This document shows positions 1 to 64,000 of a stretch of 64,000 bases of DNA, in pieces. The stretch lies in assembly GCF_027924665.1 (NCBI RefSeq), contig NZ_AP027043.1, positions 434,001 through 498,000 on the forward strand, read 5' to 3'. Source of the DNA: Flavobacterium sp. GSB-24 (GTDB lineage Bacteria; Bacteroidota; Bacteroidia; Flavobacteriales; Flavobacteriaceae). Made by a program: the position numbers and the translations under genes. The notes beneath the pieces were generated by a model. The model saw nothing but the letters and a program-made list of their open reading frames with translations, ran no database searches and was not told where the DNA came from. Position 1 is the stretch's first letter, and each line of letters begins with the position of its first letter.

Positions 1-1421
1 AAAGTCAGATCATGCGTTACATCAAAAAATTAGAGCGTAAAGATTTATCATTGAATCACTCAATGATTTCATTAGGTTCTTGTACGATGAAGTTAAACGC
101 AGCTTCAGAAATGTTACCTTTATCAATGCCAAACTGGAACAGCATTCACCCGTTTGCACCAGTTGAACAAGCAGAAGGTTATATCACGATGCTTAAAAAA
201 TTAGAGCAACAATTAAATGTAATTACAGGTTTTGCTGGAACAACTTTACAGCCTAACTCTGGAGCTCAAGGAGAATATGCTGGTTTAATGGCGATTCGTG
301 CTTACCACTTATCAAGGAACGAAGGTCACCGTAATGTATGTTTAATTCCTTCATCTGCGCACGGAACAAATCCTGCTTCTGCAGCGATGGCGGGAATGAA
401 AATCATTGTTACTAAGACTACTCCGGAAGGAAATATTGATGTAGAAGATTTAAGAGAAAAAGCGATTGAACACAAAGATGATTTATCTTGTTTAATGGTA
501 ACTTATCCTTCTACTCATGGTGTTTTTGAATCTTCAATTATCGAAATCACTAAACTAATCCACGAAAACGGCGGATTAGTATATATGGATGGTGCCAACA
601 TGAATGCGCAAGTTGGATTAACAAATCCTGCTACAATTGGCGCTGACGTTTGTCACTTAAACTTACACAAAACATTCGCTATTCCTCACGGTGGCGGTGG
701 ACCTGGTGTTGGACCAATTTGTGTGAACGAAAAACTGGTTCCATTTTTACCAACAAACCCAATCTTAAAAGTTGGTGGAGAGCAAGCTATTACAGCTATT
801 TCATCTGCACCTTACGGATCTGCTTTAGTATGTTTAATCTCTTACGGCTACATTACAATGATGGGTGCTGAAGGATTAAAAAGCGCTACAGAGCACGCGA
901 TTTTGAATGCTAACTATATGAAATCTCGTTTTGAAGATCACTACCCAATTCTTTACACAGGAGAATGCGGCAGAGCGGCTCACGAAATGATCTTAGATTG
1001 TCGTGCATTTAAAGAAAACGGAATTGAAGTTGGTGATATCGCAAAACGTTTGATGGATTACGGTTTCCACGCTCCTACGGTTTCTTTCCCAGTTGCTGGA
1101 ACTTTAATGATTGAGCCAACTGAATCTGAAGATTTAGCAGAATTAGACCGTTTTTGTGATGCTCTTATCTCAATCAGAAAAGAGATTGAAACTGCAACTG
1201 CTGATGATAAAAACAATGTATTGAAAAATGCACCTCATACATTAGCAATGTTAACTACTGATTCTTGGGATTTCCCTTATACTAGAGAAAAAGCAGCTTA
1301 CCCATTAGATTATATTGCTGAAAATAAATTCTGGCCATCTGTTCGTCGTGTAGATGATGCATACGGAGACAGAAATTTAATTTGCAGCTGCGCTCCTATT
1401 GAAGCTTATATGGAGAGCTAA
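1..1421 (+). CDS. gcvP: Glycine dehydrogenase (decarboxylating), P-protein, 3' part
   Basis: This is the C-terminal half of the glycine cleavage system P-protein, which decarboxylates glycine with PLP and passes the aminomethyl group to the lipoyl H-protein. The reading frame is open from base 3, so the gene starts before the window; the ATG at base 12 is internal. Visible marks are the GSCTMKLNA stretch about 20 residues after that ATG, the [11 protein letters not shown] loop, and [17 protein letters not shown], whose Lys (residue 220 from the ATG) is the PLP lysine. About 470 of the roughly 950 residues of the single-chain enzyme are present. It ends in PIEAYMES, and a strong hairpin follows at 1451. 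Identification is firm; the N-terminal half cannot be judged. Confidence 0.97.
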
Positions 1422-1450
1422 GAAATTAGTTTCACTATAATATATTCAAG

Positions 1451-1487
1451 CCCGATACGTTTTAAAAACTATCGGGTTTTGTTTTTT
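1451..1487 (+). terminator. Rho-independent terminator of gcvP
   Basis: CCCGATA at 1451-1457 pairs with TATCGGG at 1470-1476 around a 12-base loop and is followed by a T-rich tract, 30 bases after the gcvP stop. Confidence 0.85.
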
Positions 1488-1490
1488 AAT

Positions 1491-1544
1491 TTTGTTTCAA
1501 GTTTCAGGTTTAACGTTACACTGCAACTTGAAACTTGAAACAAA
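1491..1544. repeat. Inverted repeat made of 7-base units (TTTCAAG family)
   Basis: The arms 1491-1510 and 1525-1544 pair at 19 of 20 bases. Each arm is built from units such as GTTTCAA and GTTTCAG. Similar arms occur at 28373-28440, 44890-44920, 53131-53153 and 53309-53331, so this is a dispersed family and not only a terminator. The rest of the spacer up to 1737 is AT-rich with no gene. Confidence 0.7.
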
Positions 1545-1737
1545 AAAACTTTTTCCTCACTTTTCCTTCAATCGTTTGAAATCTCGGAAAAATTAAAAAA
1601 TCATTAAAAAATAAACAATATATCTTGTAAAAAATCATTTATTCATAATTATATGCATGCATAGTATTTTTTATGATAGTTATCATATTTTTATTTATAC
1701 TTTAGCATGAAATTTATCGGATAATTTAAGGAAAGAA

Positions 1738-2796
1738 ATGAAAATAAAAATTATTGGTATTGGGAGTTACATTCCTAATTTAGAAGTAAAGAATACAGAT
1801 TTTGATAAACATATTTTTTTAAATGAAGATGGAACTCCATTTGGTTACCCTAACGAAGTTGTTATAAAAAAGTTTAAAGGTATTACTGGAATTGAAAATC
1901 GCCGTTACGCCGAACCACAATATAATGCGTCTGATTTAGCCTTTTTTGCTGCAGAAAAAGCAATAGCAAGTGCAGGAATTGATGCTGAAACTCTAGACTA
2001 TATTATTTTTGCCCATAATTTTGGTGATGTTAAAACTGGAACACATCAAACGGATATTTTACCAAGTTTAGCAACTCGTGTTAAAAATAAATTAGGTATT
2101 AAAAATCCTAAATGCGTTGCTTATGATATTCTTTTTGGATGTCCGGGCTGGATTGAAGGTGTTCTACAGGCAAATGCTTTTATCAAATCTGGTATGGCAA
2201 AAAGAGTTTTAGTAATTGGTGCTGAAACTTTATCTAGAGTTGTAGACGATCATGATCGTGATTCGATGATTTACTCTGATGGTGCTGGTGCTTCAATCTT
2301 AGAAGCTTCTACTGATGAAGCTGGTTTATTATCTTATGAAAGCGCCACTTTTGCCAACGATGAAGCGAATTATCTTTATTTTGGAAAATCGTATAATCCA
2401 GACTTAGATCCAGATATCAAATACATTAAAATGTATGGTCGTAAAATTTACGAATTTGCATTAAGTCAGGTTCCATTGGCTATGAAAAGCTGTTTAGACA
2501 AAAGCGGTATTGGAATTGACGATGTTAAAAAAATCTTGATTCATCAGGCAAACGAAAAAATGGACGAAGCTATTATCGAACGTTTTTACAAACTATACGA
2601 TAAAACATCACCTAAAGATATTATGCCAATGAGCATTCACGATTTAGGAAACAGCAGTGTTGCAACTGTTCCAACTTTATATGATTTAATTCTGCAGGGA
2701 AAAATAGAAAATCACGAAATAAACAAAGGAGACGTTGTTATTTTTGCTTCTGTTGGAGCTGGAATGAATGTTAATGCATTTGTTTATAGATACTAG
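1738..2796 (+). CDS. 3-oxoacyl-ACP synthase III family protein
   Basis: A 352-residue thiolase-fold enzyme of the ketoacyl-ACP synthase III (FabH) family, which condenses an acyl-CoA starter with malonyl-ACP. The catalytic triad is visible: Cys135 in DILFGCPGW, His269 in ILIHQAN, and Asn305 in HDLGNSSVATVPT; the C-terminal GVGAGMNVNAFVYRY stretch resembles the usual GAG end. It is somewhat longer than housekeeping FabH (about 320-330 residues), with an early NEDGTPFGYPNEVVIKKF segment, so it may be a paralogue with an unusual starter acid and not the main FabH. It stands alone between two hairpins, followed by a methyltransferase and a glycosyltransferase. Family assignment is firm; the substrate is unknown. 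Confidence 0.85.
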   Translation: MKIKIIGIGSYIPNLEVKNTDFDKHIFLNEDGTPFGYPNEVVIKKFKGITGIENRRYAEPQYNASDLAFFAAEKAIASAGIDAETLDYIIFAHNFGDVKTGTHQTDILPSLATRVKNKLGIKNPKCVAYDILFGCPGWIEGVLQANAFIKSGMAKRVLVIGAETLSRVVDDHDRDSMIYSDGAGASILEASTDEAGLLSYESATFANDEANYLYFGKSYNPDLDPDIKYIKMYGRKIYEFALSQVPLAMKSCLDKSGIGIDDVKKILIHQANEKMDEAIIERFYKLYDKTSPKDIMPMSIHDLGNSSVATVPTLYDLILQGKIENHEINKGDVVIFASVGAGMNVNAFVYRY

Positions 2797-2870
2797 TATT
2801 TAGTCACAGTAATCAGTCACAATAATTAGTTCGACAAACTGTAAGCTGCGACTCAAAACTGAAAACTTAA

Positions 2871-2901
2871 AAAAGTCCGCATCTTAAAATGCGGACTTTT
2901 T
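2871..2901 (+). terminator. Terminator after the ketoacyl synthase gene
   Basis: AAAAGTCCGCAT (2871-2882) and ATGCGGACTTTT (2889-2900) form a perfect 12-bp stem with a 6-base loop. A TATATTTG box (2904-2911) follows at once and could serve as a -7 element for the next gene, but no TTG lies at the right distance upstream. Confidence 0.8.
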
Positions 2902-2961
2902 AGTATATTTGCGACCTAATTAAAATCAAGAACGAGAGATTGTTTCGTTCCTCGCATTACT

Positions 2962-3486
2962 ATGTACGAAAAAACGTTTCCGAATAAAAGATTCAAACTT
3001 ACTTTAGAATTTTTACAAAAGCACGTTAACACATCAGAAACCATTTTTGATTTTGGCGTACCAAATCCGTTTTCTAAAATAATGGAAGAAAATGGATATA
3101 CGGTAAAAAATACAAAAGGAGAAGATTTAGACAACGATCAAACGGCTTTACAAACAGAAGAATATACTGTTTTTACAGCATTTGAAATTTTCGAACATCT
3201 GCTAAATCCATATACAATTTTACAAAACGTAAAATGTGATAAACTTTTAATTTCAATTCCGTTACGTTTATGGTTTTCACCAGCTTATCGCTCTAAAACA
3301 GATATGTGGGACAGACATTATCATGAATTTGAAGACTGGCAGTTAGACTGGCTTTTAGAAAAAACGGGATGGAAAATCACAGATCGGCTGCAATTTACAC
3401 ATCCAGTAAAAAAGTTCGGATTCAGACCCTTATTAAGATATTTCACTCCAAGATATTATATTGTTGCTGCTGAAAAAATAAAATAA
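2962..3486 (+). CDS. Class I SAM-dependent methyltransferase-like protein
   Basis: A 174-residue protein with the layout of a small class I methyltransferase. The first strand and loop read IFDFGVPNPFSKIM (about residues 43-56), a weak version of the SAM-binding glycine loop. An acidic end to strand 2 follows (GEDLDND), then TVFTAFEIFEHLLNP, which matches the F-E-x-x-E-H motif of type 11 methyltransferases, and LLISIPLRLW as strand 5. The glycine loop is degenerate (one glycine instead of three), so catalytic activity is not certain. It lies upstream of a glycosyltransferase and may modify a lipid or glycan; that is inference from context only. Confidence 0.65.
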   Translation: MYEKTFPNKRFKLTLEFLQKHVNTSETIFDFGVPNPFSKIMEENGYTVKNTKGEDLDNDQTALQTEEYTVFTAFEIFEHLLNPYTILQNVKCDKLLISIPLRLWFSPAYRSKTDMWDRHYHEFEDWQLDWLLEKTGWKITDRLQFTHPVKKFGFRPLLRYFTPRYYIVAAEKIK

Positions 3487-3498
3487 AATTCCAATATT

Positions 3499-3550
3499 AA
3501 ATTCCAAATTCCAATTTTACTGACATGGTTAAAATTGGAATTTGGAATTT
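3499..3550 (+). terminator. Long perfect hairpin of GGAATTT units
   Basis: The arms 3499-3519 and 3530-3550 are perfectly complementary over 21 bp with a 10-base loop, right after the methyltransferase stop. They consist of repeated AATTCCA/TTGGAAT units. Further GGAATTT units run on to the start codon of the next gene at 3613. It probably acts as a terminator but belongs to a dispersed repeat family. Confidence 0.7.
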
Positions 3551-3612
3551 TAGAAAGTTGGGATTTATTCTCATCAATTGGAATTTGGAATTTAAAAAAA
3601 TTGGAATTTAAA

Positions 3613-4461
3613 ATGAAGTATTACATCGTTATTCCCGCGCATAATGAACAAGATTTAATTGGCTTGACTTTACAATCTTTGGTTTCACAAACTGTTTTAC
3701 CATCAAAAGTTGTTGTGGTAAACGACAATTCTACGGATAAGACAGAAGAAGTTGTATTGAGTTTTGCAAAGGAGAATCCGTTTATTTCTGTTGTAAATAA
3801 AACTTCAGATGCTATACATATGCCGGGAAGCAAAGTCATTCAGGCTTTTCAAAAAGGTTTTGAAACTTTGGATTCTAATTATGATATTATTGTAAAAATA
3901 GACGGAGATTTAATTTTTCCACCAAATTATTTCGAAACTATCATTAAACATTTCGAGTCTAATCCTAAAATCGGAATGGTTGGCGGATTTTGTTATATCG
4001 ATAAAAACGGCGAATGGGTTTTAGAAAACCTTACCGATAAAGATCACATTCGCGGCGCGCTGAAAGCCTACAGAAAAGAAACTTTTCAGCAAATTGGCGG
4101 GTTAAAACCTGCAATGGGCTGGGATACTGTAGATGAATTATTGTGTAAATTTTATAACTGGAAAATCGTTACAGACCAGTCTTTACATGTAAAACATTTG
4201 AAACCAACTGGTGCAAATTACAATAAAACAGCTCGTTATAAACAAGGCGAAGCTTTTTATACTTTAGGATATGGTTTTTGGATTACCGCAATTGCATCGG
4301 CAAAATTAGCGATGATGAAGAAAAAGCCATTCCTATTTTTAGATTATATTAAAGGTTTTTTGAAAGCAAAAAAAGCAAAAACTCCTTTACTCGTTAACCC
4401 TGAACAAGCTAAATTTATTAGAAAGTATCGTTTGCAAAAAATGAAAGAAAAGTTAATTTGA
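3613..4461 (+). CDS. Family 2 glycosyltransferase
   Basis: A 282-residue GT-A fold glycosyltransferase, probably cytosolic or membrane-associated, transferring a sugar from a nucleotide sugar. It opens with KYYIVIPAHNE, the usual GT2 N-terminus, and has VVVNDNSTDKT for nucleotide binding, KIDGDLIFPP with the DxD-like metal site (about residues 97-99), and AYRKETFQQIGGL then WDTVDEL in the acceptor region. An open frame exists from 3535, but those extra 26 codons read through the GGAATTT repeat array, so the ATG at 3613 is taken as the start. The C-terminus is basic and ends in KMKEKLI. The sugar and acceptor are unknown. Confidence 0.85.
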   Translation: MKYYIVIPAHNEQDLIGLTLQSLVSQTVLPSKVVVVNDNSTDKTEEVVLSFAKENPFISVVNKTSDAIHMPGSKVIQAFQKGFETLDSNYDIIVKIDGDLIFPPNYFETIIKHFESNPKIGMVGGFCYIDKNGEWVLENLTDKDHIRGALKAYRKETFQQIGGLKPAMGWDTVDELLCKFYNWKIVTDQSLHVKHLKPTGANYNKTARYKQGEAFYTLGYGFWITAIASAKLAMMKKKPFLFLDYIKGFLKAKKAKTPLLVNPEQAKFIRKYRLQKMKEKLI

Positions 4462-4542
4462 TCCCTAAAACGACCGAAAAACTTGAACTCATAACCCAAA
4501 ACTCGTAACTTCTTTTTACCTTAGCCAATATTTGTAAAACTT

Positions 4543-5289
4543 ATGATGCTAATTCGTTATTTATCCCAAATAGGAAGATATTTTTTAATGCTTAAAGAAA
4601 TTTTCAATAAACAGACCAAATGGCCTGTTATGAAAAATTTGATTTTCAAAGAAATCGATGATTTAATTATTGACTCTCTTGGAATTGTCTGCTTTATTTC
4701 TTTCTTTATTGGTGGAGTTGTAGCCATTCAAACTGCTCTTAATTTAACTAATCCTTTAATTCCAAAATATTTAATTGGTTTTGCTACACGTCAATCTGTA
4801 ATTTTGGAGTTTGCTCCTACTTTTATTTCGGTTATTATGGCTGGAAAAATGGGATCTTACATTACTTCAAGTATCGGAACAATGCGTGTTACAGAGCAGA
4901 TTGATGCTTTAGAAGTTATGGGTGTTAATTCATTAAACTATCTTGTTTTCCCTAAAATCGTAGCTTTATTAATGTACCCTTTTGTAATCGGGATTAGTAT
5001 GTTTTTAGGAATTTTTGGAGGATGGCTTGCTTGTGCATACGGAGGATTTTCGACTAGCCAAGATTTCATTCAAGGTGCGCAAATGGAATTTATTCCTTTC
5101 CATATTACTTATGCTTTCATTAAAACTTTAATTTTCGCAATGTTATTGGCAACTATTCCATCTTTTCATGGTTATTACATGAAAGGTGGCGCATTAGAAG
5201 TTGGTAAAGCAAGTACGGTATCGTTTGTATGGACATCTGTTTGTATCATTCTTTTTAATTATATATTAACTCAATTATTATTAGGATAA
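4543..5289 (+). CDS. MlaE-type ABC transporter permease
   Basis: A 248-residue inner-membrane permease of the MlaE/YrbE family, which moves phospholipids or other lipids between inner and outer membranes with an MCE protein. The family signature TEQIDALEVMGVNSLNYLVFPKIVA is present at about residues 124-148, and five or so hydrophobic helices can be read (for example LGIVCFISFFIGGVVAIQTA and ILFNYILTQLLLG). Its stop overlaps the start of the ATPase gene by one base (TAATG), so the two are translated together. No MlaD (MCE) gene follows in this window. The alternative start one codon downstream (MLIRYL) is equally possible. Confidence 0.9.
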   Translation: MMLIRYLSQIGRYFLMLKEIFNKQTKWPVMKNLIFKEIDDLIIDSLGIVCFISFFIGGVVAIQTALNLTNPLIPKYLIGFATRQSVILEFAPTFISVIMAGKMGSYITSSIGTMRVTEQIDALEVMGVNSLNYLVFPKIVALLMYPFVIGISMFLGIFGGWLACAYGGFSTSQDFIQGAQMEFIPFHITYAFIKTLIFAMLLATIPSFHGYYMKGGALEVGKASTVSFVWTSVCIILFNYILTQLLLG

Positions 5290-6050
5290 TGATAGAAGTA
5301 AAAAACATAGAAAAATCATTTGGTGATAGTAAAGTTTTAAAAGGCGTTTCGACCGTTTTTGAAACTGGAAAAACCAACTTGATTATTGGACAAAGTGGAT
5401 CTGGAAAAACAGTTTTACTTAAAACGTTATTAGGGATTCACACACCAGATTCTGGAACAATTGAATTCGATGGAAGAGTTTATTCTGACTTGGATCCAGA
5501 TGAAAAAAGAGCGCTAAGAACAGAAATTGGAATGGTTTTTCAAGGAAGTGCTTTGTTTGATTCGATGACAGTTGCAGAAAACGTAGCTTTCCCATTGCGA
5601 ATGTTCACAAATAACTCTAAGGCACAAATCAAAGAACGTGTTGATTTTGTTTTAGAAAGAGTAAACTTAGTTGAAGCACATAAAAAATTGCCTTCTGAAA
5701 TTTCAGGTGGTATGCAGAAACGTGTGGCTATTGCCCGCGCGATTGTAAATAATCCAAAATATTTGTTTTGCGATGAGCCAAACTCAGGTCTTGATCCTAA
5801 TACATCAACTTTGATTGATAATTTGATTCAGGAAATTACGAGAGAATACAATATTACAACCGTAATTAATACTCACGATATGAACTCTGTAATGGAAATT
5901 GGAGAGAATATTGTTTTTTTAAAAAAAGGATTAAAAGCCTGGCAGGGAACAAAAGAGGAAATCTTTAGAACTGATAATAAAGATATTGTGAAGTTTGTTT
6001 ATTCTTCAAACTTATTCAAAAAAGTAAGAGAAGCTTATTTGAAGGGTTAA
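5289..6050 (+). CDS. MlaF-type ABC transporter ATP-binding protein
   Basis: A 253-residue ATPase that pairs with the upstream MlaE-like permease. Walker A is GQSGSGKT (residues 34-41), the Q-loop lies in GMVFQGSALFDSMTVAENVAFPL as in MlaF proteins, the signature motif is SGGMQKR, Walker B is YLFCDEPNSGLD, and the switch His is in INTHDMNSV. NVAFPLR and the PNSGLDP variant are typical of lipid-asymmetry ATPases. It overlaps the permease stop by one base. A strong two-way hairpin closes the unit at 6070. The partner periplasmic protein must be encoded elsewhere. Confidence 0.92.
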   Translation: MIEVKNIEKSFGDSKVLKGVSTVFETGKTNLIIGQSGSGKTVLLKTLLGIHTPDSGTIEFDGRVYSDLDPDEKRALRTEIGMVFQGSALFDSMTVAENVAFPLRMFTNNSKAQIKERVDFVLERVNLVEAHKKLPSEISGGMQKRVAIARAIVNNPKYLFCDEPNSGLDPNTSTLIDNLIQEITREYNITTVINTHDMNSVMEIGENIVFLKKGLKAWQGTKEEIFRTDNKDIVKFVYSSNLFKKVREAYLKG

Positions 6051-6069
6051 AACCTTTATTTAAAATTCC

Positions 6070-6128
6070 AATAAAAAAATTCCAAATTCCAATACTGATC
6101 TACAGTTGGAATTTGGAATTTTTTTATT
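6070..6128. terminator. Bidirectional terminator, 23-bp perfect stem
   Basis: Bases 6070-6092 and 6106-6128 are perfectly complementary over 23 bp with a 13-base loop, and the stem carries runs of A on one side and T on the other. It lies between two convergent genes (stops at 6050 and 6164) and suits termination in both directions. The core is two GGAATTT units. Confidence 0.85.
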
Positions 6129-6163
6129 GAAATTTCTTCCCTATGATTGGGATTTGTTTTTTT

Positions 6164-6772
6164 TTATTGAGATTTTAAAGTAATCAACTCAACTTCTGCA
6201 TTTGGATTAAAAAGGTAAGTTTTCCCAGAACTGATTTCTAAACACTCAAAACGTTTTGTTCTAACAGCTATTTTTTTAAAAACTTTACCGTTTTTGATTC
6301 TAAAAATACTTCCGTAAGGAATTTCGAAAACGTAATTTTTATCATTTTCTTTATCATACTGTTTTAAAGCTAAGGATAAAGTGGTGTCTGTATCGCTACT
6401 TGCAGAAGGGTTTTTAAAATGTCTTGCCAGTAAAGGCAAAATGTGACCTGGAAATATTTCTGGTCTTATAAACGGAACCATTAAGCGCTGAAACGTATAT
6501 TTCCATTCATTTCCGTGAGGTTTTATATTTCGCCCAAATTTTTCAAAAGCAACCAAATGTGCAATTTCATGAATCAGCGTAATTAAAAACCTATATTTAT
6601 TTAAACTCGCATTAACTGTAATTTCATGTTTCCCGCTCGGTCCTCTCCTATAGTCACCATGACGAGTCTGACGTTCGTTTACAATTTTCAAGTGCACCTG
6701 ATTGGCAACTATCAAATCAAAAACGGGTTTTACCGCATGTTCGGGAATATATTTAGCTAGAGTGTCGCTCAA
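6164..6772 (-). CDS. SprT-like zinc metallopeptidase domain protein
   Basis: A 202-residue protein with a SprT-like zincin fold. The active-site motif HEIAH is at residues 68-72 (ITLIHEIAHLVAFEKFG), and a third ligand, His86, sits in HGNEW as in SprT/SPRTN families. The C-terminal part (about 130-200) looks like a small beta-rich zinc-ribbon-type domain (FRIKNGKVFKKIAVRTKRFECLEISSGKTYLF) but has only one cysteine, so the ribbon does not bind zinc in the usual way. Its substrate is unknown. It faces the mlaEF pair across a shared terminator, and an SDR gene lies upstream. Confidence 0.8.
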   Translation of the reverse strand: MSDTLAKYIPEHAVKPVFDLIVANQVHLKIVNERQTRHGDYRRGPSGKHEITVNASLNKYRFLITLIHEIAHLVAFEKFGRNIKPHGNEWKYTFQRLMVPFIRPEIFPGHILPLLARHFKNPSASSDTDTTLSLALKQYDKENDKNYVFEIPYGSIFRIKNGKVFKKIAVRTKRFECLEISSGKTYLFNPNAEVELITLKSQ

Positions 6773-6848
6773 TTTAAAATTAAATGTTATTTATTAGATG
6801 TTAGACGTTTTAAAATTGGAATTTGTTTTTTTTATTTTGGAATTTAAT

Positions 6849-7526
6849 TTACGGATTTGTTGATGAAACTTCAAGCACTTTTCCGTTAAAGTATTTATTT
6901 CCGTTAAGAGTAAAATCATAAATGTATGTCGCCATTCCTTCAGCAGAAATTGGAGCCTGATAACCAGGGAAAGCTTCGTTTAACATCTCAGTTTGAACAG
7001 AACCTAGAGCCAGTACATTAAACGAAATACCTTGCTCTTTATATTCTTCTGCTAATAACTCCGTTAAAGTAATAACAGCTCCTTTACTTGAACTGTAAGC
7101 AGCCAATCCTGCAAATTTAAGGCTTCCGCGTACGCCGCCAATTGAACTTATCGTGACAACGTGACTTCCCTTTTGCAAATAAGGCAGACATATTCTAGTA
7201 AGATTAGCAACTGCGAAAACATTCACTTTGTAAATGCTTTCAAAATCCGCTTGTGTAGTCTCTGCAAAAGGTTTTAAAAGTAAAGCTCCTGCATTATGAA
7301 CAACTGCATCTACTTTTTTCCAAGTCGAAGAAAGAAATTGATCTACTTCTGCTAAAGCTTTTTCATCGGCTAAATCAATCGACAAACAAGTTACATTTTG
7401 GTGTTCCAAAAGTGTTTTTGGTATTTTTCTTGAAATGGCCAAAACCTGATTTCCTGCATTTGCAAACTGCAACGCTAGTTCATAACCAATCCCTCTACTC
7501 GTTCCGGTAACAATAATATTTTTCAT
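6849..7526 (-). CDS. SDR family NAD(P)-dependent oxidoreductase
   Basis: A 225-residue classical short-chain dehydrogenase. The cofactor loop TGTSRGIG is at residues 7-14, NAG at 78-80, and the catalytic residues are Ser127/128, Tyr144 and Lys148 (YSSSK). SRK after the second strand suggests preference for NADPH. It is slightly shorter than usual SDRs (about 250 residues) because of a compact C-terminus that ends in GKVLEVSSTNP. A CAAAAATA box just above the start (7531-7538) reads as TATTTTTG on the coding strand, but it has no TTG partner. The substrate cannot be told from sequence. Confidence 0.88.
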   Translation of the reverse strand: MKNIIVTGTSRGIGYELALQFANAGNQVLAISRKIPKTLLEHQNVTCLSIDLADEKALAEVDQFLSSTWKKVDAVVHNAGALLLKPFAETTQADFESIYKVNVFAVANLTRICLPYLQKGSHVVTISSIGGVRGSLKFAGLAAYSSSKGAVITLTELLAEEYKEQGISFNVLALGSVQTEMLNEAFPGYQAPISAEGMATYIYDFTLNGNKYFNGKVLEVSSTNP

Positions 7527-7561
7527 GAAGCAAAAATAATCAAATGCAGTAAAATGACCTC

Positions 7562-8539
7562 TTATTTATTCATGGTTATTTCTTGCGTTTCAGTAACTGC
7601 TATTTTGGTAACTGCCGGCAATAATTCCTGAGTAAATGCTGTAATATGTGGAATATCCATTAACTTAAATTCATCTGAAACATGATGATAAAAATCGAAG
7701 TTTTCAAAATCGAAGGTACTTATGGATTGGCATGGTTTTCCAAAAGCCTGAAAAAAAGAATAATTATCAGATCTATAAAACAATTGATATTCTGCTTCTT
7801 TTGGCAAAAATCCGATTGTCTTTTTTCCTGTGTATTCATTTATTTTATCTGCCATATTCGATTTATCAAAACCTGTAATATAAGCTAGATAATCTCTTTT
7901 CATCGGCACACCAATCATTTCGATATTTAATTGCGTGTAAAGATTAAAATTCTGTTTTTTCAATTTTTCAACTAAACTTTTTGAACCCAGCAGACCTTTT
8001 TCTTCTCCAGCAAAAAATACGACTAAAATACTTCTTTTATTAGATTTGGTTTCGCTAAAATATTTCGCCATCGCTGCAACAGAAGTCACACCCGAAGCAT
8101 CATCATTAGCTCCATTATTTATTTTATCTGCCTGTTCTTTTTTCTCTATACCAATATGATCGTAATGAGCACTTAAAACAACATATTCTTTTTTTAATTC
8201 TGGATCTGTTCCTTCAATAACTCCAACAATATTAAAGGCTGGGCTTTTAAAATTAGTCAACGTATCACGATAGGTTTTAAAATAGGGCTTGACATTATTT
8301 TTCTTTAAAAAATCTTCTAAAAATACGGCTGCTTTTTCAATTCCTTTAGTTCCTGTTTCACGTCCTTCCAATTCATCTGAAGAAAGATATTTTAAGAAAT
8401 CTGAAATTTCAGTTTCGCTGACTTTATAGTTAACCGCAATTGGTTTTGAATTTGACTGAGATCCTTTTTCAACCGTTGTTATAGTACTCGTTTTACAAGC
8501 TAAAAAAATAAAAGGAAGTAGAAAGTATAGTTTTTTCAT
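7562..8539 (-). CDS. M28 family zinc peptidase, lipoprotein
   Basis: A 325-residue aminopeptidase-like protein of the M28 family, probably anchored in the outer or inner membrane facing the periplasm. The start is placed at the ATG at 8539 because it opens a lipoprotein signal, MKKLYFLLPFIFLAC, with the lipid cysteine at residue 15; an open frame upstream to 8638 has no signal-peptide character. Zinc ligands are visible as His125 and Asp127 (SAHYDHIG), Asp146 (NGANDDASG) and Glu179-Glu180 (FAGEEKGLLGS), with Glu207 where many relatives have Asp. It likely removes N-terminal amino acids from peptides. It runs in the same direction as the acyl-CoA dehydrogenase but is separated from it by a terminator at 8629. 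Confidence 0.85.
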   Translation of the reverse strand: MKKLYFLLPFIFLACKTSTITTVEKGSQSNSKPIAVNYKVSETEISDFLKYLSSDELEGRETGTKGIEKAAVFLEDFLKKNNVKPYFKTYRDTLTNFKSPAFNIVGVIEGTDPELKKEYVVLSAHYDHIGIEKKEQADKINNGANDDASGVTSVAAMAKYFSETKSNKRSILVVFFAGEEKGLLGSKSLVEKLKKQNFNLYTQLNIEMIGVPMKRDYLAYITGFDKSNMADKINEYTGKKTIGFLPKEAEYQLFYRSDNYSFFQAFGKPCQSISTFDFENFDFYHHVSDEFKLMDIPHITAFTQELLPAVTKIAVTETQEITMNK

Positions 8540-8628
8540 AATATTTTGGTGTAGAATTAGTATTGAAAAAGAATGAGATTTACTTGAAAGCATAAACTTA
8601 TGAAAACTAAAAGAATAATCATAAAAAA

Positions 8629-8656
8629 ACCCTTTCAAACTAAAAGCAGAAAGGGT
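8629..8656 (-). terminator. Terminator of the acyl-CoA dehydrogenase gene
   Basis: ACCCTTTC (8629-8636) and GAAAGGGT (8649-8656) pair; on the minus strand the stem is followed by a run of T, 24 bases after the stop at 8680. Confidence 0.8.
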
Positions 8657-8679
8657 ATTTAAATATATGTATCGAAAAT

Positions 8680-9822
8680 CTATCCAGCAATAACTGCTCT
8701 TGAAATTACAATTTTTTGAATTTCTGAAGTTCCTTCGTAAATCTGGGTAATTTTTGCATCACGCATCATACGCTCAACATGATACTCTTTTACGTATCCG
8801 TTTCCACCATGAATTTGAACTGCTTCTACGGCTGTATCCATGGCAACTTGTGAAGCAAATAATTTTGCCATTGCACCACTTACATCGTAATTTTTATTTT
8901 GATCTTTATCCCAAGCCGCTTTCATACATAGATGACGTGCTGCTTCGATATTAACAGCCATATCTGCCAATTTAAAAGCAATTGCTTGGTGATTGCAGAT
9001 TTCTGTTCCAAATGCTTTACGTTCTTTAGAATATTTTAATGCTAATTCATAAGCTCCAGATGCAATTCCTAATGCTTGAGAAGCGATACCAATTCTACCT
9101 CCGGCGAGAGTCTTCATTGCAAATTTAAATCCGAAACCATCTTCTCCAATTCTATTTTCTTTCGGAACTTTTACATCAGAAAACATTAGCGAATGTGTAT
9201 CAGAACCACGTATTCCCATTTTTTGCTCTTTAGGACCAACTGAGAAACCTGGCATATCTTTAGTCATAATCAAAGCATTAATTCCTTTATGCTTTAATTC
9301 AGGATGTGTTTGTGCAATTACTAAATAAACCGATGCTGTATTTCCGTTTGTTATCCAGTTTTTAGTTCCGTTTACCAAATAATGGTCTCCCATATCAATT
9401 GCCGTTGTTTTTTGAGAAGTGGCATCACTTCCTGCTTCTGGCTCACTTAAACAAAAAGCCCCGTGAATTTCTCCAGATGCCAAACCTGGCAAATATTTTT
9501 GTTTCTGTTCTTCTGTACCAAATTCCTGCAATCCCCAGCAAACCAAAGAATTGTTTACTGACATCACTACTGAAGCAGATGCATCAACTTTAGAAATTTC
9601 TTCCATTGCAATAACGTATGAAATAGCATCCAAGCCGCTTCCGCCATATTTAGGATCAACCATCATTCCCATAAAACCTAATTCTCCCATTTTCTTTACT
9701 TGCTCTGTTGGAAAAATTTGTTTTTCGTCGCGTTCAATAACTCCTGGCAGTAATTCATTTTGAGCAAAATCTCTTGCTGCCTGCTGAATCATTAAATGTT
9801 CTTCGGTAAGATTAAAATCCAT
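8680..9822 (-). CDS. Acyl-CoA dehydrogenase (short-chain type)
   Basis: A 380-residue FAD-dependent acyl-CoA dehydrogenase that introduces a trans-2,3 double bond into acyl-CoA and hands electrons to ETF. Length and sequence match the short-chain/butyryl-CoA group: AFCLSEPEAGSDA for FAD and substrate binding, WITNGNTASVYLV, GIASQALGIASGAYELALKYSKERKAFG, and IHGGNGYVKEYHVERMMRDAKITQIYEGTSEIQ, in which Glu363 of YEGT is the catalytic base. It is a single-gene unit with its own promoter (9929-9959) and terminator. It could act on butyryl-CoA or on branched-chain acyl-CoAs; chain length is not decided by the sequence. Confidence 0.93.
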   Translation of the reverse strand: MDFNLTEEHLMIQQAARDFAQNELLPGVIERDEKQIFPTEQVKKMGELGFMGMMVDPKYGGSGLDAISYVIAMEEISKVDASASVVMSVNNSLVCWGLQEFGTEEQKQKYLPGLASGEIHGAFCLSEPEAGSDATSQKTTAIDMGDHYLVNGTKNWITNGNTASVYLVIAQTHPELKHKGINALIMTKDMPGFSVGPKEQKMGIRGSDTHSLMFSDVKVPKENRIGEDGFGFKFAMKTLAGGRIGIASQALGIASGAYELALKYSKERKAFGTEICNHQAIAFKLADMAVNIEAARHLCMKAAWDKDQNKNYDVSGAMAKLFASQVAMDTAVEAVQIHGGNGYVKEYHVERMMRDAKITQIYEGTSEIQKIVISRAVIAG

Positions 9823-9928
9823 AGTAGTTTACTTTAAATGTTTTTCAACCAAAAAATAATGCATTTTAGTTGATGATGTTAGTTTTGTTTTTGTTTTTTC
9901 GGAGCCTGAATTTTTAATTCAAGGCTTC

Positions 9929-9959
9929 CAAAGATACTTTTTAAAAGTCAATTTTACAA
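9929..9959 (-). promoter_or_regulatory. Promoter of the acyl-CoA dehydrogenase gene
   Basis: On the minus strand there is TTG (9957-9959), a 20-base spacer, and TATCTTTG (9929-9936), a full match to the Flavobacterium -33 TTG / -7 TAnnTTTG pattern. It would give a leader of about 100 bases. The remaining divergent spacer up to 10309 holds no gene, and I found no matching promoter for the plus-strand gene at 10310. Confidence 0.65.
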
Positions 9960-10309
9960 TGCACGCATATAAAATTAATAGATCTACAAAGATAACGATA
10001 ACGTTTTCGTAATAATTTAGGTTTTCTTTCAAATGAGCATTAATATTGCAGCAAATTTTCTAAAATTTAAAATTCAAATTCTCCCATTTAAATCGAAAAA
10101 ACAACGAAAAAATCGACAAATCTTCCCGAAAGAAAGATTAAACAATCCTTAAAATACGTAAAACTACGTAAAATATCTCTTACTAATTTGATTTTTAATA
10201 CTATACAAATTTCAAATGAAATCTTTTCTCGAAAAAAACATTCTCTACATACATCAAAAATTGACAAATTAGCATTATTTTTACCCAAAAAATAAAAAAT
10301 TGACAGAAC

Positions 10310-10885
10310 ATGAAAAAGATTTTACTATTACTTACTCTCCTTTTAAGCTTACAATTTTCGACCGTTTCGGCACAAACCCAAATCGATGTTAATGGTGTAA
10401 CAGTTCCTAGAAAAATAGAATATCAGGGTAAAACATTACAACTTAATGGAGCAGGCGGAAGATCAAAAATGTGGTTAGAAGTTTACGTGCAAGCACTGTA
10501 TTTATCTCAACTAAGTCAAGATCCTCAATTTATTATTGATAGCGACACAGAAATGGCTATCAGAATTGAAATTACATCTTCTATGGTTTCTTCTAATAAA
10601 TTAACAAAAGCCATGAATGCAGGTTTTGAAAAATCTGCTGGTGCAAATCTTGACCAACTTCGTCCTCGAATTGAAACTTTCAAGTCATTTTTAAGCGATG
10701 CTATTACAGAAAAAGATGTGTTTATATTAGCTTACAATCCGCTTGATCAAACTTTAAATGTTTATAAAAATGAAGTTTTAAAGGGAAAAATCCAGGGATT
10801 TGATTTCAAAAAAGCATTATTTGGAATCTGGCTTTCTGATAAACCAGTTGATGAAACTTTGAAAAAGAATTTATTAGGAATGTAA
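10310..10885 (+). CDS. Secreted chalcone-isomerase-like protein
   Basis: A 191-residue exported protein with a clear signal peptide (KKILLLLTLLLSLQF, cleavage near VSA-QT at about 22). The mature part matches the bacterial chalcone-isomerase-like family: VNGVTVPRKIEYQGKTLQLNGAGGRSKMWLEVYVQALYLS at the front, then MAIRIEITSSMVSSNKLTKAMNAGFEKSA and FLSDAITEKDVFILAY. Plant chalcone isomerases share this open-faced fold, but the bacterial secreted relatives have no proven flavonoid activity and may bind lipids or fatty acids. It stands alone with a terminator at 10908. The family call is fairly sure; the function is unknown. Confidence 0.8.
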   Translation: MKKILLLLTLLLSLQFSTVSAQTQIDVNGVTVPRKIEYQGKTLQLNGAGGRSKMWLEVYVQALYLSQLSQDPQFIIDSDTEMAIRIEITSSMVSSNKLTKAMNAGFEKSAGANLDQLRPRIETFKSFLSDAITEKDVFILAYNPLDQTLNVYKNEVLKGKIQGFDFKKALFGIWLSDKPVDETLKKNLLGM

Positions 10886-10907
10886 TTTCCAAAATAGAAT
10901 ATAATAT

Positions 10908-10946
10908 TAAAGCCGAAAGCAATTTGTTTTCGGCTTTATTTTTTGT
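10908..10946 (+). terminator. Terminator of the chalcone-isomerase-like gene
   Basis: TAAAGCCGAAA (10908-10918) pairs with TTTCGGCTTTA (10928-10938), followed by a T-rich stretch. Confidence 0.85.
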
Positions 10947-11025
10947 TTTATAAATTTGGATCCAAATACATTATTCTCATTATTCTATTTTATACATTTA
11001 CACAAAATAAACATATCACAACAAA

Positions 11026-12252
11026 ATGAAAGATTTATTACAACAATTTGAAAACAAGGCACCTGAAATTGTTTTCAATTGGAAAGATTCAGAAACAGAA
11101 GCCGAAGGGTGGACTGTTATTAATTCACTTCGTGGAGGAGCTGCGGGTGGAGGAACAAGAATGAGAAAAGGTTTAGACATGAACGAAGTTTTGTCACTGG
11201 CTAAAACTATGGAAGTTAAATTCTCTGTTTCCGGCCCTGCAATTGGCGGTGCTAAATCTGGAATAAATTTTGACCCGAACGATCCGCGTAAAAAAGGTGT
11301 TTTGCAGCGTTGGTACAAAGCGGTTTCTCCTTTATTAAAAAGTTACTACGGAACTGGAGGAGATTTAAATGTTGACGAGATTCACGAAGTTATTCCGATG
11401 ACAGAAGAATGTGGTGTTTGGCATCCGCAGGAAGGTGTTTTCAACGGACATTTTAAACCAACTGAAGCTGATAAAATCAACAGAATTGGTCAATTACGTC
11501 AAGGTGTAATTAAAGTTATTGAAAACCCAAAATTCTCACCAGACGTTACACGAAAATATACAGTAGCAGATATGATTACTGGTTTTGGTGTTGCAGAAGC
11601 GGTTCGTCATTTTTACGCGACTTATGGCGGAGACATAAAAGGTAAAAAAGCAATCGTTCAAGGTTTTGGAAATGTAGGTTCTGCAGCAGCTTTTTATTTA
11701 GCTGAAATGGGAGCAAAAGTTATCGGAATTATTGACCGCGACGGCGGATTGATTAAAGAAGAAGGTTTTTCTTTTGAAGAAATCAGATCTTTGTTTTTAA
11801 ATAAAGACGGAAATAAATTAGTTGCCGATAATATGATTCCGTTTGAAGAGATTAATTCTAAAATCTGGACTATCGGTGCTGAAATCTTCACTCCTTGTGC
11901 CGCTTCAAGATTGGTAACTCAAACTCAAATTGACAGCTTAATTGCAAATGGATTAGAAGTTATTTCTTGCGGTGCAAATGTTCCTTTTGCTGATAAAGAA
12001 ATTTTCTTTGGTTCTATTATGGAAGAAGTAGATCATAAAGTAAGTTTGATCCCGGATTTTATTTCAAACTGCGGAATGGCGAGAGTTTTCGCTTATTTCA
12101 TGGAGAAAAAAGTTCAAATGACAGACGAAGCTATTTTTAACGATACTTCTGAAATTATAAAAAATGCGATTGTAAAAGCTCACGCTTTGAATTCGTCAAA
12201 AACAAATATTAGTGCAACTGCTTTTGAAATTGCATTGAAACAATTAGTGTAG
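11026..12252 (+). CDS. Glu/Leu/Phe/Val dehydrogenase family protein
   Basis: A 408-residue NAD(P)-dependent amino-acid dehydrogenase that interconverts an L-amino acid and its 2-oxo acid plus ammonia. The N-terminal domain has GGAAGGGTRMRKGLD and MEVKFSVSGPAIGGAKSGI with the two key lysines Lys65 and Lys77; the Rossmann domain has GFGNVG at 213-218 and an acidic residue after strand 2 (IIDRDG, Asp237), which suggests NAD. It is nearer in length to leucine dehydrogenase (about 360-430) than to hexameric glutamate dehydrogenase (about 450), and the substrate pocket cannot be read with certainty. It is monocistronic, with a terminator at 12271. Confidence 0.88.
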   Translation: MKDLLQQFENKAPEIVFNWKDSETEAEGWTVINSLRGGAAGGGTRMRKGLDMNEVLSLAKTMEVKFSVSGPAIGGAKSGINFDPNDPRKKGVLQRWYKAVSPLLKSYYGTGGDLNVDEIHEVIPMTEECGVWHPQEGVFNGHFKPTEADKINRIGQLRQGVIKVIENPKFSPDVTRKYTVADMITGFGVAEAVRHFYATYGGDIKGKKAIVQGFGNVGSAAAFYLAEMGAKVIGIIDRDGGLIKEEGFSFEEIRSLFLNKDGNKLVADNMIPFEEINSKIWTIGAEIFTPCAASRLVTQTQIDSLIANGLEVISCGANVPFADKEIFFGSIMEEVDHKVSLIPDFISNCGMARVFAYFMEKKVQMTDEAIFNDTSEIIKNAIVKAHALNSSKTNISATAFEIALKQLV

Positions 12253-12270
12253 TTTTCTATTATAATATTA

Positions 12271-12302
12271 AAAGGATCAAATTTAAATTTGGTCCTTTTT
12301 TT
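12271..12302 (+). terminator. Terminator of the amino-acid dehydrogenase gene
   Basis: The arms 12271-12284 and 12285-12298 pair over 14 bp with one G-T pair, and a T tract follows. Confidence 0.8.
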
Positions 12303-12314
12303 GTTTCTCGTAGA

Positions 12315-12677
12315 TTTTTTAACGCAAAGCACGCTAAGATAGTTTAATTCACAGCGCAAGCAATATCTAAATATTAAGTTCGCAAAGCTTAGTGTAAATC
12401 TAGCTTTGCGAACTTAATCGGAGATTTGCTCAAATTTGAGATAAATTAAACTTTGCGTTTCTTTGCGCAAATCTTTGCGAACTTTGCGTTATAATTACAA
12501 GCCTTTTTTTAACGCAAAGCACGCTAAGATAGTTTAATTCACAGCGCAAGCAATATCTAAATATTAAGTTCGCAAAGCTAGATTTACACAAAGCTTTGCG
12601 AACTTAATCGGAGATTTGCTAAAATTTGAGACAAATGAAACTTTGCGTTTCTTTTCACAAATCTTTGCGAACTTTGA
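12315..12677. repeat. Tandem 190-bp repeat with hairpins (CTTTGCG family)
   Basis: Two copies, 12315-12487 and 12505-12677, lie exactly 190 bases apart and are nearly identical. Each begins with AACGCAAAG; copy 1 ends in CTTTGCGTT and copy 2 in the altered CTTTGAGGT. Each contains a 17-bp perfect hairpin: arms 12373-12389/12402-12418 in copy 1 and 12563-12579/12592-12608 in copy 2. The 12-base loops are reverse complements of each other at 11 of 12 positions, so the loop has been flipped in one copy. No coding sequence is evident here. Confidence 0.9.
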
Positions 12678-12761
12678 GGTCAAATTCTCTCGCACATTCT
12701 AAACAATTTTTAGTACTTTTAAACGTTTTTAAAATAATACATTTCAAAATTCAGAATCAAA

Positions 12762-13664
12762 ATGAGTTCCACTATTTCTTCAGATCAAAAGAAATCATTA
12801 CTACTCACCACAGCAATATATGCTGTACTAATTCTATTGCTTTTATTCATACGTTTTTGGCCTCCTTATAATCCAGAAAATAATGTAGCACTTGCAGATG
12901 GCGGCGGAGGTGGCGGTGGCGTTACTGTAAATTTTGGCGATAGTGATCTTGGTTCTGGTGCTAATTATAAAAGTGAAGTTCTGGATGTTAAAAACAATAT
13001 AAAACAAGCACCTGCAAAATCAACTCCAGAAGAAGCTATTATTACGCAGGAAAATACAACTACAGATAATGACGTCGTAATTCCAACAAAAGAAAAGCCT
13101 AAGAAACCTGTCCCAGTTGAAAAACCTGTACAAAAACCTGTTCCTGAAAAACCAAAAGTTTCTAATTCGACAAACGATGCACTAGCAAGCATTATGAAAG
13201 GTTCAAATAAAGGTGGTGACGGAGATGATAAAGCAGCTGGAAATAAAGGAAAAGCCAACGGAAGCTTAAACTCTAACGGTTATTATGGAAGTGGTGGTTC
13301 TGGCGGAGGAACTGGAGGCGGTAACGGAACTGGAAGTGGTATCGGCTCAGGAAGCGGTTACGGAGCTGGAAGCGGCGGTGGTTCTGGCGGTGGATCTGGA
13401 TATTCTTTAAACGGACGAAAGGCATTATCTAAACCTGCTCCAAAATATACTTGCAATGAAGAAGGAAAAGTGGTTGTAGAAGTTACTGTTGATCAAAACG
13501 GAAAAACGATAAGCGCTACAGCTGGAGTAAAAGGAACAACCAACACTGCAAGTTGTTTATTAGAACAAGCTAAAATTGCAGCATTAAACACAAAATGGTC
13601 GGCAGATGCAAATGCTGCAGCCAAACAAGTGGGAAAAATTATTTATAATTTTAGTTTGGATTAA
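12762..13664 (+). CDS. TonB-like energy transducer protein
   Basis: A 300-residue protein with the plan of TonB: a short cytosolic N-terminus, one membrane helix (about residues 13-30, LLLTTAIYAVLILLLLFIRF), a long low-complexity periplasmic linker, and a C-terminal domain. The linker holds Gly runs (DGGGGGGGV), a Lys/Pro-rich part (KEKPKKPVPVEKPVQKPVPEKPK) and a Gly/Ser-rich part (about 180-220). The last 80 residues (KPAPKYTCNEEGKVVVEVTVDQNGKTISATAG) resemble a TonB C-terminal domain with two cysteines. It faces an exbD-exbB pair, which likely energises it. Low sequence complexity makes homology calls hard, but the layout is clear. Confidence 0.75.
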   Translation: MSSTISSDQKKSLLLTTAIYAVLILLLLFIRFWPPYNPENNVALADGGGGGGGVTVNFGDSDLGSGANYKSEVLDVKNNIKQAPAKSTPEEAIITQENTTTDNDVVIPTKEKPKKPVPVEKPVQKPVPEKPKVSNSTNDALASIMKGSNKGGDGDDKAAGNKGKANGSLNSNGYYGSGGSGGGTGGGNGTGSGIGSGSGYGAGSGGGSGGGSGYSLNGRKALSKPAPKYTCNEEGKVVVEVTVDQNGKTISATAGVKGTTNTASCLLEQAKIAALNTKWSADANAAAKQVGKIIYNFSLD

Positions 13665-13704
13665 AACACGAATTGCACAGATTTACAAAAATTATAATTA
13701 ACAT

Positions 13705-13740
13705 AAAAAAGGCTTTCTGAAAATTCAGAAAGCCTTTTTT
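13705..13740 (+). terminator. Terminator of the TonB-like gene
   Basis: The arms 13705-13721 and 13724-13740 are perfectly complementary over 17 bp (AAAAAAGGCTTTCTGAA and its complement) and end in T6. Confidence 0.9.
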
Positions 13741-13769
13741 AGTTTCTATCTAATTACTTACAATTAGTT

Positions 13770-13873
13770 TGTCATCCTGAGCGAAGTCGAAGGACACGCA
13801 AGAAGCTCTACAAAGATTGGTGATTCTCCTTGAGGAATTACTTGTATGTCCTTCAACTTCGCTCAGGATGACA
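13770..13873. repeat. Palindromic repeat element, GTCATCCTGAGCGAAG variant
   Basis: The arms 13770-13796 and 13847-13873 pair at 26 of 27 bases and bracket a 50-base centre. The centre shares the pattern AGCTCnACAAAGATTGG and GGAnTTACTT with the elements at 44696 and 54645, although their outer arms differ. This marks one repeat family with exchanged arms. Confidence 0.8.
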
Positions 13874-13902
13874 TATTGTTATGTAAAATTTATGTTGTGT
13901 TT

Positions 13903-14014
13903 GCGTGAGGGATAGAAGCAAGCTACCGAAGTAGCGCGGATAGCCCGACCTCAATAAAAAAATGGGCGAATCAACATGATGATGATTTGCCCATTTTTTT
14001 ATTGGGGTCACGCC
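13903..14014 (-). ncRNA. Candidate structured RNA element, copy 1
   Basis: Read on the minus strand, the element opens with GGGCGTGA and closes with TCACGC, which pair. Within it, a very long hairpin (13947-13973 with 13983-14009, 27 bp with a few G-U pairs) is followed by GTCGGGCTATCC, a short hairpin GCTACTTCGGTAGC, and TTCTATCCCTCACGC. The same ends occur on the plus strand at 39691-39775 with a different middle hairpin. It could be an independent small RNA, a leader or a mobile palindromic element; comparison with Rfam Flavo-1 and other Bacteroidota motifs is needed before naming it. Confidence 0.5.
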
Positions 14015-14026
14015 CTAATTGTAAAT

Positions 14027-14422
14027 CTACTTCGGACTTGTCGCAATTACAAACTTTAAGTTGTTCTTCACTCCTATCTGCAAAACATCTACTAAATCTT
14101 GTACTTGCAAATTAAAAGGGATTCGAACAACAACTGTTTGTTCTTTATCTGTTCCAATTTTAGACATTAAACTTGTTTCCAGGTTTTCAAAATCAACCTC
14201 TTGTTTGTCAATGTAGAACTTTTTATCTTCTGTAACCGACAAACTAATTAATTGTTTATTGGTTTTTTCATTCGCTTTCGCTTTTGGCAATGTCATCTTA
14301 ATAACATTCGGATTTGCCAGTGTTGAGATAATTAAGAAAAACAACAGCAGGAAAAACATAATATCACTCAAAGATGAAGTCGCTACTTCGGCGTGAAATC
14401 TTCTTTTTCGTTTAATAGACAT
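14027..14422 (-). CDS. exbD: Biopolymer transporter ExbD
   Basis: A 131-residue ExbD/TolR family protein: short cytosolic N-terminus, one membrane helix at about 17-37 (SDIMFFLLLFFLIISTL) and a periplasmic domain that ends in KNNLKFVIATSPK. The Asp of SDIMFF at the start of the helix is in the position of the proton-conducting Asp of ExbD. The stop of exbB and this start are three bases apart, so they form one transcript exbB-exbD. They supply proton-motive force to a TonB-type protein, probably the convergent gene at 12762. A MotB/TolR role is possible but less likely. Confidence 0.88.
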   Translation of the reverse strand: MSIKRKRRFHAEVATSSLSDIMFFLLLFFLIISTLANPNVIKMTLPKAKANEKTNKQLISLSVTEDKKFYIDKQEVDFENLETSLMSKIGTDKEQTVVVRIPFNLQVQDLVDVLQIGVKNNLKFVIATSPK

Positions 14423-14425
14423 AGT

Positions 14426-15118
14426 TTATGCTCTTTGAATTATGTTGACAAATTCTAAAATCTGCTTTTGAATTTTTAAAGCAAAATCATCAATTTTTCC
14501 ATTTAATAAGTGGTAAGCACTATAAGCAATAATACCAACAATTAATCCAGAACCAGAACTGATCATTTTTTCATATAAACCTCCAGAAATGTTTCCGATA
14601 CTAATATTTTCTGTAACCGAAATACTATAGAAAATTTTAATTACCCCAGAAATTGTTCCGATGAAACCAAGTGTTGGCGCAATACCAGCGATAAGTCCAA
14701 GATGACCAAGACGTCTTTCCATTTCGCCAATTTCGATGTCTGCGGCGCGGTCCATGTTTGATTCGATTTCTGCAATTGGTCGTCCAATTACCAAAACTCC
14801 TTCTTTTAAAATATTTCCAGCAGCAGTATTATTTCTTTCTACAATTGTTCTTGCCAATTCAATATTTCCAGAATGCAATTTATCTCCAACATCCTGCATT
14901 AATCTGCCGTCAATTTTTGAAGCTCGGCTGATGTACATATAACGTTCAAAGATTACATAAATAGTATAAAACAATAGAATCGCAATCGGAATCAAGAAGA
15001 CTCCTCCTTTCATAATAAAGCCAAACATTGAAATTTCATTTTGCGGAGCGATCTTTTCGATCACTACATTTGAAGCCTGTGCGATTGTATCTGTTTGTAA
15101 TTGAATAAAACTAAACAT
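14426..15118 (-). CDS. exbB: MotA/TolQ/ExbB proton channel protein
   Basis: A 230-residue inner-membrane protein of the TolQ/ExbB family. It has a first helix (IMKGGVFLIPIAILLFYTIYVIF), a large cytosolic loop with the conserved DIEIGEMERRLGHLGLIAGIAPTLGFIGTISGVIKIFYSI run, and a last helix (GSGLIVGIIAYSAYHLL). Together with the downstream exbD it forms the proton channel that drives TonB. The divergent folC gene starts 131 bases away. A possible minus-strand promoter there (TTG then TATCTTTA) misses the final G of the consensus and is not claimed. Confidence 0.9.
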   Translation of the reverse strand: MFSFIQLQTDTIAQASNVVIEKIAPQNEISMFGFIMKGGVFLIPIAILLFYTIYVIFERYMYISRASKIDGRLMQDVGDKLHSGNIELARTIVERNNTAAGNILKEGVLVIGRPIAEIESNMDRAADIEIGEMERRLGHLGLIAGIAPTLGFIGTISGVIKIFYSISVTENISIGNISGGLYEKMISSGSGLIVGIIAYSAYHLLNGKIDDFALKIQKQILEFVNIIQRA

Positions 15119-15249
15119 ATATTAATTCTGGTTTTTAATAATTAATTCTAAAAAATATTTGAAATTTGCAATAAAGATAATTTTCGCTGTAATATTAAAC
15201 TACAAAAATCGAAATTTATTTCAATCAACAACCATTTTATCCAAAATAA

Positions 15250-16476
15250 ATGAACTATCAAGAGACTACCGAGTGGATGTTTGATCAACTTCCAATGTAC
15301 CAATTGCAAGGTGCTTCAGCATACAAAGAAGATTTGACTAATATTAAGTTATTAGCAGCTCACCTTGACAACCCTCAGGATCATTTGAAATGCATTCATG
15401 TTGCGGGTACAAACGGAAAAGGTTCTACTTCGCATATGCTTTCTTCGGTTTTACAGGAGGCAGGTTACAACGTAGGATTGTATACTTCTCCACACTTAAA
15501 AGACTTTAGAGAAAGGATTAAAATCAACGGAAGAGAAATTTCCGAAGATTTTGTCTGCGGATTCATTGCAAAGCACAAATCTTTTTTTGAAGCCAATGAT
15601 ATGAGCTTCTTCGAAATGTCGGTTGGATTGGCTTTTGATTATTTTGCAACTGAAAAAGTTGATATTGCTATTATTGAAGTTGGCCTTGGAGGAAGATTAG
15701 ACGCAACAAATATCATTACACCTTTGGTTTCGATAATTACCAATATAGGTTTAGACCACACGCAGTTTTTAGGAAACACATTGGAAGCGATTGCAGGTGA
15801 AAAAGCGGGAATTATTAAACCGAATGTTCCAGTTGTAATTGGAGAATATACCGAAGAAACCAAACCTGTTTTTTTAGCTAAAGCTGAAGAAAATAAAGCT
15901 CCTATCTATTTTGCATCTGATTTAATTGATCAAATTTATTTGTCTGACTTGGTTGGTGATTATCAATTCCACAATAAGAAAACGGTTCAGCAGACTATTT
16001 CAATTCTTAATAATGAAACTGATTTTAAGATTTCGAATGAAGAATTAAAACAAGGCTTGTTAAATGTTGTGAAAAATACTGGTTTACAAGGCAGATGGCA
16101 GCAATTGGGAGAGAACCCGAAAATAATATGTGACACTGCGCATAACAAACATGGATTAGAAGTTGTAATGAATCAGCTTAAAAAGGAAGCATTTGAAAAA
16201 CTTCATATTGTTTTCGGTGTTGTAAATGATAAAGACTTAGATTCTATTTTGCCACTTTTCCCAAAAGAAGCGCAATATTATTTTTGCCATCCAGATTCGT
16301 CACGGGCTTTGCCAGCCGAAACTTTACAAAGTGAAGCAAAAAAACACAATTTGATTGGAGAAAAATACGATTCTGTCGCCATCGCTTTCGCGGAAGCCAA
16401 AAAAAATGCTTCGGAAAATGATTTAATTTATGTTGGCGGAAGTACTTTTGTCGTTGCCGAATTGCCTTTGAACTAA
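15250..16476 (+). CDS. folC: Folylpolyglutamate synthase / dihydrofolate synthase
   Basis: A 408-residue Mur-ligase-fold enzyme that adds L-glutamate to dihydropteroate and to tetrahydrofolates, using ATP. The P-loop GTNGKGST is at residues 53-60, followed by YTSPHLKDFRERIKINGREI, which is typical of FolC, GLGGRLDATNI, TNIGLDHTQFLG, the catalytic EKAGIIKP segment, and GRWQQLGENPKIICDTAHNKHGLE in the C-terminal domain. It is full length for the family. It sits divergently from exbB-exbD and has no visible partner gene in folate synthesis here. Confidence 0.95.
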   Translation: MNYQETTEWMFDQLPMYQLQGASAYKEDLTNIKLLAAHLDNPQDHLKCIHVAGTNGKGSTSHMLSSVLQEAGYNVGLYTSPHLKDFRERIKINGREISEDFVCGFIAKHKSFFEANDMSFFEMSVGLAFDYFATEKVDIAIIEVGLGGRLDATNIITPLVSIITNIGLDHTQFLGNTLEAIAGEKAGIIKPNVPVVIGEYTEETKPVFLAKAEENKAPIYFASDLIDQIYLSDLVGDYQFHNKKTVQQTISILNNETDFKISNEELKQGLLNVVKNTGLQGRWQQLGENPKIICDTAHNKHGLEVVMNQLKKEAFEKLHIVFGVVNDKDLDSILPLFPKEAQYYFCHPDSSRALPAETLQSEAKKHNLIGEKYDSVAIAFAEAKKNASENDLIYVGGSTFVVAELPLN

Positions 16477-16587
16477 AATATACTTTGAATCTAGAAAGAA
16501 CTTCAAAAAAATCATTTTAATAACAAATTCATAAACAGCGAGATATAAATTATTTTTAAAAAAGTTTTATTTTTTATTCGATTTTCT

Positions 16588-16617
16588 TTGCAGAACTCAA
16601 AAACTAGCGTATATTTG
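16588..16617 (+). promoter_or_regulatory. tRNA-Val promoter
   Basis: TTG (16588-16590), a 19-base spacer and TATATTTG (16610-16617) exactly match the Flavobacterium consensus. The bases right after, CACTCGC, are almost the same as those after the three rRNA promoters (CACCCGC and CACCCCCGC). Confidence 0.85.
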
Positions 16618-16654
16618 CACTCGCAATCACAAACGATAGCAACCTAGTAAAATA

Positions 16655-16732
16655 GGGCGATTAGCTCAGCTGGTTCAGAGCACCTCGTTTACACCGAGGG
16701 GGTCGGGGGTTCGAACCCCTCATCGCCCACCA
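16655..16732 (+). tRNA. tRNA-Val (anticodon TAC)
   Basis: The acceptor stem GGGCGAT pairs with ATCGCCC (16722-16728), the anticodon stem CCTCG/CGAGG holds the loop TTTACAC with anticodon TAC at 16690-16692, and the T arm is GGGGGTTCGAACCCCTC. The 3' CCA is encoded. A terminator follows at once. Confidence 0.95.
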
Positions 16733-16735
16733 AGA

Positions 16736-16767
16736 AACTCCTTAAGAAATTAAGGAGTTTTTTTTTG
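16736..16767 (+). terminator. tRNA-Val terminator
   Basis: AACTCCTTAA (16736-16745) pairs with TTAAGGAGTT (16750-16759), followed by a long T run. Confidence 0.9.
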
Positions 16768-16819
16768 CCGTTTTTATACTGTATGCTGAGGAAATTTATA
16801 AGAATGACATAAACTACTT

Positions 16820-16977
16820 TTGGACATTAATAATGAAGTAGAAGCCGTAATGATTGAAAGAGGTTTCGTTAAAATGAAAGAATTTAACACGGAATTAAAA
16901 AGTCTCAGAAAGAAAAACAAGAAAATAAGATTGATAAATTGTATCCCGAATTAATCAAATGGTGCTCTTTACAGTAG
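16820..16977 (+). pseudogene. Possible decayed open frame after tRNA-Val
   Basis: A TTG-started frame reads about 44 codons (NNEVEAVMIERGFVKMKEFNTELK...) and then loses protein-like character. A different frame continues with QKEKQENKIDKLYPELIKWCSLQ to a stop at 16975. Joining the two with one frameshift gives a plausible 50-residue helical peptide, which suggests a remnant of a small gene. A second hairpin like the tRNA terminator (17012-17024 with 17027-17039) follows it. I do not recognise the protein, and it may be chance. Confidence 0.3.
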
Positions 16978-17011
16978 TTCATCATTTTACAATAAAAATC
17001 AAATCCGAAAA

Positions 17012-17039
17012 AAAACTCCTTAAGCTCTTAAGGGGTTTT
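17012..17039. terminator. Second hairpin resembling the tRNA-Val terminator
   Basis: AAAACTCCTTAAG (17012-17024) pairs with CTTAAGGGGTTTT (17027-17039) with one G-T pair. It shares ACTCCTTAA with the tRNA terminator 276 bases upstream, as if that terminator had been duplicated. It could also end the MerR gene on the other strand. Confidence 0.6.
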
Positions 17040-17062
17040 CTACACATTTTAAACTTTAACCA

Positions 17063-17425
17063 TCAATCTTTATTGCTTTTTATTTTCTCGCATACTTTTT
17101 CGAGAAGACTTTTAGTCTGTTTGAAATATTTCATTTTATCATCAATCTCTTTTATTTTGGCTTGAAAAAGTTCTAATGTTTCCGGTTTTGAATCAGTGCT
17201 TTCGAACCAGCTTTTCAATATTTTTTTTATTTCTGCTAGAGTAAATCCCACTTCTCTTGCTTCTATGATAATTTCTAAACGCTCAATAGTATTAGCATCG
17301 TAGTGTTTATAGTTATTAGATGTCACCTTTTCGTCAGTCAATCCCTTTATCATTCCCAAATTTTCGTAGTATCTAATAGTATGAATTGATAATCCCGTTT
17401 TTTTTGATAATTCGTTTACAAGCAT
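17063..17425 (-). CDS. MerR family transcriptional regulator
   Basis: A 120-residue MerR-type regulator. From the ATG at 17425 it begins MLVNELSKKTGLSIHTIRYYENLGMI, the standard winged-helix start (R-Y-Y-E/D), followed by YDANTIERLEIIIEAREVGFTLAEIKKIL and a coiled-coil dimerisation helix (PETLELFQAKIKEIDDKMKYFKQTKSLLEKVCEKI). The frame is open to 17455, but the extra ten codons are not family-like. There is one Cys near the end (VCEKI) and no metal-binding Cys pattern, so it is more like the organic-molecule-sensing or stress-sensing members. A near-palindrome upstream may be its operator. Its only neighbour upstream is a dead acyltransferase gene, so its present target is unclear. Confidence 0.85.
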   Translation of the reverse strand: MLVNELSKKTGLSIHTIRYYENLGMIKGLTDEKVTSNNYKHYDANTIERLEIIIEAREVGFTLAEIKKILKSWFESTDSKPETLELFQAKIKEIDDKMKYFKQTKSLLEKVCEKIKSNKD

Positions 17426-17462
17426 AGTTCTATTTTTTTTAAAAGAAAACAACAAAGTATAG

Positions 17463-17477
17463 AGTATAGTCTACACT
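17463..17477 (-). promoter_or_regulatory. Putative MerR operator
   Basis: AGTATAGTCTACACT is a near-perfect palindrome (12 of 15 positions) placed 38 bases above the MerR start, where regulators of this family usually bind their own promoter. This rests on position and symmetry only. Confidence 0.4.
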
Positions 17478-17494
17478 TTACCCTTTCAAATATA

Positions 17495-17819
17495 CTAATT
17501 CTTTTTGCTTTTAAAACATAAGAAATGAATTAAAAATTTTATAGTAGAACCTGCAATTACAAAAGGATATAATCTAAAAATTCTGGATACAAAAAATTTA
17601 TAAAATTCCCATTTTAGCATGCGATCATCGTAAGCGTAGTCTATCACAAAACCAGAGAGACAAAAGAAAAAATCTACCACTAAAAAACCATGACCTATAA
17701 AATTCTTATTAGAATCTATATATACTATTCCATACAGCAAATGCAGCTACTCCTCGTGATCCGTCAAGAATTTCAAAATGTTGTTAGAGAATGGCTGTGT
17801 CAGTTTTGACAGCATTCAT
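17495..17819 (-). pseudogene. Broken acyltransferase (acyltransferase 3 / OafA-like)
   Basis: Read on the minus strand from the ATG at 17819: MNAVKTDTAIL, an in-frame TAA at 17784-17786, then QHFEILDGSRGVAAFAVW, which is the hallmark start of acyltransferase-3 membrane proteins. Near 17735 the frame must shift by one base to continue with KNFIGHGFLVVDFFFCLSGFVIDYAYDDRM and FFVSRIFRLYP, also hallmarks of the family. It then ends after FLCFKSKKN at 17495. A functional member has about 350-400 residues; only about 100 remain. The gene is dead through a stop codon, a frameshift and a 3' truncation. When alive it would have O-acylated a cell-surface glycan. Confidence 0.85.
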
Positions 17820-18034
17820 TAAAATAATATTCTTTGCTATTAGTATTAGACCCAATTATTAAGTAGTCAAGCATCCCAAATTCTACAAATTAACATTCAA
17901 ATCTAAATAAGATTTAGTAAGCCACAAACAATTATAAGTTCGCGGGCACTTTATTTTTATTAAAATTCATATGACAATCAAAAAAAAGCACTTTTAATCA
18001 AGGTCGTTTCTCTTTATTTTTTTTAAGATTTTCT

Positions 18035-18628
18035 CTAGTCATTTAAACCTTTTCCAATAAGAATATTTGGGATATTCTTCTCTACCCTTCCCTCTCTTGT
18101 TTTAGATTGTTTAGGCTGCGAAAAATGGAGCAAATAAGCTCTCTGTCTGCCTGGAGTTAGAGCATAAAAAGCCTTTTTCAAATCAGGATCGCTATCTAGT
18201 TTAACTTGAAACTCTTGCGCAATCTCAAATTCAGAAACTTTTTTCAGTTCTACTTTTAAACCAGCTTTTTCAATTTCAGCAGCTTCATAAATATATTGTT
18301 TAAGCACCTCTTTTTTACTTTCTATTTCTTTAAGATTAATAAAACGAACTTGACGTGCTGCTTGAACATTTTCTGTTTGCTGAATTAATATCTTATCTGG
18401 ATCCTTCATCAAAGCACCTTTAAAAAACAGTAAAGCACAATAATCCTTGAATGCATGAATCAAAACAATATTTGACTTTTCGAAAGTATAACAAGGAACT
18501 CCCCATTTTAACTCTTCAGCTAAATGACAATTCAAAACAATAGCACGCAATTGTTCTAATTCAGCTTTCCATTTTTCTTCTTTCTCAAAATAAAAATCAA
18601 CTTTAGAATTTGCACTGTAACTAGTCAT
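18035..18628 (-). CDS. YdeI/OmpD-associated family protein with DUF1801-like domain
   Basis: A 197-residue cytosolic protein. The N-terminal half (about 10-125: WKAELEQLRAIVLNCHLAEELKWGVPCYTFEKSNIVLIHAFKDYCALLFFKGALMKDP) has the DUF1801 pattern with W-G-x-P-C-Y. The C-terminal part (LDSDPDLKKAFYALTPGRQRAYLLHFSQPKQSKTREGRVEKNIPNI) is the YdeI/OmdA helical domain, in which GRQR...Y and K-x-x-T-R-x-x-R are conserved. The molecular role of this family is not established; some members are linked to bacteriocin or peptide resistance. It starts 28 bases after the stop of the LpxA-like gene, so the two may be co-transcribed. Confidence 0.8.
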   Translation of the reverse strand: MTSYSANSKVDFYFEKEEKWKAELEQLRAIVLNCHLAEELKWGVPCYTFEKSNIVLIHAFKDYCALLFFKGALMKDPDKILIQQTENVQAARQVRFINLKEIESKKEVLKQYIYEAAEIEKAGLKVELKKVSEFEIAQEFQVKLDSDPDLKKAFYALTPGRQRAYLLHFSQPKQSKTREGRVEKNIPNILIGKGLND

Positions 18629-18655
18629 AATACCTAAAAATTTAGTTTACTAAAA

Positions 18656-19435
18656 TTAAGATCTATATTCGTAACCTTTAATAATTCCTCGTTTAGAATC
18701 ATTAATGAAGTTCATAATTTTATCACGCTCTAGAGTCTGCTTAAACTCACTTTCAATTAATTGCAAAGCAAATTTAATATTTCTTCGCTCTTGAAACAAA
18801 ATTCTATAAATAGATTTCAATTCATCTCTTTTAGAAGAATCAAAGCCTCTTCTCTTTAATCCTAATGTATTTAGCCCAGCGTATTGCAAAGGCTCGTGTG
18901 CCGCTAGAATATAAGGAGGAACATCTTTAACAACACGGCTTAAACCACTAACCATAGCATGCTCACCTATAGTAGAAAATTGATGAATAGCTGTTAGTCC
19001 GCTAATATTACACCAATCACCAACATTCACTTCACCTGCTATTCCAACACTAAAACCTATGATACAATTATTACCAATAATACAATCATGACCTATATGC
19101 GCACTAGACATAATCAAATTATTATTGCCAATCACAGTTCTATACTTTGACGCAGTTCCCTTATTTACGGTAACAAATTCACGAATAATAGTATAATTGC
19201 CAATTTCTAGAAAAGTACATTCATTATTATATTTCAAATCTTTAGGAATTCCACCTAAAATAGCACCAGAATGAATTTCACAATTTTCTCCAATCCTTGT
19301 GCCACTTAAAACATTTACGTTATTACCAATCCAAGTATTGTCGCCAATTATAACATCATTTTCAATTGAAGTAAATTCACCAATATGAACATTCTTCCCA
19401 ATAACCGCTCTTTTCCCAATCCTATTATTTTTCAA
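18656..19435 (-). CDS. LpxA-like acyl-ACP--UDP-sugar O-acyltransferase
   Basis: A 259-residue left-handed beta-helix protein built from hexapeptide repeats (IGKRAVIGKNVHIGEFTSI...), with the family-specific stretches IHSGAILGGIPKDLKY, FVTVNKGT, LIMSSAHIGHDCIIG, TAIHQFSTIGEHAMVSG, VPPYILA and NTLGLKRRGF. His116 in AHIGHD corresponds to the catalytic His125 of E. coli LpxA, and His113 and His151 also match. The length agrees with LpxA. But lpxA in this phylum normally lies with lpxD and lpxC-fabZ; here it stands between a Crp-like regulator and a YdeI protein. It is therefore probably a second LpxA-type enzyme, with a sugar or acyl donor that may differ. Confidence 0.8.
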   Translation of the reverse strand: MKNNRIGKRAVIGKNVHIGEFTSIENDVIIGDNTWIGNNVNVLSGTRIGENCEIHSGAILGGIPKDLKYNNECTFLEIGNYTIIREFVTVNKGTASKYRTVIGNNNLIMSSAHIGHDCIIGNNCIIGFSVGIAGEVNVGDWCNISGLTAIHQFSTIGEHAMVSGLSRVVKDVPPYILAAHEPLQYAGLNTLGLKRRGFDSSKRDELKSIYRILFQERRNIKFALQLIESEFKQTLERDKIMNFINDSKRGIIKGYEYRS

Positions 19436-19501
19436 CTTTTAAACTTTTAATTATAAACTACAAAAGTTCAAAAAAAATAAATAGCATTTTTTGATGTAAT
19501 G

Positions 19502-20065
19502 TCAAGAAATTGAAGCTCGAATTCTACTTAAAGTTTCCTGGCTAACACCAATTAGGGAAGCGATATGTTTTAATTTTGCTTTGATGATTATTTGAGGAAA
19601 AGAATCCAAAAGAAATAAGTATTTCTCCTGTGCAGTCATTACACGAAATAGATGATTAAATTCATTAATCTTAGAAAGATAAAGACGCAATTGATTAATA
19701 TGAAATTTTGAAAAAAGCGGATATTCTAATAAGATCTGTTCATCAGAATAAGATAACGAATACAGAATAGTCTCTTCACAGGTTTGAAAATTTTCAAATG
19801 ATGGTTTCTGCTCAAAAAAACTACTTAAGGATGTTACAAACTGATCATCGGTATAAATCCACTTTGTGACTTCTATCTCGTTCTCAAAACTAAATCTTCG
19901 AACAGTTCCAGATCTAATAAAATATACTTTTTTACAGATCTTACCTTGCTCAATAATCAATTCATTTTTTTTATATTTTTCAAGAACAAAATATTTCTTT
20001 ATCGCTTCTTCTGTTTCGAAATCTAATTCTTGAAAACCATTTATAATCTGAATTAGTTTTTCCAT
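19502..20065 (-). CDS. Crp/Fnr family transcriptional regulator
   Basis: A 187-residue protein with an N-terminal cyclic-nucleotide-binding-like beta-barrel (KKNELIIEQGKICKKVYFIRSGTVRRF, about 30-58) and a C-terminal helix-turn-helix (KLKHIASLIGVSQETLSRIRASI). The barrel lacks the complete phosphate-binding cassette of cAMP receptors, as is common in the many Bacteroidota Crp-like proteins of this length. The sensed signal is unknown. It runs in the same direction as the LpxA-like gene 66 bases downstream and may regulate it. Confidence 0.85.
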   Translation of the reverse strand: MEKLIQIINGFQELDFETEEAIKKYFVLEKYKKNELIIEQGKICKKVYFIRSGTVRRFSFENEIEVTKWIYTDDQFVTSLSSFFEQKPSFENFQTCEETILYSLSYSDEQILLEYPLFSKFHINQLRLYLSKINEFNHLFRVMTAQEKYLFLLDSFPQIIIKAKLKHIASLIGVSQETLSRIRASIS

Positions 20066-20256
20066 TTCTTCTTTTTATTAGAAATCTAATTTAAAACTAA
20101 AATTCGATAAAATATAAAAGCATTATTAGTTAGCACTGTTATATTAAATTTAAGCGATTTAAGACCAAATTATTAAAAAGAAAGTAAATATACACACATG
20201 CAAAATTATTTAATAATTAAAGAAAATAAAAGATAGAATAATAAAATGCATACAAA

Positions 20257-20291
20257 ACAAAAAAATCCCCATCAAATAAATGATGAGGATT
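20257..20291 (-). terminator. rRNA operon terminator
   Basis: AATCCCCATCA (20264-20274) pairs with TGATGAGGATT (20281-20291); on the minus strand a run of T follows, just after the end of 5S rRNA. Confidence 0.85.
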
Positions 20292-20298
20292 CTTTAAA

Positions 20299-20408
20299 GA
20301 AAGGCGGCGACATACTCTCCCACAATACTGCAGTACCATCTGCGCAGGCGGGCTTAACTACTCTGTTCGGGATGGGAAGAGGTGAGCCCCGCCGCAATAA
20401 CCACCTTA
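20299..20408 (-). rRNA. rrf: 5S ribosomal RNA
   Basis: The minus strand shows GGTGGTTATTGCGGCGGGG at the 5' side, the conserved CCCATCCCGAACAGAG loop and the complementary GTCGCCGCC at the 3' side, about 110 bases in all. The ends are estimated from the closing helix to within a few bases. Confidence 0.93.
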
Positions 20409-20556
20409 AGGTTTTTAGTTATGGATTTTGGATTTTGGTTTAGAGTTTATTGTTTTTCAACTCCTGACTTGTAACCCAAGACTCATAACTGCCCGCGACA
20501 GGCAAATATTTTAACATACTGAGATAAAGAAAAGTAAATATATTTTAGAAAGTTTC

Positions 20557-20580
20557 TTCTCCCGGCCGCAGCCGGGAGAA
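20557..20580. other. GC-rich hairpin between 23S and 5S
   Basis: TTCTCCCGGC (20557-20566) and GCCGGGAGAA (20571-20580) form a perfect 10-bp stem with a CGCA loop directly after the 23S 3' end. It may aid processing; it has no T tract on the transcribed strand. Confidence 0.6.
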
Positions 20581-20583
20581 AAG

Positions 20584-23473
<2,890 letters not shown>

Positions 23474-23596
23474 ATCCTAAAATTAATCAGGACCGTTTTT
23501 TTTTGTTTTTTACAATAAAATTGTAAAAAACGCTTTCTACTTTCTTATTATTTTCTTATCTCAATATGTCAATGAACTTTTGTCCTTTCGGACCTG

Positions 23597-23670
23597 TGGA
23601 GAATAACGGAGTCGAACCGTTGACCTCCTGCGTGCAAGGCAGGCGCTCTAGCCAGCTGAGCTAATCCCCC
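23597..23670 (-). tRNA. tRNA-Ala (anticodon TGC)
   Basis: On the minus strand GGGGGATTAGCTCAGCTGG starts the molecule; the anticodon arm is CCTGC-CTTGCAC-GCAGG with anticodon TGC. The 3' CCA is not encoded. It is the 23S-proximal spacer tRNA. Confidence 0.95.
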
Positions 23671-23686
23671 ATTTTCTTAGTGATGA

Positions 23687-23730
23687 GTTATTAGTTATGA
23701 GTTATGAATTAGTTCTCATAAGGCCTCAAC
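23687..23730. repeat. AACTCATA heptamer repeats in the tRNA spacer
   Basis: Between the two tRNAs, GAGTTATTAGTTATGAGTTA and related units run in a 7-base period on one strand and match the AACTCATAAC units at 24040-24063, 20480-20491, 4487-4510 and 56190-56205. Confidence 0.5.
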
Positions 23731-23818
23731 CCCTAAAATTTCCTTTTAATCAAGCTTACAGTCTTTTTTTATTCTGTCTTTTGTAATTTATAATTTACAA
23801 TTAACAATCTTAAAAAAG

Positions 23819-23892
23819 TAGTCCCGGGCAGACTCGAACTGCCGACCCCTACATTATCAGTGTAGTACTCTAACCAGCTGAGCTACGAGACT
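23819..23892 (-). tRNA. tRNA-Ile (anticodon GAT)
   Basis: On the minus strand AGTCTCG pairs with CGGGACT; the anticodon arm is CTACA-CTGATAA-TGTAG with anticodon GAT; the T arm holds GGCAGTTCGAGTCTGCC. CCA is not encoded. It is the 16S-proximal spacer tRNA. Confidence 0.95.
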
Positions 23893-24084
23893 CTGTTTTA
23901 CTTAATTTTCATTTCTTTTAAATTAACAGCAAGAGTAATACAATCTCCAATTCAGATACCTGAAGAAAACCATCTTTTTTCCCCATCGTGCCATTGTGTT
24001 AAATGTTATACGTTAAGGGTTAAGCGTCAAGACGCATCACTCATAACTTCTAACTCATAACCTTCGTGCTAACAATTGAGGCTC

Positions 24085-25602
<1,518 letters not shown>

Positions 25603-25767
25603 TATTGTAATATTATACTGCGATGATTTATCTATCGGTTCTTTTCGAATCTTACAATTCTATTACTCTTATTCTCTTGTTCTAACATCTCTGTTAAAAC
25701 GGCTGTCAATTCAATATGTCTACGAACGTGTCTTCTTTATTATTCCGCCTGTGTTTCAAAGCGGGTG

Positions 25768-25798
25768 CAAAACTAAAAATTCTTTTTGTTTCCTGCAA
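25768..25798 (-). promoter_or_regulatory. rRNA promoter P1
   Basis: Minus strand: TTG (25796-25798), 20-base spacer, TAGTTTTG (25768-25775), then CACCCGC. It matches the -33/-7 consensus and lies about 165 bases above 16S. Confidence 0.8.
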
Positions 25799-25891
25799 GA
25801 AAAATTAAAGTTTTTTTTGAAATTTTTAAATCTCTTTTTCTCCAATTCTTCTCTCAGTATCTCAAGGAACTTCCCGTGTTCTGCGGGGGTG

Positions 25892-25922
25892 CAAATGTAA
25901 TATCCGTTTTCCATTCCCACAA
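25892..25922 (-). promoter_or_regulatory. rRNA promoter P2
   Basis: Minus strand: TTG (25920-25922), 20-base spacer, TACATTTG (25892-25899), then CACCCCCGC. Second of three evenly spaced promoters, 124 bases above P1. Confidence 0.8.
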
Positions 25923-26013
25923 GCTTTTTCTAATCTTTTTTTGAAAATTTCTTTTCTCTTTTAATTAGTTTTTTCCTGCCGGTATTTCTGTGAACATTTC
26001 GTTGTTGCGGGTG

Positions 26014-26043
26014 CAAAAGTACTACCTTTATTTACATCTGCAA
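26014..26043 (-). promoter_or_regulatory. rRNA promoter P3
   Basis: Minus strand: TTG (26041-26043), 19-base spacer, TACTTTTG (26014-26021), then CACCCGC. Third promoter, 122 bases above P2. Confidence 0.8.
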
Positions 26044-26286
26044 GACTTTTTTTTATATTTTTTCCATCTTTTTTGAAAGTTTTTCTTAACACACTGATAA
26101 CTCTCCATTTACATTATCAGCTTTTTTGAACCATTGTCAGTTTTTTCTTTGCCAGGACAGCATTTCCTCAATTTAACTCCTATATTACATTCCATTTTTG
26201 CAGAGTTTTTAATTTTTACTGCCCTGTGCCGGCACTTTAAGAGATTTTATATTCCTTATTTATTCTAATGTTCTTTTAAAAATACA

Positions 26287-26385
26287 TGCCCCAGCCCTGA
26301 CAGTCCCGAGGATTCAGAGAAAATCCTTCTGCTTTTTCTTTAAAAAGAAGAAGGCTGGAACGGACAGCGGGATTATGCTTCTTAT
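26287..26385. other. Structured intergenic element with GGACAGCGGGATT end
   Basis: The stretch begins TGCCCCAGCCCTG, holds a hairpin (CTTCTGCTTTTTCTTT against AAAAAGAAGAAG, roughly 26326-26354) and ends with GGAACGGACAGCGGGATT. It lies between the rRNA promoters and the LolC/E-type gene. GGACAGCGGGATT-type elements are familiar in spacers of this phylum, but I cannot name this one; it may be a decayed relative of the elements at 13903 and 39691. The rest of 26044-26549 is AT-rich with one array of AATTCCA units near 26395-26427 and a fragment of the GACTTCGCTCAG palindrome near 26440-26462. Confidence 0.4.
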
Positions 26386-26496
26386 CTAAAAGCAAATTCC
26401 AAATTTAAAATTCCAAATTCCAAATCACTATGAGAGGCTTCGACTTCGCTCAGCCTGACGGATTTTTTTACTATTAGTAAATAAGTAGAAAAAATA

Positions 26497-26525
26497 AACC
26501 TGACAGGTTTAAGACCTGTCGGGTT
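26497..26525 (-). terminator. Terminator of the LolC/E-type permease gene
   Basis: AACCTGACAGGT (26497-26508) pairs with ACCTGTCGGGTT (26514-26525), one G-T pair; on the minus strand a T-rich tract follows. The CCTGTCGGGT motif recurs in the queA terminator at 53352. Confidence 0.75.
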
Positions 26526-26549
26526 GTATGAACACTTTAATTTATATTT

Positions 26550-27785
26550 TTAATCGAAACGAATTGCTTTTACCGGAGATATTTTGGTTATTATATATGA
26601 TGGTATTAATAACACTAAAAAACAAATAGCGATAGTTAGTAAATTCAATAAAAGTATATAAATCCAATTTAGATAAACTGGAGCTTGATTTACATAGTAA
26701 TTTTCAGGATTAAGCTGAATTATTCCAAAGTGCTGCTGGATTAATAAAATTGAAATCCCAATTAAATTTCCCCAGAATAATCCGCGAAGGATTAAATAGA
26801 ATGCATTGTAAAGAAATATTTTGCGAACTGTCCAATTATTTGCTCCCATCGATTTTAAAATTCCAATCATTTGAGTTCTCTCTAGAATAAGTACTAATAA
26901 AGCAACAACCATATTGATTGTAGCAACTAGAATCATTACTGCCAAGATGATTACGATATTGAAATCAAACAACTGAAGCCAATCAAAAATATAACTATAC
27001 TTTTCTATAATGGTTTTGGTATCTAGATTCGAAGACGTCTGCTCATAAATCTGATCACCTGCAGATTTTATATCGTTAAAGTCTTTTACAAAAACTTCAA
27101 ATGCTCCAATTTGATCCTCATTCCATCTATTAATTCTCTGAATATGACGAATATCTCCTATTATATATGTTGCATCGAAATCCTGGAACCCCGAATTAAA
27201 TATGGCCGAAATTTTGAATCGACGACTATTAGGAAGTTTTCCCTGCTCTTCTTTAATAAAGAATGTATTGAATTGATCTCCTACTTTTAAATTTAATCGA
27301 TCTGCCAGAAATCTAGAAATAATAACATCTTCATTTAATGCTTTTGAAAAATCAGGCAGTTTTCCTTCTACAATGTATTCATTAATATTGTTCCAATCAT
27401 AATCGGCACCTACTCCTTTAAACACAATTCCTTCAAATGCATTTTCAGTTCTAATAATTCCTGCTTTACTTGCTATCGCTTGTATATGACTAACTTCTGG
27501 AACTGATTTAAAATTTGGATAAAAATCTTGTTTCTTGGAAATTGGAACTATAGTAACTTCAGAATTATTATTATCATAATTAGAAATTATAATCTGTCCG
27601 TTAAATGCCGAAACTTTATCACGGATTTTCTTCTGCAATCCTATTCCAGTTGCAACCGAAACAATCATCATAATAATTCCTATTGCAATTGCAGAAATAG
27701 CAATTTTTATTATGGGCGCCGAAATACTGCTTTTGTAGTTTTTGGCAGTAATAAGTCTTGTGGCTATAAAATATTCTAAATTCAA
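26550..27785 (-). CDS. LolC/LolE-type ABC transporter permease
   Basis: An inner-membrane protein of about 411 residues with the FtsX/LolCE plan: one helix near the N-terminus (IIKIAISAIAIGIIMMIVSVATGIGL), a large periplasmic domain, and three C-terminal helices (IVIILAVMILVATINMVVALLVLIL, FLYNAFYLILRGLFWGNLIGISILL, WIYILLLNLLTIAICFLVLLI). LILERTQMIGILKSMGANNWTVRKIFL is the typical cytosolic coupling stretch. It helps release lipoproteins for transfer to the outer membrane or exports another substrate. No ATG is available near the start. The frame is open to a TTG at 27821, but the TTG at 27785 gives MNLEYFIATRL, as I expect for this family, and is preferred with moderate certainty. Confidence 0.8.
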   Translation of the reverse strand: MNLEYFIATRLITAKNYKSSISAPIIKIAISAIAIGIIMMIVSVATGIGLQKKIRDKVSAFNGQIIISNYDNNNSEVTIVPISKKQDFYPNFKSVPEVSHIQAIASKAGIIRTENAFEGIVFKGVGADYDWNNINEYIVEGKLPDFSKALNEDVIISRFLADRLNLKVGDQFNTFFIKEEQGKLPNSRRFKISAIFNSGFQDFDATYIIGDIRHIQRINRWNEDQIGAFEVFVKDFNDIKSAGDQIYEQTSSNLDTKTIIEKYSYIFDWLQLFDFNIVIILAVMILVATINMVVALLVLILERTQMIGILKSMGANNWTVRKIFLYNAFYLILRGLFWGNLIGISILLIQQHFGIIQLNPENYYVNQAPVYLNWIYILLLNLLTIAICFLVLLIPSYIITKISPVKAIRFD

Positions 27786-27882
27786 ATTCAGGGCTTCTTT
27801 AATTATTATTACTTCTTTCAAAAGTACATTTTAAAAAGAGAAAATGTTATTCTCTCTAAGATAATTACATTTTTTAATTTTA

Positions 27883-28377
27883 CTATAATGGAAGTTTCTT
27901 TTTCATCTCTTCTACTATATTAAAAGCTGCTGGACAAATTTCAACGTTTTTTAATGTTAAGTGAGATATTTGATGAAACTTATTTCTATCAGTATGTGGA
28001 AATTCTCTACAGGCTTTTGGGCGAACATCATAAATCATACAATAGTTTTCGCTATCCAGAAAAGTACAAGGAACGCTTTGTAAAACATAATCTTTGTCTT
28101 CATCAATTCGAAGATATTGCTCAATAAACTGCTGTGGCTTTTGTCTTAAGTGTTTTGAGATACGCTCAATGTCAGCCAAAGTAAATAGTGGACCTGTTGT
28201 TTTACAACAATTAGCGCATTTCAAACAATCGGTTCTTTTAAATTCTGCATTGTGCAAATCCTGCATAATGTAATCTAAATTCTTCGGCTGTTTCTTTTTG
28301 AGCTTATCGAAATACTTTTTATTCTCGATATGCTTATCTTTGGCTAACTTACTTAAGTTATTTAAAATCTGTTTCAA
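27883..28377 (-). CDS. YkgJ family cysteine cluster protein
   Basis: A 164-residue protein with the metal-binding cysteine cluster of the YkgJ family, thought to bind zinc or an iron-sulphur centre. The cysteines are at 51, 54, 57, 58 (DCLKCANCCKTTGPLFT), 104, 113 (NYCMIYDVRPKACREFPH), 123 and 148. The family's catalytic role is unknown. It lies downstream of nothing on its own strand and is 71 bases from the divergent methyltransferase gene; the spacer carries a TTTCAAG-type inverted repeat. The LolC/E-type gene follows 61 bases after its stop and might share its transcript. Confidence 0.85.
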   Translation of the reverse strand: MKQILNNLSKLAKDKHIENKKYFDKLKKKQPKNLDYIMQDLHNAEFKRTDCLKCANCCKTTGPLFTLADIERISKHLRQKPQQFIEQYLRIDEDKDYVLQSVPCTFLDSENYCMIYDVRPKACREFPHTDRNKFHQISHLTLKNVEICPAAFNIVEEMKKKLPL

Positions 28378-28448
28378 GTTTAGAATTTAAAGATGATGTG
28401 CAAAATTAAGCAACTTTAAACTTGAAACCTTAAACTTTGACTAAAACA

Positions 28449-29156
28449 ATGAAAGATCTTTTTGGAAAAGCGATATTTGATTTCTATACCAATAATTCAC
28501 CTGAAGATATTATTACAGAAACTTCGATTTCTGAAGAAGATGAAATGAGCATTGAATATCTCTTTCGCTCTTATAATGAAATGCCTTTAATTGAACAAAA
28601 AGCATTGCAACTGGCAAAAGGAAAAACACTCGATGTTGGTTGCGGAGCGGGAAGCCATGCCCTCTCACTACAAAATGAACGTAATCTAGATGTAACTGCT
28701 ATCGATATTTCGGAAAAAGCAATCGAAACTTGTCTTCTTAGAGGAATTAAAAATGCTAAAGTTGAAAACATTTTAGATTTTGAAGGTGAAAAATTTGATA
28801 CCATTTTACTTCTAATGAACGGAACTGGAATTTTTGGTAAATTAAAGGACTGCAATAAATATCTTGGAAAATTAAAATCGCTTCTAAATTCTGGCGGACA
28901 AATTTTAATTGACAGCTCCGATATCATTTATATGTTTGATGAGGATGAAGATGGCGGCAAATGGATACCTTCTGAAAATGATTATTATGGAGAACTTGTT
29001 TTTAATTTAAGTTACAAAAACGAAAAAGAAGAAGCTTTTAATTGGTTATATTTAGATTATAACACACTTCAAAATGCTGCGATTGCGAATGGATTAAATT
29101 GTGAGCTGATTCTCGAAGGTGAACATTACGATTATTTAGCTAAACTTTCTATTTAA
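28449..29156 (+). CDS. Class I SAM-dependent methyltransferase
   Basis: A 235-residue methyltransferase. Motif I is TLDVGCGAGSHAL (about residues 60-72), followed by the acidic ribose-binding residue in VTAIDISEKAIETC and motif IV in FDTILLLMNGTGIFG. The N-terminal 55 residues are helical, and the C-terminal part contains YKNEKEEAFNWLYLDYNTLQNAA. The substrate is unknown; the NGTGIFG stretch resembles small-molecule methyltransferases. A TTG at 28437 would add four residues, but the ATG at 28449 is preferred. It is followed 19 bases later by a YfiT-type gene and probably shares its transcript. Confidence 0.85.
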   Translation: MKDLFGKAIFDFYTNNSPEDIITETSISEEDEMSIEYLFRSYNEMPLIEQKALQLAKGKTLDVGCGAGSHALSLQNERNLDVTAIDISEKAIETCLLRGIKNAKVENILDFEGEKFDTILLLMNGTGIFGKLKDCNKYLGKLKSLLNSGGQILIDSSDIIYMFDEDEDGGKWIPSENDYYGELVFNLSYKNEKEEAFNWLYLDYNTLQNAAIANGLNCELILEGEHYDYLAKLSI

Positions 29157-29175
29157 AAAATAAACCAATTAAAAT

Positions 29176-29721
29176 ATGACCGAATTAGATTTAGAAAAAT
29201 TAAAATATCCGATTGGAAAATTTATAGCTCCTAATGATTACTCTGTAACATATCTTTCAGAAAAAATTGAAGAAATAGAAAGTTTCCCAAAGAGATTAAA
29301 AAATGAAACACTTCATTTAACCGACGAACAATTAGACACGCCATATCGTCCAGACGGATGGACAGTGAGACAAGTTATTCATCATTGTGCAGAAAGTCAT
29401 ATGAATTGTTACATTCGAATTAAATGGGCTTTAACAGAAAACAATCCAGTGATTAAAGCTTATGATGAAGTTCTTTGGTCTGAATTGAATGACAATCTAA
29501 CGATGCCAATACAGCCGACACTTGATTTATTGAAAGGACTTCATTTTAGATTAGCTTATATAATGAAAAATTTATCAGAATCTGATTTGGAGAAAACTTT
29601 TGTTCATCCTTCAGATAATTCAGAAAATAAAATCAAAAAGATTATCGGATCATATGCTTGGCATGGAAATCATCATTTAGCACATATTACTAGCTTAAAA
29701 AAATATAAAAACTGGAATTAA
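29176..29721 (+). CDS. YfiT/BstA-type DinB-fold putative metal-dependent transferase
   Basis: A 181-residue four-helix-bundle protein of the DinB superfamily, YfiT branch. It starts with the conserved LKYPIGKFIAP, then YLSEKIEEIESFPKRLKNE, and carries the three metal-binding histidines in GWTVRQVIHHCAESHMN and YAWHGNHHLAHI. In Bacillus the related BstA conjugates bacillithiol to toxins; whether this organism makes bacillithiol cannot be told from the window. Full length for the family. It follows a methyltransferase gene, and a terminator lies at 29764. Confidence 0.88.
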   Translation: MTELDLEKLKYPIGKFIAPNDYSVTYLSEKIEEIESFPKRLKNETLHLTDEQLDTPYRPDGWTVRQVIHHCAESHMNCYIRIKWALTENNPVIKAYDEVLWSELNDNLTMPIQPTLDLLKGLHFRLAYIMKNLSESDLEKTFVHPSDNSENKIKKIIGSYAWHGNHHLAHITSLKKYKNWN

Positions 29722-29763
29722 CAAAATGTATATCATTTATACATTTGTTTACTTCATGTATAC

Positions 29764-29796
29764 AAAAAAGCCTCTTCAAATAAAGAGGCTTTTTTT
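29764..29796. terminator. Bidirectional terminator between yfiT-like gene and queE
   Basis: AAAAAAGCCTCTT (29764-29776) pairs with AAGAGGCTTTTTT (29784-29796 within one base); T runs exist on both strands, between convergent stops at 29721 and 29798. Confidence 0.9.
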
Positions 29797-29797
29797 G

Positions 29798-30430
29798 TTA
29801 TGGTATATTTAAATATTTATGTGTTTGTAATGAAACTCTCCATTTCGGATTATTCATAACATAGTCAACAATAAGAGGAGTCATTTCCTCTTTTTTACTC
29901 CATTCTGGCTGAAGGAATAGGATTGCATCATCATTTACTAATTCTGCCTGCTCTTCCGCAAAGATAAAATCGTGCTTATTATAAATAATCACCTTTAATT
30001 CATGAGCGTTGTCATACACAGTCTGAGTTGGTAATTTATTCTTTTTCGGAGAAAGACAGATCCAATCCCATGTTCCAGATAATTCAAAAGCGCCTGAAGT
30101 TTCTATATGAACTTTTAAGTTTTTTTCTTTTAAGCGTTCTGTCAAAAGCGTCATATCCCAAGATAAAGGCTCACCTCCAGTTACAACAACCGTATCAGCA
30201 TATTTTGCTGCATTTTCAACAATTAAATCAATACTTGTTGGCGGATGAATTGCTGCATTCCAGCTTTCTTTTACATCACACCAATGACATCCCACATCAC
30301 ATCCTCCAATTCTAATAAAATAAGCAGCTCTGCCTGTATGCGCGCCTTCACCTTGAATGGTATAAAATTCCTCCATCAAAGGAAGCATTGCTCCTTTATT
30401 TACTTCTAATTGTATTTCTTTTGGTAACAT
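29798..30430 (-). CDS. queE: 7-carboxy-7-deazaguanine synthase
   Basis: A 210-residue radical SAM enzyme that contracts 6-carboxytetrahydropterin to 7-carboxy-7-deazaguanine, a step in queuosine synthesis. The cluster motif is CDVGCHWC (Cys44, Cys48, Cys51), with the family's FYTIQGEGAHTGRAAYFIRIGGC before it and VTGGEPLSW and HIETSGAFE after it. Length and order match QueE. The gene has its own promoter and shares a terminator with the convergent yfiT-like gene. queA, which acts later in the same pathway, lies at 53403; the other que genes are not in the window. Confidence 0.94.
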   Translation of the reverse strand: MLPKEIQLEVNKGAMLPLMEEFYTIQGEGAHTGRAAYFIRIGGCDVGCHWCDVKESWNAAIHPPTSIDLIVENAAKYADTVVVTGGEPLSWDMTLLTERLKEKNLKVHIETSGAFELSGTWDWICLSPKKNKLPTQTVYDNAHELKVIIYNKHDFIFAEEQAELVNDDAILFLQPEWSKKEEMTPLIVDYVMNNPKWRVSLQTHKYLNIP

Positions 30431-30448
30431 TTTATTATTTTAAGAATG

Positions 30449-30476
30449 CAAAGATAGTCAATAATATACGGAACAA
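30449..30476 (-). promoter_or_regulatory. queE promoter
   Basis: Minus strand: TTG (30474-30476), 17-base spacer, TATCTTTG (30449-30456), 19 bases above the queE start. No preQ1-type aptamer is evident in so short a leader. Confidence 0.65.
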
Positions 30477-30477
30477 A

Positions 30478-30508
30478 AAAACCGATAGTTTATTGAACTA
30501 TCGGTTTT
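30478..30508 (-). terminator. Terminator of the exbB-to-TPR operon
   Basis: AAACCGATAGTT (to 30490) pairs with AACTATCGGTTTT (30496-30508); a T run follows on the minus strand, after the TPR gene stop at 30532. Confidence 0.85.
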
Positions 30509-30531
30509 CTATTTATTTTAAAAAATCTAGA

Positions 30532-32199
30532 TTATTTTAAAGATTTTATTGATTGTGCAGCGTAAGTATTTGCTGGATCTAAAACTAAAGTTTTATTAAA
30601 ATACTCCAAAGCTTTTACTTTATCAGTATTTGCATAAGCAGCTCCGATTGCATTGTAAGCCTCAACGATTTTTTTAGCCGTTGCAGGTTTAGCCACTTCC
30701 TCTGCACCTTTTGCTGTAATTTTAGTTACGTATTCTTCATAGTTTTTGATAATCAAATCATCTTTGTCTAATGCACTATTGATTCTTCCTTTGTACAAAT
30801 AAGCCTCATCGTATGTTGGAGACGCTTCAAGAACTTTATCAAACGTAGCATTTGCTTTTTCTAAAGCAACTTTATCACGGCTTTCTAGAGGTTTACCAGC
30901 ATTACCATAGTAAACAGAAATTCCATAATAAACAGCATCATCTAAATAATTTTTAGATTCTTTATTATTTGCTCCCAGTTCAAAAATAGATGCTGCTTGA
31001 TTATATTGTTTTTTACCAAACAATTCTTTTCCAAAATCAGCAAATTCCTCAACTACTAAAGGCTCTAATTCAATTGCTTTTTTAATATCTGCTAAACCTG
31101 CATCAAACGCAGCTTGATCAATTGTACCATCTGCAGCAGTTCCTTTTTTAATTTTTGCTAACCCTAAGTAGTAATAATCTCTTCCAATTACTTTATTTCC
31201 TGGAGCTTTAATGAAATCCTCGATAGATTTAATAGCTACATCAACGTTCCCATTTTCGTAAGCAGCATATCCTAAATATCTGTAAATTCTAGGATTAACT
31301 TTATCTTGTGCAATCATTTTGTTTGCAACAGTTTCTAACTGTTTGTAATCTTTCACTAAGATTAAGAAATCTGCATGACGCATTTTAGAATCTAGAGAAT
31401 AATCAGTTAAACTTAAATATTTCTCGTAGTTTGTAATTGCATTTTGTAAATTAACTTTAGCAGTAGAAGGTTTATTTCTTGCCCATTTGTAATACGTTTC
31501 AGCAAGTTCTCTGTAAACTGGTCCGTAATTAGCATCTAATGCAATAACTTCATTGAAAGATTTAATTGCCTCATCATATGATTTAGCACCTTTTAATAAA
31601 ACTCCTAACTGCATTTTTGCTCTTAGTAAAGTATTGTCAGCTGTAAAAGCATCACGATAAGCTTTATAAGCATCATTTTGATTATTAGATCCATAATATG
31701 CATCACCAATAGCTAAAAGTGCTTGAGCATTTTGAGGATCAACTAGTAAAGCACGTTTTAAAACGTCAACAGCACTTTTATAATCAGGATTATCAGAATT
31801 CATGTAAGCTCTAGCGATATAAATAAACTCATTTACATCCTTTTTCTTCATGTCTTTAGTTGCTAAAGCAAAATTAGCCTGAGCTGCAGCTGCATTTTTA
31901 GCATCTAAATCTAATTGTCCTAAACCAATGTAGTTTAAGTTTTTCTTATCCGAAGCTTGCAATCCATTATTATAATAGATTTTAGCAGAGTCTACAACAG
32001 ATTGATTTAAATAAACATTCCCTAAAACAAAATTTGCTTCACCATCTGAAGGTTTAGATTTGATGATTGATTTAAGGATTGTTTTTGCCTTATCAAATTG
32101 TTCTGCATCAATCGCTTTTTTTGCTTGGTTGATGTCTTGCGCTGTTGCCGCAGTCGCCGAAGCTACTAATGCAAGACTAAAAATTTTAAATTTATTCAT
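30532..32199 (-). CDS. Exported tetratricopeptide repeat protein
   Basis: A 555-residue periplasmic protein with a signal peptide (KIFSLALVASATAATAQ, cleavage near residue 21) followed almost entirely by TPR units: AEQFDKAKTILKSIIKSKPSDGEANFVLGNVYL, then repeats through PQNAQALLAIGDAYYGSNNQNDAYKAYRDAF, YDEAIKSFNEVIALDANYGPVYRELAETYY, to VKALEYFNKTLVLDPANTYAAQSIKSLK at the end. Such repeats form a protein-binding superhelix. It is the last gene of the exbB-exbD-exbD-tonB operon, 16 bases after the PstS-like gene, so it probably serves as a periplasmic partner or scaffold for that complex. Confidence 0.9.
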   Translation of the reverse strand: MNKFKIFSLALVASATAATAQDINQAKKAIDAEQFDKAKTILKSIIKSKPSDGEANFVLGNVYLNQSVVDSAKIYYNNGLQASDKKNLNYIGLGQLDLDAKNAAAAQANFALATKDMKKKDVNEFIYIARAYMNSDNPDYKSAVDVLKRALLVDPQNAQALLAIGDAYYGSNNQNDAYKAYRDAFTADNTLLRAKMQLGVLLKGAKSYDEAIKSFNEVIALDANYGPVYRELAETYYKWARNKPSTAKVNLQNAITNYEKYLSLTDYSLDSKMRHADFLILVKDYKQLETVANKMIAQDKVNPRIYRYLGYAAYENGNVDVAIKSIEDFIKAPGNKVIGRDYYYLGLAKIKKGTAADGTIDQAAFDAGLADIKKAIELEPLVVEEFADFGKELFGKKQYNQAASIFELGANNKESKNYLDDAVYYGISVYYGNAGKPLESRDKVALEKANATFDKVLEASPTYDEAYLYKGRINSALDKDDLIIKNYEEYVTKITAKGAEEVAKPATAKKIVEAYNAIGAAYANTDKVKALEYFNKTLVLDPANTYAAQSIKSLK

Positions 32200-32215
32200 C
32201 TTTATCGTAATTAAT

Positions 32216-33139
32216 TTATTCGTTATCTTTTATAATTTCATTCCTTATTTTAAGTTTACGCCCAGGAGTCTTGTATGGCAATAATCCTGACTTCAAAACT
32301 ATACGTTGACCAATATCTCCGGCTACAAATGAAGCAAATCCCATTCCTAAACCTGAATAGCCTTGACAATTGATAATAAACAAATCACGTGCCAAAGGAT
32401 ATTTACCTAATGCTAAGTCATCTTGAGTCGGACTATAATATTTATCACTATTTAATCCTTTTACACTTAAAACATTTATTTTCTTGATGACCTCCGTCAT
32501 ATCAGGTGTCGGCTGATACAACCAGTTAACACCAATAACACCCACCATTCCCTCATTCTCAGAAACAAATTTGATTACTTCATTATTTGTTTTAAAAGAA
32601 AAAACTCCTGTCTTAGGAACCTCATTAACTTTCGCTAATTCTTTCATATAGCGAACTGTACTTGAATTAGGATTATCAAAAACTAATCCCCTTATTTTAG
32701 AATCTGGCTTTCCTTGTATAAAATCGATTACACTTTTCAACGCAATTAGTGTATCATTATTGTTTTTGCTGGAAATAAATGCAATCGCATCGTGCGCAAA
32801 AGGTGTGACACGCGGATTAATTTTGCTTTTTTCAAAACGAGCTTTTTCTTCTGTTGTTAAATCTCTGGTCGTTATCGCGACTTTAGCTTTTTGATTCAAC
32901 AAATCATTTATTACTTCTGCTTCTGACTTTGGTTTAACTGTAATTTTTGCATCATAGTAAGTACCTTCAAAAACAGCCACCTGATCATCTACTATTTGTT
33001 TAACTGTTTCATCAACAGCAACATCTAGCGATCCTTTTAAAATGGTTTCTTTTTCAGCTTCATTCTTGCTTTTTTGGTTACACATGGCAAACAAAAAGAC
33101 AAAAATAATCAAACCTAAAGCCTTACTATATTTCAACAT
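32216..33139 (-). CDS. PstS-like phosphate-binding lipoprotein in the TonB operon
   Basis: A 307-residue lipoprotein (signal LGLIIFVFLFAMC, lipid Cys20) with the fold pattern of PstS-type phosphate-binding proteins: VDETVKQIVDDQVAVFEGTY, ISTTRDLTTEE-like sequence (AITTRDLTTEEKARFEKS), TPFAHDAIAFISSKNN, RGLVFDNPNSSTVRYM, GMVGVIGVNWL and YPLARDLFIINCQGYSGLGMGFASFVAGDIGQRIVLKSGLLP. The usual pstC-pstA-pstB genes are absent; instead it sits inside an ExbB/ExbD/TonB operon. It may sense or bind phosphate or another anion for that system. The fold call is good; ligand and role are inference. Confidence 0.85.
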   Translation of the reverse strand: MLKYSKALGLIIFVFLFAMCNQKSKNEAEKETILKGSLDVAVDETVKQIVDDQVAVFEGTYYDAKITVKPKSEAEVINDLLNQKAKVAITTRDLTTEEKARFEKSKINPRVTPFAHDAIAFISSKNNNDTLIALKSVIDFIQGKPDSKIRGLVFDNPNSSTVRYMKELAKVNEVPKTGVFSFKTNNEVIKFVSENEGMVGVIGVNWLYQPTPDMTEVIKKINVLSVKGLNSDKYYSPTQDDLALGKYPLARDLFIINCQGYSGLGMGFASFVAGDIGQRIVLKSGLLPYKTPGRKLKIRNEIIKDNE

Positions 33140-33141
33140 AA

Positions 33142-33372
33142 TTATTCTTCTTTTGAATTAATTAATCTTAAAAATCTTATTCCAGAATATACAATCAATA
33201 ATCCACCGAAAGCATATCTATATTTTGGTTCCATGTTAAGCGGCAGCTTTTTCCAAAACATAATCATTAAACCGAGTACAAGATAAATTAAAAAAAACAG
33301 TATTCCTAAAACAAGAAGAAATCGCTCTTTGAGCGATTTCTTCTGAATATTATTAAGCATATCTTTTAACAT
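33142..33372 (-). CDS. Small two-helix membrane protein
   Basis: A 76-residue protein with two hydrophobic helices (FLLVLGILFFLIYLVLGLMIMFW, about 18-40, and YAFGGLLIVYSGIRFLRLI, about 53-71). I do not recognise a characterised family. Its start overlaps the tonB stop (TAATG), and it lies three bases before the PstS-like gene, so it is co-translated within the operon. It may be a small accessory subunit of the ExbB/ExbD/TonB complex. A start four codons later (MLNNIQ) is possible. Confidence 0.8.
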   Translation of the reverse strand: MLKDMLNNIQKKSLKERFLLVLGILFFLIYLVLGLMIMFWKKLPLNMEPKYRYAFGGLLIVYSGIRFLRLINSKEE

Positions 33373-34175
33373 TATTCTGCAGATTGAATAGTAATAGGTA
33401 GAGAGTATAGTACCCTAACTTTTTTACCATTTTGCTCGCCAGGAGTCCATTTTGGACATTTTTTAAGAACACGAATTGCTTCTGCTCCTGTACCGTAACC
33501 GATATCCCTTAAAACTTTAATGTCGGTTAATGAACCGTCTTTTTCAACTACAAACGTAACGTAAACTTTACCTTTAAGACCCTCTTCTTCTGGAGTTTTG
33601 TAATTGTTTCCTACGAATTTGTAGAATTTATCAATTCCTCCTGGAAAATCTGGTTTTACTTCGATACCTGCTGTATTATATACAGTATTATCTTCTTGTA
33701 CAACCTCTGATACTGGTCCTTTGCCAACTGGTTCATCAACAGTTAAAACTGCATCTGGATCTCCTTTGATAGTTTCAGCACCAACTTTTTTGTCTTTCAA
33801 ATCCACAATTTTTGGTGGATCTTCAGTAACTTCCTCTGCCTTCGCAACCACTGGTTTTACGAATTTCACTTGATCCACTTTTGGTGGAGGTGGCGGAGGT
33901 GGTGGTGTATTTGGTTTAATTTCCTCTTTTTTCTTTGGAGGTAATTTTACCGTTGCAATCTTAATATCGTTGTTTACTTCCTCTTCAGAAGAATCAGGTA
34001 AGAAACTTGCAATAAGAGGGGCAGCAACTGCGAAGCTAAAAATAAGTGAACCGATCACAAGTGCTTTCACAGTTGTTTTACCGTTCGATTTTCTCAGCTC
34101 GTATGCTCCATATATCTTATTACGTCCTTCGAATACGATATCAAGCCACTGATTTTTTATAATATCTAATTTCAT
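33372..34175 (-). CDS. tonB: Energy transducer TonB
   Basis: A 267-residue TonB protein. The cytosolic N-terminus DIIKNQWLDIVFEGRNKIYGAYELRKSNGKT is typical of Bacteroidota TonBs; a helix follows at about 35-57 (ALVIGSLIFSFAVAAPLIASF). The periplasmic linker is rich in Pro and Lys (VKLPPKKKEEIKPNTPPPPPPPPK), and the C-terminal domain is DFPGGIDKFYKFVGNNYKTPEEEGLKGKVYVTFVVEKDGSLTDIKVLRDIGYGTGAEAIRVLKKCPKWTPGEQNGKKVRV. It couples the proton-motive force from ExbBD to outer-membrane receptors. Fourth gene of the operon that begins at 36274. Confidence 0.95.
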   Translation of the reverse strand: MKLDIIKNQWLDIVFEGRNKIYGAYELRKSNGKTTVKALVIGSLIFSFAVAAPLIASFLPDSSEEEVNNDIKIATVKLPPKKKEEIKPNTPPPPPPPPKVDQVKFVKPVVAKAEEVTEDPPKIVDLKDKKVGAETIKGDPDAVLTVDEPVGKGPVSEVVQEDNTVYNTAGIEVKPDFPGGIDKFYKFVGNNYKTPEEEGLKGKVYVTFVVEKDGSLTDIKVLRDIGYGTGAEAIRVLKKCPKWTPGEQNGKKVRVLYSLPITIQSAE

Positions 34176-34214
34176 ATCTCTTGATTTTTAAGTTGATAAA
34201 ACTTAAGATTGCTC

Positions 34215-34775
34215 TTATTTTTTATCTATCAATTTCGTTTCCTCTGGTGAAAACTCAGGAACAATAGCATAAGTATCTACTCCTGAAATTGCCATCTCAT
34301 CCAATATATCAACCAAATTACGGTAATTTGATTTTTTAGTTGGTTTAATGATCACAATGATACCGTTTTTAGGTTTCCCTAAAGCAGCAGAATAAGCTAA
34401 AACATTCTTTTTTTGTTTTAATAATTCTCTACGAATACCATCTTTACCATAAGTTATGTCTTTTGGTCCTACTTTAGGACTAGCCAATAACCCCATGTAA
34501 TAAACCATTTTATTGTCTCCACCTAACATTACTGTCATAGTACGATTTTCATCCACTTTGGTATCAACTTTCGGTTTATTAGGATCATCGTCTTTATCTG
34601 GCAACGACAAATCCATCGATTGTGGTTTTGACAACGAAGTGGTCAACATAAAGAATGTGATCAATAAGAATGCCAAATCCACCATAGCCGTTAAATCGAC
34701 TTTAGAATTCTGCTTTTTGCTTCTTACTTTACCACCTTTACCACCGCCACCGTCGCCGGTATTTAATTCAGCCAT
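34215..34775 (-). CDS. exbD: ExbD-type biopolymer transporter, second copy in operon
   Basis: A 186-residue ExbD/TolR family protein with a Gly/Lys-rich cytosolic start (GDGGGGKGGKVRSKKQNSKVDLTAMVDLAFLLITFFMLTTSLSKP). The Asp of VDLAFLLITFF is the expected proton-path residue. It is longer than classical ExbD (about 140) because of an enlarged periplasmic domain that ends EFSPEETKLIDKK. It follows a first ExbD in the same operon, 19 bases apart; the two may form a mixed dimer inside the ExbB pentamer. Confidence 0.9.
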   Translation of the reverse strand: MAELNTGDGGGGKGGKVRSKKQNSKVDLTAMVDLAFLLITFFMLTTSLSKPQSMDLSLPDKDDDPNKPKVDTKVDENRTMTVMLGGDNKMVYYMGLLASPKVGPKDITYGKDGIRRELLKQKKNVLAYSAALGKPKNGIIVIIKPTKKSNYRNLVDILDEMAISGVDTYAIVPEFSPEETKLIDKK

Positions 34776-34794
34776 TTTAGTGTATATTTTTTAA

Positions 34795-35406
34795 TTAAAA
34801 GTCTTTTCCTCTCGTACCTGTAACTAAGTTAAAGGAATTGATTTTCTGATCTTGCAAAATATCCATAATTTTTTTAATTTTTGGATATTCTTCCTTAGCA
34901 TCTCCTTTAATAGCAATCTGCAATTCTTTATCATCTAAATCAATTGTAGCTCTTCTAGAGATTAAAAGCCATTCTTTTAATTGATTATCTAATGAATCCA
35001 AAGGAATTCCAGGCTGATTTGCTTTGGTTCTGTCCGCCGCTTTCATGTCAATGATTTGCTTTAAACCTGTAACTGGCACACCAAAATCGTCCATTAATGC
35101 AAATTTGGCTTTATCTTCTTCAGAGAAAGTAATACCATATTTTGCACCAATTCCTTCAAGAGTTCTTTTACGAACCTCTCTACCTTTGATGTCAAAAAAT
35201 ACTTTTCCTTTTCCTACTGTAATAATCGCCAAATCTGTATCTGGCAATTTAGTTTGTACAGTAGATGCTGGAGTATCTACAGGAAGTGCTTCTGGCACTT
35301 TAGCAGTAGCGGTCAAAATAAAGAACGTTAGCAAAAGGAATGCAACATCACACATCGCAGTCATATCTGTCGATGTCGACTTTTTTTTCATTTTTATTTT
35401 AGCCAT
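34795..35406 (-). CDS. exbD: ExbD-type biopolymer transporter, first copy in operon
   Basis: A 203-residue ExbD family protein: KIKMKKKSTSTDMTAMCDVAFLLLTFFILTATAKVPEALPVDTPAS holds the cytosolic tail, the membrane helix with the key Asp (CDVAFLLLTFF) and the start of the periplasmic part. The periplasmic domain is enlarged, with VFFDIKGREVRKRTLEGIGAKYGITFSEEDKAKFALMDDFGVP between the helix and the usual fold, which ends QKINSFNLVTGTRGKDF. It lies 43 bases after exbB and 19 bases before the second exbD. Confidence 0.9.
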   Translation of the reverse strand: MAKIKMKKKSTSTDMTAMCDVAFLLLTFFILTATAKVPEALPVDTPASTVQTKLPDTDLAIITVGKGKVFFDIKGREVRKRTLEGIGAKYGITFSEEDKAKFALMDDFGVPVTGLKQIIDMKAADRTKANQPGIPLDSLDNQLKEWLLISRRATIDLDDKELQIAIKGDAKEEYPKIKKIMDILQDQKINSFNLVTGTRGKDF

Positions 35407-35449
35407 TATCTTTTTATTTTATTTTTTTGATATAAATATCAAAAATTAA

Positions 35450-36274
35450 TTATTGTCTTAAACTTCCTCTGAATTTTCTGTAAGTATTAACGATTGTAGT
35501 ACCAGCCTCATCGATAGAGTAAGTTAAATCGTCAATTTTAGCAGTAAAGAAGTTGTAAGAAACAATTGCTAAGATAGAAGTAGAGATACCTGTTGCAGTG
35601 TTGATAAGTGCCTCAGAAATACCTGTTGCAAGAGCAGCTTGGTCAGGAGTACCAGCAGAAGCTAACGCACCAAACGCTTTAATCATACCAGATACAGTTC
35701 CTAATAATCCTCCTAATGTACCTAAAGATACTAAAGTAGAGATAATAGTCATGTTTTTCTCTAACATTGGCATTTCTAATGAAGTTGCCTCTTCAATTTC
35801 TTTGTGGATTACTTCTGAAGCTTCTTCGCTGTTGAATCCTTCTTTTTTAACATCTTGGTATTTTACCAAAGCAGATTTAATTGCGTTTGCAACTGAACCT
35901 TGTTGTTTGTCACATGAAGCGATAGCAGCTTCGATGTTTCCTTCTTTAATACTACCTTGAACACTTTTCATGAATTTGTCAAGATTAGTTTTTCCAGCAG
36001 CTTTACCGATAACAATAAATCTTTCAATAGAAAAAACAACAACCATTAAAAACATACCTAATAATACTGGTACGATGAAACCTCCTTTATATACTTGTCC
36101 TAATGTATTGATTGGATGTCCTGTTTCTGGATTACCTCCTTCGAAGTTAGCAGAATCCCCCATGATTACTTTCCAAATAAACACCCCTACTAAGATACAC
36201 GCTACAATAATGATTCCTGTAATCATTCCTCCCCCATTTGAAGTGCTTTCTTTTTTAACTTTAACGTTTGCCAT
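35450..36274 (-). CDS. exbB: MotA/TolQ/ExbB proton channel protein
   Basis: A 274-residue channel protein with an extra N-terminal helix (GGMITGIIIVACILVGVFIWKVIMG), then GGFIVPVLLGMFLMVVVFSIERFIVI, a cytosolic loop, and the conserved pair ISTLVSLGTLGGLLGTVSGMIKAFGALASAG and ALINTATGISTSILAIVSYNFFTAKID. It is the first gene of a seven-gene operon with two exbD genes, tonB, a small membrane protein, a PstS-like lipoprotein and a TPR protein. It provides the proton channel for that TonB. Confidence 0.95.
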   Translation of the reverse strand: MANVKVKKESTSNGGGMITGIIIVACILVGVFIWKVIMGDSANFEGGNPETGHPINTLGQVYKGGFIVPVLLGMFLMVVVFSIERFIVIGKAAGKTNLDKFMKSVQGSIKEGNIEAAIASCDKQQGSVANAIKSALVKYQDVKKEGFNSEEASEVIHKEIEEATSLEMPMLEKNMTIISTLVSLGTLGGLLGTVSGMIKAFGALASAGTPDQAALATGISEALINTATGISTSILAIVSYNFFTAKIDDLTYSIDEAGTTIVNTYRKFRGSLRQ

Positions 36275-36338
36275 TTTTTTTAATTTTAATAGTTTTAAAT
36301 AATTTTTATTTTTTAGTTATATTTAACTTGTAGAGGAG

Positions 36339-36346
36339 CAAATTTA
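36339..36346 (-). promoter_or_regulatory. Candidate -7 box for the exbB operon
   Basis: Minus-strand TAAATTTG matches TAnnTTTG 65 bases above exbB, followed by CTCC. No TTG lies 17-23 bases upstream (the region is T-rich), so the promoter is incomplete by consensus. The whole spacer 36275-36655 is AT-rich with no other feature seen. Confidence 0.4.
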
Positions 36347-36655
36347 TACGTTTAGTTTAAATAAAAAAACTTTTTTTAATTTTATTGACCGAAATTTAAC
36401 TTCAATTTAAAAAATATCTCATTAAATTGCCACCATCATTTTTTAGATAAAACAAAAAAAAGGTAGATAATTAGAAAAATTACAACGTTTTAGTAAATAT
36501 TCAAAGATTCCATTGATATCTTCTTAAAAAGCTGCGAATTTTTTTTTTATTAAATTTTCAATCAAAAAAAGCTTTTTCTTACTAAAAAAAACCACAATAA
36601 AAATGCCCAAAAACAAAGCAATACTCATATAACCATCTAAATTACAAATAAAAAC

Positions 36656-38173
36656 ATGAATAGAAAAGATAATTTTATTGCTGCTATAAACACAGGGTAC
36701 TCTTCAAAGGGAGACAGCATCATCCTTGGGGGCGCAATGCTTGACGGTGAGCCACTTGCAGAAGCGCATGTGAAAATTCCATTAAAAACTTTAAATCGCC
36801 ACGGATTAATTGCTGGTGCAACCGGAACAGGAAAAACTAAAACAATCCAAGTTTTTTCTGAGCAGCTTTCGAATGCTGGAATTCCAGTTTTAATGATGGA
36901 TATTAAAGGTGATTTTAGCGGTATTGCTAAAGAAGGAAAAGAGGAAGGTTTTATTACAGAACGACATTCAAAAATAAACATACCTTATAATGTAGCTTCA
37001 TTTCCAGTTGAACTAATGTCGTTGTCTAAACAAAACGGAGTTCGTCTGCGTGCCACGGTTTCTGAATTTGGACCTGTTTTGTTTTCTAGAATATTAGATC
37101 TTAATGATACTCAAGCTGGAGTTGTAGCGGTTATATTTAAATATTGCGATGATAACCAAATGCCTTTACTAGATTTAAAAGACATTAAGAAAGTTATCAA
37201 TTATATTACAGAAGAAGGCAAAGATGAAATTACTGCAAGCTATGGTAAAATTTCAACTGCAACTACTGGAACAATTCTTAGAAAAATTATCGAATTAGAG
37301 CAACAAGGAGGCGACATATTTTTTGGCGAATTATCATTTGAAACTGATGATTTAATGAGAATTGATGAGAATGGAAAAGGTTATGTAAATATCATTCGCT
37401 TGACGGATATTCAGGACAAACCTAAATTATTTTCTACTTTCATGTTAAGCCTTTTGGCGGAAATTTATCAAAAAATGCCTGAGAAAGGAGATGCAGAACA
37501 ACCTGAATTAGTGATTTTTATTGACGAAGCACATTTAATTTTCAATGAAGCCAGTAAGGCATTGTTAGAGCAAATTGAAACTATTGTAAAATTAATTCGT
37601 TCTAAGGGTGTTGGTGTTTATTTCGTAACTCAGAATCCAATGGATGTTCCTAGCGGCGTTTTAGCTCAATTAGGATTAAAGATTCAGCATGCGCTTAGGG
37701 CTTTCACGGCAAATGATCGTCAGGCAATTAAAAAAACAGCGGACAATTACCCAACTTCTGAATTTTATAAAACAGATGAATTACTGACAAGTCTCGGAAT
37801 TGGAGAAGCTTTGGTTACAGCGCTCAACGAAAAAGGTGTTCCAACTCCGCTTGTTGCGACAATGATGCGTGCGCCACAAAGCCGTATGGATATTTTATCT
37901 GCTTCTGAAATTGATGAAATAAACAACAAATCGAAATTGGTCAAAAAATATGCTGAAGAAATAGACCGAGAAAGTGCTTACGAACTACTGACCAAGAAAA
38001 TTGAAAGCGCTAATCAAGCTACAGCAGAGCAAGAAGAACAAGCGCCTACAAGATCTTCAAAAGCAGAACCAAGTACAGCAAGTGTTGTTGGAAAATCGGT
38101 TTTGAAAGTTGTAACAAGCGCTACTTTTATTAGAGGTGTTTTTGGAGTTTTAACCAAAATCTTTAAGAAATAA
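36656..38173 (+). CDS. HerA-like helicase/ATPase of the DUF853 family
   Basis: A 505-residue cytosolic P-loop ATPase of the DUF853/HerA-FtsK group. The N-terminus forms the small beta domain (GDSIILGGAMLDGEPLAEAHVKIPLKTLNRHGLIAG), Walker A is GATGTGKT at 54-61, Walker B is LVIFIDEAHL with Asp290 and Glu291, and IRSKGVGVYFVTQNPMDVP is the typical sensor segment. The C-terminal tail from about 440 is Lys/Glu/Ser-rich with a hydrophobic end (VVTSATFIRGVFGVLTKIFKK) that may form an amphipathic anchor. Related proteins process DNA ends or pump DNA; the role of this family is unproven. It is monocistronic. Confidence 0.88.
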   Translation: MNRKDNFIAAINTGYSSKGDSIILGGAMLDGEPLAEAHVKIPLKTLNRHGLIAGATGTGKTKTIQVFSEQLSNAGIPVLMMDIKGDFSGIAKEGKEEGFITERHSKINIPYNVASFPVELMSLSKQNGVRLRATVSEFGPVLFSRILDLNDTQAGVVAVIFKYCDDNQMPLLDLKDIKKVINYITEEGKDEITASYGKISTATTGTILRKIIELEQQGGDIFFGELSFETDDLMRIDENGKGYVNIIRLTDIQDKPKLFSTFMLSLLAEIYQKMPEKGDAEQPELVIFIDEAHLIFNEASKALLEQIETIVKLIRSKGVGVYFVTQNPMDVPSGVLAQLGLKIQHALRAFTANDRQAIKKTADNYPTSEFYKTDELLTSLGIGEALVTALNEKGVPTPLVATMMRAPQSRMDILSASEIDEINNKSKLVKKYAEEIDRESAYELLTKKIESANQATAEQEEQAPTRSSKAEPSTASVVGKSVLKVVTSATFIRGVFGVLTKIFKK

Positions 38174-38182
38174 ACAATACCA

Positions 38183-38241
38183 CAATGTCAAAAAACAAAT
38201 ATCAATTACAATATTGAAAATTGTAATTGATATTGACATTG
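38183..38241. terminator. Two-step hairpin between the HerA-like gene and kmo
   Basis: An outer stem CAATGTCA (38183-38190) with TGACATTG (38234-38241) encloses a 15-bp perfect inner stem (38198-38212 with 38220-38234). It separates convergent genes and can act in both directions, though it lacks a strong T tract. Confidence 0.65.
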
Positions 38242-38250
38242 TTGTTAAAA

Positions 38251-39591
38251 TTATTTAGATAACAATTCAAGAATTTTATTTTCGACTTCGGGAGAATTCC
38301 AGATATTTTCGATGTTATCCAGCTTTAAAACTTCTTCCATAATTCCGTTTTGGAAATCTCCAATAGCCAAAGCTTCTGCGTACGGACGATCACTAAAAGT
38401 TACACGGCTGTAAAGCGGAATCCATTTATCTGGGTGTTTATCTGAAAATATCTTTTCTATTTTCTTTTGTAATAAGAATTTTTCATCTGCCGTTTTTGTA
38501 CTCATTTCCATGAAATTTCGATATGAAAGTTCTGCAATTGCATCGGCATTTGGTTTACGGGAAATTTGATATTCGGTAAAGATCTTTTTCCAGTCGTCTC
38601 CAAATTTCTCTATCATTTCATTTAAAACCGTAATATCTTCAAAACCTGCGTTCATTCCTTGTCCGTAAAATGGAACAATTGCGTGGCAGGCATCTCCGAT
38701 CAAAGCAATTTTATCTTCGTAAGTCCACGGAAAACATTTCATGGTCACCAAAGTACTGGTTGGATTTTTAAAGAAATCATTGGCCAGTTCTGGAATTACT
38801 TCAATAGAATCTGGGAAATTTTTCTCAAAAAAATCTTCTACCATTTTTCGATCAACAAGTGATTCAAAAGAATTTTGACCTTCAAAAGGCATAAATAAAG
38901 TACAGGTAAAACTTCCGTCAAGATTAGGAAGCGCAATTAACATGTACTCTCCTCTTGGCCAAATATGAAAAGAATTTTTGTCTAATTTATGCGTTCCGTC
39001 TGCATTTGCTGGAATGTTCAATTCTTTGTAACCCATGTTTAAAAATTCCTGAGAATAATTAAACATACTCTGACGCTGCATTCTGTGGCGGATTCTAGAA
39101 AAAGCACCATCTGCTCCAAAAACCATATCGTATTTTCTTTCCTCCCACTCTCCTCTTTCGCTTTCGCCAATATGCAGCGTCGCGTCGCTTAAGGTAACAT
39201 CCCAGATTTTCTGTTCAAAATGAAATTCGGCTCCAGCTTCTTCTGCAAGATCAATCATTTTTCGGTTTAGCTTTCCTCTGGAAATTGAGTATATAGATTC
39301 GCCTTCTTGTCCGTAATTCTGAAAATTCAGTTTGTCTACTAGATGAATTGCACGTTTGTCCATCGGAATTGCAATTTCTCTTACCGAATCTCCAACACCA
39401 ACTGCATCGAGCGCTTTCCAGCCTCGGTTGGACATTGCCAGATTAATTGAGCGACCAGAAAAATTAATTTTTCGAATATCAGGACTACGATCATAAACAT
39501 GAACGGTGTGACCAGCTTTTTTAAGATAAATTGCCAGCAGTGATCCTACAAGTCCAGAACCTACAACTGCAATTTTTAGTGAAGTTTGCAT
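38251..39591 (-). CDS. kmo: Kynurenine 3-monooxygenase
   Basis: A 446-residue FAD monooxygenase that hydroxylates L-kynurenine to 3-hydroxykynurenine with NADPH and O2. Marks are the dinucleotide fold VVGSGLVGSLLAIYLKKAGHTVHVYDRSPD, the KMO-specific GRSINLAMSNRGWKALDAVGV, DMVFGADGAFSRIRHRM, and KIALIGDACHAIVPFYGQGMNAGFEDITVL for the FAD pyrophosphate site. Length matches bacterial KMO; no clear C-terminal membrane anchor is visible. The next enzyme of the pathway, kynureninase, is encoded at 51807, about 12 kb away, so the pathway is not in one operon. Products lead to 3-hydroxyanthranilate and NAD. Confidence 0.93.
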   Translation of the reverse strand: MQTSLKIAVVGSGLVGSLLAIYLKKAGHTVHVYDRSPDIRKINFSGRSINLAMSNRGWKALDAVGVGDSVREIAIPMDKRAIHLVDKLNFQNYGQEGESIYSISRGKLNRKMIDLAEEAGAEFHFEQKIWDVTLSDATLHIGESERGEWEERKYDMVFGADGAFSRIRHRMQRQSMFNYSQEFLNMGYKELNIPANADGTHKLDKNSFHIWPRGEYMLIALPNLDGSFTCTLFMPFEGQNSFESLVDRKMVEDFFEKNFPDSIEVIPELANDFFKNPTSTLVTMKCFPWTYEDKIALIGDACHAIVPFYGQGMNAGFEDITVLNEMIEKFGDDWKKIFTEYQISRKPNADAIAELSYRNFMEMSTKTADEKFLLQKKIEKIFSDKHPDKWIPLYSRVTFSDRPYAEALAIGDFQNGIMEEVLKLDNIENIWNSPEVENKILELLSK

Positions 39592-39690
39592 CAGGGAAAA
39601 TCTAATATATAAGAACGTAAAAATAAGTAATAATTACACATAAGCTTTAAAATAAACCAAATATTTGCCCATCAAGTCTAATATTTACTT

Positions 39691-39775
39691 GGGCATGTCC
39701 CTTCGGGCCGGGCTTTCGGCTATATCTTTTATTCCGTTTCTCTTCATAAAAGGATACTGCCTCTATCCCTCATGC
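39691..39775 (+). ncRNA. Candidate structured RNA element, copy 2
   Basis: Bases GCATG (39693-39697) and CATGC (39771-39775) close the element. Inside are CCCTTCGGG (39699-39707), GCCGGGCTTTCGGC (39707-39720), a longer AT-rich hairpin (roughly 39721-39755, TATCTTTTAT against ATAAAAGGATA) and CTCTATCCCTCATGC. The start GGGCATG and end CTATCCCTCATGC match copy 1 (13903-14014, minus strand), with base changes on both sides of the outer stem that keep pairing (GCGTGA/TCACGC there, GCATG/CATGC here). No gene lies in the rest of 39592-39905. Confidence 0.55.
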
Positions 39776-39905
39776 GGCATCTATTTTCATAACTAAATCA
39801 TGTATAATATATTTTATAGATTCCAATGTCAATAAAAATCTTAATTAAAAATACTACTTTAGTATAATTAGAATTATTAAACAAAATATTGGCAAATCGA
39901 AAAAA

Positions 39906-40700
39906 ATGAACCTCTACTCAGAACATTACGTAACTCCAAAAACGGAAAGGTTCGTTAATAAAATTTGGTGTCTGGACAACAGCATCGGCGAAGACCTGAT
40001 CGAAAACAAACTCGTTTTACCAAACGGCTGTTTTAATCTCGCCATTGTAAGCGGAAATGCGATAGAAGTTCATACGAGTAAAAAGAAATACGAGATGAAC
40101 GAAGGCATTTACTTTTGTTCGCAAATGACCAATAAAGTTTTGGTCAATATCCAGCACAAAACTAAAGTTACAATTATACAGTTTCATGGCTGGACGCTTT
40201 CGATGTTTCCGAAATATGATTTAGGCGATTTTACAGATTCTATTGTTCATATTAATGGCGAAGAATTACCTTTTAAAATTCATACTTATTTAGATATTAA
40301 AACTTTGCTAGATACAATTAATGTATATTTTGAAGAATTGACTTTTTCAAATCCAGACAAAGATCTAGTTGAAAAAATATGTGAAATCATTAAACTTAAT
40401 AACGAAGAAATTTCGGTTTCGGAAATTAGCAAAACATTAAATTTATCACAGCGATTACTGCAAATCAAATTTAAGACCGCAACTGGACTTACAATTAAAA
40501 AATACATTCAGATTTTGAAGTTCAGAAAATCGGTTGACCAAATGGTGAATTCTGATTTAGAAAAATTAAAACTAACTGATGTCGCTCTTTACAACAAATA
40601 TTTTGACCAGTCGCATTTTATAAAAAAGTTTAAAGATGTCACCAAAACGACTCCAAAAACGTTCGATCCCGATTCGTATTTTCTTTCTCAAAAAAGATAA
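39906..40700 (+). CDS. AraC family transcriptional regulator
   Basis: A 264-residue regulator. The N-terminal half has the AraC-associated DUF6597-like pattern: YVTPKTERFVNKIWCLDNSIGEDLIENKLVLPNGCFNLAIVSG, then a cupin-like domain. The C-terminal 100 residues contain the double helix-turn-helix: EEISVSEISKTLNLSQRLLQIKFKTATGLTIKKYIQILKFRKSV and LTDVALYNKYFDQSHFIKKFKDVTKTTPKTFDPDSYFLSQK. It ends 75 bases before a serine hydrolase gene on the same strand and may control it and the next one. The inducer is unknown. Confidence 0.88.
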   Translation: MNLYSEHYVTPKTERFVNKIWCLDNSIGEDLIENKLVLPNGCFNLAIVSGNAIEVHTSKKKYEMNEGIYFCSQMTNKVLVNIQHKTKVTIIQFHGWTLSMFPKYDLGDFTDSIVHINGEELPFKIHTYLDIKTLLDTINVYFEELTFSNPDKDLVEKICEIIKLNNEEISVSEISKTLNLSQRLLQIKFKTATGLTIKKYIQILKFRKSVDQMVNSDLEKLKLTDVALYNKYFDQSHFIKKFKDVTKTTPKTFDPDSYFLSQKR

Positions 40701-40720
40701 GTATTCGCATTTATACAATT

Positions 40721-40747
40721 TTGCAAATAATGATTGACTTACTTTTG
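40721..40747 (+). promoter_or_regulatory. Candidate promoter of the NTF2-serine hydrolase gene
   Basis: TACTTTTG (40740-40747) matches the -7 consensus 28 bases above the ATG; TTG at 40721-40723 is 16 bases upstream, one base short of the usual spacing. Confidence 0.45.
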
Positions 40748-40775
40748 CAAAATCAATCATCATTCATCAATCAAA

Positions 40776-42284
40776 ATGAAAATCAATCACACTTTTTTTC
40801 AACTAAAAACTTTTTTAGTTGGAGTACTTCTCATCCAAATTCAAATCGCATTCTCGCAGGAAGAAAAAAGCTCGGCTTTGTACAAGACCATTATGTCAAA
40901 AGACAGTCTTCTTTTTAATATTGGCTTTAATACTTGCGACATTAAACAATTTGAGAACTTATACACGGACGATTTTGAGTTTTTTCACGACAAAGACAGT
41001 ATTTCGGACAAGGCGCTATTTTTAAAAAACTTAAAAAACGGAATTTGTGCAACGCCCCGAAAATACAATTACCGCAGAGAATTAGTTGATGGAAGTACTG
41101 AAATTTATCCGCTTTACAAAAAAGGCGTTTTGTATGGCGCCATACAAATGGGCACGCATCGATTTTTTGAAAGCACTGCTGAAAAACCCGAAGAAGCAGG
41201 AAGCTTTGCCAAGTTTACTCATCTTTGGCTTTTAAAAAATAAAGAATGGAAATTAGCCCGATCGCTGAGTTACAATCATCAAATGACAAGTTCTACAGCC
41301 AATAAAGTTGGCCTTTTTGACAATGTTGAAGAAACAGAAAAATGGCTTAAAGAAAATAATGTTCCCACTTTAGGAATCGGCATTATTACGGATGGTAAAC
41401 TAAAACAGGTAAAGGTTTTTGGCGAACTTCAAAAAGGTGTTTCGGCACCTTACAATACGATTTGGAATGTCGCATCTTTAACTAAACCGGTTACGGCTGT
41501 TGTAACTTTAAAGTTAGTAAGTTCTGGAAAATGGGATTTAGATGAACCTCTTTATAAATATTGGACAGATCCAGATATTGCAAAAGATCCCTATTTAAAA
41601 TTATTGACGACCAGAATTGTTTTAAGTCATCAGACTGGTTTTCCGAATTGGAGGTCTTTTAATGATTCTAACAAACTGGATTTCAAATTCAAACCTGGAA
41701 CTAAATACCAATATTCCGGAGAAGGTTTTGAGTATTTACGAAAAGCCTTGGAGAAAAAATTTCACAAAACATTAGATCAGCTGGCTTCAGAATTAATTTT
41801 TGAGCCGTTGAAAATGAATGACTCTCAACTTATTTGGAATAATAAAATCGATCTTTTGAGATATGCAATTAATTATGACAACAAAGGAAATGCCTATGAA
41901 CCAACAAAAAATAAAACTGCCAGTGCCGCAGACGATTTACTAACAACTATTGAAGATTACGGAACATTTTTGTGCAGCGTTATGAACGGTGACGGTTTAA
42001 GCAAAAAAGTTTTTGAAGCAATGAAATCACATCAGGTTTCAACAAAAAAAGACAAATACTTTGGTCTGGGTTTTGAAATTTATGATTTAGGAAATGAAAA
42101 CTATGCTTTATCGCATGGTGGTGCAGACAAAGGTGTTCAGACTATTTTTTTACTGTTGCCACAAACAAAACAAGGATTAGTAATTTTTACCAATGTTGAT
42201 GACGGCTATAAAATTTATGAAGATATCGTTGTGCATTACCTAGGAAAAAATGGAAGAAAAATAGTCGATATCGAAACGAAATAA
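40776..42284 (+). CDS. Secreted serine hydrolase (beta-lactamase fold) with N-terminal NTF2-like domain
   Basis: A 502-residue exported protein. From the ATG at 40776 it has a signal peptide (MKINHTFFQLKTFLVGVLLIQIQIAFSQ); the frame is open further up to a TTG at 40734, but that start is not signal-like. Residues about 30-165 resemble a DUF4440/SnoaL (NTF2-like) domain (DSLLFNIGFNTCDIKQFENLYTDDFEFFHDKD...FTHLWLLKNKEWKLARSLSYNHQ). The rest is a class C beta-lactamase/DD-peptidase fold: SLTK (Ser234, Lys237), YSGEG in place of Y-x-N, and SHGGADKG for the H/K-x-G box. It is probably a peptidase or esterase; being a beta-lactamase is possible but not supported. Confidence 0.85.
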   Translation: MKINHTFFQLKTFLVGVLLIQIQIAFSQEEKSSALYKTIMSKDSLLFNIGFNTCDIKQFENLYTDDFEFFHDKDSISDKALFLKNLKNGICATPRKYNYRRELVDGSTEIYPLYKKGVLYGAIQMGTHRFFESTAEKPEEAGSFAKFTHLWLLKNKEWKLARSLSYNHQMTSSTANKVGLFDNVEETEKWLKENNVPTLGIGIITDGKLKQVKVFGELQKGVSAPYNTIWNVASLTKPVTAVVTLKLVSSGKWDLDEPLYKYWTDPDIAKDPYLKLLTTRIVLSHQTGFPNWRSFNDSNKLDFKFKPGTKYQYSGEGFEYLRKALEKKFHKTLDQLASELIFEPLKMNDSQLIWNNKIDLLRYAINYDNKGNAYEPTKNKTASAADDLLTTIEDYGTFLCSVMNGDGLSKKVFEAMKSHQVSTKKDKYFGLGFEIYDLGNENYALSHGGADKGVQTIFLLLPQTKQGLVIFTNVDDGYKIYEDIVVHYLGKNGRKIVDIETK

Positions 42285-42529
42285 AGCCAATATAGACCGT
42301 ATAAAGAGTAGCTTTTAGTCTATGCTCGAATTCGTTTTTTAAATTAAATGAAAAAAAATTGATTGATTGTGAAACCAAATCGAAAATCGCTCGTCTAACA
42401 TTTTAAGACCTTACATTTATTTCAGTAAAAAATCGTAATTTCGACACAAAACACTGAATATCTAATGGTTATCAGGTTTCAATCATCAATCAAAAATGAA
42501 TCATTTATTTCAACCAACTATCAATCATT

Positions 42530-43990
42530 ATGAAAAAATCAATCAAACTTATTGCACTCTTTGTAGTTTTTCAAATCTCGGCTTTAAGCACTTTTGCACA
42601 AGATAAAGCACAGCAAATTGAACAGCTTTTAGCTAAATACAACGAATACGGACAATTTAACGGCTCCGCTCTCGTTGCCGTAAATGGAAAAGTAATCTTA
42701 AAAAAAGGTTTTGGTTTGGCCAATATGGAATGGGATGTTCCAAATCAGCCTGATACTAAATTCAGATTAGGTTCTATCAGCAAACAATTTACAGCGTTTT
42801 TAATAGTAAAACTAGCTGAAGAAGGAAAACTGAAATTAGATGTTCCAATCACAACTTATCTGCCAGATTATCCAAAAGAAAATGGTGGTAAAATTACAAT
42901 TCATCACTTATTGACACACACGTCTGGAATTCCGAATTATACCAGTGCGCCAAACTTTTTTAAAGATAAAGCTCGAAATCCGTATACTCCAGAAGAATTC
43001 GTAAAAACGTTTTCAAGTCTGCCGCTTGAATTTACGCCTGGCGAAAAATTCAATTACAGCAATTCTGGTTATTTTCTATTGGGTTATATTATTGAAAAAA
43101 TTTCAGGGAAAACATACGAACAATATTTACAGGAAATTATTTTTACACCTTTAAAAATGGTTAATTCTGGTTATGACCACAGCGATGTCATTTTAAAAAA
43201 CAGAGCGGCTGGTTACGAAAAACAGGGAAAAAAAATTGTAAACGCTGCATATCTTGACATGAGCATTCCGTATGCCGCTGGATCTTTGTACTCAACGGTA
43301 GAAGATTTGTATTTGTGGGATCAGGCGCTTTATACAAACAAACTGCTTTCAGAAAAATCCATAGAATCTTTATACAAACCATATATTAAAGCGTGGGGCG
43401 GTTTTTATGGATATGGATGGTCAACTTATGAAGCTCCGAATGGAGAAAACAGTAAATTAAATATTATTGAGCACGGAGGCGGTATTAACGGATTTAATAC
43501 AATCATTTCTCGTATTCCTGCAGATAAGAATCTTGTAGTTTTATTAAACAATACAGGCGGAACCGTTTTAGGCGAAATGAACACTGCTATTCGTGCTATT
43601 TTATACAATCAGCCGTTTGATCAGCCTAAAAAATCGCTGGCATTAGATTTATTGGATATCTATAATGAAAAAGGCGCAGCGACTGGAACCGAAACTTATA
43701 AAAAACTGAAAAATGATCCTACATACGCTATCAAAGAAGGAGATATGAATCGAGTTGGATATCAGTTATTACAAAACGGAAAAAAGAAAGAAGCAATTGA
43801 AGTTTTCAAAATTAACGTTGAAACTTTCCCAAAATCAGGAAATGCTTTTGACAGTTTAGGTGAAGCTTATCTAGCAGATGGTGATAAAAAATTAGCTATC
43901 GCGAATTACAAAAAATCAGTCGAATTAGATCCTTCAAATGAAAACGGGAAAAAAGTATTAGATGAACTTTCAAAAAGTAAAACTAAATAA
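42530..43990 (+). CDS. Secreted serine hydrolase (beta-lactamase fold) with C-terminal TPR
   Basis: A 486-residue exported protein: signal peptide KKSIKLIALFVVFQISALSTFAQ (cleavage near 24), then a class C beta-lactamase/DD-peptidase fold with SISK (Ser82, Lys85), YSN (Tyr176-Asn178) and EHGGGINGF. The last about 90 residues hold TPR units (VGYQLLQNGKKKEAIEVFKINVETFPKSGNAFDSLGEAYLADGDKKLAIANYKKSVELDPSN). It is likely a periplasmic peptidase or esterase. It follows a related hydrolase gene, and the two upstream regions share runs of ATCAATCATC. A terminator lies at 44017. Confidence 0.88.
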   Translation: MKKSIKLIALFVVFQISALSTFAQDKAQQIEQLLAKYNEYGQFNGSALVAVNGKVILKKGFGLANMEWDVPNQPDTKFRLGSISKQFTAFLIVKLAEEGKLKLDVPITTYLPDYPKENGGKITIHHLLTHTSGIPNYTSAPNFFKDKARNPYTPEEFVKTFSSLPLEFTPGEKFNYSNSGYFLLGYIIEKISGKTYEQYLQEIIFTPLKMVNSGYDHSDVILKNRAAGYEKQGKKIVNAAYLDMSIPYAAGSLYSTVEDLYLWDQALYTNKLLSEKSIESLYKPYIKAWGGFYGYGWSTYEAPNGENSKLNIIEHGGGINGFNTIISRIPADKNLVVLLNNTGGTVLGEMNTAIRAILYNQPFDQPKKSLALDLLDIYNEKGAATGTETYKKLKNDPTYAIKEGDMNRVGYQLLQNGKKKEAIEVFKINVETFPKSGNAFDSLGEAYLADGDKKLAIANYKKSVELDPSNENGKKVLDELSKSKTK

Positions 43991-44016
43991 CATTTAAAAA
44001 ATCCTTTTAAAATTAT

Positions 44017-44060
44017 CTCCGATAAAATAGATTCAAATCTTTTTTATCGGAGTTTTTTTT
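44017..44060 (+). terminator. Terminator of the TPR serine hydrolase gene
   Basis: CTCCGATAAAA (44017-44027) pairs with TTTTATCGGAG (44042-44052), followed by a T run. Confidence 0.85.
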
Positions 44061-44141
44061 GTTACAATTTCTAACATTCAAATTGGATAATTTAGCTTTA
44101 AAAATATTATTTTAGCCCGACCCAAAATAACAATTTAACCT

Positions 44142-44591
44142 ATGAAAAATTTTAAGAAACAAGGCTTTCTGGCTGTATTTTTATGTTTATTTATTTCTTT
44201 AAACTGTTTATCACAAAACAATTCGCAAGCTCCAGCAATGCCTTCACAGCAAAACAGAATTATAATTGATAAAATCGTCGAAGCAGCACATTATAAAAAT
44301 TATGTGATTGATTTTTGTTTATCGAAAATAAACGAAACTTCGGCAAAAGAAGGCTGGAATGACCAGAAAACAATGGAGATCAGTCAAAGCATTAATTATA
44401 AAAATTTCAGGGATGCGATTTACAACAGTTTTGTTGTTTTTGATGAAGTAGAACTGGAAACTTTATTAAAAGCATATGAAAAAGACACCGCTTACCAGAC
44501 TAAAAATGTAATGACTAATAATAAAGTGCTTATTAATAATCTGAATATTTTTGCTGCTGATATTGTGAAGGGGAAGTATATTTCTAAATAA
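44142..44591 (+). CDS. Small secreted protein of unknown function
   Basis: A 149-residue protein with a signal peptide (KKQGFLAVFLCLFISLNCLSQ, cleavage near 25). The mature part is predicted helical (QNRIIIDKIVEAAHYKNYVIDFCLSKINETSAKEGWNDQKTMEISQSINYKNFRDAIYNSFVVFDEVELETLLKAY) with one Cys. I do not recognise a family. The helical-pair layout and an EVELETLL-type segment recall small periplasmic helical domains such as DUF2059, but this is a guess. It lies alone after the serine hydrolases, and a repeat region follows. Confidence 0.6.
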   Translation: MKNFKKQGFLAVFLCLFISLNCLSQNNSQAPAMPSQQNRIIIDKIVEAAHYKNYVIDFCLSKINETSAKEGWNDQKTMEISQSINYKNFRDAIYNSFVVFDEVELETLLKAYEKDTAYQTKNVMTNNKVLINNLNIFAADIVKGKYISK

Positions 44592-44592
44592 A

Positions 44593-44627
44593 AAGGTGCT
44601 AAGGTTCTAAGATGCTAAGATTCTAAG
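44593..44627. repeat. CTAAG octamer array
   Basis: Four successive units of about 8 bases (TGCTAAG, GTTCTAAG, ATGCTAAG, ATTCTAAG) follow the stop of the small secreted protein gene. Confidence 0.6.
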
Positions 44628-44633
44628 TTTTTG

Positions 44634-44889
44634 TACTCTTTGTCAAAGTTTAAAACTTTGACACAAAGATTCAATTTTAAGTTGTCTTCTCATTTTTGTC
44701 ATTTCGACGAAGGAGACTCGAGCAATAGTGACTGGCGGAGCAAATCTCCGCAAGAAGCCCGACCAAGATTAAACTCTCTTTGCGGAGTTACTTACGGAGA
44801 TTTCTCCTTCGTCGAAATGACAATATTCTGGTTATTTTGTTTAATACAAATTTCTTCAAAATCTTGGTTTTAAACTTTTACAAAGAGTA
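44634..44889. repeat. Outer inverted repeat enclosing another palindromic element
   Basis: The arms 44634-44651 and 44872-44889 pair at 17 of 18 bases (TACTCTTTG start). Between them lies a complete copy of the GTCATTTCGACGAAG element (44696-44823), so one element seems to have entered another. TTTCAAG-type units follow directly at 44890-44920. No gene is present in 44592-44921. Confidence 0.75.
44696..44823. repeat. Palindromic repeat element, GTCATTTCGACGAAG variant, copy 1
   Basis: The arms 44696-44716 and 44803-44823 are perfectly complementary over 21 bp. The centre includes GCCCGACCAAGATTAAA and TTTGCGGAGTTACTTACGGA, matching the copy at 54645-54746. Confidence 0.85.
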
Positions 44890-44921
44890 AAAAAACCTGA
44901 AACTTGAAACTTGAAACAAAA

Positions 44922-47312
44922 CTATCCCTTCGGTTTAAAAACCAACTTTGTTGAAGTTTTTATAATCTCTTCTTTATTCAATTTCATTTTTCTGAATTTT
45001 CCAGCGTTGTACATTTCGGCTTGGTCGTCGTAATGTTTACTAAACGGATTTCCAGATTGTCCCGTAGGCAGAATACTCCAGCTGTTTTCGACATCAGAGA
45101 AATCAACAATTCTTCTGGTTGAAGGTCCGCCTTTTGTATAATATTTTCCTTCGTCATTAAATCCGAAAAACAAATTATTGATTACCTCATTTGAACCTGG
45201 CGAACTAAATGGCCCGACATTAAATAATCTTCTAAGCGCTGCCACTTTTCCTAAAGGATGTTCGTGCTCAACGGTATGTACTTCTCCCCATTTCCAATTA
45301 GAAACAGTATTTCCTAACTGATTTTGTAATGATATAATTGCATCATGAAAAGATTTTGAAACAATTTGTTTTCTAGTTTCTTTTACATTTTTAGTTTTAA
45401 TATTATCCCACCAAACCGAATTTTCATTTTTAATTTGATTGGCGATAACTTGTTTTCCAACAGAAATTCCTAAAAAGAGATTGAAATTTTCCTCGCCCAT
45501 TTCGTCTTCAAAAGTATTTTTTAGATATAAATAAATCCATTTATTATAAATCGTTGGCGCAGTATCCTCTAAATTGTTGGTTCCTTTCCATGATTTTAAA
45601 ACTTTTATGGCTTCTTTTTCTGTTGCTGAAATTGAGTTAAGATCAATATTCGAAATCAAATTCTTAACTACCTCAACAGCAACATCAGAGGTATTGTCAT
45701 AAATCATTTTACTAATGGTCTCTTTATCCCAATCAGATTTCGCATCCATTAAACTTGAAATTCTTTTTGCACGATCTTCAGGCAGGTAATATCCTGGGTA
45801 CAAATATCCATTATCTATAGCTTCAGGCTGATTATTAGCAGAATAAACATAACCCCATTTCGGATTTTCTGATGATGGGTTTTTATCAAAATCTAGATAT
45901 TCGGTAATATCATCATTTCCGCTCGATCCATCTAAAATCAAATGTGTATTTACACCTTCTTTGTGTTTATATAATTTTCCTGTTGCCCACCAAGCCACAT
46001 TTCCTTTAGCATCTCCATACATTACATTAAGTCCCGGCGCCGCGACAAGTTTTACGGCATTTTTAAATTCGTCCTTACTCTTCGCATGCGAAAGTCCGTA
46101 AACTGCATCTAGAATCTGAATTGGCTGATGGGTGTAAGTCCACAACATTGCAATTGGAGTTTTCTTTTCCAAACGTTCCAAAAAATCATTCATAATTGGT
46201 CCGTGTCGGCTTGATTTAATTGTCAAGACCACATCTGAAGTATCTTTAACTTTGATTACTTTTTTTCTGGTCTCATAAGCTGCAAAACCACTAGGTGTTT
46301 GATATTGAGTGGGATCTCCAGCTTTATTCTTTTCTTTATAAAAATCGATGTCATCATTTTCGAACATTGTTAAACCGTAAGCGTAATCACGATTGTGTGC
46401 CAGTAACGGAAATGGAGTTCCCGCAAGATAACAACCATATAATTCATGTTTTGGTGTTACAATATGAGCTTCGTACCAAGTGGCAGGCTGCGAAAATCCA
46501 ATATGCGGATCATTTGCAAAAATCACTTTTCCACTTTTAGATTTATGAGGACCAACAACCCAGCTGTTGCTTCCAATAAACGGCGGAATTGGCGATTGAT
46601 CCAGCATTGCCGCAACAGATTTTGCAATCTCTGAATATTCTTCTGTATTTTCTTTAGAAATTTTAATTTGGGTAGTATTAAACTCACCTTCAATTCCTAA
46701 ATCTTTTAAATATTCGGCACCATATTTATTTTTAATATCTGTCAATAAAGGATCTGTTTTTTGCGCCATTGCAAAACTGAAAGACATATAACCAAATATA
46801 TTGTAAACGTCCTTTATAGTGAACTTTTGCTTTTTTACGCCAACCAAAGTAAATTCGATTGGTGTTGTTCCTTCCTCCAAATATTGATTGATTCCATCCA
46901 GATAAGCTTCTGCCAATTTATAACTTTCACTGTTTTTGTCTAATTTGGCAATCGCTTTCGCAGAAGCTTCTTCAATACCAATTCCAGCAAAAAATTCATC
47001 ATTTTTAAGTGCAACAGAACCAAAGATTTCAGACAATCTTCCTGGTGCAATTCTGCGAAGTAATTCCATCTGCCATAATCTTTCCTGCGCATGAACGTAG
47101 CCGAGCGCGGTCATGGCATCTTTTTCAGAATTGGCATAGATGTGAGGAATACCAAATTCATCAAAATAAACTGTAGTTTCTTCTTGGATATTTTTCAGCT
47201 GCAATTCTCCTTCGTACTTGGGTTTTAAATGAAAAATATAAGCGCATAAACCAACTCCAATTATAATTATAAGTACTAATAAAACCAGCAGAAATTTTTT
47301 AAATCTTCTCAT
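44922..47312 (-). CDS. Penicillin acylase family protein
   Basis: A 796-residue N-terminal-nucleophile amidohydrolase. One membrane helix or uncleaved signal is at about 5-27 (FLLVLLVLIIIIGVGLCAYIF). The alpha part has VYFDEFGIPHIYANSEKDAMTALGYVHAQERLWQMELLRRIAPGRLSEIFG. The self-cleavage site and catalytic serine lie at GSNSWVVGPHKSKSGK (Ser about 248), followed by ANDPHIGFSQPATWYEAHI, as in the family. GSNEVINN near the end is also conserved. It cleaves amides such as acyl-homoserine lactones, peptides or beta-lactams; the true substrate is unknown. A TTG at 47321 could add three residues; the ATG is preferred. Confidence 0.92.
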   Translation of the reverse strand: MRRFKKFLLVLLVLIIIIGVGLCAYIFHLKPKYEGELQLKNIQEETTVYFDEFGIPHIYANSEKDAMTALGYVHAQERLWQMELLRRIAPGRLSEIFGSVALKNDEFFAGIGIEEASAKAIAKLDKNSESYKLAEAYLDGINQYLEEGTTPIEFTLVGVKKQKFTIKDVYNIFGYMSFSFAMAQKTDPLLTDIKNKYGAEYLKDLGIEGEFNTTQIKISKENTEEYSEIAKSVAAMLDQSPIPPFIGSNSWVVGPHKSKSGKVIFANDPHIGFSQPATWYEAHIVTPKHELYGCYLAGTPFPLLAHNRDYAYGLTMFENDDIDFYKEKNKAGDPTQYQTPSGFAAYETRKKVIKVKDTSDVVLTIKSSRHGPIMNDFLERLEKKTPIAMLWTYTHQPIQILDAVYGLSHAKSKDEFKNAVKLVAAPGLNVMYGDAKGNVAWWATGKLYKHKEGVNTHLILDGSSGNDDITEYLDFDKNPSSENPKWGYVYSANNQPEAIDNGYLYPGYYLPEDRAKRISSLMDAKSDWDKETISKMIYDNTSDVAVEVVKNLISNIDLNSISATEKEAIKVLKSWKGTNNLEDTAPTIYNKWIYLYLKNTFEDEMGEENFNLFLGISVGKQVIANQIKNENSVWWDNIKTKNVKETRKQIVSKSFHDAIISLQNQLGNTVSNWKWGEVHTVEHEHPLGKVAALRRLFNVGPFSSPGSNEVINNLFFGFNDEGKYYTKGGPSTRRIVDFSDVENSWSILPTGQSGNPFSKHYDDQAEMYNAGKFRKMKLNKEEIIKTSTKLVFKPKG

Positions 47313-47428
47313 ATTTTGCAAAAGGTATAAACGATAAGTTGGTAAAATGATGTAATCGAAAAGAAGAATAATGTAAAAATCATTCTTTTTAAAAGCCTAA
47401 ATTTATGTATTTAAAACCAATCCTATAA

Positions 47429-48985
47429 ATGTCCATATATAAAAAAATAGCAATCGGTGTAATTTCTCTTTTTCTGCTAATGGTTTTTGCCAATATAGGT
47501 TTGAATTACTGGATTAAAAAACAGCTTCCGATTATTATTCACGAGAAAAATAAAACAGCGTACAATATCAATTACGAAAAAATTGAAGTCTCTCTTTTTT
47601 CTCGAAATATCTATGCTCAGACATTATTGGTAAGCCCGAAAAACCAGCCTAAAGACAGTAAAAACGGACTTTTTTCTAAAATAGAATCTATTACAATCAA
47701 ACATTTTAATGTTTGGGATTTAGCTTTCCGTGATATTATTCAAGCCGAAAGTATTATTATCAATAAACCGCGAGTGATTTTATATAAAAAAGGCGAGAAA
47801 CTTATCAATAACAGCAAAAGTATTAAAAGCGAAATTCTTGAACCTTTTCGTAAGATTATTGCAGTTTCGAATATTTATCTCAATGACGGAACTGTCGATG
47901 TGGTTTCTTTGGATACCGAAAAACCTATTTTCAGCATCAAGAAAATCATTTTGAAATTAGAAGGGATTTTGCTGACGGATGCGACTTTAAAAGAAAAAAT
48001 TCCGCTGCAATATGAAAGCTACACTTTAGTAATTGACAGTTTATTTTACAGACCAAGTGCTTTTTATCATATTAATATTGGTAAAATAAGCACCGAGAAA
48101 AACTTTCTAAAAATTAATAATTTCTCTAATATTCCGCAATTTAACCGCCCAAATTTTATTAAACGTTTAGATAAAGAAAAAGATATTTATACGCTAAAAT
48201 TCGATTCGGCACAAGTTTCAAAAATGGATTGGGGTTTTAAAAATGATCGTTTTTTCTTTAAAGCAAATTCAGTTGTAATCAATCATTTTGATGCGAATAT
48301 TTATCGTGGCAAAATGCCGAAAGATGATTTGAGTAAAAAATACCTGTACAATCATTTATTGCGAAATATAAAATTCCCACTTCAAATTGATACTTTGCAA
48401 GTTCTTAAATCGAAATTGGTTTACGAAGAAGAAATTGATTTCTCTAAAGGTCCAGGAATTTTAAGCTTTGATAAATTCAATCTGCAGGCAACTAATCTGC
48501 GAAGTGGTTTTGGTTTGAAAAAAACGAATGATGTAAAAATTAAAGTAAAATGTATTTTCATGAAAACCTCTCCTCTCGATGTAGATTGGAGTTTTAACGT
48601 TCTCGATAAAAATGACGGATTTCACATTCAAGGTGTAATTTCAAATTTTGATGTTCGGGCTATGGGACAATTCAGTAAACCGTATATGAATGCCTCGTTT
48701 ACAGGAGTTTTTAATAAGTACCGATTTAATTTTTATGGAAATGATAATATTTCTAAAGGAAACGCCTCTTTAGATTATGATGATCTAAAAGTAAAACTTT
48801 ACAAGAAAAAAGATCCTAAAAAAGAAGCCAAGCTCAAATCGGCAATTGTCAATTTATTAGTCAAAAATGATTCAAAAGACAAAGCAAAAACTGCTGAAGT
48901 TGAACTGGAAAGAATTCAGGAAAAATCATTCTACAACTTTTTATGGAGAAGTATTGCAGAATCTTTGAAGAAGATTTTGATATAG
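47429..48985 (+). CDS. AsmA-like membrane-anchored protein
   Basis: A 518-residue protein with one N-terminal membrane helix (YKKIAIGVISLFLLMVFANIGLNYWI) and a long beta-rich periplasmic part of alternating strands (KIEVSLFSRNIYAQTLLVSP, SITIKHFNVWDLAFRDIIQAESIIINKPRVILY, GVISNFDVRAMGQFSKPYMNASFTGVFNKYRFNFYGNDNISKGNASLDYDDLKVKLYKKKD). This layout fits AsmA/DUF748-type proteins, which span the envelope and are linked to lipid movement and outer-membrane assembly. I see no specific motif, so the family call rests on architecture. Confidence 0.65.
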   Translation: MSIYKKIAIGVISLFLLMVFANIGLNYWIKKQLPIIIHEKNKTAYNINYEKIEVSLFSRNIYAQTLLVSPKNQPKDSKNGLFSKIESITIKHFNVWDLAFRDIIQAESIIINKPRVILYKKGEKLINNSKSIKSEILEPFRKIIAVSNIYLNDGTVDVVSLDTEKPIFSIKKIILKLEGILLTDATLKEKIPLQYESYTLVIDSLFYRPSAFYHINIGKISTEKNFLKINNFSNIPQFNRPNFIKRLDKEKDIYTLKFDSAQVSKMDWGFKNDRFFFKANSVVINHFDANIYRGKMPKDDLSKKYLYNHLLRNIKFPLQIDTLQVLKSKLVYEEEIDFSKGPGILSFDKFNLQATNLRSGFGLKKTNDVKIKVKCIFMKTSPLDVDWSFNVLDKNDGFHIQGVISNFDVRAMGQFSKPYMNASFTGVFNKYRFNFYGNDNISKGNASLDYDDLKVKLYKKKDPKKEAKLKSAIVNLLVKNDSKDKAKTAEVELERIQEKSFYNFLWRSIAESLKKILI

Positions 48986-48991
48986 TTTTTT

Positions 48992-49104
48992 TTGCCACGA
49001 ATTAGACTAATTTTCACGAATTATTTTTAAAATATTTCGAATAAAAATTAGTGGAAATTCGTGTAATTCGCGGCAACAAATTAAACCTGACAATTATCAG
49101 GTTT
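48992..49104. repeat. CACGAATT inverted repeat and hairpin
   Basis: TTGCCACGAATTA (48992-49004) pairs with TAATTCGCGGCAA (49064-49076) with one G-T pair, and CACGAATT (49015-49022) with AATTCGTG (49056-49063). A hairpin AAACCTGA/TCAGGTTT follows at 49083-49104. It fills most of the spacer before the next gene and may stop transcription. Confidence 0.65.
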
Positions 49105-49153
49105 TAGAAAAATCATTTTTTCAATATTTGTCTTTATTTTAACCCAAAGACAA

Positions 49154-50965
49154 ATGACAAAAACACCTTTACATACTTTTCATATTCCTGTAATGGGTCT
49201 TGCCTATACGATTGACAGTCCAATTCGTGTTGCACAATATGGTATTTCGTCTGTTATTTCTATTGCCGATGACGATTTAATTGAAAAAATGCGTAATTTC
49301 TACAGCACTAAATTCAACATTCCCTACGAAGAAATTACCCAGAAATTTCACGATTACCGGGCCGAAAGAATTACGTCTTACTTAAATTTAGTTGACAAAA
49401 TTGTAAAAGAAAAATTCGAAATTTTTAAGAAGGAATTAGCCGAAAGCAAAACGACACTTGAAAACTTTATGTCGATGCTGCCGAATACTTCCGACATTAA
49501 AAAAGGATTTCAAAATTTGCTGGATGACGGAATTGCTTTTAAAGAAAACATTCAGAATTATATCGAAACGCATCTTTTTCCTGGCGAAATCGACGTAAAC
49601 ATTATGACAAAATTGGATAAAGATAATTTTGTTAAAAACGCACAGCTTCCTGTAGAATTTAATGATGCCCATGCCGCTTTAAGAGGTTTTGCAAAAAGTA
49701 ATTTAGAATCTTCTGTTGTACTTTCTGCTGGAATGAATCCGAGATTATTCGGTTACTTTGAGAACTTTCAAGATTTTTTCCCAAACGAAAAAAACGAACT
49801 TAAAAAGAAAATCATTTTAAAAGTGAGCGATTTTAGATCGGCAATGATTCAGGGAAATTTCTTGGCCAAAAAAGGACTTTGGGTTTCTGAATACCGAATC
49901 GAATCTGGATTAAACTGCGGCGGTCACGCCTTTGCCACTGATGGACTCTTATTGGGCACTATTTTAGAAGAATTCAAGCAGAAAAAAGAACAATTGGTAC
50001 AATCGGCTCACGATTTAATGATTAAAGCTTTACAGCTCAAAAATCAAGTTTTTCCAGAAACACCTTTAGAATTAAAAATTACAGTTCAAGGCGGTGTTGG
50101 AACTGCAGAAGAACATGAATTTTTATTATACGAATATAAAGTCGATTCTGTTGGCTGGGGATCTCCATTTTTATTAGTTCCCGAAGCAACATCTGTAGAT
50201 CAGGAAACTAGAAGTTTATTAAAGAATGCCAAAGAAGACGATTTTTACCTAAGTCACATTTCGCCTTTGGGAGTTCCGTTTAACACTTTACGAGGCACGA
50301 CAAACGAAATTTTAAAGCAAAAACGCATCGAAGAAAATAAGGCTGGAAGTTCTTGCCCAAAGAAATTTTTGGCTTTAAGTAAAGAATACGATCCACACGG
50401 AATTTGTACGGCATCCAAAAAATATCAGGATATTAAACTACAAGAATTAGATGCAAAAAAAGATTCTCTATCTCCAGAAGAATTCGAAAAAAGCAAAATC
50501 AAAATAACAGAGAAATCTTGTTTATGCGTTGGTTTAGCAAATGCTTCTTATCTTGAAAATGATATTAAAATAAAAGGCCAGTCGCAGGGTGTGGTAATTT
50601 GTCCGGGACCAAATCTGGCTTATTTTGATCAAGAAGTTTCTTTAAAAGATATGCTGCAGCACATTTATCAAGGAAAATCGATTTTGAGAACTAATGATCG
50701 TCCGAATTTATTTGTGAAGGAATTAAAAATGTATGTTGATTATTTTAGAAATGAAATCGAAACTATTTCTGGCGAATTAACGGCCAATCAACTAAAAAAA
50801 TGGAATTCTTTTAAAATAAATATTCTAGAAGGAATTGAATATTATCAAAATTTACTTTCATCTACTTTGTATTTTAAAAAAGAAGAAGATAAAATACGAA
50901 ATCAATTCAATTTCTATAAATCAGAATTGAATGCCATTCAAATTCCCACATTAGAATTAGCATAA
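49154..50965 (+). CDS. Unknown 603-residue protein with flavin-barrel (nitronate monooxygenase-like) features and a Cys cluster
   Basis: I do not recognise this as a characterised protein. The N-terminus (HIPVMGLAYTIDSPIRVAQYGISSVISIADD) looks like the start of an FMN-binding TIM barrel of the nitronate monooxygenase/enoyl-reductase type. Later segments fit the same plan: IESGLNCGGHAFATDGLL (250-267) and ITVQGGVGTAEEHEFLLYEYKVDSVGWGSPFLLVPEAT (309-346), where a GG-x-G-T phosphate loop is expected. Helical inserts occupy about 40-160 and 530-600. From 400 on there is a cysteine group: Cys401, Cys418, Cys456, Cys458 and Cys483, which could bind zinc or an iron-sulphur cluster. No signal peptide. 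It stands alone, with a terminator at 50971. Confidence 0.6.
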   Translation: MTKTPLHTFHIPVMGLAYTIDSPIRVAQYGISSVISIADDDLIEKMRNFYSTKFNIPYEEITQKFHDYRAERITSYLNLVDKIVKEKFEIFKKELAESKTTLENFMSMLPNTSDIKKGFQNLLDDGIAFKENIQNYIETHLFPGEIDVNIMTKLDKDNFVKNAQLPVEFNDAHAALRGFAKSNLESSVVLSAGMNPRLFGYFENFQDFFPNEKNELKKKIILKVSDFRSAMIQGNFLAKKGLWVSEYRIESGLNCGGHAFATDGLLLGTILEEFKQKKEQLVQSAHDLMIKALQLKNQVFPETPLELKITVQGGVGTAEEHEFLLYEYKVDSVGWGSPFLLVPEATSVDQETRSLLKNAKEDDFYLSHISPLGVPFNTLRGTTNEILKQKRIEENKAGSSCPKKFLALSKEYDPHGICTASKKYQDIKLQELDAKKDSLSPEEFEKSKIKITEKSCLCVGLANASYLENDIKIKGQSQGVVICPGPNLAYFDQEVSLKDMLQHIYQGKSILRTNDRPNLFVKELKMYVDYFRNEIETISGELTANQLKKWNSFKINILEGIEYYQNLLSSTLYFKKEEDKIRNQFNFYKSELNAIQIPTLELA

Positions 50966-50970
50966 AACAA

Positions 50971-51000
50971 AACGCCGATTTAGGATTCTAAATCGGCGTT
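50971..51000. terminator. Bidirectional terminator
   Basis: AACGCCGATTTAG (50971-50983) and CTAAATCGGCGTT (50988-51000) form a perfect 13-bp stem between convergent genes. Confidence 0.9.
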
Positions 51001-51021
51001 CTTATTATAAAGATTTAATAT

Positions 51022-51462
51022 CTATTCTTTTTTATTTTTGCTGTCAATAACAGCACCAGTTCCTGTTCCTAAAGCAGCACCGGCCAAACCTCCAATAATA
51101 GCTCCTTCGCCTTTTTTCTTACTGACGATTGCTCCGGTTGCGGCACCAACTCCAGCACCAATTACAGCACCTTTAGCAGTTGCACTCCAGCCTTTCTTTT
51201 TGGTTGTAGTCGTTGTTGTTGCTGTATTTCCGTTTGCAGCTTGCTGATGCACCACTACAACTTTCTCTTTTTCAGATTCAACTTTTTGCTCTTCTTTTAT
51301 CTTAGCCATTTCCGTCTTCATTGAATCGATAACGCGTTGTTTATTAATCTCAACTTTCATTGAATCAATACTGGCTTGCTTGGCTTTATTTAAATCTTGT
51401 TTACTTTGATTTTGACAAGAAGTTAAAAGAATCGCCGCTAAAATTATATATAAGCCTTTCAT
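51022..51462 (-). CDS. Glycine-zipper lipoprotein
   Basis: A 146-residue lipoprotein (KGLYIILAAILLTSC, lipid Cys16). A charged helical stretch (KQDLNKAKQASIDSMKVEINKQRVIDSMKTEMAKIKEEQKVESEKEK) contains two related IDSMK units and is likely a coiled coil. The C-terminal half is a glycine-zipper domain (AKGAVIGAGVGAATGAIVSKKKGEGAIIGGLAGAALGTGTGAVID) as in YMGG/SlyB-like envelope proteins, which insert into or pack against the outer membrane. A Thr run (NTATTTTTTKKK) links them. The role is probably envelope stability; nothing more specific is visible. Confidence 0.85.
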   Translation of the reverse strand: MKGLYIILAAILLTSCQNQSKQDLNKAKQASIDSMKVEINKQRVIDSMKTEMAKIKEEQKVESEKEKVVVVHQQAANGNTATTTTTTKKKGWSATAKGAVIGAGVGAATGAIVSKKKGEGAIIGGLAGAALGTGTGAVIDSKNKKE

Positions 51463-51540
51463 GATTATAGTTTTAATAATTATACATTACAAAATACGGA
51501 ATATCTGCCATAATGATTGTTACAGAATTTTTTCGAAAGT

Positions 51541-51565
51541 TTATAAGATTAGAAGATTAGAAGAT
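51541..51565. repeat. GATTAGAA octamer array
   Basis: Three units of GATTAGAA type run in tandem, another short-unit array in a spacer (51463-51806). The same spacer also holds a fragment of the CTTTGCG family near 51608 and a CCAGCTAAAGCTGG palindrome near 51730. Confidence 0.55.
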
Positions 51566-51666
51566 TTGATATTTAATTATTAATTATTGTAGTTGATTTA
51601 TTAATCGCACAAAAGCGCAGAGCCGCAAAGTTTTTTTCTCATCACTACTTTCTTGCGGAATATAAA

Positions 51667-51709
51667 AAAAGGCTTTAGCCAAACTTTTACAGTTTGGCTA
51701 AAGCCCTTT
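51667..51709 (-). terminator. kynU terminator
   Basis: AAAAGGCTTTAGCCAAAC (51667-51684) pairs with GTTTGGCTAAAGCCCTTT (51692-51709) almost perfectly; the minus strand ends in a T run, about 100 bases after the kynU stop. Confidence 0.75.
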
Positions 51710-51806
51710 TGATTTATGTTTTATTGTCATCCAGCTAAAGCTGGACGCTATTCAAACTTTAAGATTAAACTTTCCGACTCTGCGCCTTTGCGAGATTCAT
51801 CAACTT

Positions 51807-53084
51807 TTACTTCCCTAAAATTCCTGTTTTCAGAATTTGCCCGAAGTCGTACATGTCTTCATAAGAACAATATAATGGAACTGGAGCTAAACGAATTACG
51901 TTTGGTTCACGCCAGTCTGTAATTACTCCATTTTTCATTAAATAATCGAACAAACTTCTTCCTTCTCCATGAAGAAAAACTGATAATTGTGAAGCTCTCT
52001 CTGCAGGGTTTGAAGGCGTAATAATTTCAAAATTCCCTTTTACTTCTTTGTCAATTTCGTGCAGAATAAATTCTAAATAAGAGGTAATATGATCACGTTT
52101 TGCAATTAAGGCGTCCATTCCAACCTCAGCAAACATTTCTACAGAAGCCAAATATGGTGCTAAAGAAAGGACTGGAAGATTACTAATCTGCCATCCTCCT
52201 GCTCCATGAACTGGATCAAAGTTGGGTTCCATTTTAAAACGGCGTTCTTTATTGTGTCCCCACCAGCCTGCAAAACGCGGTAAATCTGAATCGTTATGAT
52301 GTTTTTCATGAACAAAAACTCCAGAAGCATTTCCAGGTCCTGAGTTCATATATTTATAACTGCACCAAGCTGCAAAATCTACATTCCAATCATGCAATTC
52401 TAATTTGATATTTCCAGCAGCATGTGCTAGGTCCCAGCCTACTTTTGCACCCGCTTTTTGTCCGGCCGCTGTAATAGTTTTTATATCGAAAACTTGTCCG
52501 GTATAATAATTTACCCCTCCTATTAAAACCAAAGCCAGTTCATCGCCAACTTCTTCAATTTTTGCTAAAACATCTTCAAGACGAATATTGTGTTCGCCTT
52601 CGCGACGTTTAATTTCTACGATAGCATCTTCTGGTTTATATCCATGAAAATGAACCTGACTCTGAAACATATATTGATCTGATGGAAAAGCTTTTTCTTC
52701 GCAGATAATTTTATAACGTTTTCCTTTTGGCTGATAAAAAGAAACCATTAGTAAATGGAGATTTACTGTCAAAGTATTCATTACAGTAACTTCTGACGGA
52801 AGGGCGCCGACAATTTTACTCAACGGTTCTGCAAATCTTTCCTGATAATCCCACCAAGGTTTTTGTGCATAAAAATGACCTTCGACAGCCAATTCTGCCC
52901 AGTCATTCATTACTTCATCAACATAAGCTTTGGTACGTTTTGGCTGTAATCCTAAAGAGTTTCCTGTAAAATAAATGACACGTTTATCATTCACTTTTGG
53001 AAAAATAAATTCGTTTTGATAATGATTTAATGCATCTTGAGCATCAAGTTGTTTCGCGAATTCGCGTGTATTTTGAAAAGTCAT
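51807..53084 (-). CDS. kynU: Kynureninase
   Basis: A 425-residue PLP enzyme that cleaves kynurenine or 3-hydroxykynurenine to (3-hydroxy)anthranilate and alanine. Marks: VIYFTGNSLGLQPKRTKAYV at the front, WWDYQERFAEPLSKIVGALPSEVTVMNTLTVNLHLLM, GWDLAHAAGNI, the PLP lysine Lys244 in WCSYKYMNSGPG, and HEKHHNDSDLPRFAGWWGHNKERRFKMEPNFDPVHGAGGWQISN. Length and motifs match bacterial KynU. Together with kmo (38251) it feeds 3-hydroxyanthranilate to NAD synthesis or ring breakdown. It is monocistronic, with repeats on the 5' side. Confidence 0.95.
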   Translation of the reverse strand: MTFQNTREFAKQLDAQDALNHYQNEFIFPKVNDKRVIYFTGNSLGLQPKRTKAYVDEVMNDWAELAVEGHFYAQKPWWDYQERFAEPLSKIVGALPSEVTVMNTLTVNLHLLMVSFYQPKGKRYKIICEEKAFPSDQYMFQSQVHFHGYKPEDAIVEIKRREGEHNIRLEDVLAKIEEVGDELALVLIGGVNYYTGQVFDIKTITAAGQKAGAKVGWDLAHAAGNIKLELHDWNVDFAAWCSYKYMNSGPGNASGVFVHEKHHNDSDLPRFAGWWGHNKERRFKMEPNFDPVHGAGGWQISNLPVLSLAPYLASVEMFAEVGMDALIAKRDHITSYLEFILHEIDKEVKGNFEIITPSNPAERASQLSVFLHGEGRSLFDYLMKNGVITDWREPNVIRLAPVPLYCSYEDMYDFGQILKTGILGK

Positions 53085-53130
53085 TGTGTTTTTGTTTTGG
53101 ATGCTAAAATAACAAAATTTGTTTGTTTTG

Positions 53131-53331
53131 TTTCAAGTTTCAGGTTTCAAGTTGATATGCTTTTTGTGTTAACCGCAAAGTGCGCAAAGATTTTTATCAA
53201 GGTTGACATTTACAAACGCTAAGTTCGCAAAGCTTTGCGTTCTTTAGCGCCTGTCAAACACAAACTGAGCAAAAAATCTTTGCGCACTTTGCGGTTAACT
53301 GCAGAACGAACTTGAAACCTGAAACTTGAAA
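53131..53331. repeat. Nested palindromes: TTTCAAG arms around a CTTTGCG element
   Basis: The outer arms 53131-53153 and 53309-53331 are perfectly complementary over 23 bp and built of 7-base units. Inside them the arms 53168-53195 and 53272-53299 are perfectly complementary over 28 bp (AACCGCAAAGTGCGCAAAG type), and inside those is GCAAAGCTTTGC near 53228. No gene is present in 53085-53402. Confidence 0.9.
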
Positions 53332-53351
53332 TAAAACTATAAAAACAGAAA

Positions 53352-53380
53352 ACCCGACAGGTTTTAAAAACTTGTCGGGT
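53352..53380 (-). terminator. queA terminator
   Basis: ACCCGACAGGTTTT (53352-53365) pairs with AAAACTTGTCGGGT (53367-53380), with T-rich sequence beyond on the minus strand. Same motif as at 26497. Confidence 0.8.
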
Positions 53381-53402
53381 CTCTATGTAAAATAAATTCT
53401 AA

Positions 53403-54452
53403 TTAAAGAATTAACATCGCGTCTCCGTAAGAATAGAATTTGTATCCTTCTTTGATCGCTTCGTCGTATGCTTTTTTCATTAAATCATGACCACAGAAAG
53501 CAGAAATCATCATTAATAATGTTGATTTTGGCGTGTGGAAATTTGTAATCATACAGTTTGCAATACTAAAATCATGAGGAGGGAAAATAAATTTATTTGT
53601 CCATCCTTCGTACGGATTTAAAGTATTTTGAGAAGAAACAGAACTTTCGATTGCACGCATAGAAGTTGTTCCTACTGCACAAATACGTTTTTTCTTTGCT
53701 TTTGCCTCATTTACAATATCACAAGCTTGTTGATTGATAATCAATTCCTCTGAATCCATTTTGTGTTTAGATAAATCTTCCACCTCAACTGGATTGAAAG
53801 TTCCTAAACCAACGTGTAAAGTTACCTCAGCAAAATTTACTCCTTTGATTTCTAATTTTTTCAAAAGGTGTTTTGAGAAGTGTAAACCAGCAGTTGGCGC
53901 TGCTACAGCTCCTTCTTCTTTTGCGTAGATAGTCTGGTATCTTTCAGCATCTTCGGCAGTTACTTCTCTGTTGATGTATTTAGGAATTGGAGTTTCTCCA
54001 AGTTCTGTCAATTTGTTTCTGAATTCTTCATAAGAGCCATCGTATAAGAAACGTAAAGTTCTACCACGAGAAGTTGTATTATCAATTACCTCAGCAACTA
54101 ATGAATCATCGTCACCAAAATAAAGTTTGTTACCAATACGGATTTTTCTAGCAGGATCTACTAAAACGTCCCAAAGGCGTTGCTCAGAATTTAATTCTCT
54201 TAATAAGAAAACCTCAATTCTAGCTCCAGTTTTTTCTTTGTTTCCGTACAAACGTGCAGGGAAAACTTTTGTATTATTAAGAATTAAAACGTCTCCATCA
54301 TCAAAATAGTTGATAACGTCTTTAAACATTTTATGTTCGATAGTGTTTTTTTTACGGTCAATTACCATTAAACGAGATTCATCTCTGTTTTCTGCTGGAA
54401 ATTCAGCCAAAAGTTCTTTCGGTAAATTGAAATTGAAGTGTGATAATTTCAT
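53403..54452 (-). CDS. queA: S-adenosylmethionine:tRNA ribosyltransferase-isomerase
   Basis: A 349-residue enzyme that transfers and rearranges the ribose of SAM onto 7-aminomethyl-7-deazaguanine in tRNA, giving epoxyqueuosine. Typical segments are [50 protein letters not shown]-like sequence ([15 protein letters not shown]), [64 protein letters not shown] and [12 protein letters not shown], ending [11 protein letters not shown]. Full length. It has its own promoter. queE of the same pathway is at 29798. Confidence 0.97.
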
Positions 54453-54515
54453 ATTTGAAGTTAGATTTTAAAATATCAATCTTAGACTTTTTTATCTAAA
54501 ATTTTAAATCGCCTG

Positions 54516-54547
54516 CAAATATACGATTGTGAGATAGGCGTTGTCAA
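54516..54547 (-). promoter_or_regulatory. queA promoter
   Basis: Minus strand: TTG (54545-54547), 21-base spacer, TATATTTG (54516-54523), 64 bases above the queA start. Confidence 0.7.
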
Positions 54548-54644
54548 GTGTTTTGACGTTTATTTTCAAAAGTCCTTGATTTTGTGCGGTTTTAGCGACC
54601 ATTTAAAATGTTTTTTTTCTTACACAAACCTGTTCAACGTATTA

Positions 54645-54746
54645 TTGTCATTTCGACGAAGGAGAAATCTTCGGAAGTAGCTCGACAAAGATTGGATTTT
54701 CGTTGCGGAGTTACTTACGAAGATTTCTCCTTCGTCGAAATGACAA
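54645..54746. repeat. Palindromic repeat element, GTCATTTCGACGAAG variant, copy 2
   Basis: The arms 54645-54673 and 54718-54746 are perfectly complementary over 29 bp. The centre, with AGCTCGACAAAGATTGG and GCGGAGTTACTT, matches those at 13770 and 44696. No gene is present in 54453-54862. Confidence 0.9.
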
Positions 54747-54773
54747 ACTTTACGATTATACTCAAATTCGAAC

Positions 54774-54802
54774 ATAAAAAAACCTCTGGTTGAAACCAGA
54801 GG
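54774..54802 (-). terminator. aroA terminator
   Basis: CCTCTGGTT (54783-54791) pairs with AACCAGAGG (54794-54802); a T7 run follows on the minus strand. Confidence 0.85.
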
Positions 54803-54862
54803 CTATGTTTTATTGCACTTTTATTTAAATGAACTTATATAACTTATATGGTTCAATTATTT

Positions 54863-56092
54863 CTACAATTCTGAAACTTGGAAATTTAAAGCTTTTAAAT
54901 CATTCCAGAAATCTGGGTAGGATTTTGAAACAACTTCTGCATCATCAATAATAATTGGAACTTTAATTGCTAAAGGAGCAAAAGCCATTGCCATACGGTG
55001 ATCGTTGTATGTCGCGATATGTACATCGTGATTAATATTTCCAGAACGCTCTAAAGTCAAGCTGTCATTAGTTACAGAAATATTGGCTCCTAATTTTGTA
55101 AGCTCGATTTTTAAAGCTTCTAGCCTGTCCGTTTCTTTGATTTTTAAAGTATGAAGACCCGTTAAGTGACATCCAATACCTAAACCTAAACAAGTCACTA
55201 CAATTGTTTGCGCAATATCTGGTGTATTGTTCAATTCAAAATTTACGTCTTCATAATTGAATCCAGCAACTTTCTCCAAAGTCATTTTGTTATTTTGGAA
55301 AGTAGTTTTCACACCCATTTTTTCATAAAGAGAAACTAATTCTGAGTCTCCCTGCAGGCTGTTTTCTTTATAACTGCTCAATGTGATTTTGGCAGCATCC
55401 GACAGCGCCACTAAACTAAAGAAATAAGAAGCAGAACTCCAGTCTGATTCTACAACCATTTCTTTTGATTCGACTGCTTCTTTTGGAAAAACTTTGATTA
55501 CGTTTCCTTCAAAACTAGTTTGAATATTTAAATCATTCAAAAGAGCCAAAGTCATTTTAATGTATGGAATTGAAGTGATCTCTCCTTCTAAAGTCAATTC
55601 TAAACCATTATCTAGTTTTGAAGCAACTAATAAAAGTGCCGAAATATATTGACTGCTTACATTTGCAGCTAATTTTACTTTTGAAGCAGTAACTTTTTTC
55701 CCTTTGATTCTGATTGGCGGATAACCTTCTTCTTTCTCGTATGAAATCTCAACTCCTAATTGAGCCAAAGCTTCCACCAAAATTTTGATTGGACGTTCCT
55801 GCATTCTGCTCGATCCTGTCAACACCACTTCTCTTCCTTCGTTAACAGAAAAATAAGCTGTAAGAAAACGCATTGCTGTACCTGCGTGATGTATGTCTAC
55901 AATTTCGTCATTTCCTGCAAGTGCTTTCTGCATTACTTCGCTGTCATCGGAATTTGAAGTATTGGCTAAAGTGATATTTGGAAATAATGCTTTTAGTAAT
56001 AGTAAGCGATTCGTTTCACTTTTAGAACCGGTGATATTTAGTTGCGAATCATCAATAGTGAATATTGAATTCGTGCTTAATTTTAAATTCAT
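54863..56092 (-). CDS. aroA: 3-phosphoshikimate 1-carboxyvinyltransferase (EPSP synthase)
   Basis: A 409-residue enzyme of the shikimate pathway that joins phosphoenolpyruvate to shikimate-3-phosphate. Motifs: ITGSKSETNRLLLLKALFP with the substrate-binding Lys, HAGTAMRFLTAYF, LTGSSRMQERPI, NVSSQYISALLL, ESDWSSASYFFSLVAL, NNTPDIAQTIVVTCLGLG with the catalytic Asp, LKIKETDRLEALKIELTKLGA and YNDHRMAMAFAPLA. The HAGTAMRF loop has His-Ala where most class I enzymes have Asn-Ala/Ser before GT. It is shorter than E. coli AroA (427) but complete. Monocistronic, with a terminator at 54774. Confidence 0.95.
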   Translation of the reverse strand: MNLKLSTNSIFTIDDSQLNITGSKSETNRLLLLKALFPNITLANTSNSDDSEVMQKALAGNDEIVDIHHAGTAMRFLTAYFSVNEGREVVLTGSSRMQERPIKILVEALAQLGVEISYEKEEGYPPIRIKGKKVTASKVKLAANVSSQYISALLLVASKLDNGLELTLEGEITSIPYIKMTLALLNDLNIQTSFEGNVIKVFPKEAVESKEMVVESDWSSASYFFSLVALSDAAKITLSSYKENSLQGDSELVSLYEKMGVKTTFQNNKMTLEKVAGFNYEDVNFELNNTPDIAQTIVVTCLGLGIGCHLTGLHTLKIKETDRLEALKIELTKLGANISVTNDSLTLERSGNINHDVHIATYNDHRMAMAFAPLAIKVPIIIDDAEVVSKSYPDFWNDLKALNFQVSEL

Positions 56093-56111
56093 TTTTTTAA
56101 TTGTAAGTTGT

Positions 56112-56187
56112 GAATTTTGAATTATGAATGATTAGAAACATAATTCAGCCCCGCAATTTACCACTCCCCATTCATAATTCAAAATTC
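56112..56187. repeat. Inverted repeat of GAATTAT/GAATTTT heptamers
   Basis: The arms 56112-56130 and 56169-56187 are perfectly complementary over 19 bp and made of 7-base units; AACTCATAATTC units continue to about 56207. Confidence 0.8.
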
Positions 56188-56226
56188 AAAACTCATAATT
56201 CAAAACTTAGGAGTAATATTTCACAA

Positions 56227-56553
56227 TTATTTCAATTTATCGTTGTTTTTATGACGATCTTTATCTCTAACCGATTTTAAGTCCATTTTTTTATCAAAAG
56301 CGGCTTGTAAATCGATTCCTGTTTGATTTGCCAGACATAAAACCACGAAAACGACATCGGCTAGTTCTTCGCCTAAATCTTTGTTTTTATCACTTTCCTT
56401 TTCTGATTGTTCTCCGTATCTGCGCGCAATAATTCTTGCTACTTCACCTACTTCTTCTGTTAACTGAGCCATGTTTGTTAATTCGTTAAAATAACGAACA
56501 CCATGTTCTTTTATCCAGGTATCAACATCTAATTGGGCATTTTTTAAATCCAT
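56227..56553 (-). CDS. MazG-like nucleotide pyrophosphohydrolase
   Basis: A 108-residue all-alpha NTP pyrophosphohydrolase. The metal-binding pattern E-x-x-E...E-x-x-D is visible: Glu34/Glu37 in LTEEVGEVARII and Glu63/Asp66 in LGEELADVVFVVLCLANQTGI. Single-domain members cleave dNTPs or abnormal nucleotides to monophosphates. Its start is two bases after the stop of the first DUF3857 gene upstream, so it is translated from the end of that operon. The C-terminus is basic (KDRHKNNDKLK). Confidence 0.9.
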   Translation of the reverse strand: MDLKNAQLDVDTWIKEHGVRYFNELTNMAQLTEEVGEVARIIARRYGEQSEKESDKNKDLGEELADVVFVVLCLANQTGIDLQAAFDKKMDLKSVRDKDRHKNNDKLK

Positions 56554-56555
56554 CT

Positions 56556-58544
56556 TTAAGCTTTTTTTAGAACAATTTTTTCGTTTTGACTAGCAATCAT
56601 TTTCTGAAAAAGAATTTTCAATGTATTGTAGTGCTCGGCTGCAAAAATACTATTGTTAATGTCTTTTGAAAAGCTAAACTGAATTTTGTTTCCTTCATTT
56701 AAAACATTTAACACTAAAGTTATAGAATTATCTTCGAGTGAAAACCTAGCAGGAGAAGGAAGTGTTTCTACGACATAACCTTCTGGAATCTCTACATTGA
56801 CTAAAACTTTTTCTTGTTTTGGATATCCGAAATAAATGCCCATTTGTCTAGTTTCTTGTAAAAAAGGATTTTTAGATGGTGTGTAGAACAACATTGGGTT
56901 TATATAAAGTTTTCCTCCTATATTTTCAACAAAATTATCGGTTTCAAAACTAAAGGTTTCCACAATTGGATCGGATAAATTGGAAATTTTATTGGTTACG
57001 AGATAATCGGAAATCTTTAAATCGCCAAGCTGCTGTTCTAGTTTTTCAATATAATCTTTTTGATTTCTGTTTCCGTTTTGAACTCTAAACTTATAAGCTT
57101 CATAATCTGTTTTCTGAATTCTAATTTTGCCGTCTATTTTTCCATTTACATTTACTTTGAAAGTCAAATTTGAAACTTCTCTTGAAGGTTTTACAGGGAC
57201 TAAATCAATCTCTTTAGAAGTACCATCGTTTTTGATTAATCTGCCTTTCCAATTTAAGATATTTAATGGAAGTATATTGGGTGATGTAAATTTACGAGAA
57301 GCATCTAACAGGATTTGTTTTCCGTCTATTTCGGCTGCAACAATTACATAATTAAATCCCATTCTTGTTGGATAAACTGGCACTCCATTTTCAATTGTAC
57401 TTACTAAAACAGGATTAGCTTCTATACCTGCCCATTTCAGCATATTAAGTAAAATAAAATTAATTTCGGCAATGTTTCCTGTCTGATCTGTGTATGCTTT
57501 TTCGACACCTTTATCAGTAAGGCAGCTATTAATTTCATTCCAGTTCATTTTATTTTGAACGAATTGAAAAATAATGTTCATTCTTTCTGTTTGAGATTCA
57601 ACATTGACTAATAATTTTTGAACATCTGCCAAAAGGAAATTGTTTTTATTAAGTTCTTTTCCAAAATGATCTTCTTTATAAATTGTTGAAGCCACTCCTT
57701 CCCAAGTAATAGTAAAATCTTTAACTGGCTGTTCTGGCATGCGAACACGCTCTAATTCGTGCTGAATAGATCCTCTATAGTTTTCAATATTATTTACATA
57801 AGGTTCTTCTTTTAAAGCTGGAATATTTTTACCAGAATAAAATGCATCAATTTGTTTGTAGGACATCCAGCGGCTTTGTCCATATTCATTGGTAAAATTC
57901 TGGCTTCCATTAACAAGTTTAGAATTATTTTCTATCGTGTGTCCGCCAATTAAAATAGTTTTGTAAATGTAAAACTCTGGGAATTCTGTCTTATACTCAA
58001 AATAGTTTAATGGAATGCTAAATTGAAAATCAAAATCAGGAAACTCGCTGATATTTTCAGATTTTAAAACATATTTATATTCTATGATAGAACCGACTTT
58101 TACATTAGGAAGCGTTATTCCTTTTTCATTCCAATATTCATTAATTTTCTTTTTGAACGATCCTTGGCTTTCTAACTTTGTCTTTTCTACTTTACCATTT
58201 TCTAAATTATAAGTAACTGCATTTGAAAAGGTTAATAAATCTTCATTCAAATTCTGGTAACCAACATAGTAATGCACTTTTTGATCGGCCCATTTTAAGC
58301 CTTCTTTTTTATAAATTTTAATTTTGAACTCATAAGTGTGAATGGCAGAAAATCCTGTTTTATCATTGTAACTAAATACAGTTTTGCCTTTTTTAAATAA
58401 AATTGCAGCTGGCGCAGAAGAATCTACAGGATGTATTTTCTCTTGTAATTCGGCAATAGTTACTTTTCCAAGCTCATAATTTTGAGCTTGGATATTTATA
58501 GTATTCCAAAATAAAGCAATACAAATTAAGAGAGATCTAAACAT
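56556..58544 (-). CDS. DUF3857 exported protein, transglutaminase site lost (third of trio)
   Basis: A 662-residue periplasmic protein with a signal peptide (MFRSLLICIALFWNTINIQA), an N-terminal DUF3857 region (about 60-250: KIKIYKKEGLKWADQKVHYYV, GSIIEYKYVLKS) and a middle domain with the transglutaminase fold. Where the active Cys should stand it reads TGNIAEINFILL (Ile358), and where His is expected it has FNYVI (Tyr399); only the acidic residue in ILLDAS (Asp414) is kept. So it is probably a non-catalytic binding protein. The C-terminal region is beta-rich. One base separates its start from the stop of the next DUF3857 gene upstream. Confidence 0.85.
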   Translation of the reverse strand: MFRSLLICIALFWNTINIQAQNYELGKVTIAELQEKIHPVDSSAPAAILFKKGKTVFSYNDKTGFSAIHTYEFKIKIYKKEGLKWADQKVHYYVGYQNLNEDLLTFSNAVTYNLENGKVEKTKLESQGSFKKKINEYWNEKGITLPNVKVGSIIEYKYVLKSENISEFPDFDFQFSIPLNYFEYKTEFPEFYIYKTILIGGHTIENNSKLVNGSQNFTNEYGQSRWMSYKQIDAFYSGKNIPALKEEPYVNNIENYRGSIQHELERVRMPEQPVKDFTITWEGVASTIYKEDHFGKELNKNNFLLADVQKLLVNVESQTERMNIIFQFVQNKMNWNEINSCLTDKGVEKAYTDQTGNIAEINFILLNMLKWAGIEANPVLVSTIENGVPVYPTRMGFNYVIVAAEIDGKQILLDASRKFTSPNILPLNILNWKGRLIKNDGTSKEIDLVPVKPSREVSNLTFKVNVNGKIDGKIRIQKTDYEAYKFRVQNGNRNQKDYIEKLEQQLGDLKISDYLVTNKISNLSDPIVETFSFETDNFVENIGGKLYINPMLFYTPSKNPFLQETRQMGIYFGYPKQEKVLVNVEIPEGYVVETLPSPARFSLEDNSITLVLNVLNEGNKIQFSFSKDINNSIFAAEHYNTLKILFQKMIASQNEKIVLKKA

Positions 58545-58545
58545 C

Positions 58546-60561
58546 TTAAATACGTTTTAAAACAATCTTTTCTGTTTGTTTTTCAATCATGCCTTTGTAA
58601 TATTCTTTCAGCATTTCGTATTGTTCTGTGGTAACGATTGCTTCATTTATTTGATGAGCTATACTTAATTGAAGTACATTATCGTTTGCAGCAATATTAA
58701 ATTTAAAACTTCCTAAATTATTTTCCATGTTATAAGCAACTGCAGCTGGGAGCGTTTCTACAGCAAAACCTTCTGGAATTTTAATTGTAATATTGTATTT
58801 ATCTAAAAACGGATATCCAAAATCTACTGGATACTCGCGAACATCCTGCTTAAATGGATTTTTGTCTTTAGCAAAAAACAGCATTGGGTTCACATAAATT
58901 TTACCGCCAATAAGTTCGCACAAATTATTTCCGGTAAATGAGTAAGTTTCGATAGCAGGAGCTAATAAATCTTTTTCATTTGTTCTTGAGTATTCGCTTA
59001 TTTCGATTTTACCACTATTATTTTCAAGTTTCTCTAAATACTCTTCTTCTTTTAATTTTTCGAAATTCTCTCTCGTAATCATTGCATTATAATCTGAGCA
59101 TTGTCTTCTTGTTTTTCCTTTAACATGTCCTTCGGCATCAATATCATAATTCATAAAAACAATATCATTTGATGCTTTTTTAGGCATTAAATCTATTTCT
59201 TCTGAACTTCCGTCTTTTCGAATCAATCTTCCCATCCAATTCAGCGTTCTAAAAGGAAGAACGTTTGGTGTTGAATACTTATCAGTTGCATCTAATAAAA
59301 TATATCCATTTGGAGTTTCGACTGCAGCAATTACATAATTAAAAGCTGTTCTGTTCGGGAACAATGCAATTCCGTTAGAGCGGGTACTTACTAAAACAGG
59401 ATTTGCTGTTAGTCCAGAATGACGCAGCATCGCAGTTAGCATTAAATTGATATCAGCAATATTACCCGTTTTTTCTTTATACGCTTTTTTAACTCCGCTA
59501 TCGCAGCCATAACCTGTATAACCATTCCATTTTACGTTTGATTTTACGTGGTTTAATATTACCCACATCTTTTCTTCAGGTGTAGTAATTCCTGCTAATA
59601 ATTTTTTTAGATCTTCTTCAAAATATCCTGTTTTATTTAACTCTGGACCAAAATCTTCATATTCATAAATTGTTCGAACAACAGAATTCCAATCGGTAGA
59701 ATATTCTTTAATTGGTCTATTTGGAAAATGAGTTAATGAAAGTTCGTGTTCTACACTTGATTTGTAATTGTCAATATTATTGACAAAACTTTCATCTTTT
59801 AAGGCAGGGAAATCCTGTGCTACATAAGTAACTTCTGTTTCTATATAATCTACTTTATCAGAGTAAAATTCAGTTTTTGCCACCATCCCATTTCCTCCTC
59901 TTTCTTTACTAGTAATAGTTATCGATTTAGGATTTTTTAATGTTGTGATTTTAGGAAAAACATATCCTTTCTGTCTTGGTTTAAAAACATAATATTCTGG
60001 GTATGCTACTTTAAACTCAGAATAATTTACAGGAACAGAAGATTGAAAATCCCAATCACGAATCATTGCATCACTCGGAGATCTTACCGTATATCGAAAT
60101 TCTATTACAGAACCTTCTTTAATGTTAGGCATTGTAATCTTTTTTTGCCCTCTATATTTCGAAAGGACTTCATCAAAAGATCCGTCACTTTTTAATTTTG
60201 TTTTTTCAATTTTACCATTTACCAAATTGTAAGTAACTGCGTCTGAAAAAAACACTCTTTCTTTTAGATTGTTAGTATTGTAGTACCAAACTGCTTGATT
60301 GGCCCAGTCATATCCTTCTTTTTTATAAATTTTGACACGAGTTTCTACATCAGTCAGCATGTAAAAACCGTCGTTTTGGTCAAATTCCATTCTAGACACT
60401 CCTTTTTTATACAAAATTGCCGCTACGGCTGAAGTATCTTTAGGATGTGCTTTCTGTTCTAATTCTGCAACAGAAACTTTCCCTAATCTAAAATCCTGTG
60501 AAATCGCTTTGGGAGCGATTAATAAAATCACAGACAGGCTAAAAAGTTTAATAATTTTCAT
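58546..60561 (-). CDS. DUF3857 exported protein, transglutaminase site lost (second of trio)
   Basis: A 671-residue periplasmic protein and close paralogue of the next gene: signal peptide KIIKLFSLSVILLIAPKAISQ, DUF3857 region (VKIYKKEGYDWANQAVWYY, GSVIEFRYTVRS), transglutaminase-like middle domain, beta-rich C-terminus ending KGMIEKQTEKIVLKRI. The catalytic residues are missing in the same manner: TGNIADINLMLTAML has Ile368 in place of Cys, and FNYVI has Tyr409 in place of His, with Asp424 kept in ILLDAT. The two genes look like an old tandem duplication that kept its reading frames. Confidence 0.85.
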   Translation of the reverse strand: MKIIKLFSLSVILLIAPKAISQDFRLGKVSVAELEQKAHPKDTSAVAAILYKKGVSRMEFDQNDGFYMLTDVETRVKIYKKEGYDWANQAVWYYNTNNLKERVFFSDAVTYNLVNGKIEKTKLKSDGSFDEVLSKYRGQKKITMPNIKEGSVIEFRYTVRSPSDAMIRDWDFQSSVPVNYSEFKVAYPEYYVFKPRQKGYVFPKITTLKNPKSITITSKERGGNGMVAKTEFYSDKVDYIETEVTYVAQDFPALKDESFVNNIDNYKSSVEHELSLTHFPNRPIKEYSTDWNSVVRTIYEYEDFGPELNKTGYFEEDLKKLLAGITTPEEKMWVILNHVKSNVKWNGYTGYGCDSGVKKAYKEKTGNIADINLMLTAMLRHSGLTANPVLVSTRSNGIALFPNRTAFNYVIAAVETPNGYILLDATDKYSTPNVLPFRTLNWMGRLIRKDGSSEEIDLMPKKASNDIVFMNYDIDAEGHVKGKTRRQCSDYNAMITRENFEKLKEEEYLEKLENNSGKIEISEYSRTNEKDLLAPAIETYSFTGNNLCELIGGKIYVNPMLFFAKDKNPFKQDVREYPVDFGYPFLDKYNITIKIPEGFAVETLPAAVAYNMENNLGSFKFNIAANDNVLQLSIAHQINEAIVTTEQYEMLKEYYKGMIEKQTEKIVLKRI

Positions 60562-60582
60562 TGGTTGTTTTTGGTTATAGTT

Positions 60583-62490
60583 TTAATTCTTGGTTAGTAT
60601 TATTTTGGCGTTATCATTTCTAGAAACCTGCTCCATAAACAAACGGTATTCGTCATATTCTTTATTTGAATATTTTCCTTTGTTTAAGAACATAGATCTT
60701 TTATAGGTTATTTTGTTGTTTTCTTTTTTAAGGATTTCTGTTTTATATTCTCCGAATTTTCCTTTTAACTCATAATTTTGAGGCAGAAATTCGACACTAA
60801 AACCTGCTGGAAGATTTATCTCAATTTCATCTGTATCTAAATAGCCACGCTGAATTTGAAATGGATTTTTACGGTTTCTAATGCGCTTTACATTTCCGGT
60901 ATATTGGTTGAATGCATCGACAACAAAAATCATTTTATTTCCAGAAACAGCACCATAATTTGATGCACTTAACTGAACATCTTCGGTAAAAAGAATATTC
61001 TCTTTATCATTAGTAAAAGTTATTTTACCTAATTTTAAATTATTGATGTTATCCCAATATTCTTTATAATGTTCCTCTTTCTCATTTGGCTGTAAATTCT
61101 CAACTCTGGATTTAGCAGCATATTGACTTCCTTGGGAAGCTATTTTTAAAGTACCAGAAAAATTTCCATTCTCATCAATTGTATAAGTTCCTTTTCCTGT
61201 TTGAGTATTTCCTTTATCGTCATAAATTTTAGTTCGAACAATTTCACCGCCTTCTGGCTTTACTACCAAAACATTTCTATCGTCTGTAAAAGTTCCTTGA
61301 TAACCAAAAGGATCATCTTGACTGGTACATTCCAGCCAGATATAATTATCTTTATCTGGAACAGCAAGAATCATGTGGTTCCCCTGCATGGAAACAAAAT
61401 CCGATTGAATATCCGATTTATAGCGATCTCCGTATAAAATTGTATTGTATGAAGGAACATCAACGGCTTGTAAAAGTGCTTTTGTGTAATTTGACAATGC
61501 TTTACAATCTCCATACCCTAAACGATCTACATCTGTTGCCAGCATTGGTTTCCAGCCGCCAATGCCTACCGCAATATTTACATATCTAGATTTTTTTTGA
61601 ACATAATCGTAAATAATCTTTGCTTTTTTGACAGGATCTTTTTCATTGCCAACAAGTGCTTTTATTTTTGCTTTAGTTTCTTCTGGTAAAGTTGTAGTTC
61701 CAGTTAGGATTTTTTCTCCATACCATTTCCCAAAAGCTTCCCAAGTGGTAGCCGTCCCATCGACTCCTTCTAAATGAAAATGTTCAAGTCCCATCATGAC
61801 TTTAGGAAAAAGATCTGTTTGAGAAGGACTAAGATCTTCTTGCTTTTGAGCTAGGATATTAACAGCTGTATAACTCAGTTTGGTATCTGTATCAACTGTT
61901 TTTGTTATATTAAAATCAGAAAAACGGAACTCTTTCTTTTTAAACCCCAGCTCTTTTGGGAAAGTAACATTCAGCGCACATTTTTCTACACTTAAATAAT
62001 AACCGCCTAAAAAATACCATTGTGGTATAAACGCGGTGTTTGAAGTCTCTACCTCACTAGTATAAACAATTGTAAAAGGATAAGAAATAGGAGTATAATC
62101 TAAATAAAGTACTCGATTATCTGAAAAAAGGGTACTCCCGCTTACGGCGCTTTGATCTTTAAAATCTTTTCGTTTGATTTTTTTTATTTCGTTTCCGAAG
62201 GCATCATAAACAACGGCTTCAATACTTTTTATGGAAGTTGTTTTATCATAATTCTGAAAAGCATCAATATCGTTTAAACCCTTATTATTTAAAACAGAAA
62301 CAACTCTTTGTACTTTGATATTCATACTTCGTTGCGAAGCAATAACAATATCTATCTGGTCTAAACGAAGAACAGCATTGGCGTTTTCTTTAAGACTATC
62401 AGAAATTTTTAAAATGGAATAATCGCTCTTTTGAGCAAATGAATTAACCGTGATTATAACAAAAAATAACGCGCAAAAGAGGTTTTTCAT
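60583..62490 (-). CDS. DUF3857 exported protein with intact transglutaminase-type site (first of trio)
   Basis: A 635-residue periplasmic protein: signal peptide KNLFCALFFVIITVNSFAQ, DUF3857 region (IKVQRVVSVLNNKGLND...FTIVYTSEVETSN), then a transglutaminase-like domain whose active site is complete. Cys329 lies in RLGYGDCKALSNYTKALL, His372 in GNHMILAV, and an acidic residue, Glu387, in IWLECTSQDDP stands where Asp is usual. It may be a protease, amidase or cross-linking enzyme of the cell envelope; function in this family is not established. First gene of an operon with two inactive-looking relatives and a MazG-like gene. Confidence 0.88.
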   Translation of the reverse strand: MKNLFCALFFVIITVNSFAQKSDYSILKISDSLKENANAVLRLDQIDIVIASQRSMNIKVQRVVSVLNNKGLNDIDAFQNYDKTTSIKSIEAVVYDAFGNEIKKIKRKDFKDQSAVSGSTLFSDNRVLYLDYTPISYPFTIVYTSEVETSNTAFIPQWYFLGGYYLSVEKCALNVTFPKELGFKKKEFRFSDFNITKTVDTDTKLSYTAVNILAQKQEDLSPSQTDLFPKVMMGLEHFHLEGVDGTATTWEAFGKWYGEKILTGTTTLPEETKAKIKALVGNEKDPVKKAKIIYDYVQKKSRYVNIAVGIGGWKPMLATDVDRLGYGDCKALSNYTKALLQAVDVPSYNTILYGDRYKSDIQSDFVSMQGNHMILAVPDKDNYIWLECTSQDDPFGYQGTFTDDRNVLVVKPEGGEIVRTKIYDDKGNTQTGKGTYTIDENGNFSGTLKIASQGSQYAAKSRVENLQPNEKEEHYKEYWDNINNLKLGKITFTNDKENILFTEDVQLSASNYGAVSGNKMIFVVDAFNQYTGNVKRIRNRKNPFQIQRGYLDTDEIEINLPAGFSVEFLPQNYELKGKFGEYKTEILKKENNKITYKRSMFLNKGKYSNKEYDEYRLFMEQVSRNDNAKIILTKN

Positions 62491-62506
62491 TAGTAGGTAT
62501 TTTCGT

Positions 62507-62539
62507 CAAATATATATTATTTTCAGAAATCCTTAACAA
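62507..62539 (-). promoter_or_regulatory. Promoter of the DUF3857 operon
   Basis: Minus strand: TTG (62537-62539), 22-base spacer, TATATTTG (62507-62514). It lies only 17 bases above the start codon, so the leader would be about 10 bases. Confidence 0.6.
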
Positions 62540-62554
62540 ATGTTTAATAAAATT

Positions 62555-63007
62555 TTACTCTCTATTTTTGCTGTCCATTATTATGGTAACTGGTCCATCA
62601 TTTAAGAGATTAACCTTCATATCGGCACCGAAAATTCCTGTTTGAACTTTTTTGCCCAATTCTTTTTCTAGAGATTTTACAAAGTTTTCATACATAGGGA
62701 TTGCAAAATCTGGTTTTGCTGCTTTTATATAAGATGGACGGTTCCCTTTTTTAGTCGAAGCATGAAGTGTAAACTGACTTACTACAATAATATCGCCGTC
62801 AATATCTTGAACTGAGCAGTTCATAACATCATTTTCATCTCCAAAAATTCTCATTTTAATAATCTTTCCAGAAAGCCAGTCAATATCTTCCTGAGTGTCG
62901 GCATCCTCAATTCCAACTAAAACTAATAAACCCTTTTTAATGTCTGCTGTTTTTTGACCTTCTACAGTTACTGATGCTTGAGAAACTCTTTGGATTACTA
63001 TTTTCAT
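62555..63007 (-). CDS. dtd: D-aminoacyl-tRNA deacylase
   Basis: A 150-residue enzyme that removes D-amino acids (and glycine from tRNA-Ala) from charged tRNAs. It begins MKIVIQRVSQASVTVEG, as expected, and carries the two conserved site motifs SQFTLHA (77-83, from VVSQFTLHASTKKGNRPSY) and NDGPVTIIMDS near the end, the second with the cross-subunit Gly-x-Pro feature. Length is standard. It starts 120 bases after the rsgA stop, with an AATTGGAATTTGGAATT repeat between, so it may be in the rsgA transcript. Confidence 0.96.
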   Translation of the reverse strand: MKIVIQRVSQASVTVEGQKTADIKKGLLVLVGIEDADTQEDIDWLSGKIIKMRIFGDENDVMNCSVQDIDGDIIVVSQFTLHASTKKGNRPSYIKAAKPDFAIPMYENFVKSLEKELGKKVQTGIFGADMKVNLLNDGPVTIIMDSKNRE

Positions 63008-63127
63008 TATTTATCTGGAGTGGCTTTTACACCATGATTAAAAGATTATTTGGATTTTATTTCTGGACGTTAGATACACAGCAGTACATCTTTACAATTG
63101 GAATTTGGAATTTTAAAAATTGATTTT

Positions 63128-64000
63128 TTATTTTCTCGTTTCATCACTAGCTGCACGATCTTCACCATAAGTATCGCTGCGATAATGCTCGTCATCTCCT
63201 TCAAGGATTTTAAGATAACTATTGTAACGTGACCAAGCGATTTCGTCTTTTTCTAAAGCTGCTTTTATCGCACAATGAGGTTCCTCTTTGTGTAAACAGT
63301 TGTTAAACTTACATTGGTCTTTCAGTTTGAAGAATTCTGGAAAATAACCGCTGATTTCAGATGGCTCCATATCGACAATTCCGAAACCTTTAATTCCTGG
63401 TGTGTCAATAATTCGCGCATCAAAAGATAAATCATACATTTCGGCAAAAGTAGTCGTATGCTGTCCTTGTTTGCTTTGTTCTGAAATTACTGTTGTTTTT
63501 AAATGCAGGCTTGGTTCCATTGCATTCACCAAAGTTGATTTTCCAACTCCAGAATGTCCGGAAAACATACTTACTTTTCCAATCATCATTTCCTTTAACT
63601 GGTCAACGCCTTTATTTTCTGTTGATGAAATTCTGAGACATTTATATCCAATTTCGGTATAAATATGCTGTAAATACAATTGATCGTCTAAAGTTTGCTC
63701 GTTAAGCGTATCAATTTTATTAAAAATCAGGATAGCTTCAATTCCGTATGCTTCTGCAGTAACCAAAAAACGATCGATAAAGCTCGTCGTTGTCGGCGGA
63801 TTATCAATCGTAATCAATAAAAAAACCTGATCAATATTTGATGCAATAATATGAATCTGCTTAGATAAGTTAACTGATTTACGAACGATATAATTTTTTC
63901 TTTCATGGATATTATAAATCGTTCCCGTAATGGCATCGGAAGTTTCTTCTAATTCATAATCGACAATATCGCCTACAGCAATTGGGTTGGTACTTTTGAT
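63128..64000 (-). CDS. rsgA: Ribosome small subunit-dependent GTPase A, 5' end outside window
   Basis: The frame is open to the edge at 64000, so the first residues are missing; about 290 residues are present. It is a circularly permuted GTPase that matures the 30S subunit. Order seen: end of the OB domain (IAVGDIVDYELEE...SKQIHIIASNIDQVFLLITIDNPPTTTSFIDRFLVTAEAYGIEAILIFNKID with G4 NKID), then G1 GHSGVGKST, G3 DTPG in RIIDTPGIKGFGIVDMEP, and the C-terminal zinc site CKFNNCLHKEEPHC. The ATG at 63817 is internal. Firm identification. Confidence 0.96.
   Translation of the reverse strand: MKSTNPIAVGDIVDYELEETSDAITGTIYNIHERKNYIVRKSVNLSKQIHIIASNIDQVFLLITIDNPPTTTSFIDRFLVTAEAYGIEAILIFNKIDTLNEQTLDDQLYLQHIYTEIGYKCLRISSTENKGVDQLKEMMIGKVSMFSGHSGVGKSTLVNAMEPSLHLKTTVISEQSKQGQHTTTFAEMYDLSFDARIIDTPGIKGFGIVDMEPSEISGYFPEFFKLKDQCKFNNCLHKEEPHCAIKAALEKDEIAWSRYNSYLKILEGDDEHYRSDTYGEDRAASDETRK

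Follow-up and report, generated by a model that had tools for sequence, protein, structure and literature searches.

Between a dehydrogenase gene and a gene for a glycine-rich protein, Flavobacterium sp. GSB-24 carries two tandem copies of an intergenic repeat whose hairpins share the same arms but have loops facing in opposite directions. The arrangement raises the question of which loop was turned round, whether this happened in place, and by what process. The window analysed here is the whole 64,000-nucleotide stretch that contains the repeat, and positions without a contig name are numbered within it.

The tandem repeat and its genomic setting

The repeat consists of two 182-bp units on the forward strand, unit 1 at 12315..12496 and unit 2 at 12505..12686, which are 91% identical and spaced 190 bp apart. 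An earlier reading of the sequence alone placed the pair at 12315..12677. The tandem 190-bp spacing stands; however, units of 182 bp at that spacing put the end of the second copy at 12686. The hairpin of unit 1 is composed of a left arm at 12373..12389 (ATTAAGTTCGCAAAGCT), a loop at 12390..12401 (TAGTGTAAATCT) and a right arm at 12402..12418 (AGCTTTGCGAACTTAAT). In unit 2 the left arm lies at 12563..12579 (ATTAAGTTCGCAAAGCT), the loop at 12580..12591 (AGATTTACACAA) and the right arm at 12592..12608 (AGCTTTGCGAACTTAAT). The 17-bp arms are identical between units and 100% complementary within each hairpin, and the DNA folds have energies of -16.9 kcal/mol (z -8.9) for unit 1 and -17.2 kcal/mol (z -8.7) for unit 2.

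The two 12-nt loops are reverse complements of each other at 11 of 12 positions, while both units keep the same direction outside the arms. Direct comparison of the units therefore confirms what the sequence-only reading had described on both counts. For a single given pair of AT-rich 12-mers, the chance of such a match is approximately 7.5e-6. As a control, 11 unrelated hairpin loops of 12 nt from this genome were combined into 55 pairs; none reached 11 of 12, the best having 9.

The source genome is 5.35 Mb in two contigs. The upstream gene (11026..12252, forward strand) encodes a Glu/Leu/Phe/Val dehydrogenase (Pfam PF00208) and is separated from the repeats by a terminator-like hairpin (12270..12299, forward strand). 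The downstream gene (12762..13664, forward strand) adjoins ExbD/ExbB genes and encodes a glycine-rich protein, TonB-like by appearance only, for which Pfam gives no match at E 0.001. This protein was used to fetch the corresponding region from 80 named relatives, all of them Flavobacterium or Flavobacteriaceae.

The repeat belongs to the ordinary hairpin elements that are scattered between genes in Flavobacterium. There are at least 33 BLAST match rows for this first family in the genome (40 of 113 candidates scored); three of the 33 fall on the query position, and both strands are matched at some places. The exact 10-bp inner arms occur in 13 hairpins of the source genome, both array hairpins included. 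The 24-nt ends of unit 1 form terminal inverted repeats (83% complementary), as in a MITE. Like REP/MITE-like intergenic palindromic elements, the Flavobacterium element is short, non-coding, dispersed and palindromic; it differs in having no demonstrated link to a transposase. A RAYT/REP origin was considered and rejected, as neither of the two Y1-transposase genes in the genome (loci L167 and L168) has such a hairpin within about 1.5 kb. We also rejected an Rfam identity: with E up to 1 there are 20 matches, but every one is far below its gathering score, and most are to microRNA models that fit a hairpin.

Which loop was turned round

An array of four tandem units occupies the matching place in the same-species strain Flavobacterium sp. 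Root935 (locus L072), and the same array is present in G230, a genome of this species that apparently comes from that strain. In order, the Root935 loops are TTGTGTACATCT, TGGTGTAAATCT, TTGTGTACATCT and TAGTGTAAATCT, all four in the direction of unit 1. Single units in F. chungbukense and F. tistrianum carry the loop TTGTGTACATCT, also in this direction. With the unit 1 direction found in the nearest relatives, unit 2 is the derived, flipped copy, which backs the earlier proposal that a loop had been flipped between its inverted arms. That proposal left room for a chance match should the other copies of the family carry unrelated loops. The nearest copies have matching loops; however, distant species have other loops at the matching place, some of them reversed-looking, and the ancestral state is for that reason taken from the nearest relatives only.

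The last of the four array units aligns collinearly with the right flank of unit 2. When the unit 2 loop is turned back in silico it reads TTGTGTAAATCT, and the alignment score against this counterpart (R4) is 180, compared with 166 for unit 2 as it stands. The single mismatch between the window loops (TT versus TA) falls at a site where units already differ from one another; it means that the loop of unit 2 before the flip differed from that of unit 1. The third unit of the Root935 array (L072:2614-2653) has matched arm changes, A to G on the left and T to C on the right, and these may have been left by arm copying in the process that flips loops.

We searched the source genome (G000) and G230 for the loop with an 18-nt pattern covering the loop and the arm ends, allowing up to three mismatches. 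Outside the array, neither genome holds a copy with fewer than three mismatches. Matches with zero or one mismatch occur only in each genome's own array, and three-mismatch matches also arise from a reversed-pattern control. With no such donor outside the array, the flip appears to have occurred in place.

Loop direction at other hairpins

Eleven of the 13 hairpins with the exact inner arms lie outside the array, and six of these have a perfect-arm counterpart in G230. Five of the six keep the loop direction (L036-L040 versus L199, L198, L197, L196 and L190, at syntenic places, with loops read by eye). The sixth, a single-copy hairpin at G000:C1:4171843 (hairpin 4171854 in the scan described below), is exactly inverted (12/12) relative to G230:C6:219799. 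Its loop reads TAATCCCATAAT in G000 and ATTATGGGATTA in G230, between collinear flanks that are 94% identical over 1.6 kb. No other match to this loop with fewer than two mismatches exists in G000 or G230, the nearest having two mismatches in 16.

A systematic scan covered 706 kb of alignment between G000 and G230, in two collinear block pairs with identities of 96.8 and 98.2%. It started from 391 perfect G000 hairpins (minimum arm length 9 bp, loops 3-30 nt), a few of which overlap one another; 53 have no ortholog, 67 have altered arms, and 271 are comparable. Among the comparable loops 208 are the same, 43 are substituted, 13 have changed length and seven are inversion-like. At arms of at least 14 bp (n=36), 29 loops are the same, four have changed length, three are inverted and none is substituted. 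The corresponding numbers are 47, seven, three and seven at arms of 11-13 bp (n=64), and 132, two, one (weak) and 36 at arms of 9-10 bp (n=171).

Among loops that changed but kept their length, the ratio of inverted to substituted is 3:0 at arms of at least 14 bp versus 1:36 at arms of 9-10 bp (Fisher p 0.0004). Block 1 was selected for holding the already known flip 4171854, which introduces a selection bias. With this hairpin left out, the ratios are 2:0 versus 1:36 (p 0.004), or 1:0 versus 0:35 if only loops of at least 8 nt are counted (p 0.028); as a share of all loops, inversions make up 5/99 at arms of at least 11 bp versus 1/171 at arms of 9-10 bp (p 0.026). The effect thus grows with arm length, although the numbers are small and uneven between the two blocks (inverted at arms of at least 14 bp, 3/15 in block 1 and 0/21 in block 2).

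The clear inversions in the scan are 4171854 (12/12) and 4256499. The latter has 21-bp arms (AAGCTCCAGAGGAGCGACATA) unrelated to the array arms, and its 19-nt loop matches at 18/19 positions reversed versus 6/19 forward. Hairpin 3225477 is a moderate case (11/14 reversed versus 8/14 forward), and 4034677, 3438878, 4154784 and 4300399 are inversion-like with short or ambiguous loops. For AGCC/GGCT the inversion reading also equals two substitutions, and the inversion criterion is reached by 84 of 1146 unrelated loop pairs of 3-4 nt versus 4 of 1210 pairs of 12-30 nt. At array unit 2, C1:4171843 and 4256499 the loop corresponds to the reverse complement of the ancestral loop between flanks of unchanged direction. 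Independence from arm sequence is indicated by one clear flip (4256499) and one moderate one (3225477), the others having the CGCAAAG core or being ambiguous. Another long-arm hairpin family, AGCTCCAG(A/C)GGAGCGACATA with 17-19-nt loops, is represented by G000:C1:4256499 and 4346826, one flipped and one not between G000 and G230.

In other species the matching intergenic space holds a different hairpin element, here called the second family, whose AT-rich loop faces one way or the other with respect to the element's own flanks. The CGCAAAG core in the arms is common to the first and second families. Loci L084 and L095 share an identical 45-nt left flank, and their loops are exactly reversed. 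Orientation was scored on both flanks at 25 loci caught among the 80 fetched. After L111 (loop collapsed), L112 and L137 (orientation margin 0-1) were dropped, the 22 scored loci comprise 16 forward, L109 among them on a weak loop score, and six flipped (L085, L095, L096, L115, L143 and L147). Four loci stand outside this count; by eye L093 looks flipped, and L113, L136 and L151 look forward.

On a tree of the neighbouring DNA these directions require six changes, at least five of them forced by starred branches, with L147 on a long branch. The flipped and forward labels cluster no more than shuffled labels do. Some of the loci may be separate insertions and not in-place flips. Searching the genus with a pattern for the second family yielded eight matches in 8 of 199 genomes, outside these counts. 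For the first family 20 matches were found in 13 of 398 genomes, reversed-looking loops included, and no direction count is given because several loops are nearly palindromic. Locus L182 (G042:C1 around 1480500-1481250) is an array of at least four units whose loop, TTATCCAGACAA, looks reversed compared with other species that have the same left flank; we are unsure of this reversal, as the loops are partly palindromic.

Origin of the inversion and comparison with known systems

Based on these comparisons, the 12-nt loop of unit 2 was probably turned round where it stands, between 17-bp arms that pair perfectly, by template switching during replication. This would be a side effect of the long perfect hairpin and not the work of a dedicated switch. 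At the first arm the nascent strand would switch to the other, complementary strand and copy the loop backwards. A switch back at the second arm would leave the loop turned round, and the arms as well, though invisibly. We infer the strand switch itself from the pattern. The sequence-only reading had offered recombination across the hairpin or template switching; the latter fits better, and a dedicated invertible site fits less well, mainly since a hairpin with unrelated arms has flipped too. It counts against template switching that most long hairpins keep their loop (29/36 at arms of at least 14 bp), and that the arms depart wholly from the CGCAAAG type in a single clear flip.

The same end product would result if a cruciform or hairpin were extruded, cut at the arms and ligated again with the loop in the opposite direction, a form of hairpin-processing repair with no polymerase switch. 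The great stability of the arms when folded single-stranded is in keeping with this route. However, we found nothing positive in its favour, similar cases in yeast and in rRNA genes are ascribed to template switching in the accounts cited (PMC8604942, PMC8794818), and we consider it unlikely.

Inversion of the loop by a site-specific recombinase that recognises the arms is very unlikely. Inverted arms of 17 bp are similar in length to recombinase sites, but a 12-bp spacer is too short for pairing two duplex sites. The CGCAAAG arm core is common to most flips here, and many invertible promoters are described in Bacteroidales (PMC8748976). However, the quite different arms of 4256499 show, on one clear case, that the flips do not share a single arm sequence, and none of the eight neighbouring proteins scanned (window positions 7562-16476) has a recombinase domain. 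Taken together, the flip at unrelated arms, the shortness of the loops and the influence of arm length favour template switching at the hairpin over a recombinase.

Still less likely is gene conversion, with an inverted copy at another genomic site as the source of the loop direction. In its favour, members of the element family are scattered through the genome and match on both strands; however, import is disfavoured by the searches of G000 and G230 described above, both for the array loop and for the loop of C1:4171843. Least probable of all is an assembly or sequencing artefact: tandem repeats and palindromes are error-prone, but the assembly is in two contigs, its units can be told apart since about 9% of positions differ, the independent flip at C1:4171843 is exact and in single-copy sequence, and flips recur across separately sequenced species.

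There is no sign of a regulatory switch or of loop direction mattering to the cell. A promoter switch was considered and rejected; promoter-like matches number eight against a shuffle mean of 1.7, but the consensus is generic and no direction-dependent effect was shown. It is conceivable, if doubtful, that long-arm intergenic hairpins of Flavobacterium flip back and forth and are polymorphic within a culture, forming genome-wide, reversible, enzyme-free binary sites that possibly tune the neighbouring transcript.

Loop flipping is a known class of mutation, and it is clear and recurrent in this genus. No report of it in Flavobacterium intergenic repeats was among the matches listed from the open-access literature. 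Among bacterial loop inversions the present case is unusually clean: a genome of the same species provides the reference, there is no close donor copy, and flips recur at further hairpins. Close pairs of Flavobacterium genomes could serve to measure how often flips arise in nature as a function of arm and loop length. In addition, clustered substitutions in hairpin loops can be one inversion event and could mislead estimates of divergence and recombination.

Several systems described elsewhere resemble the one reported here. In yeast, spacers are inverted by intermolecular template switching only where arms exceed 9 bp, according to the account in PMC8604942; there too the arms are kept, the spacer alone is reversed and the event recurs. 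However, the yeast cases described there are in coding genes with 2-5-bp spacers, whereas in Flavobacterium a bacterial repeat between genes is affected, and its hairpin has 17-bp arms around a 12-nt loop. In rRNA hairpins, bacterial cases among them, loops are likewise turned round on an unchanged stem, but as presented in PMC8794818 these loops are typically 4 nt, some 7-8 nt, and are under RNA-structure constraint. Quasipalindromes in E. coli are template-switch hotspots, discussed in the cited account mainly as arm correction (PMC7202029). The minute hairpin inversions of chloroplast trnH-psbA, reported as polymorphic within species and homoplasious (PMC2903610), are non-coding and similarly built: the arms measure at least 18 bp and the inverted part 25-27 bp. 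However, they concern a single locus in an organelle, while in Flavobacterium the inversion affects a dispersed repeat family.
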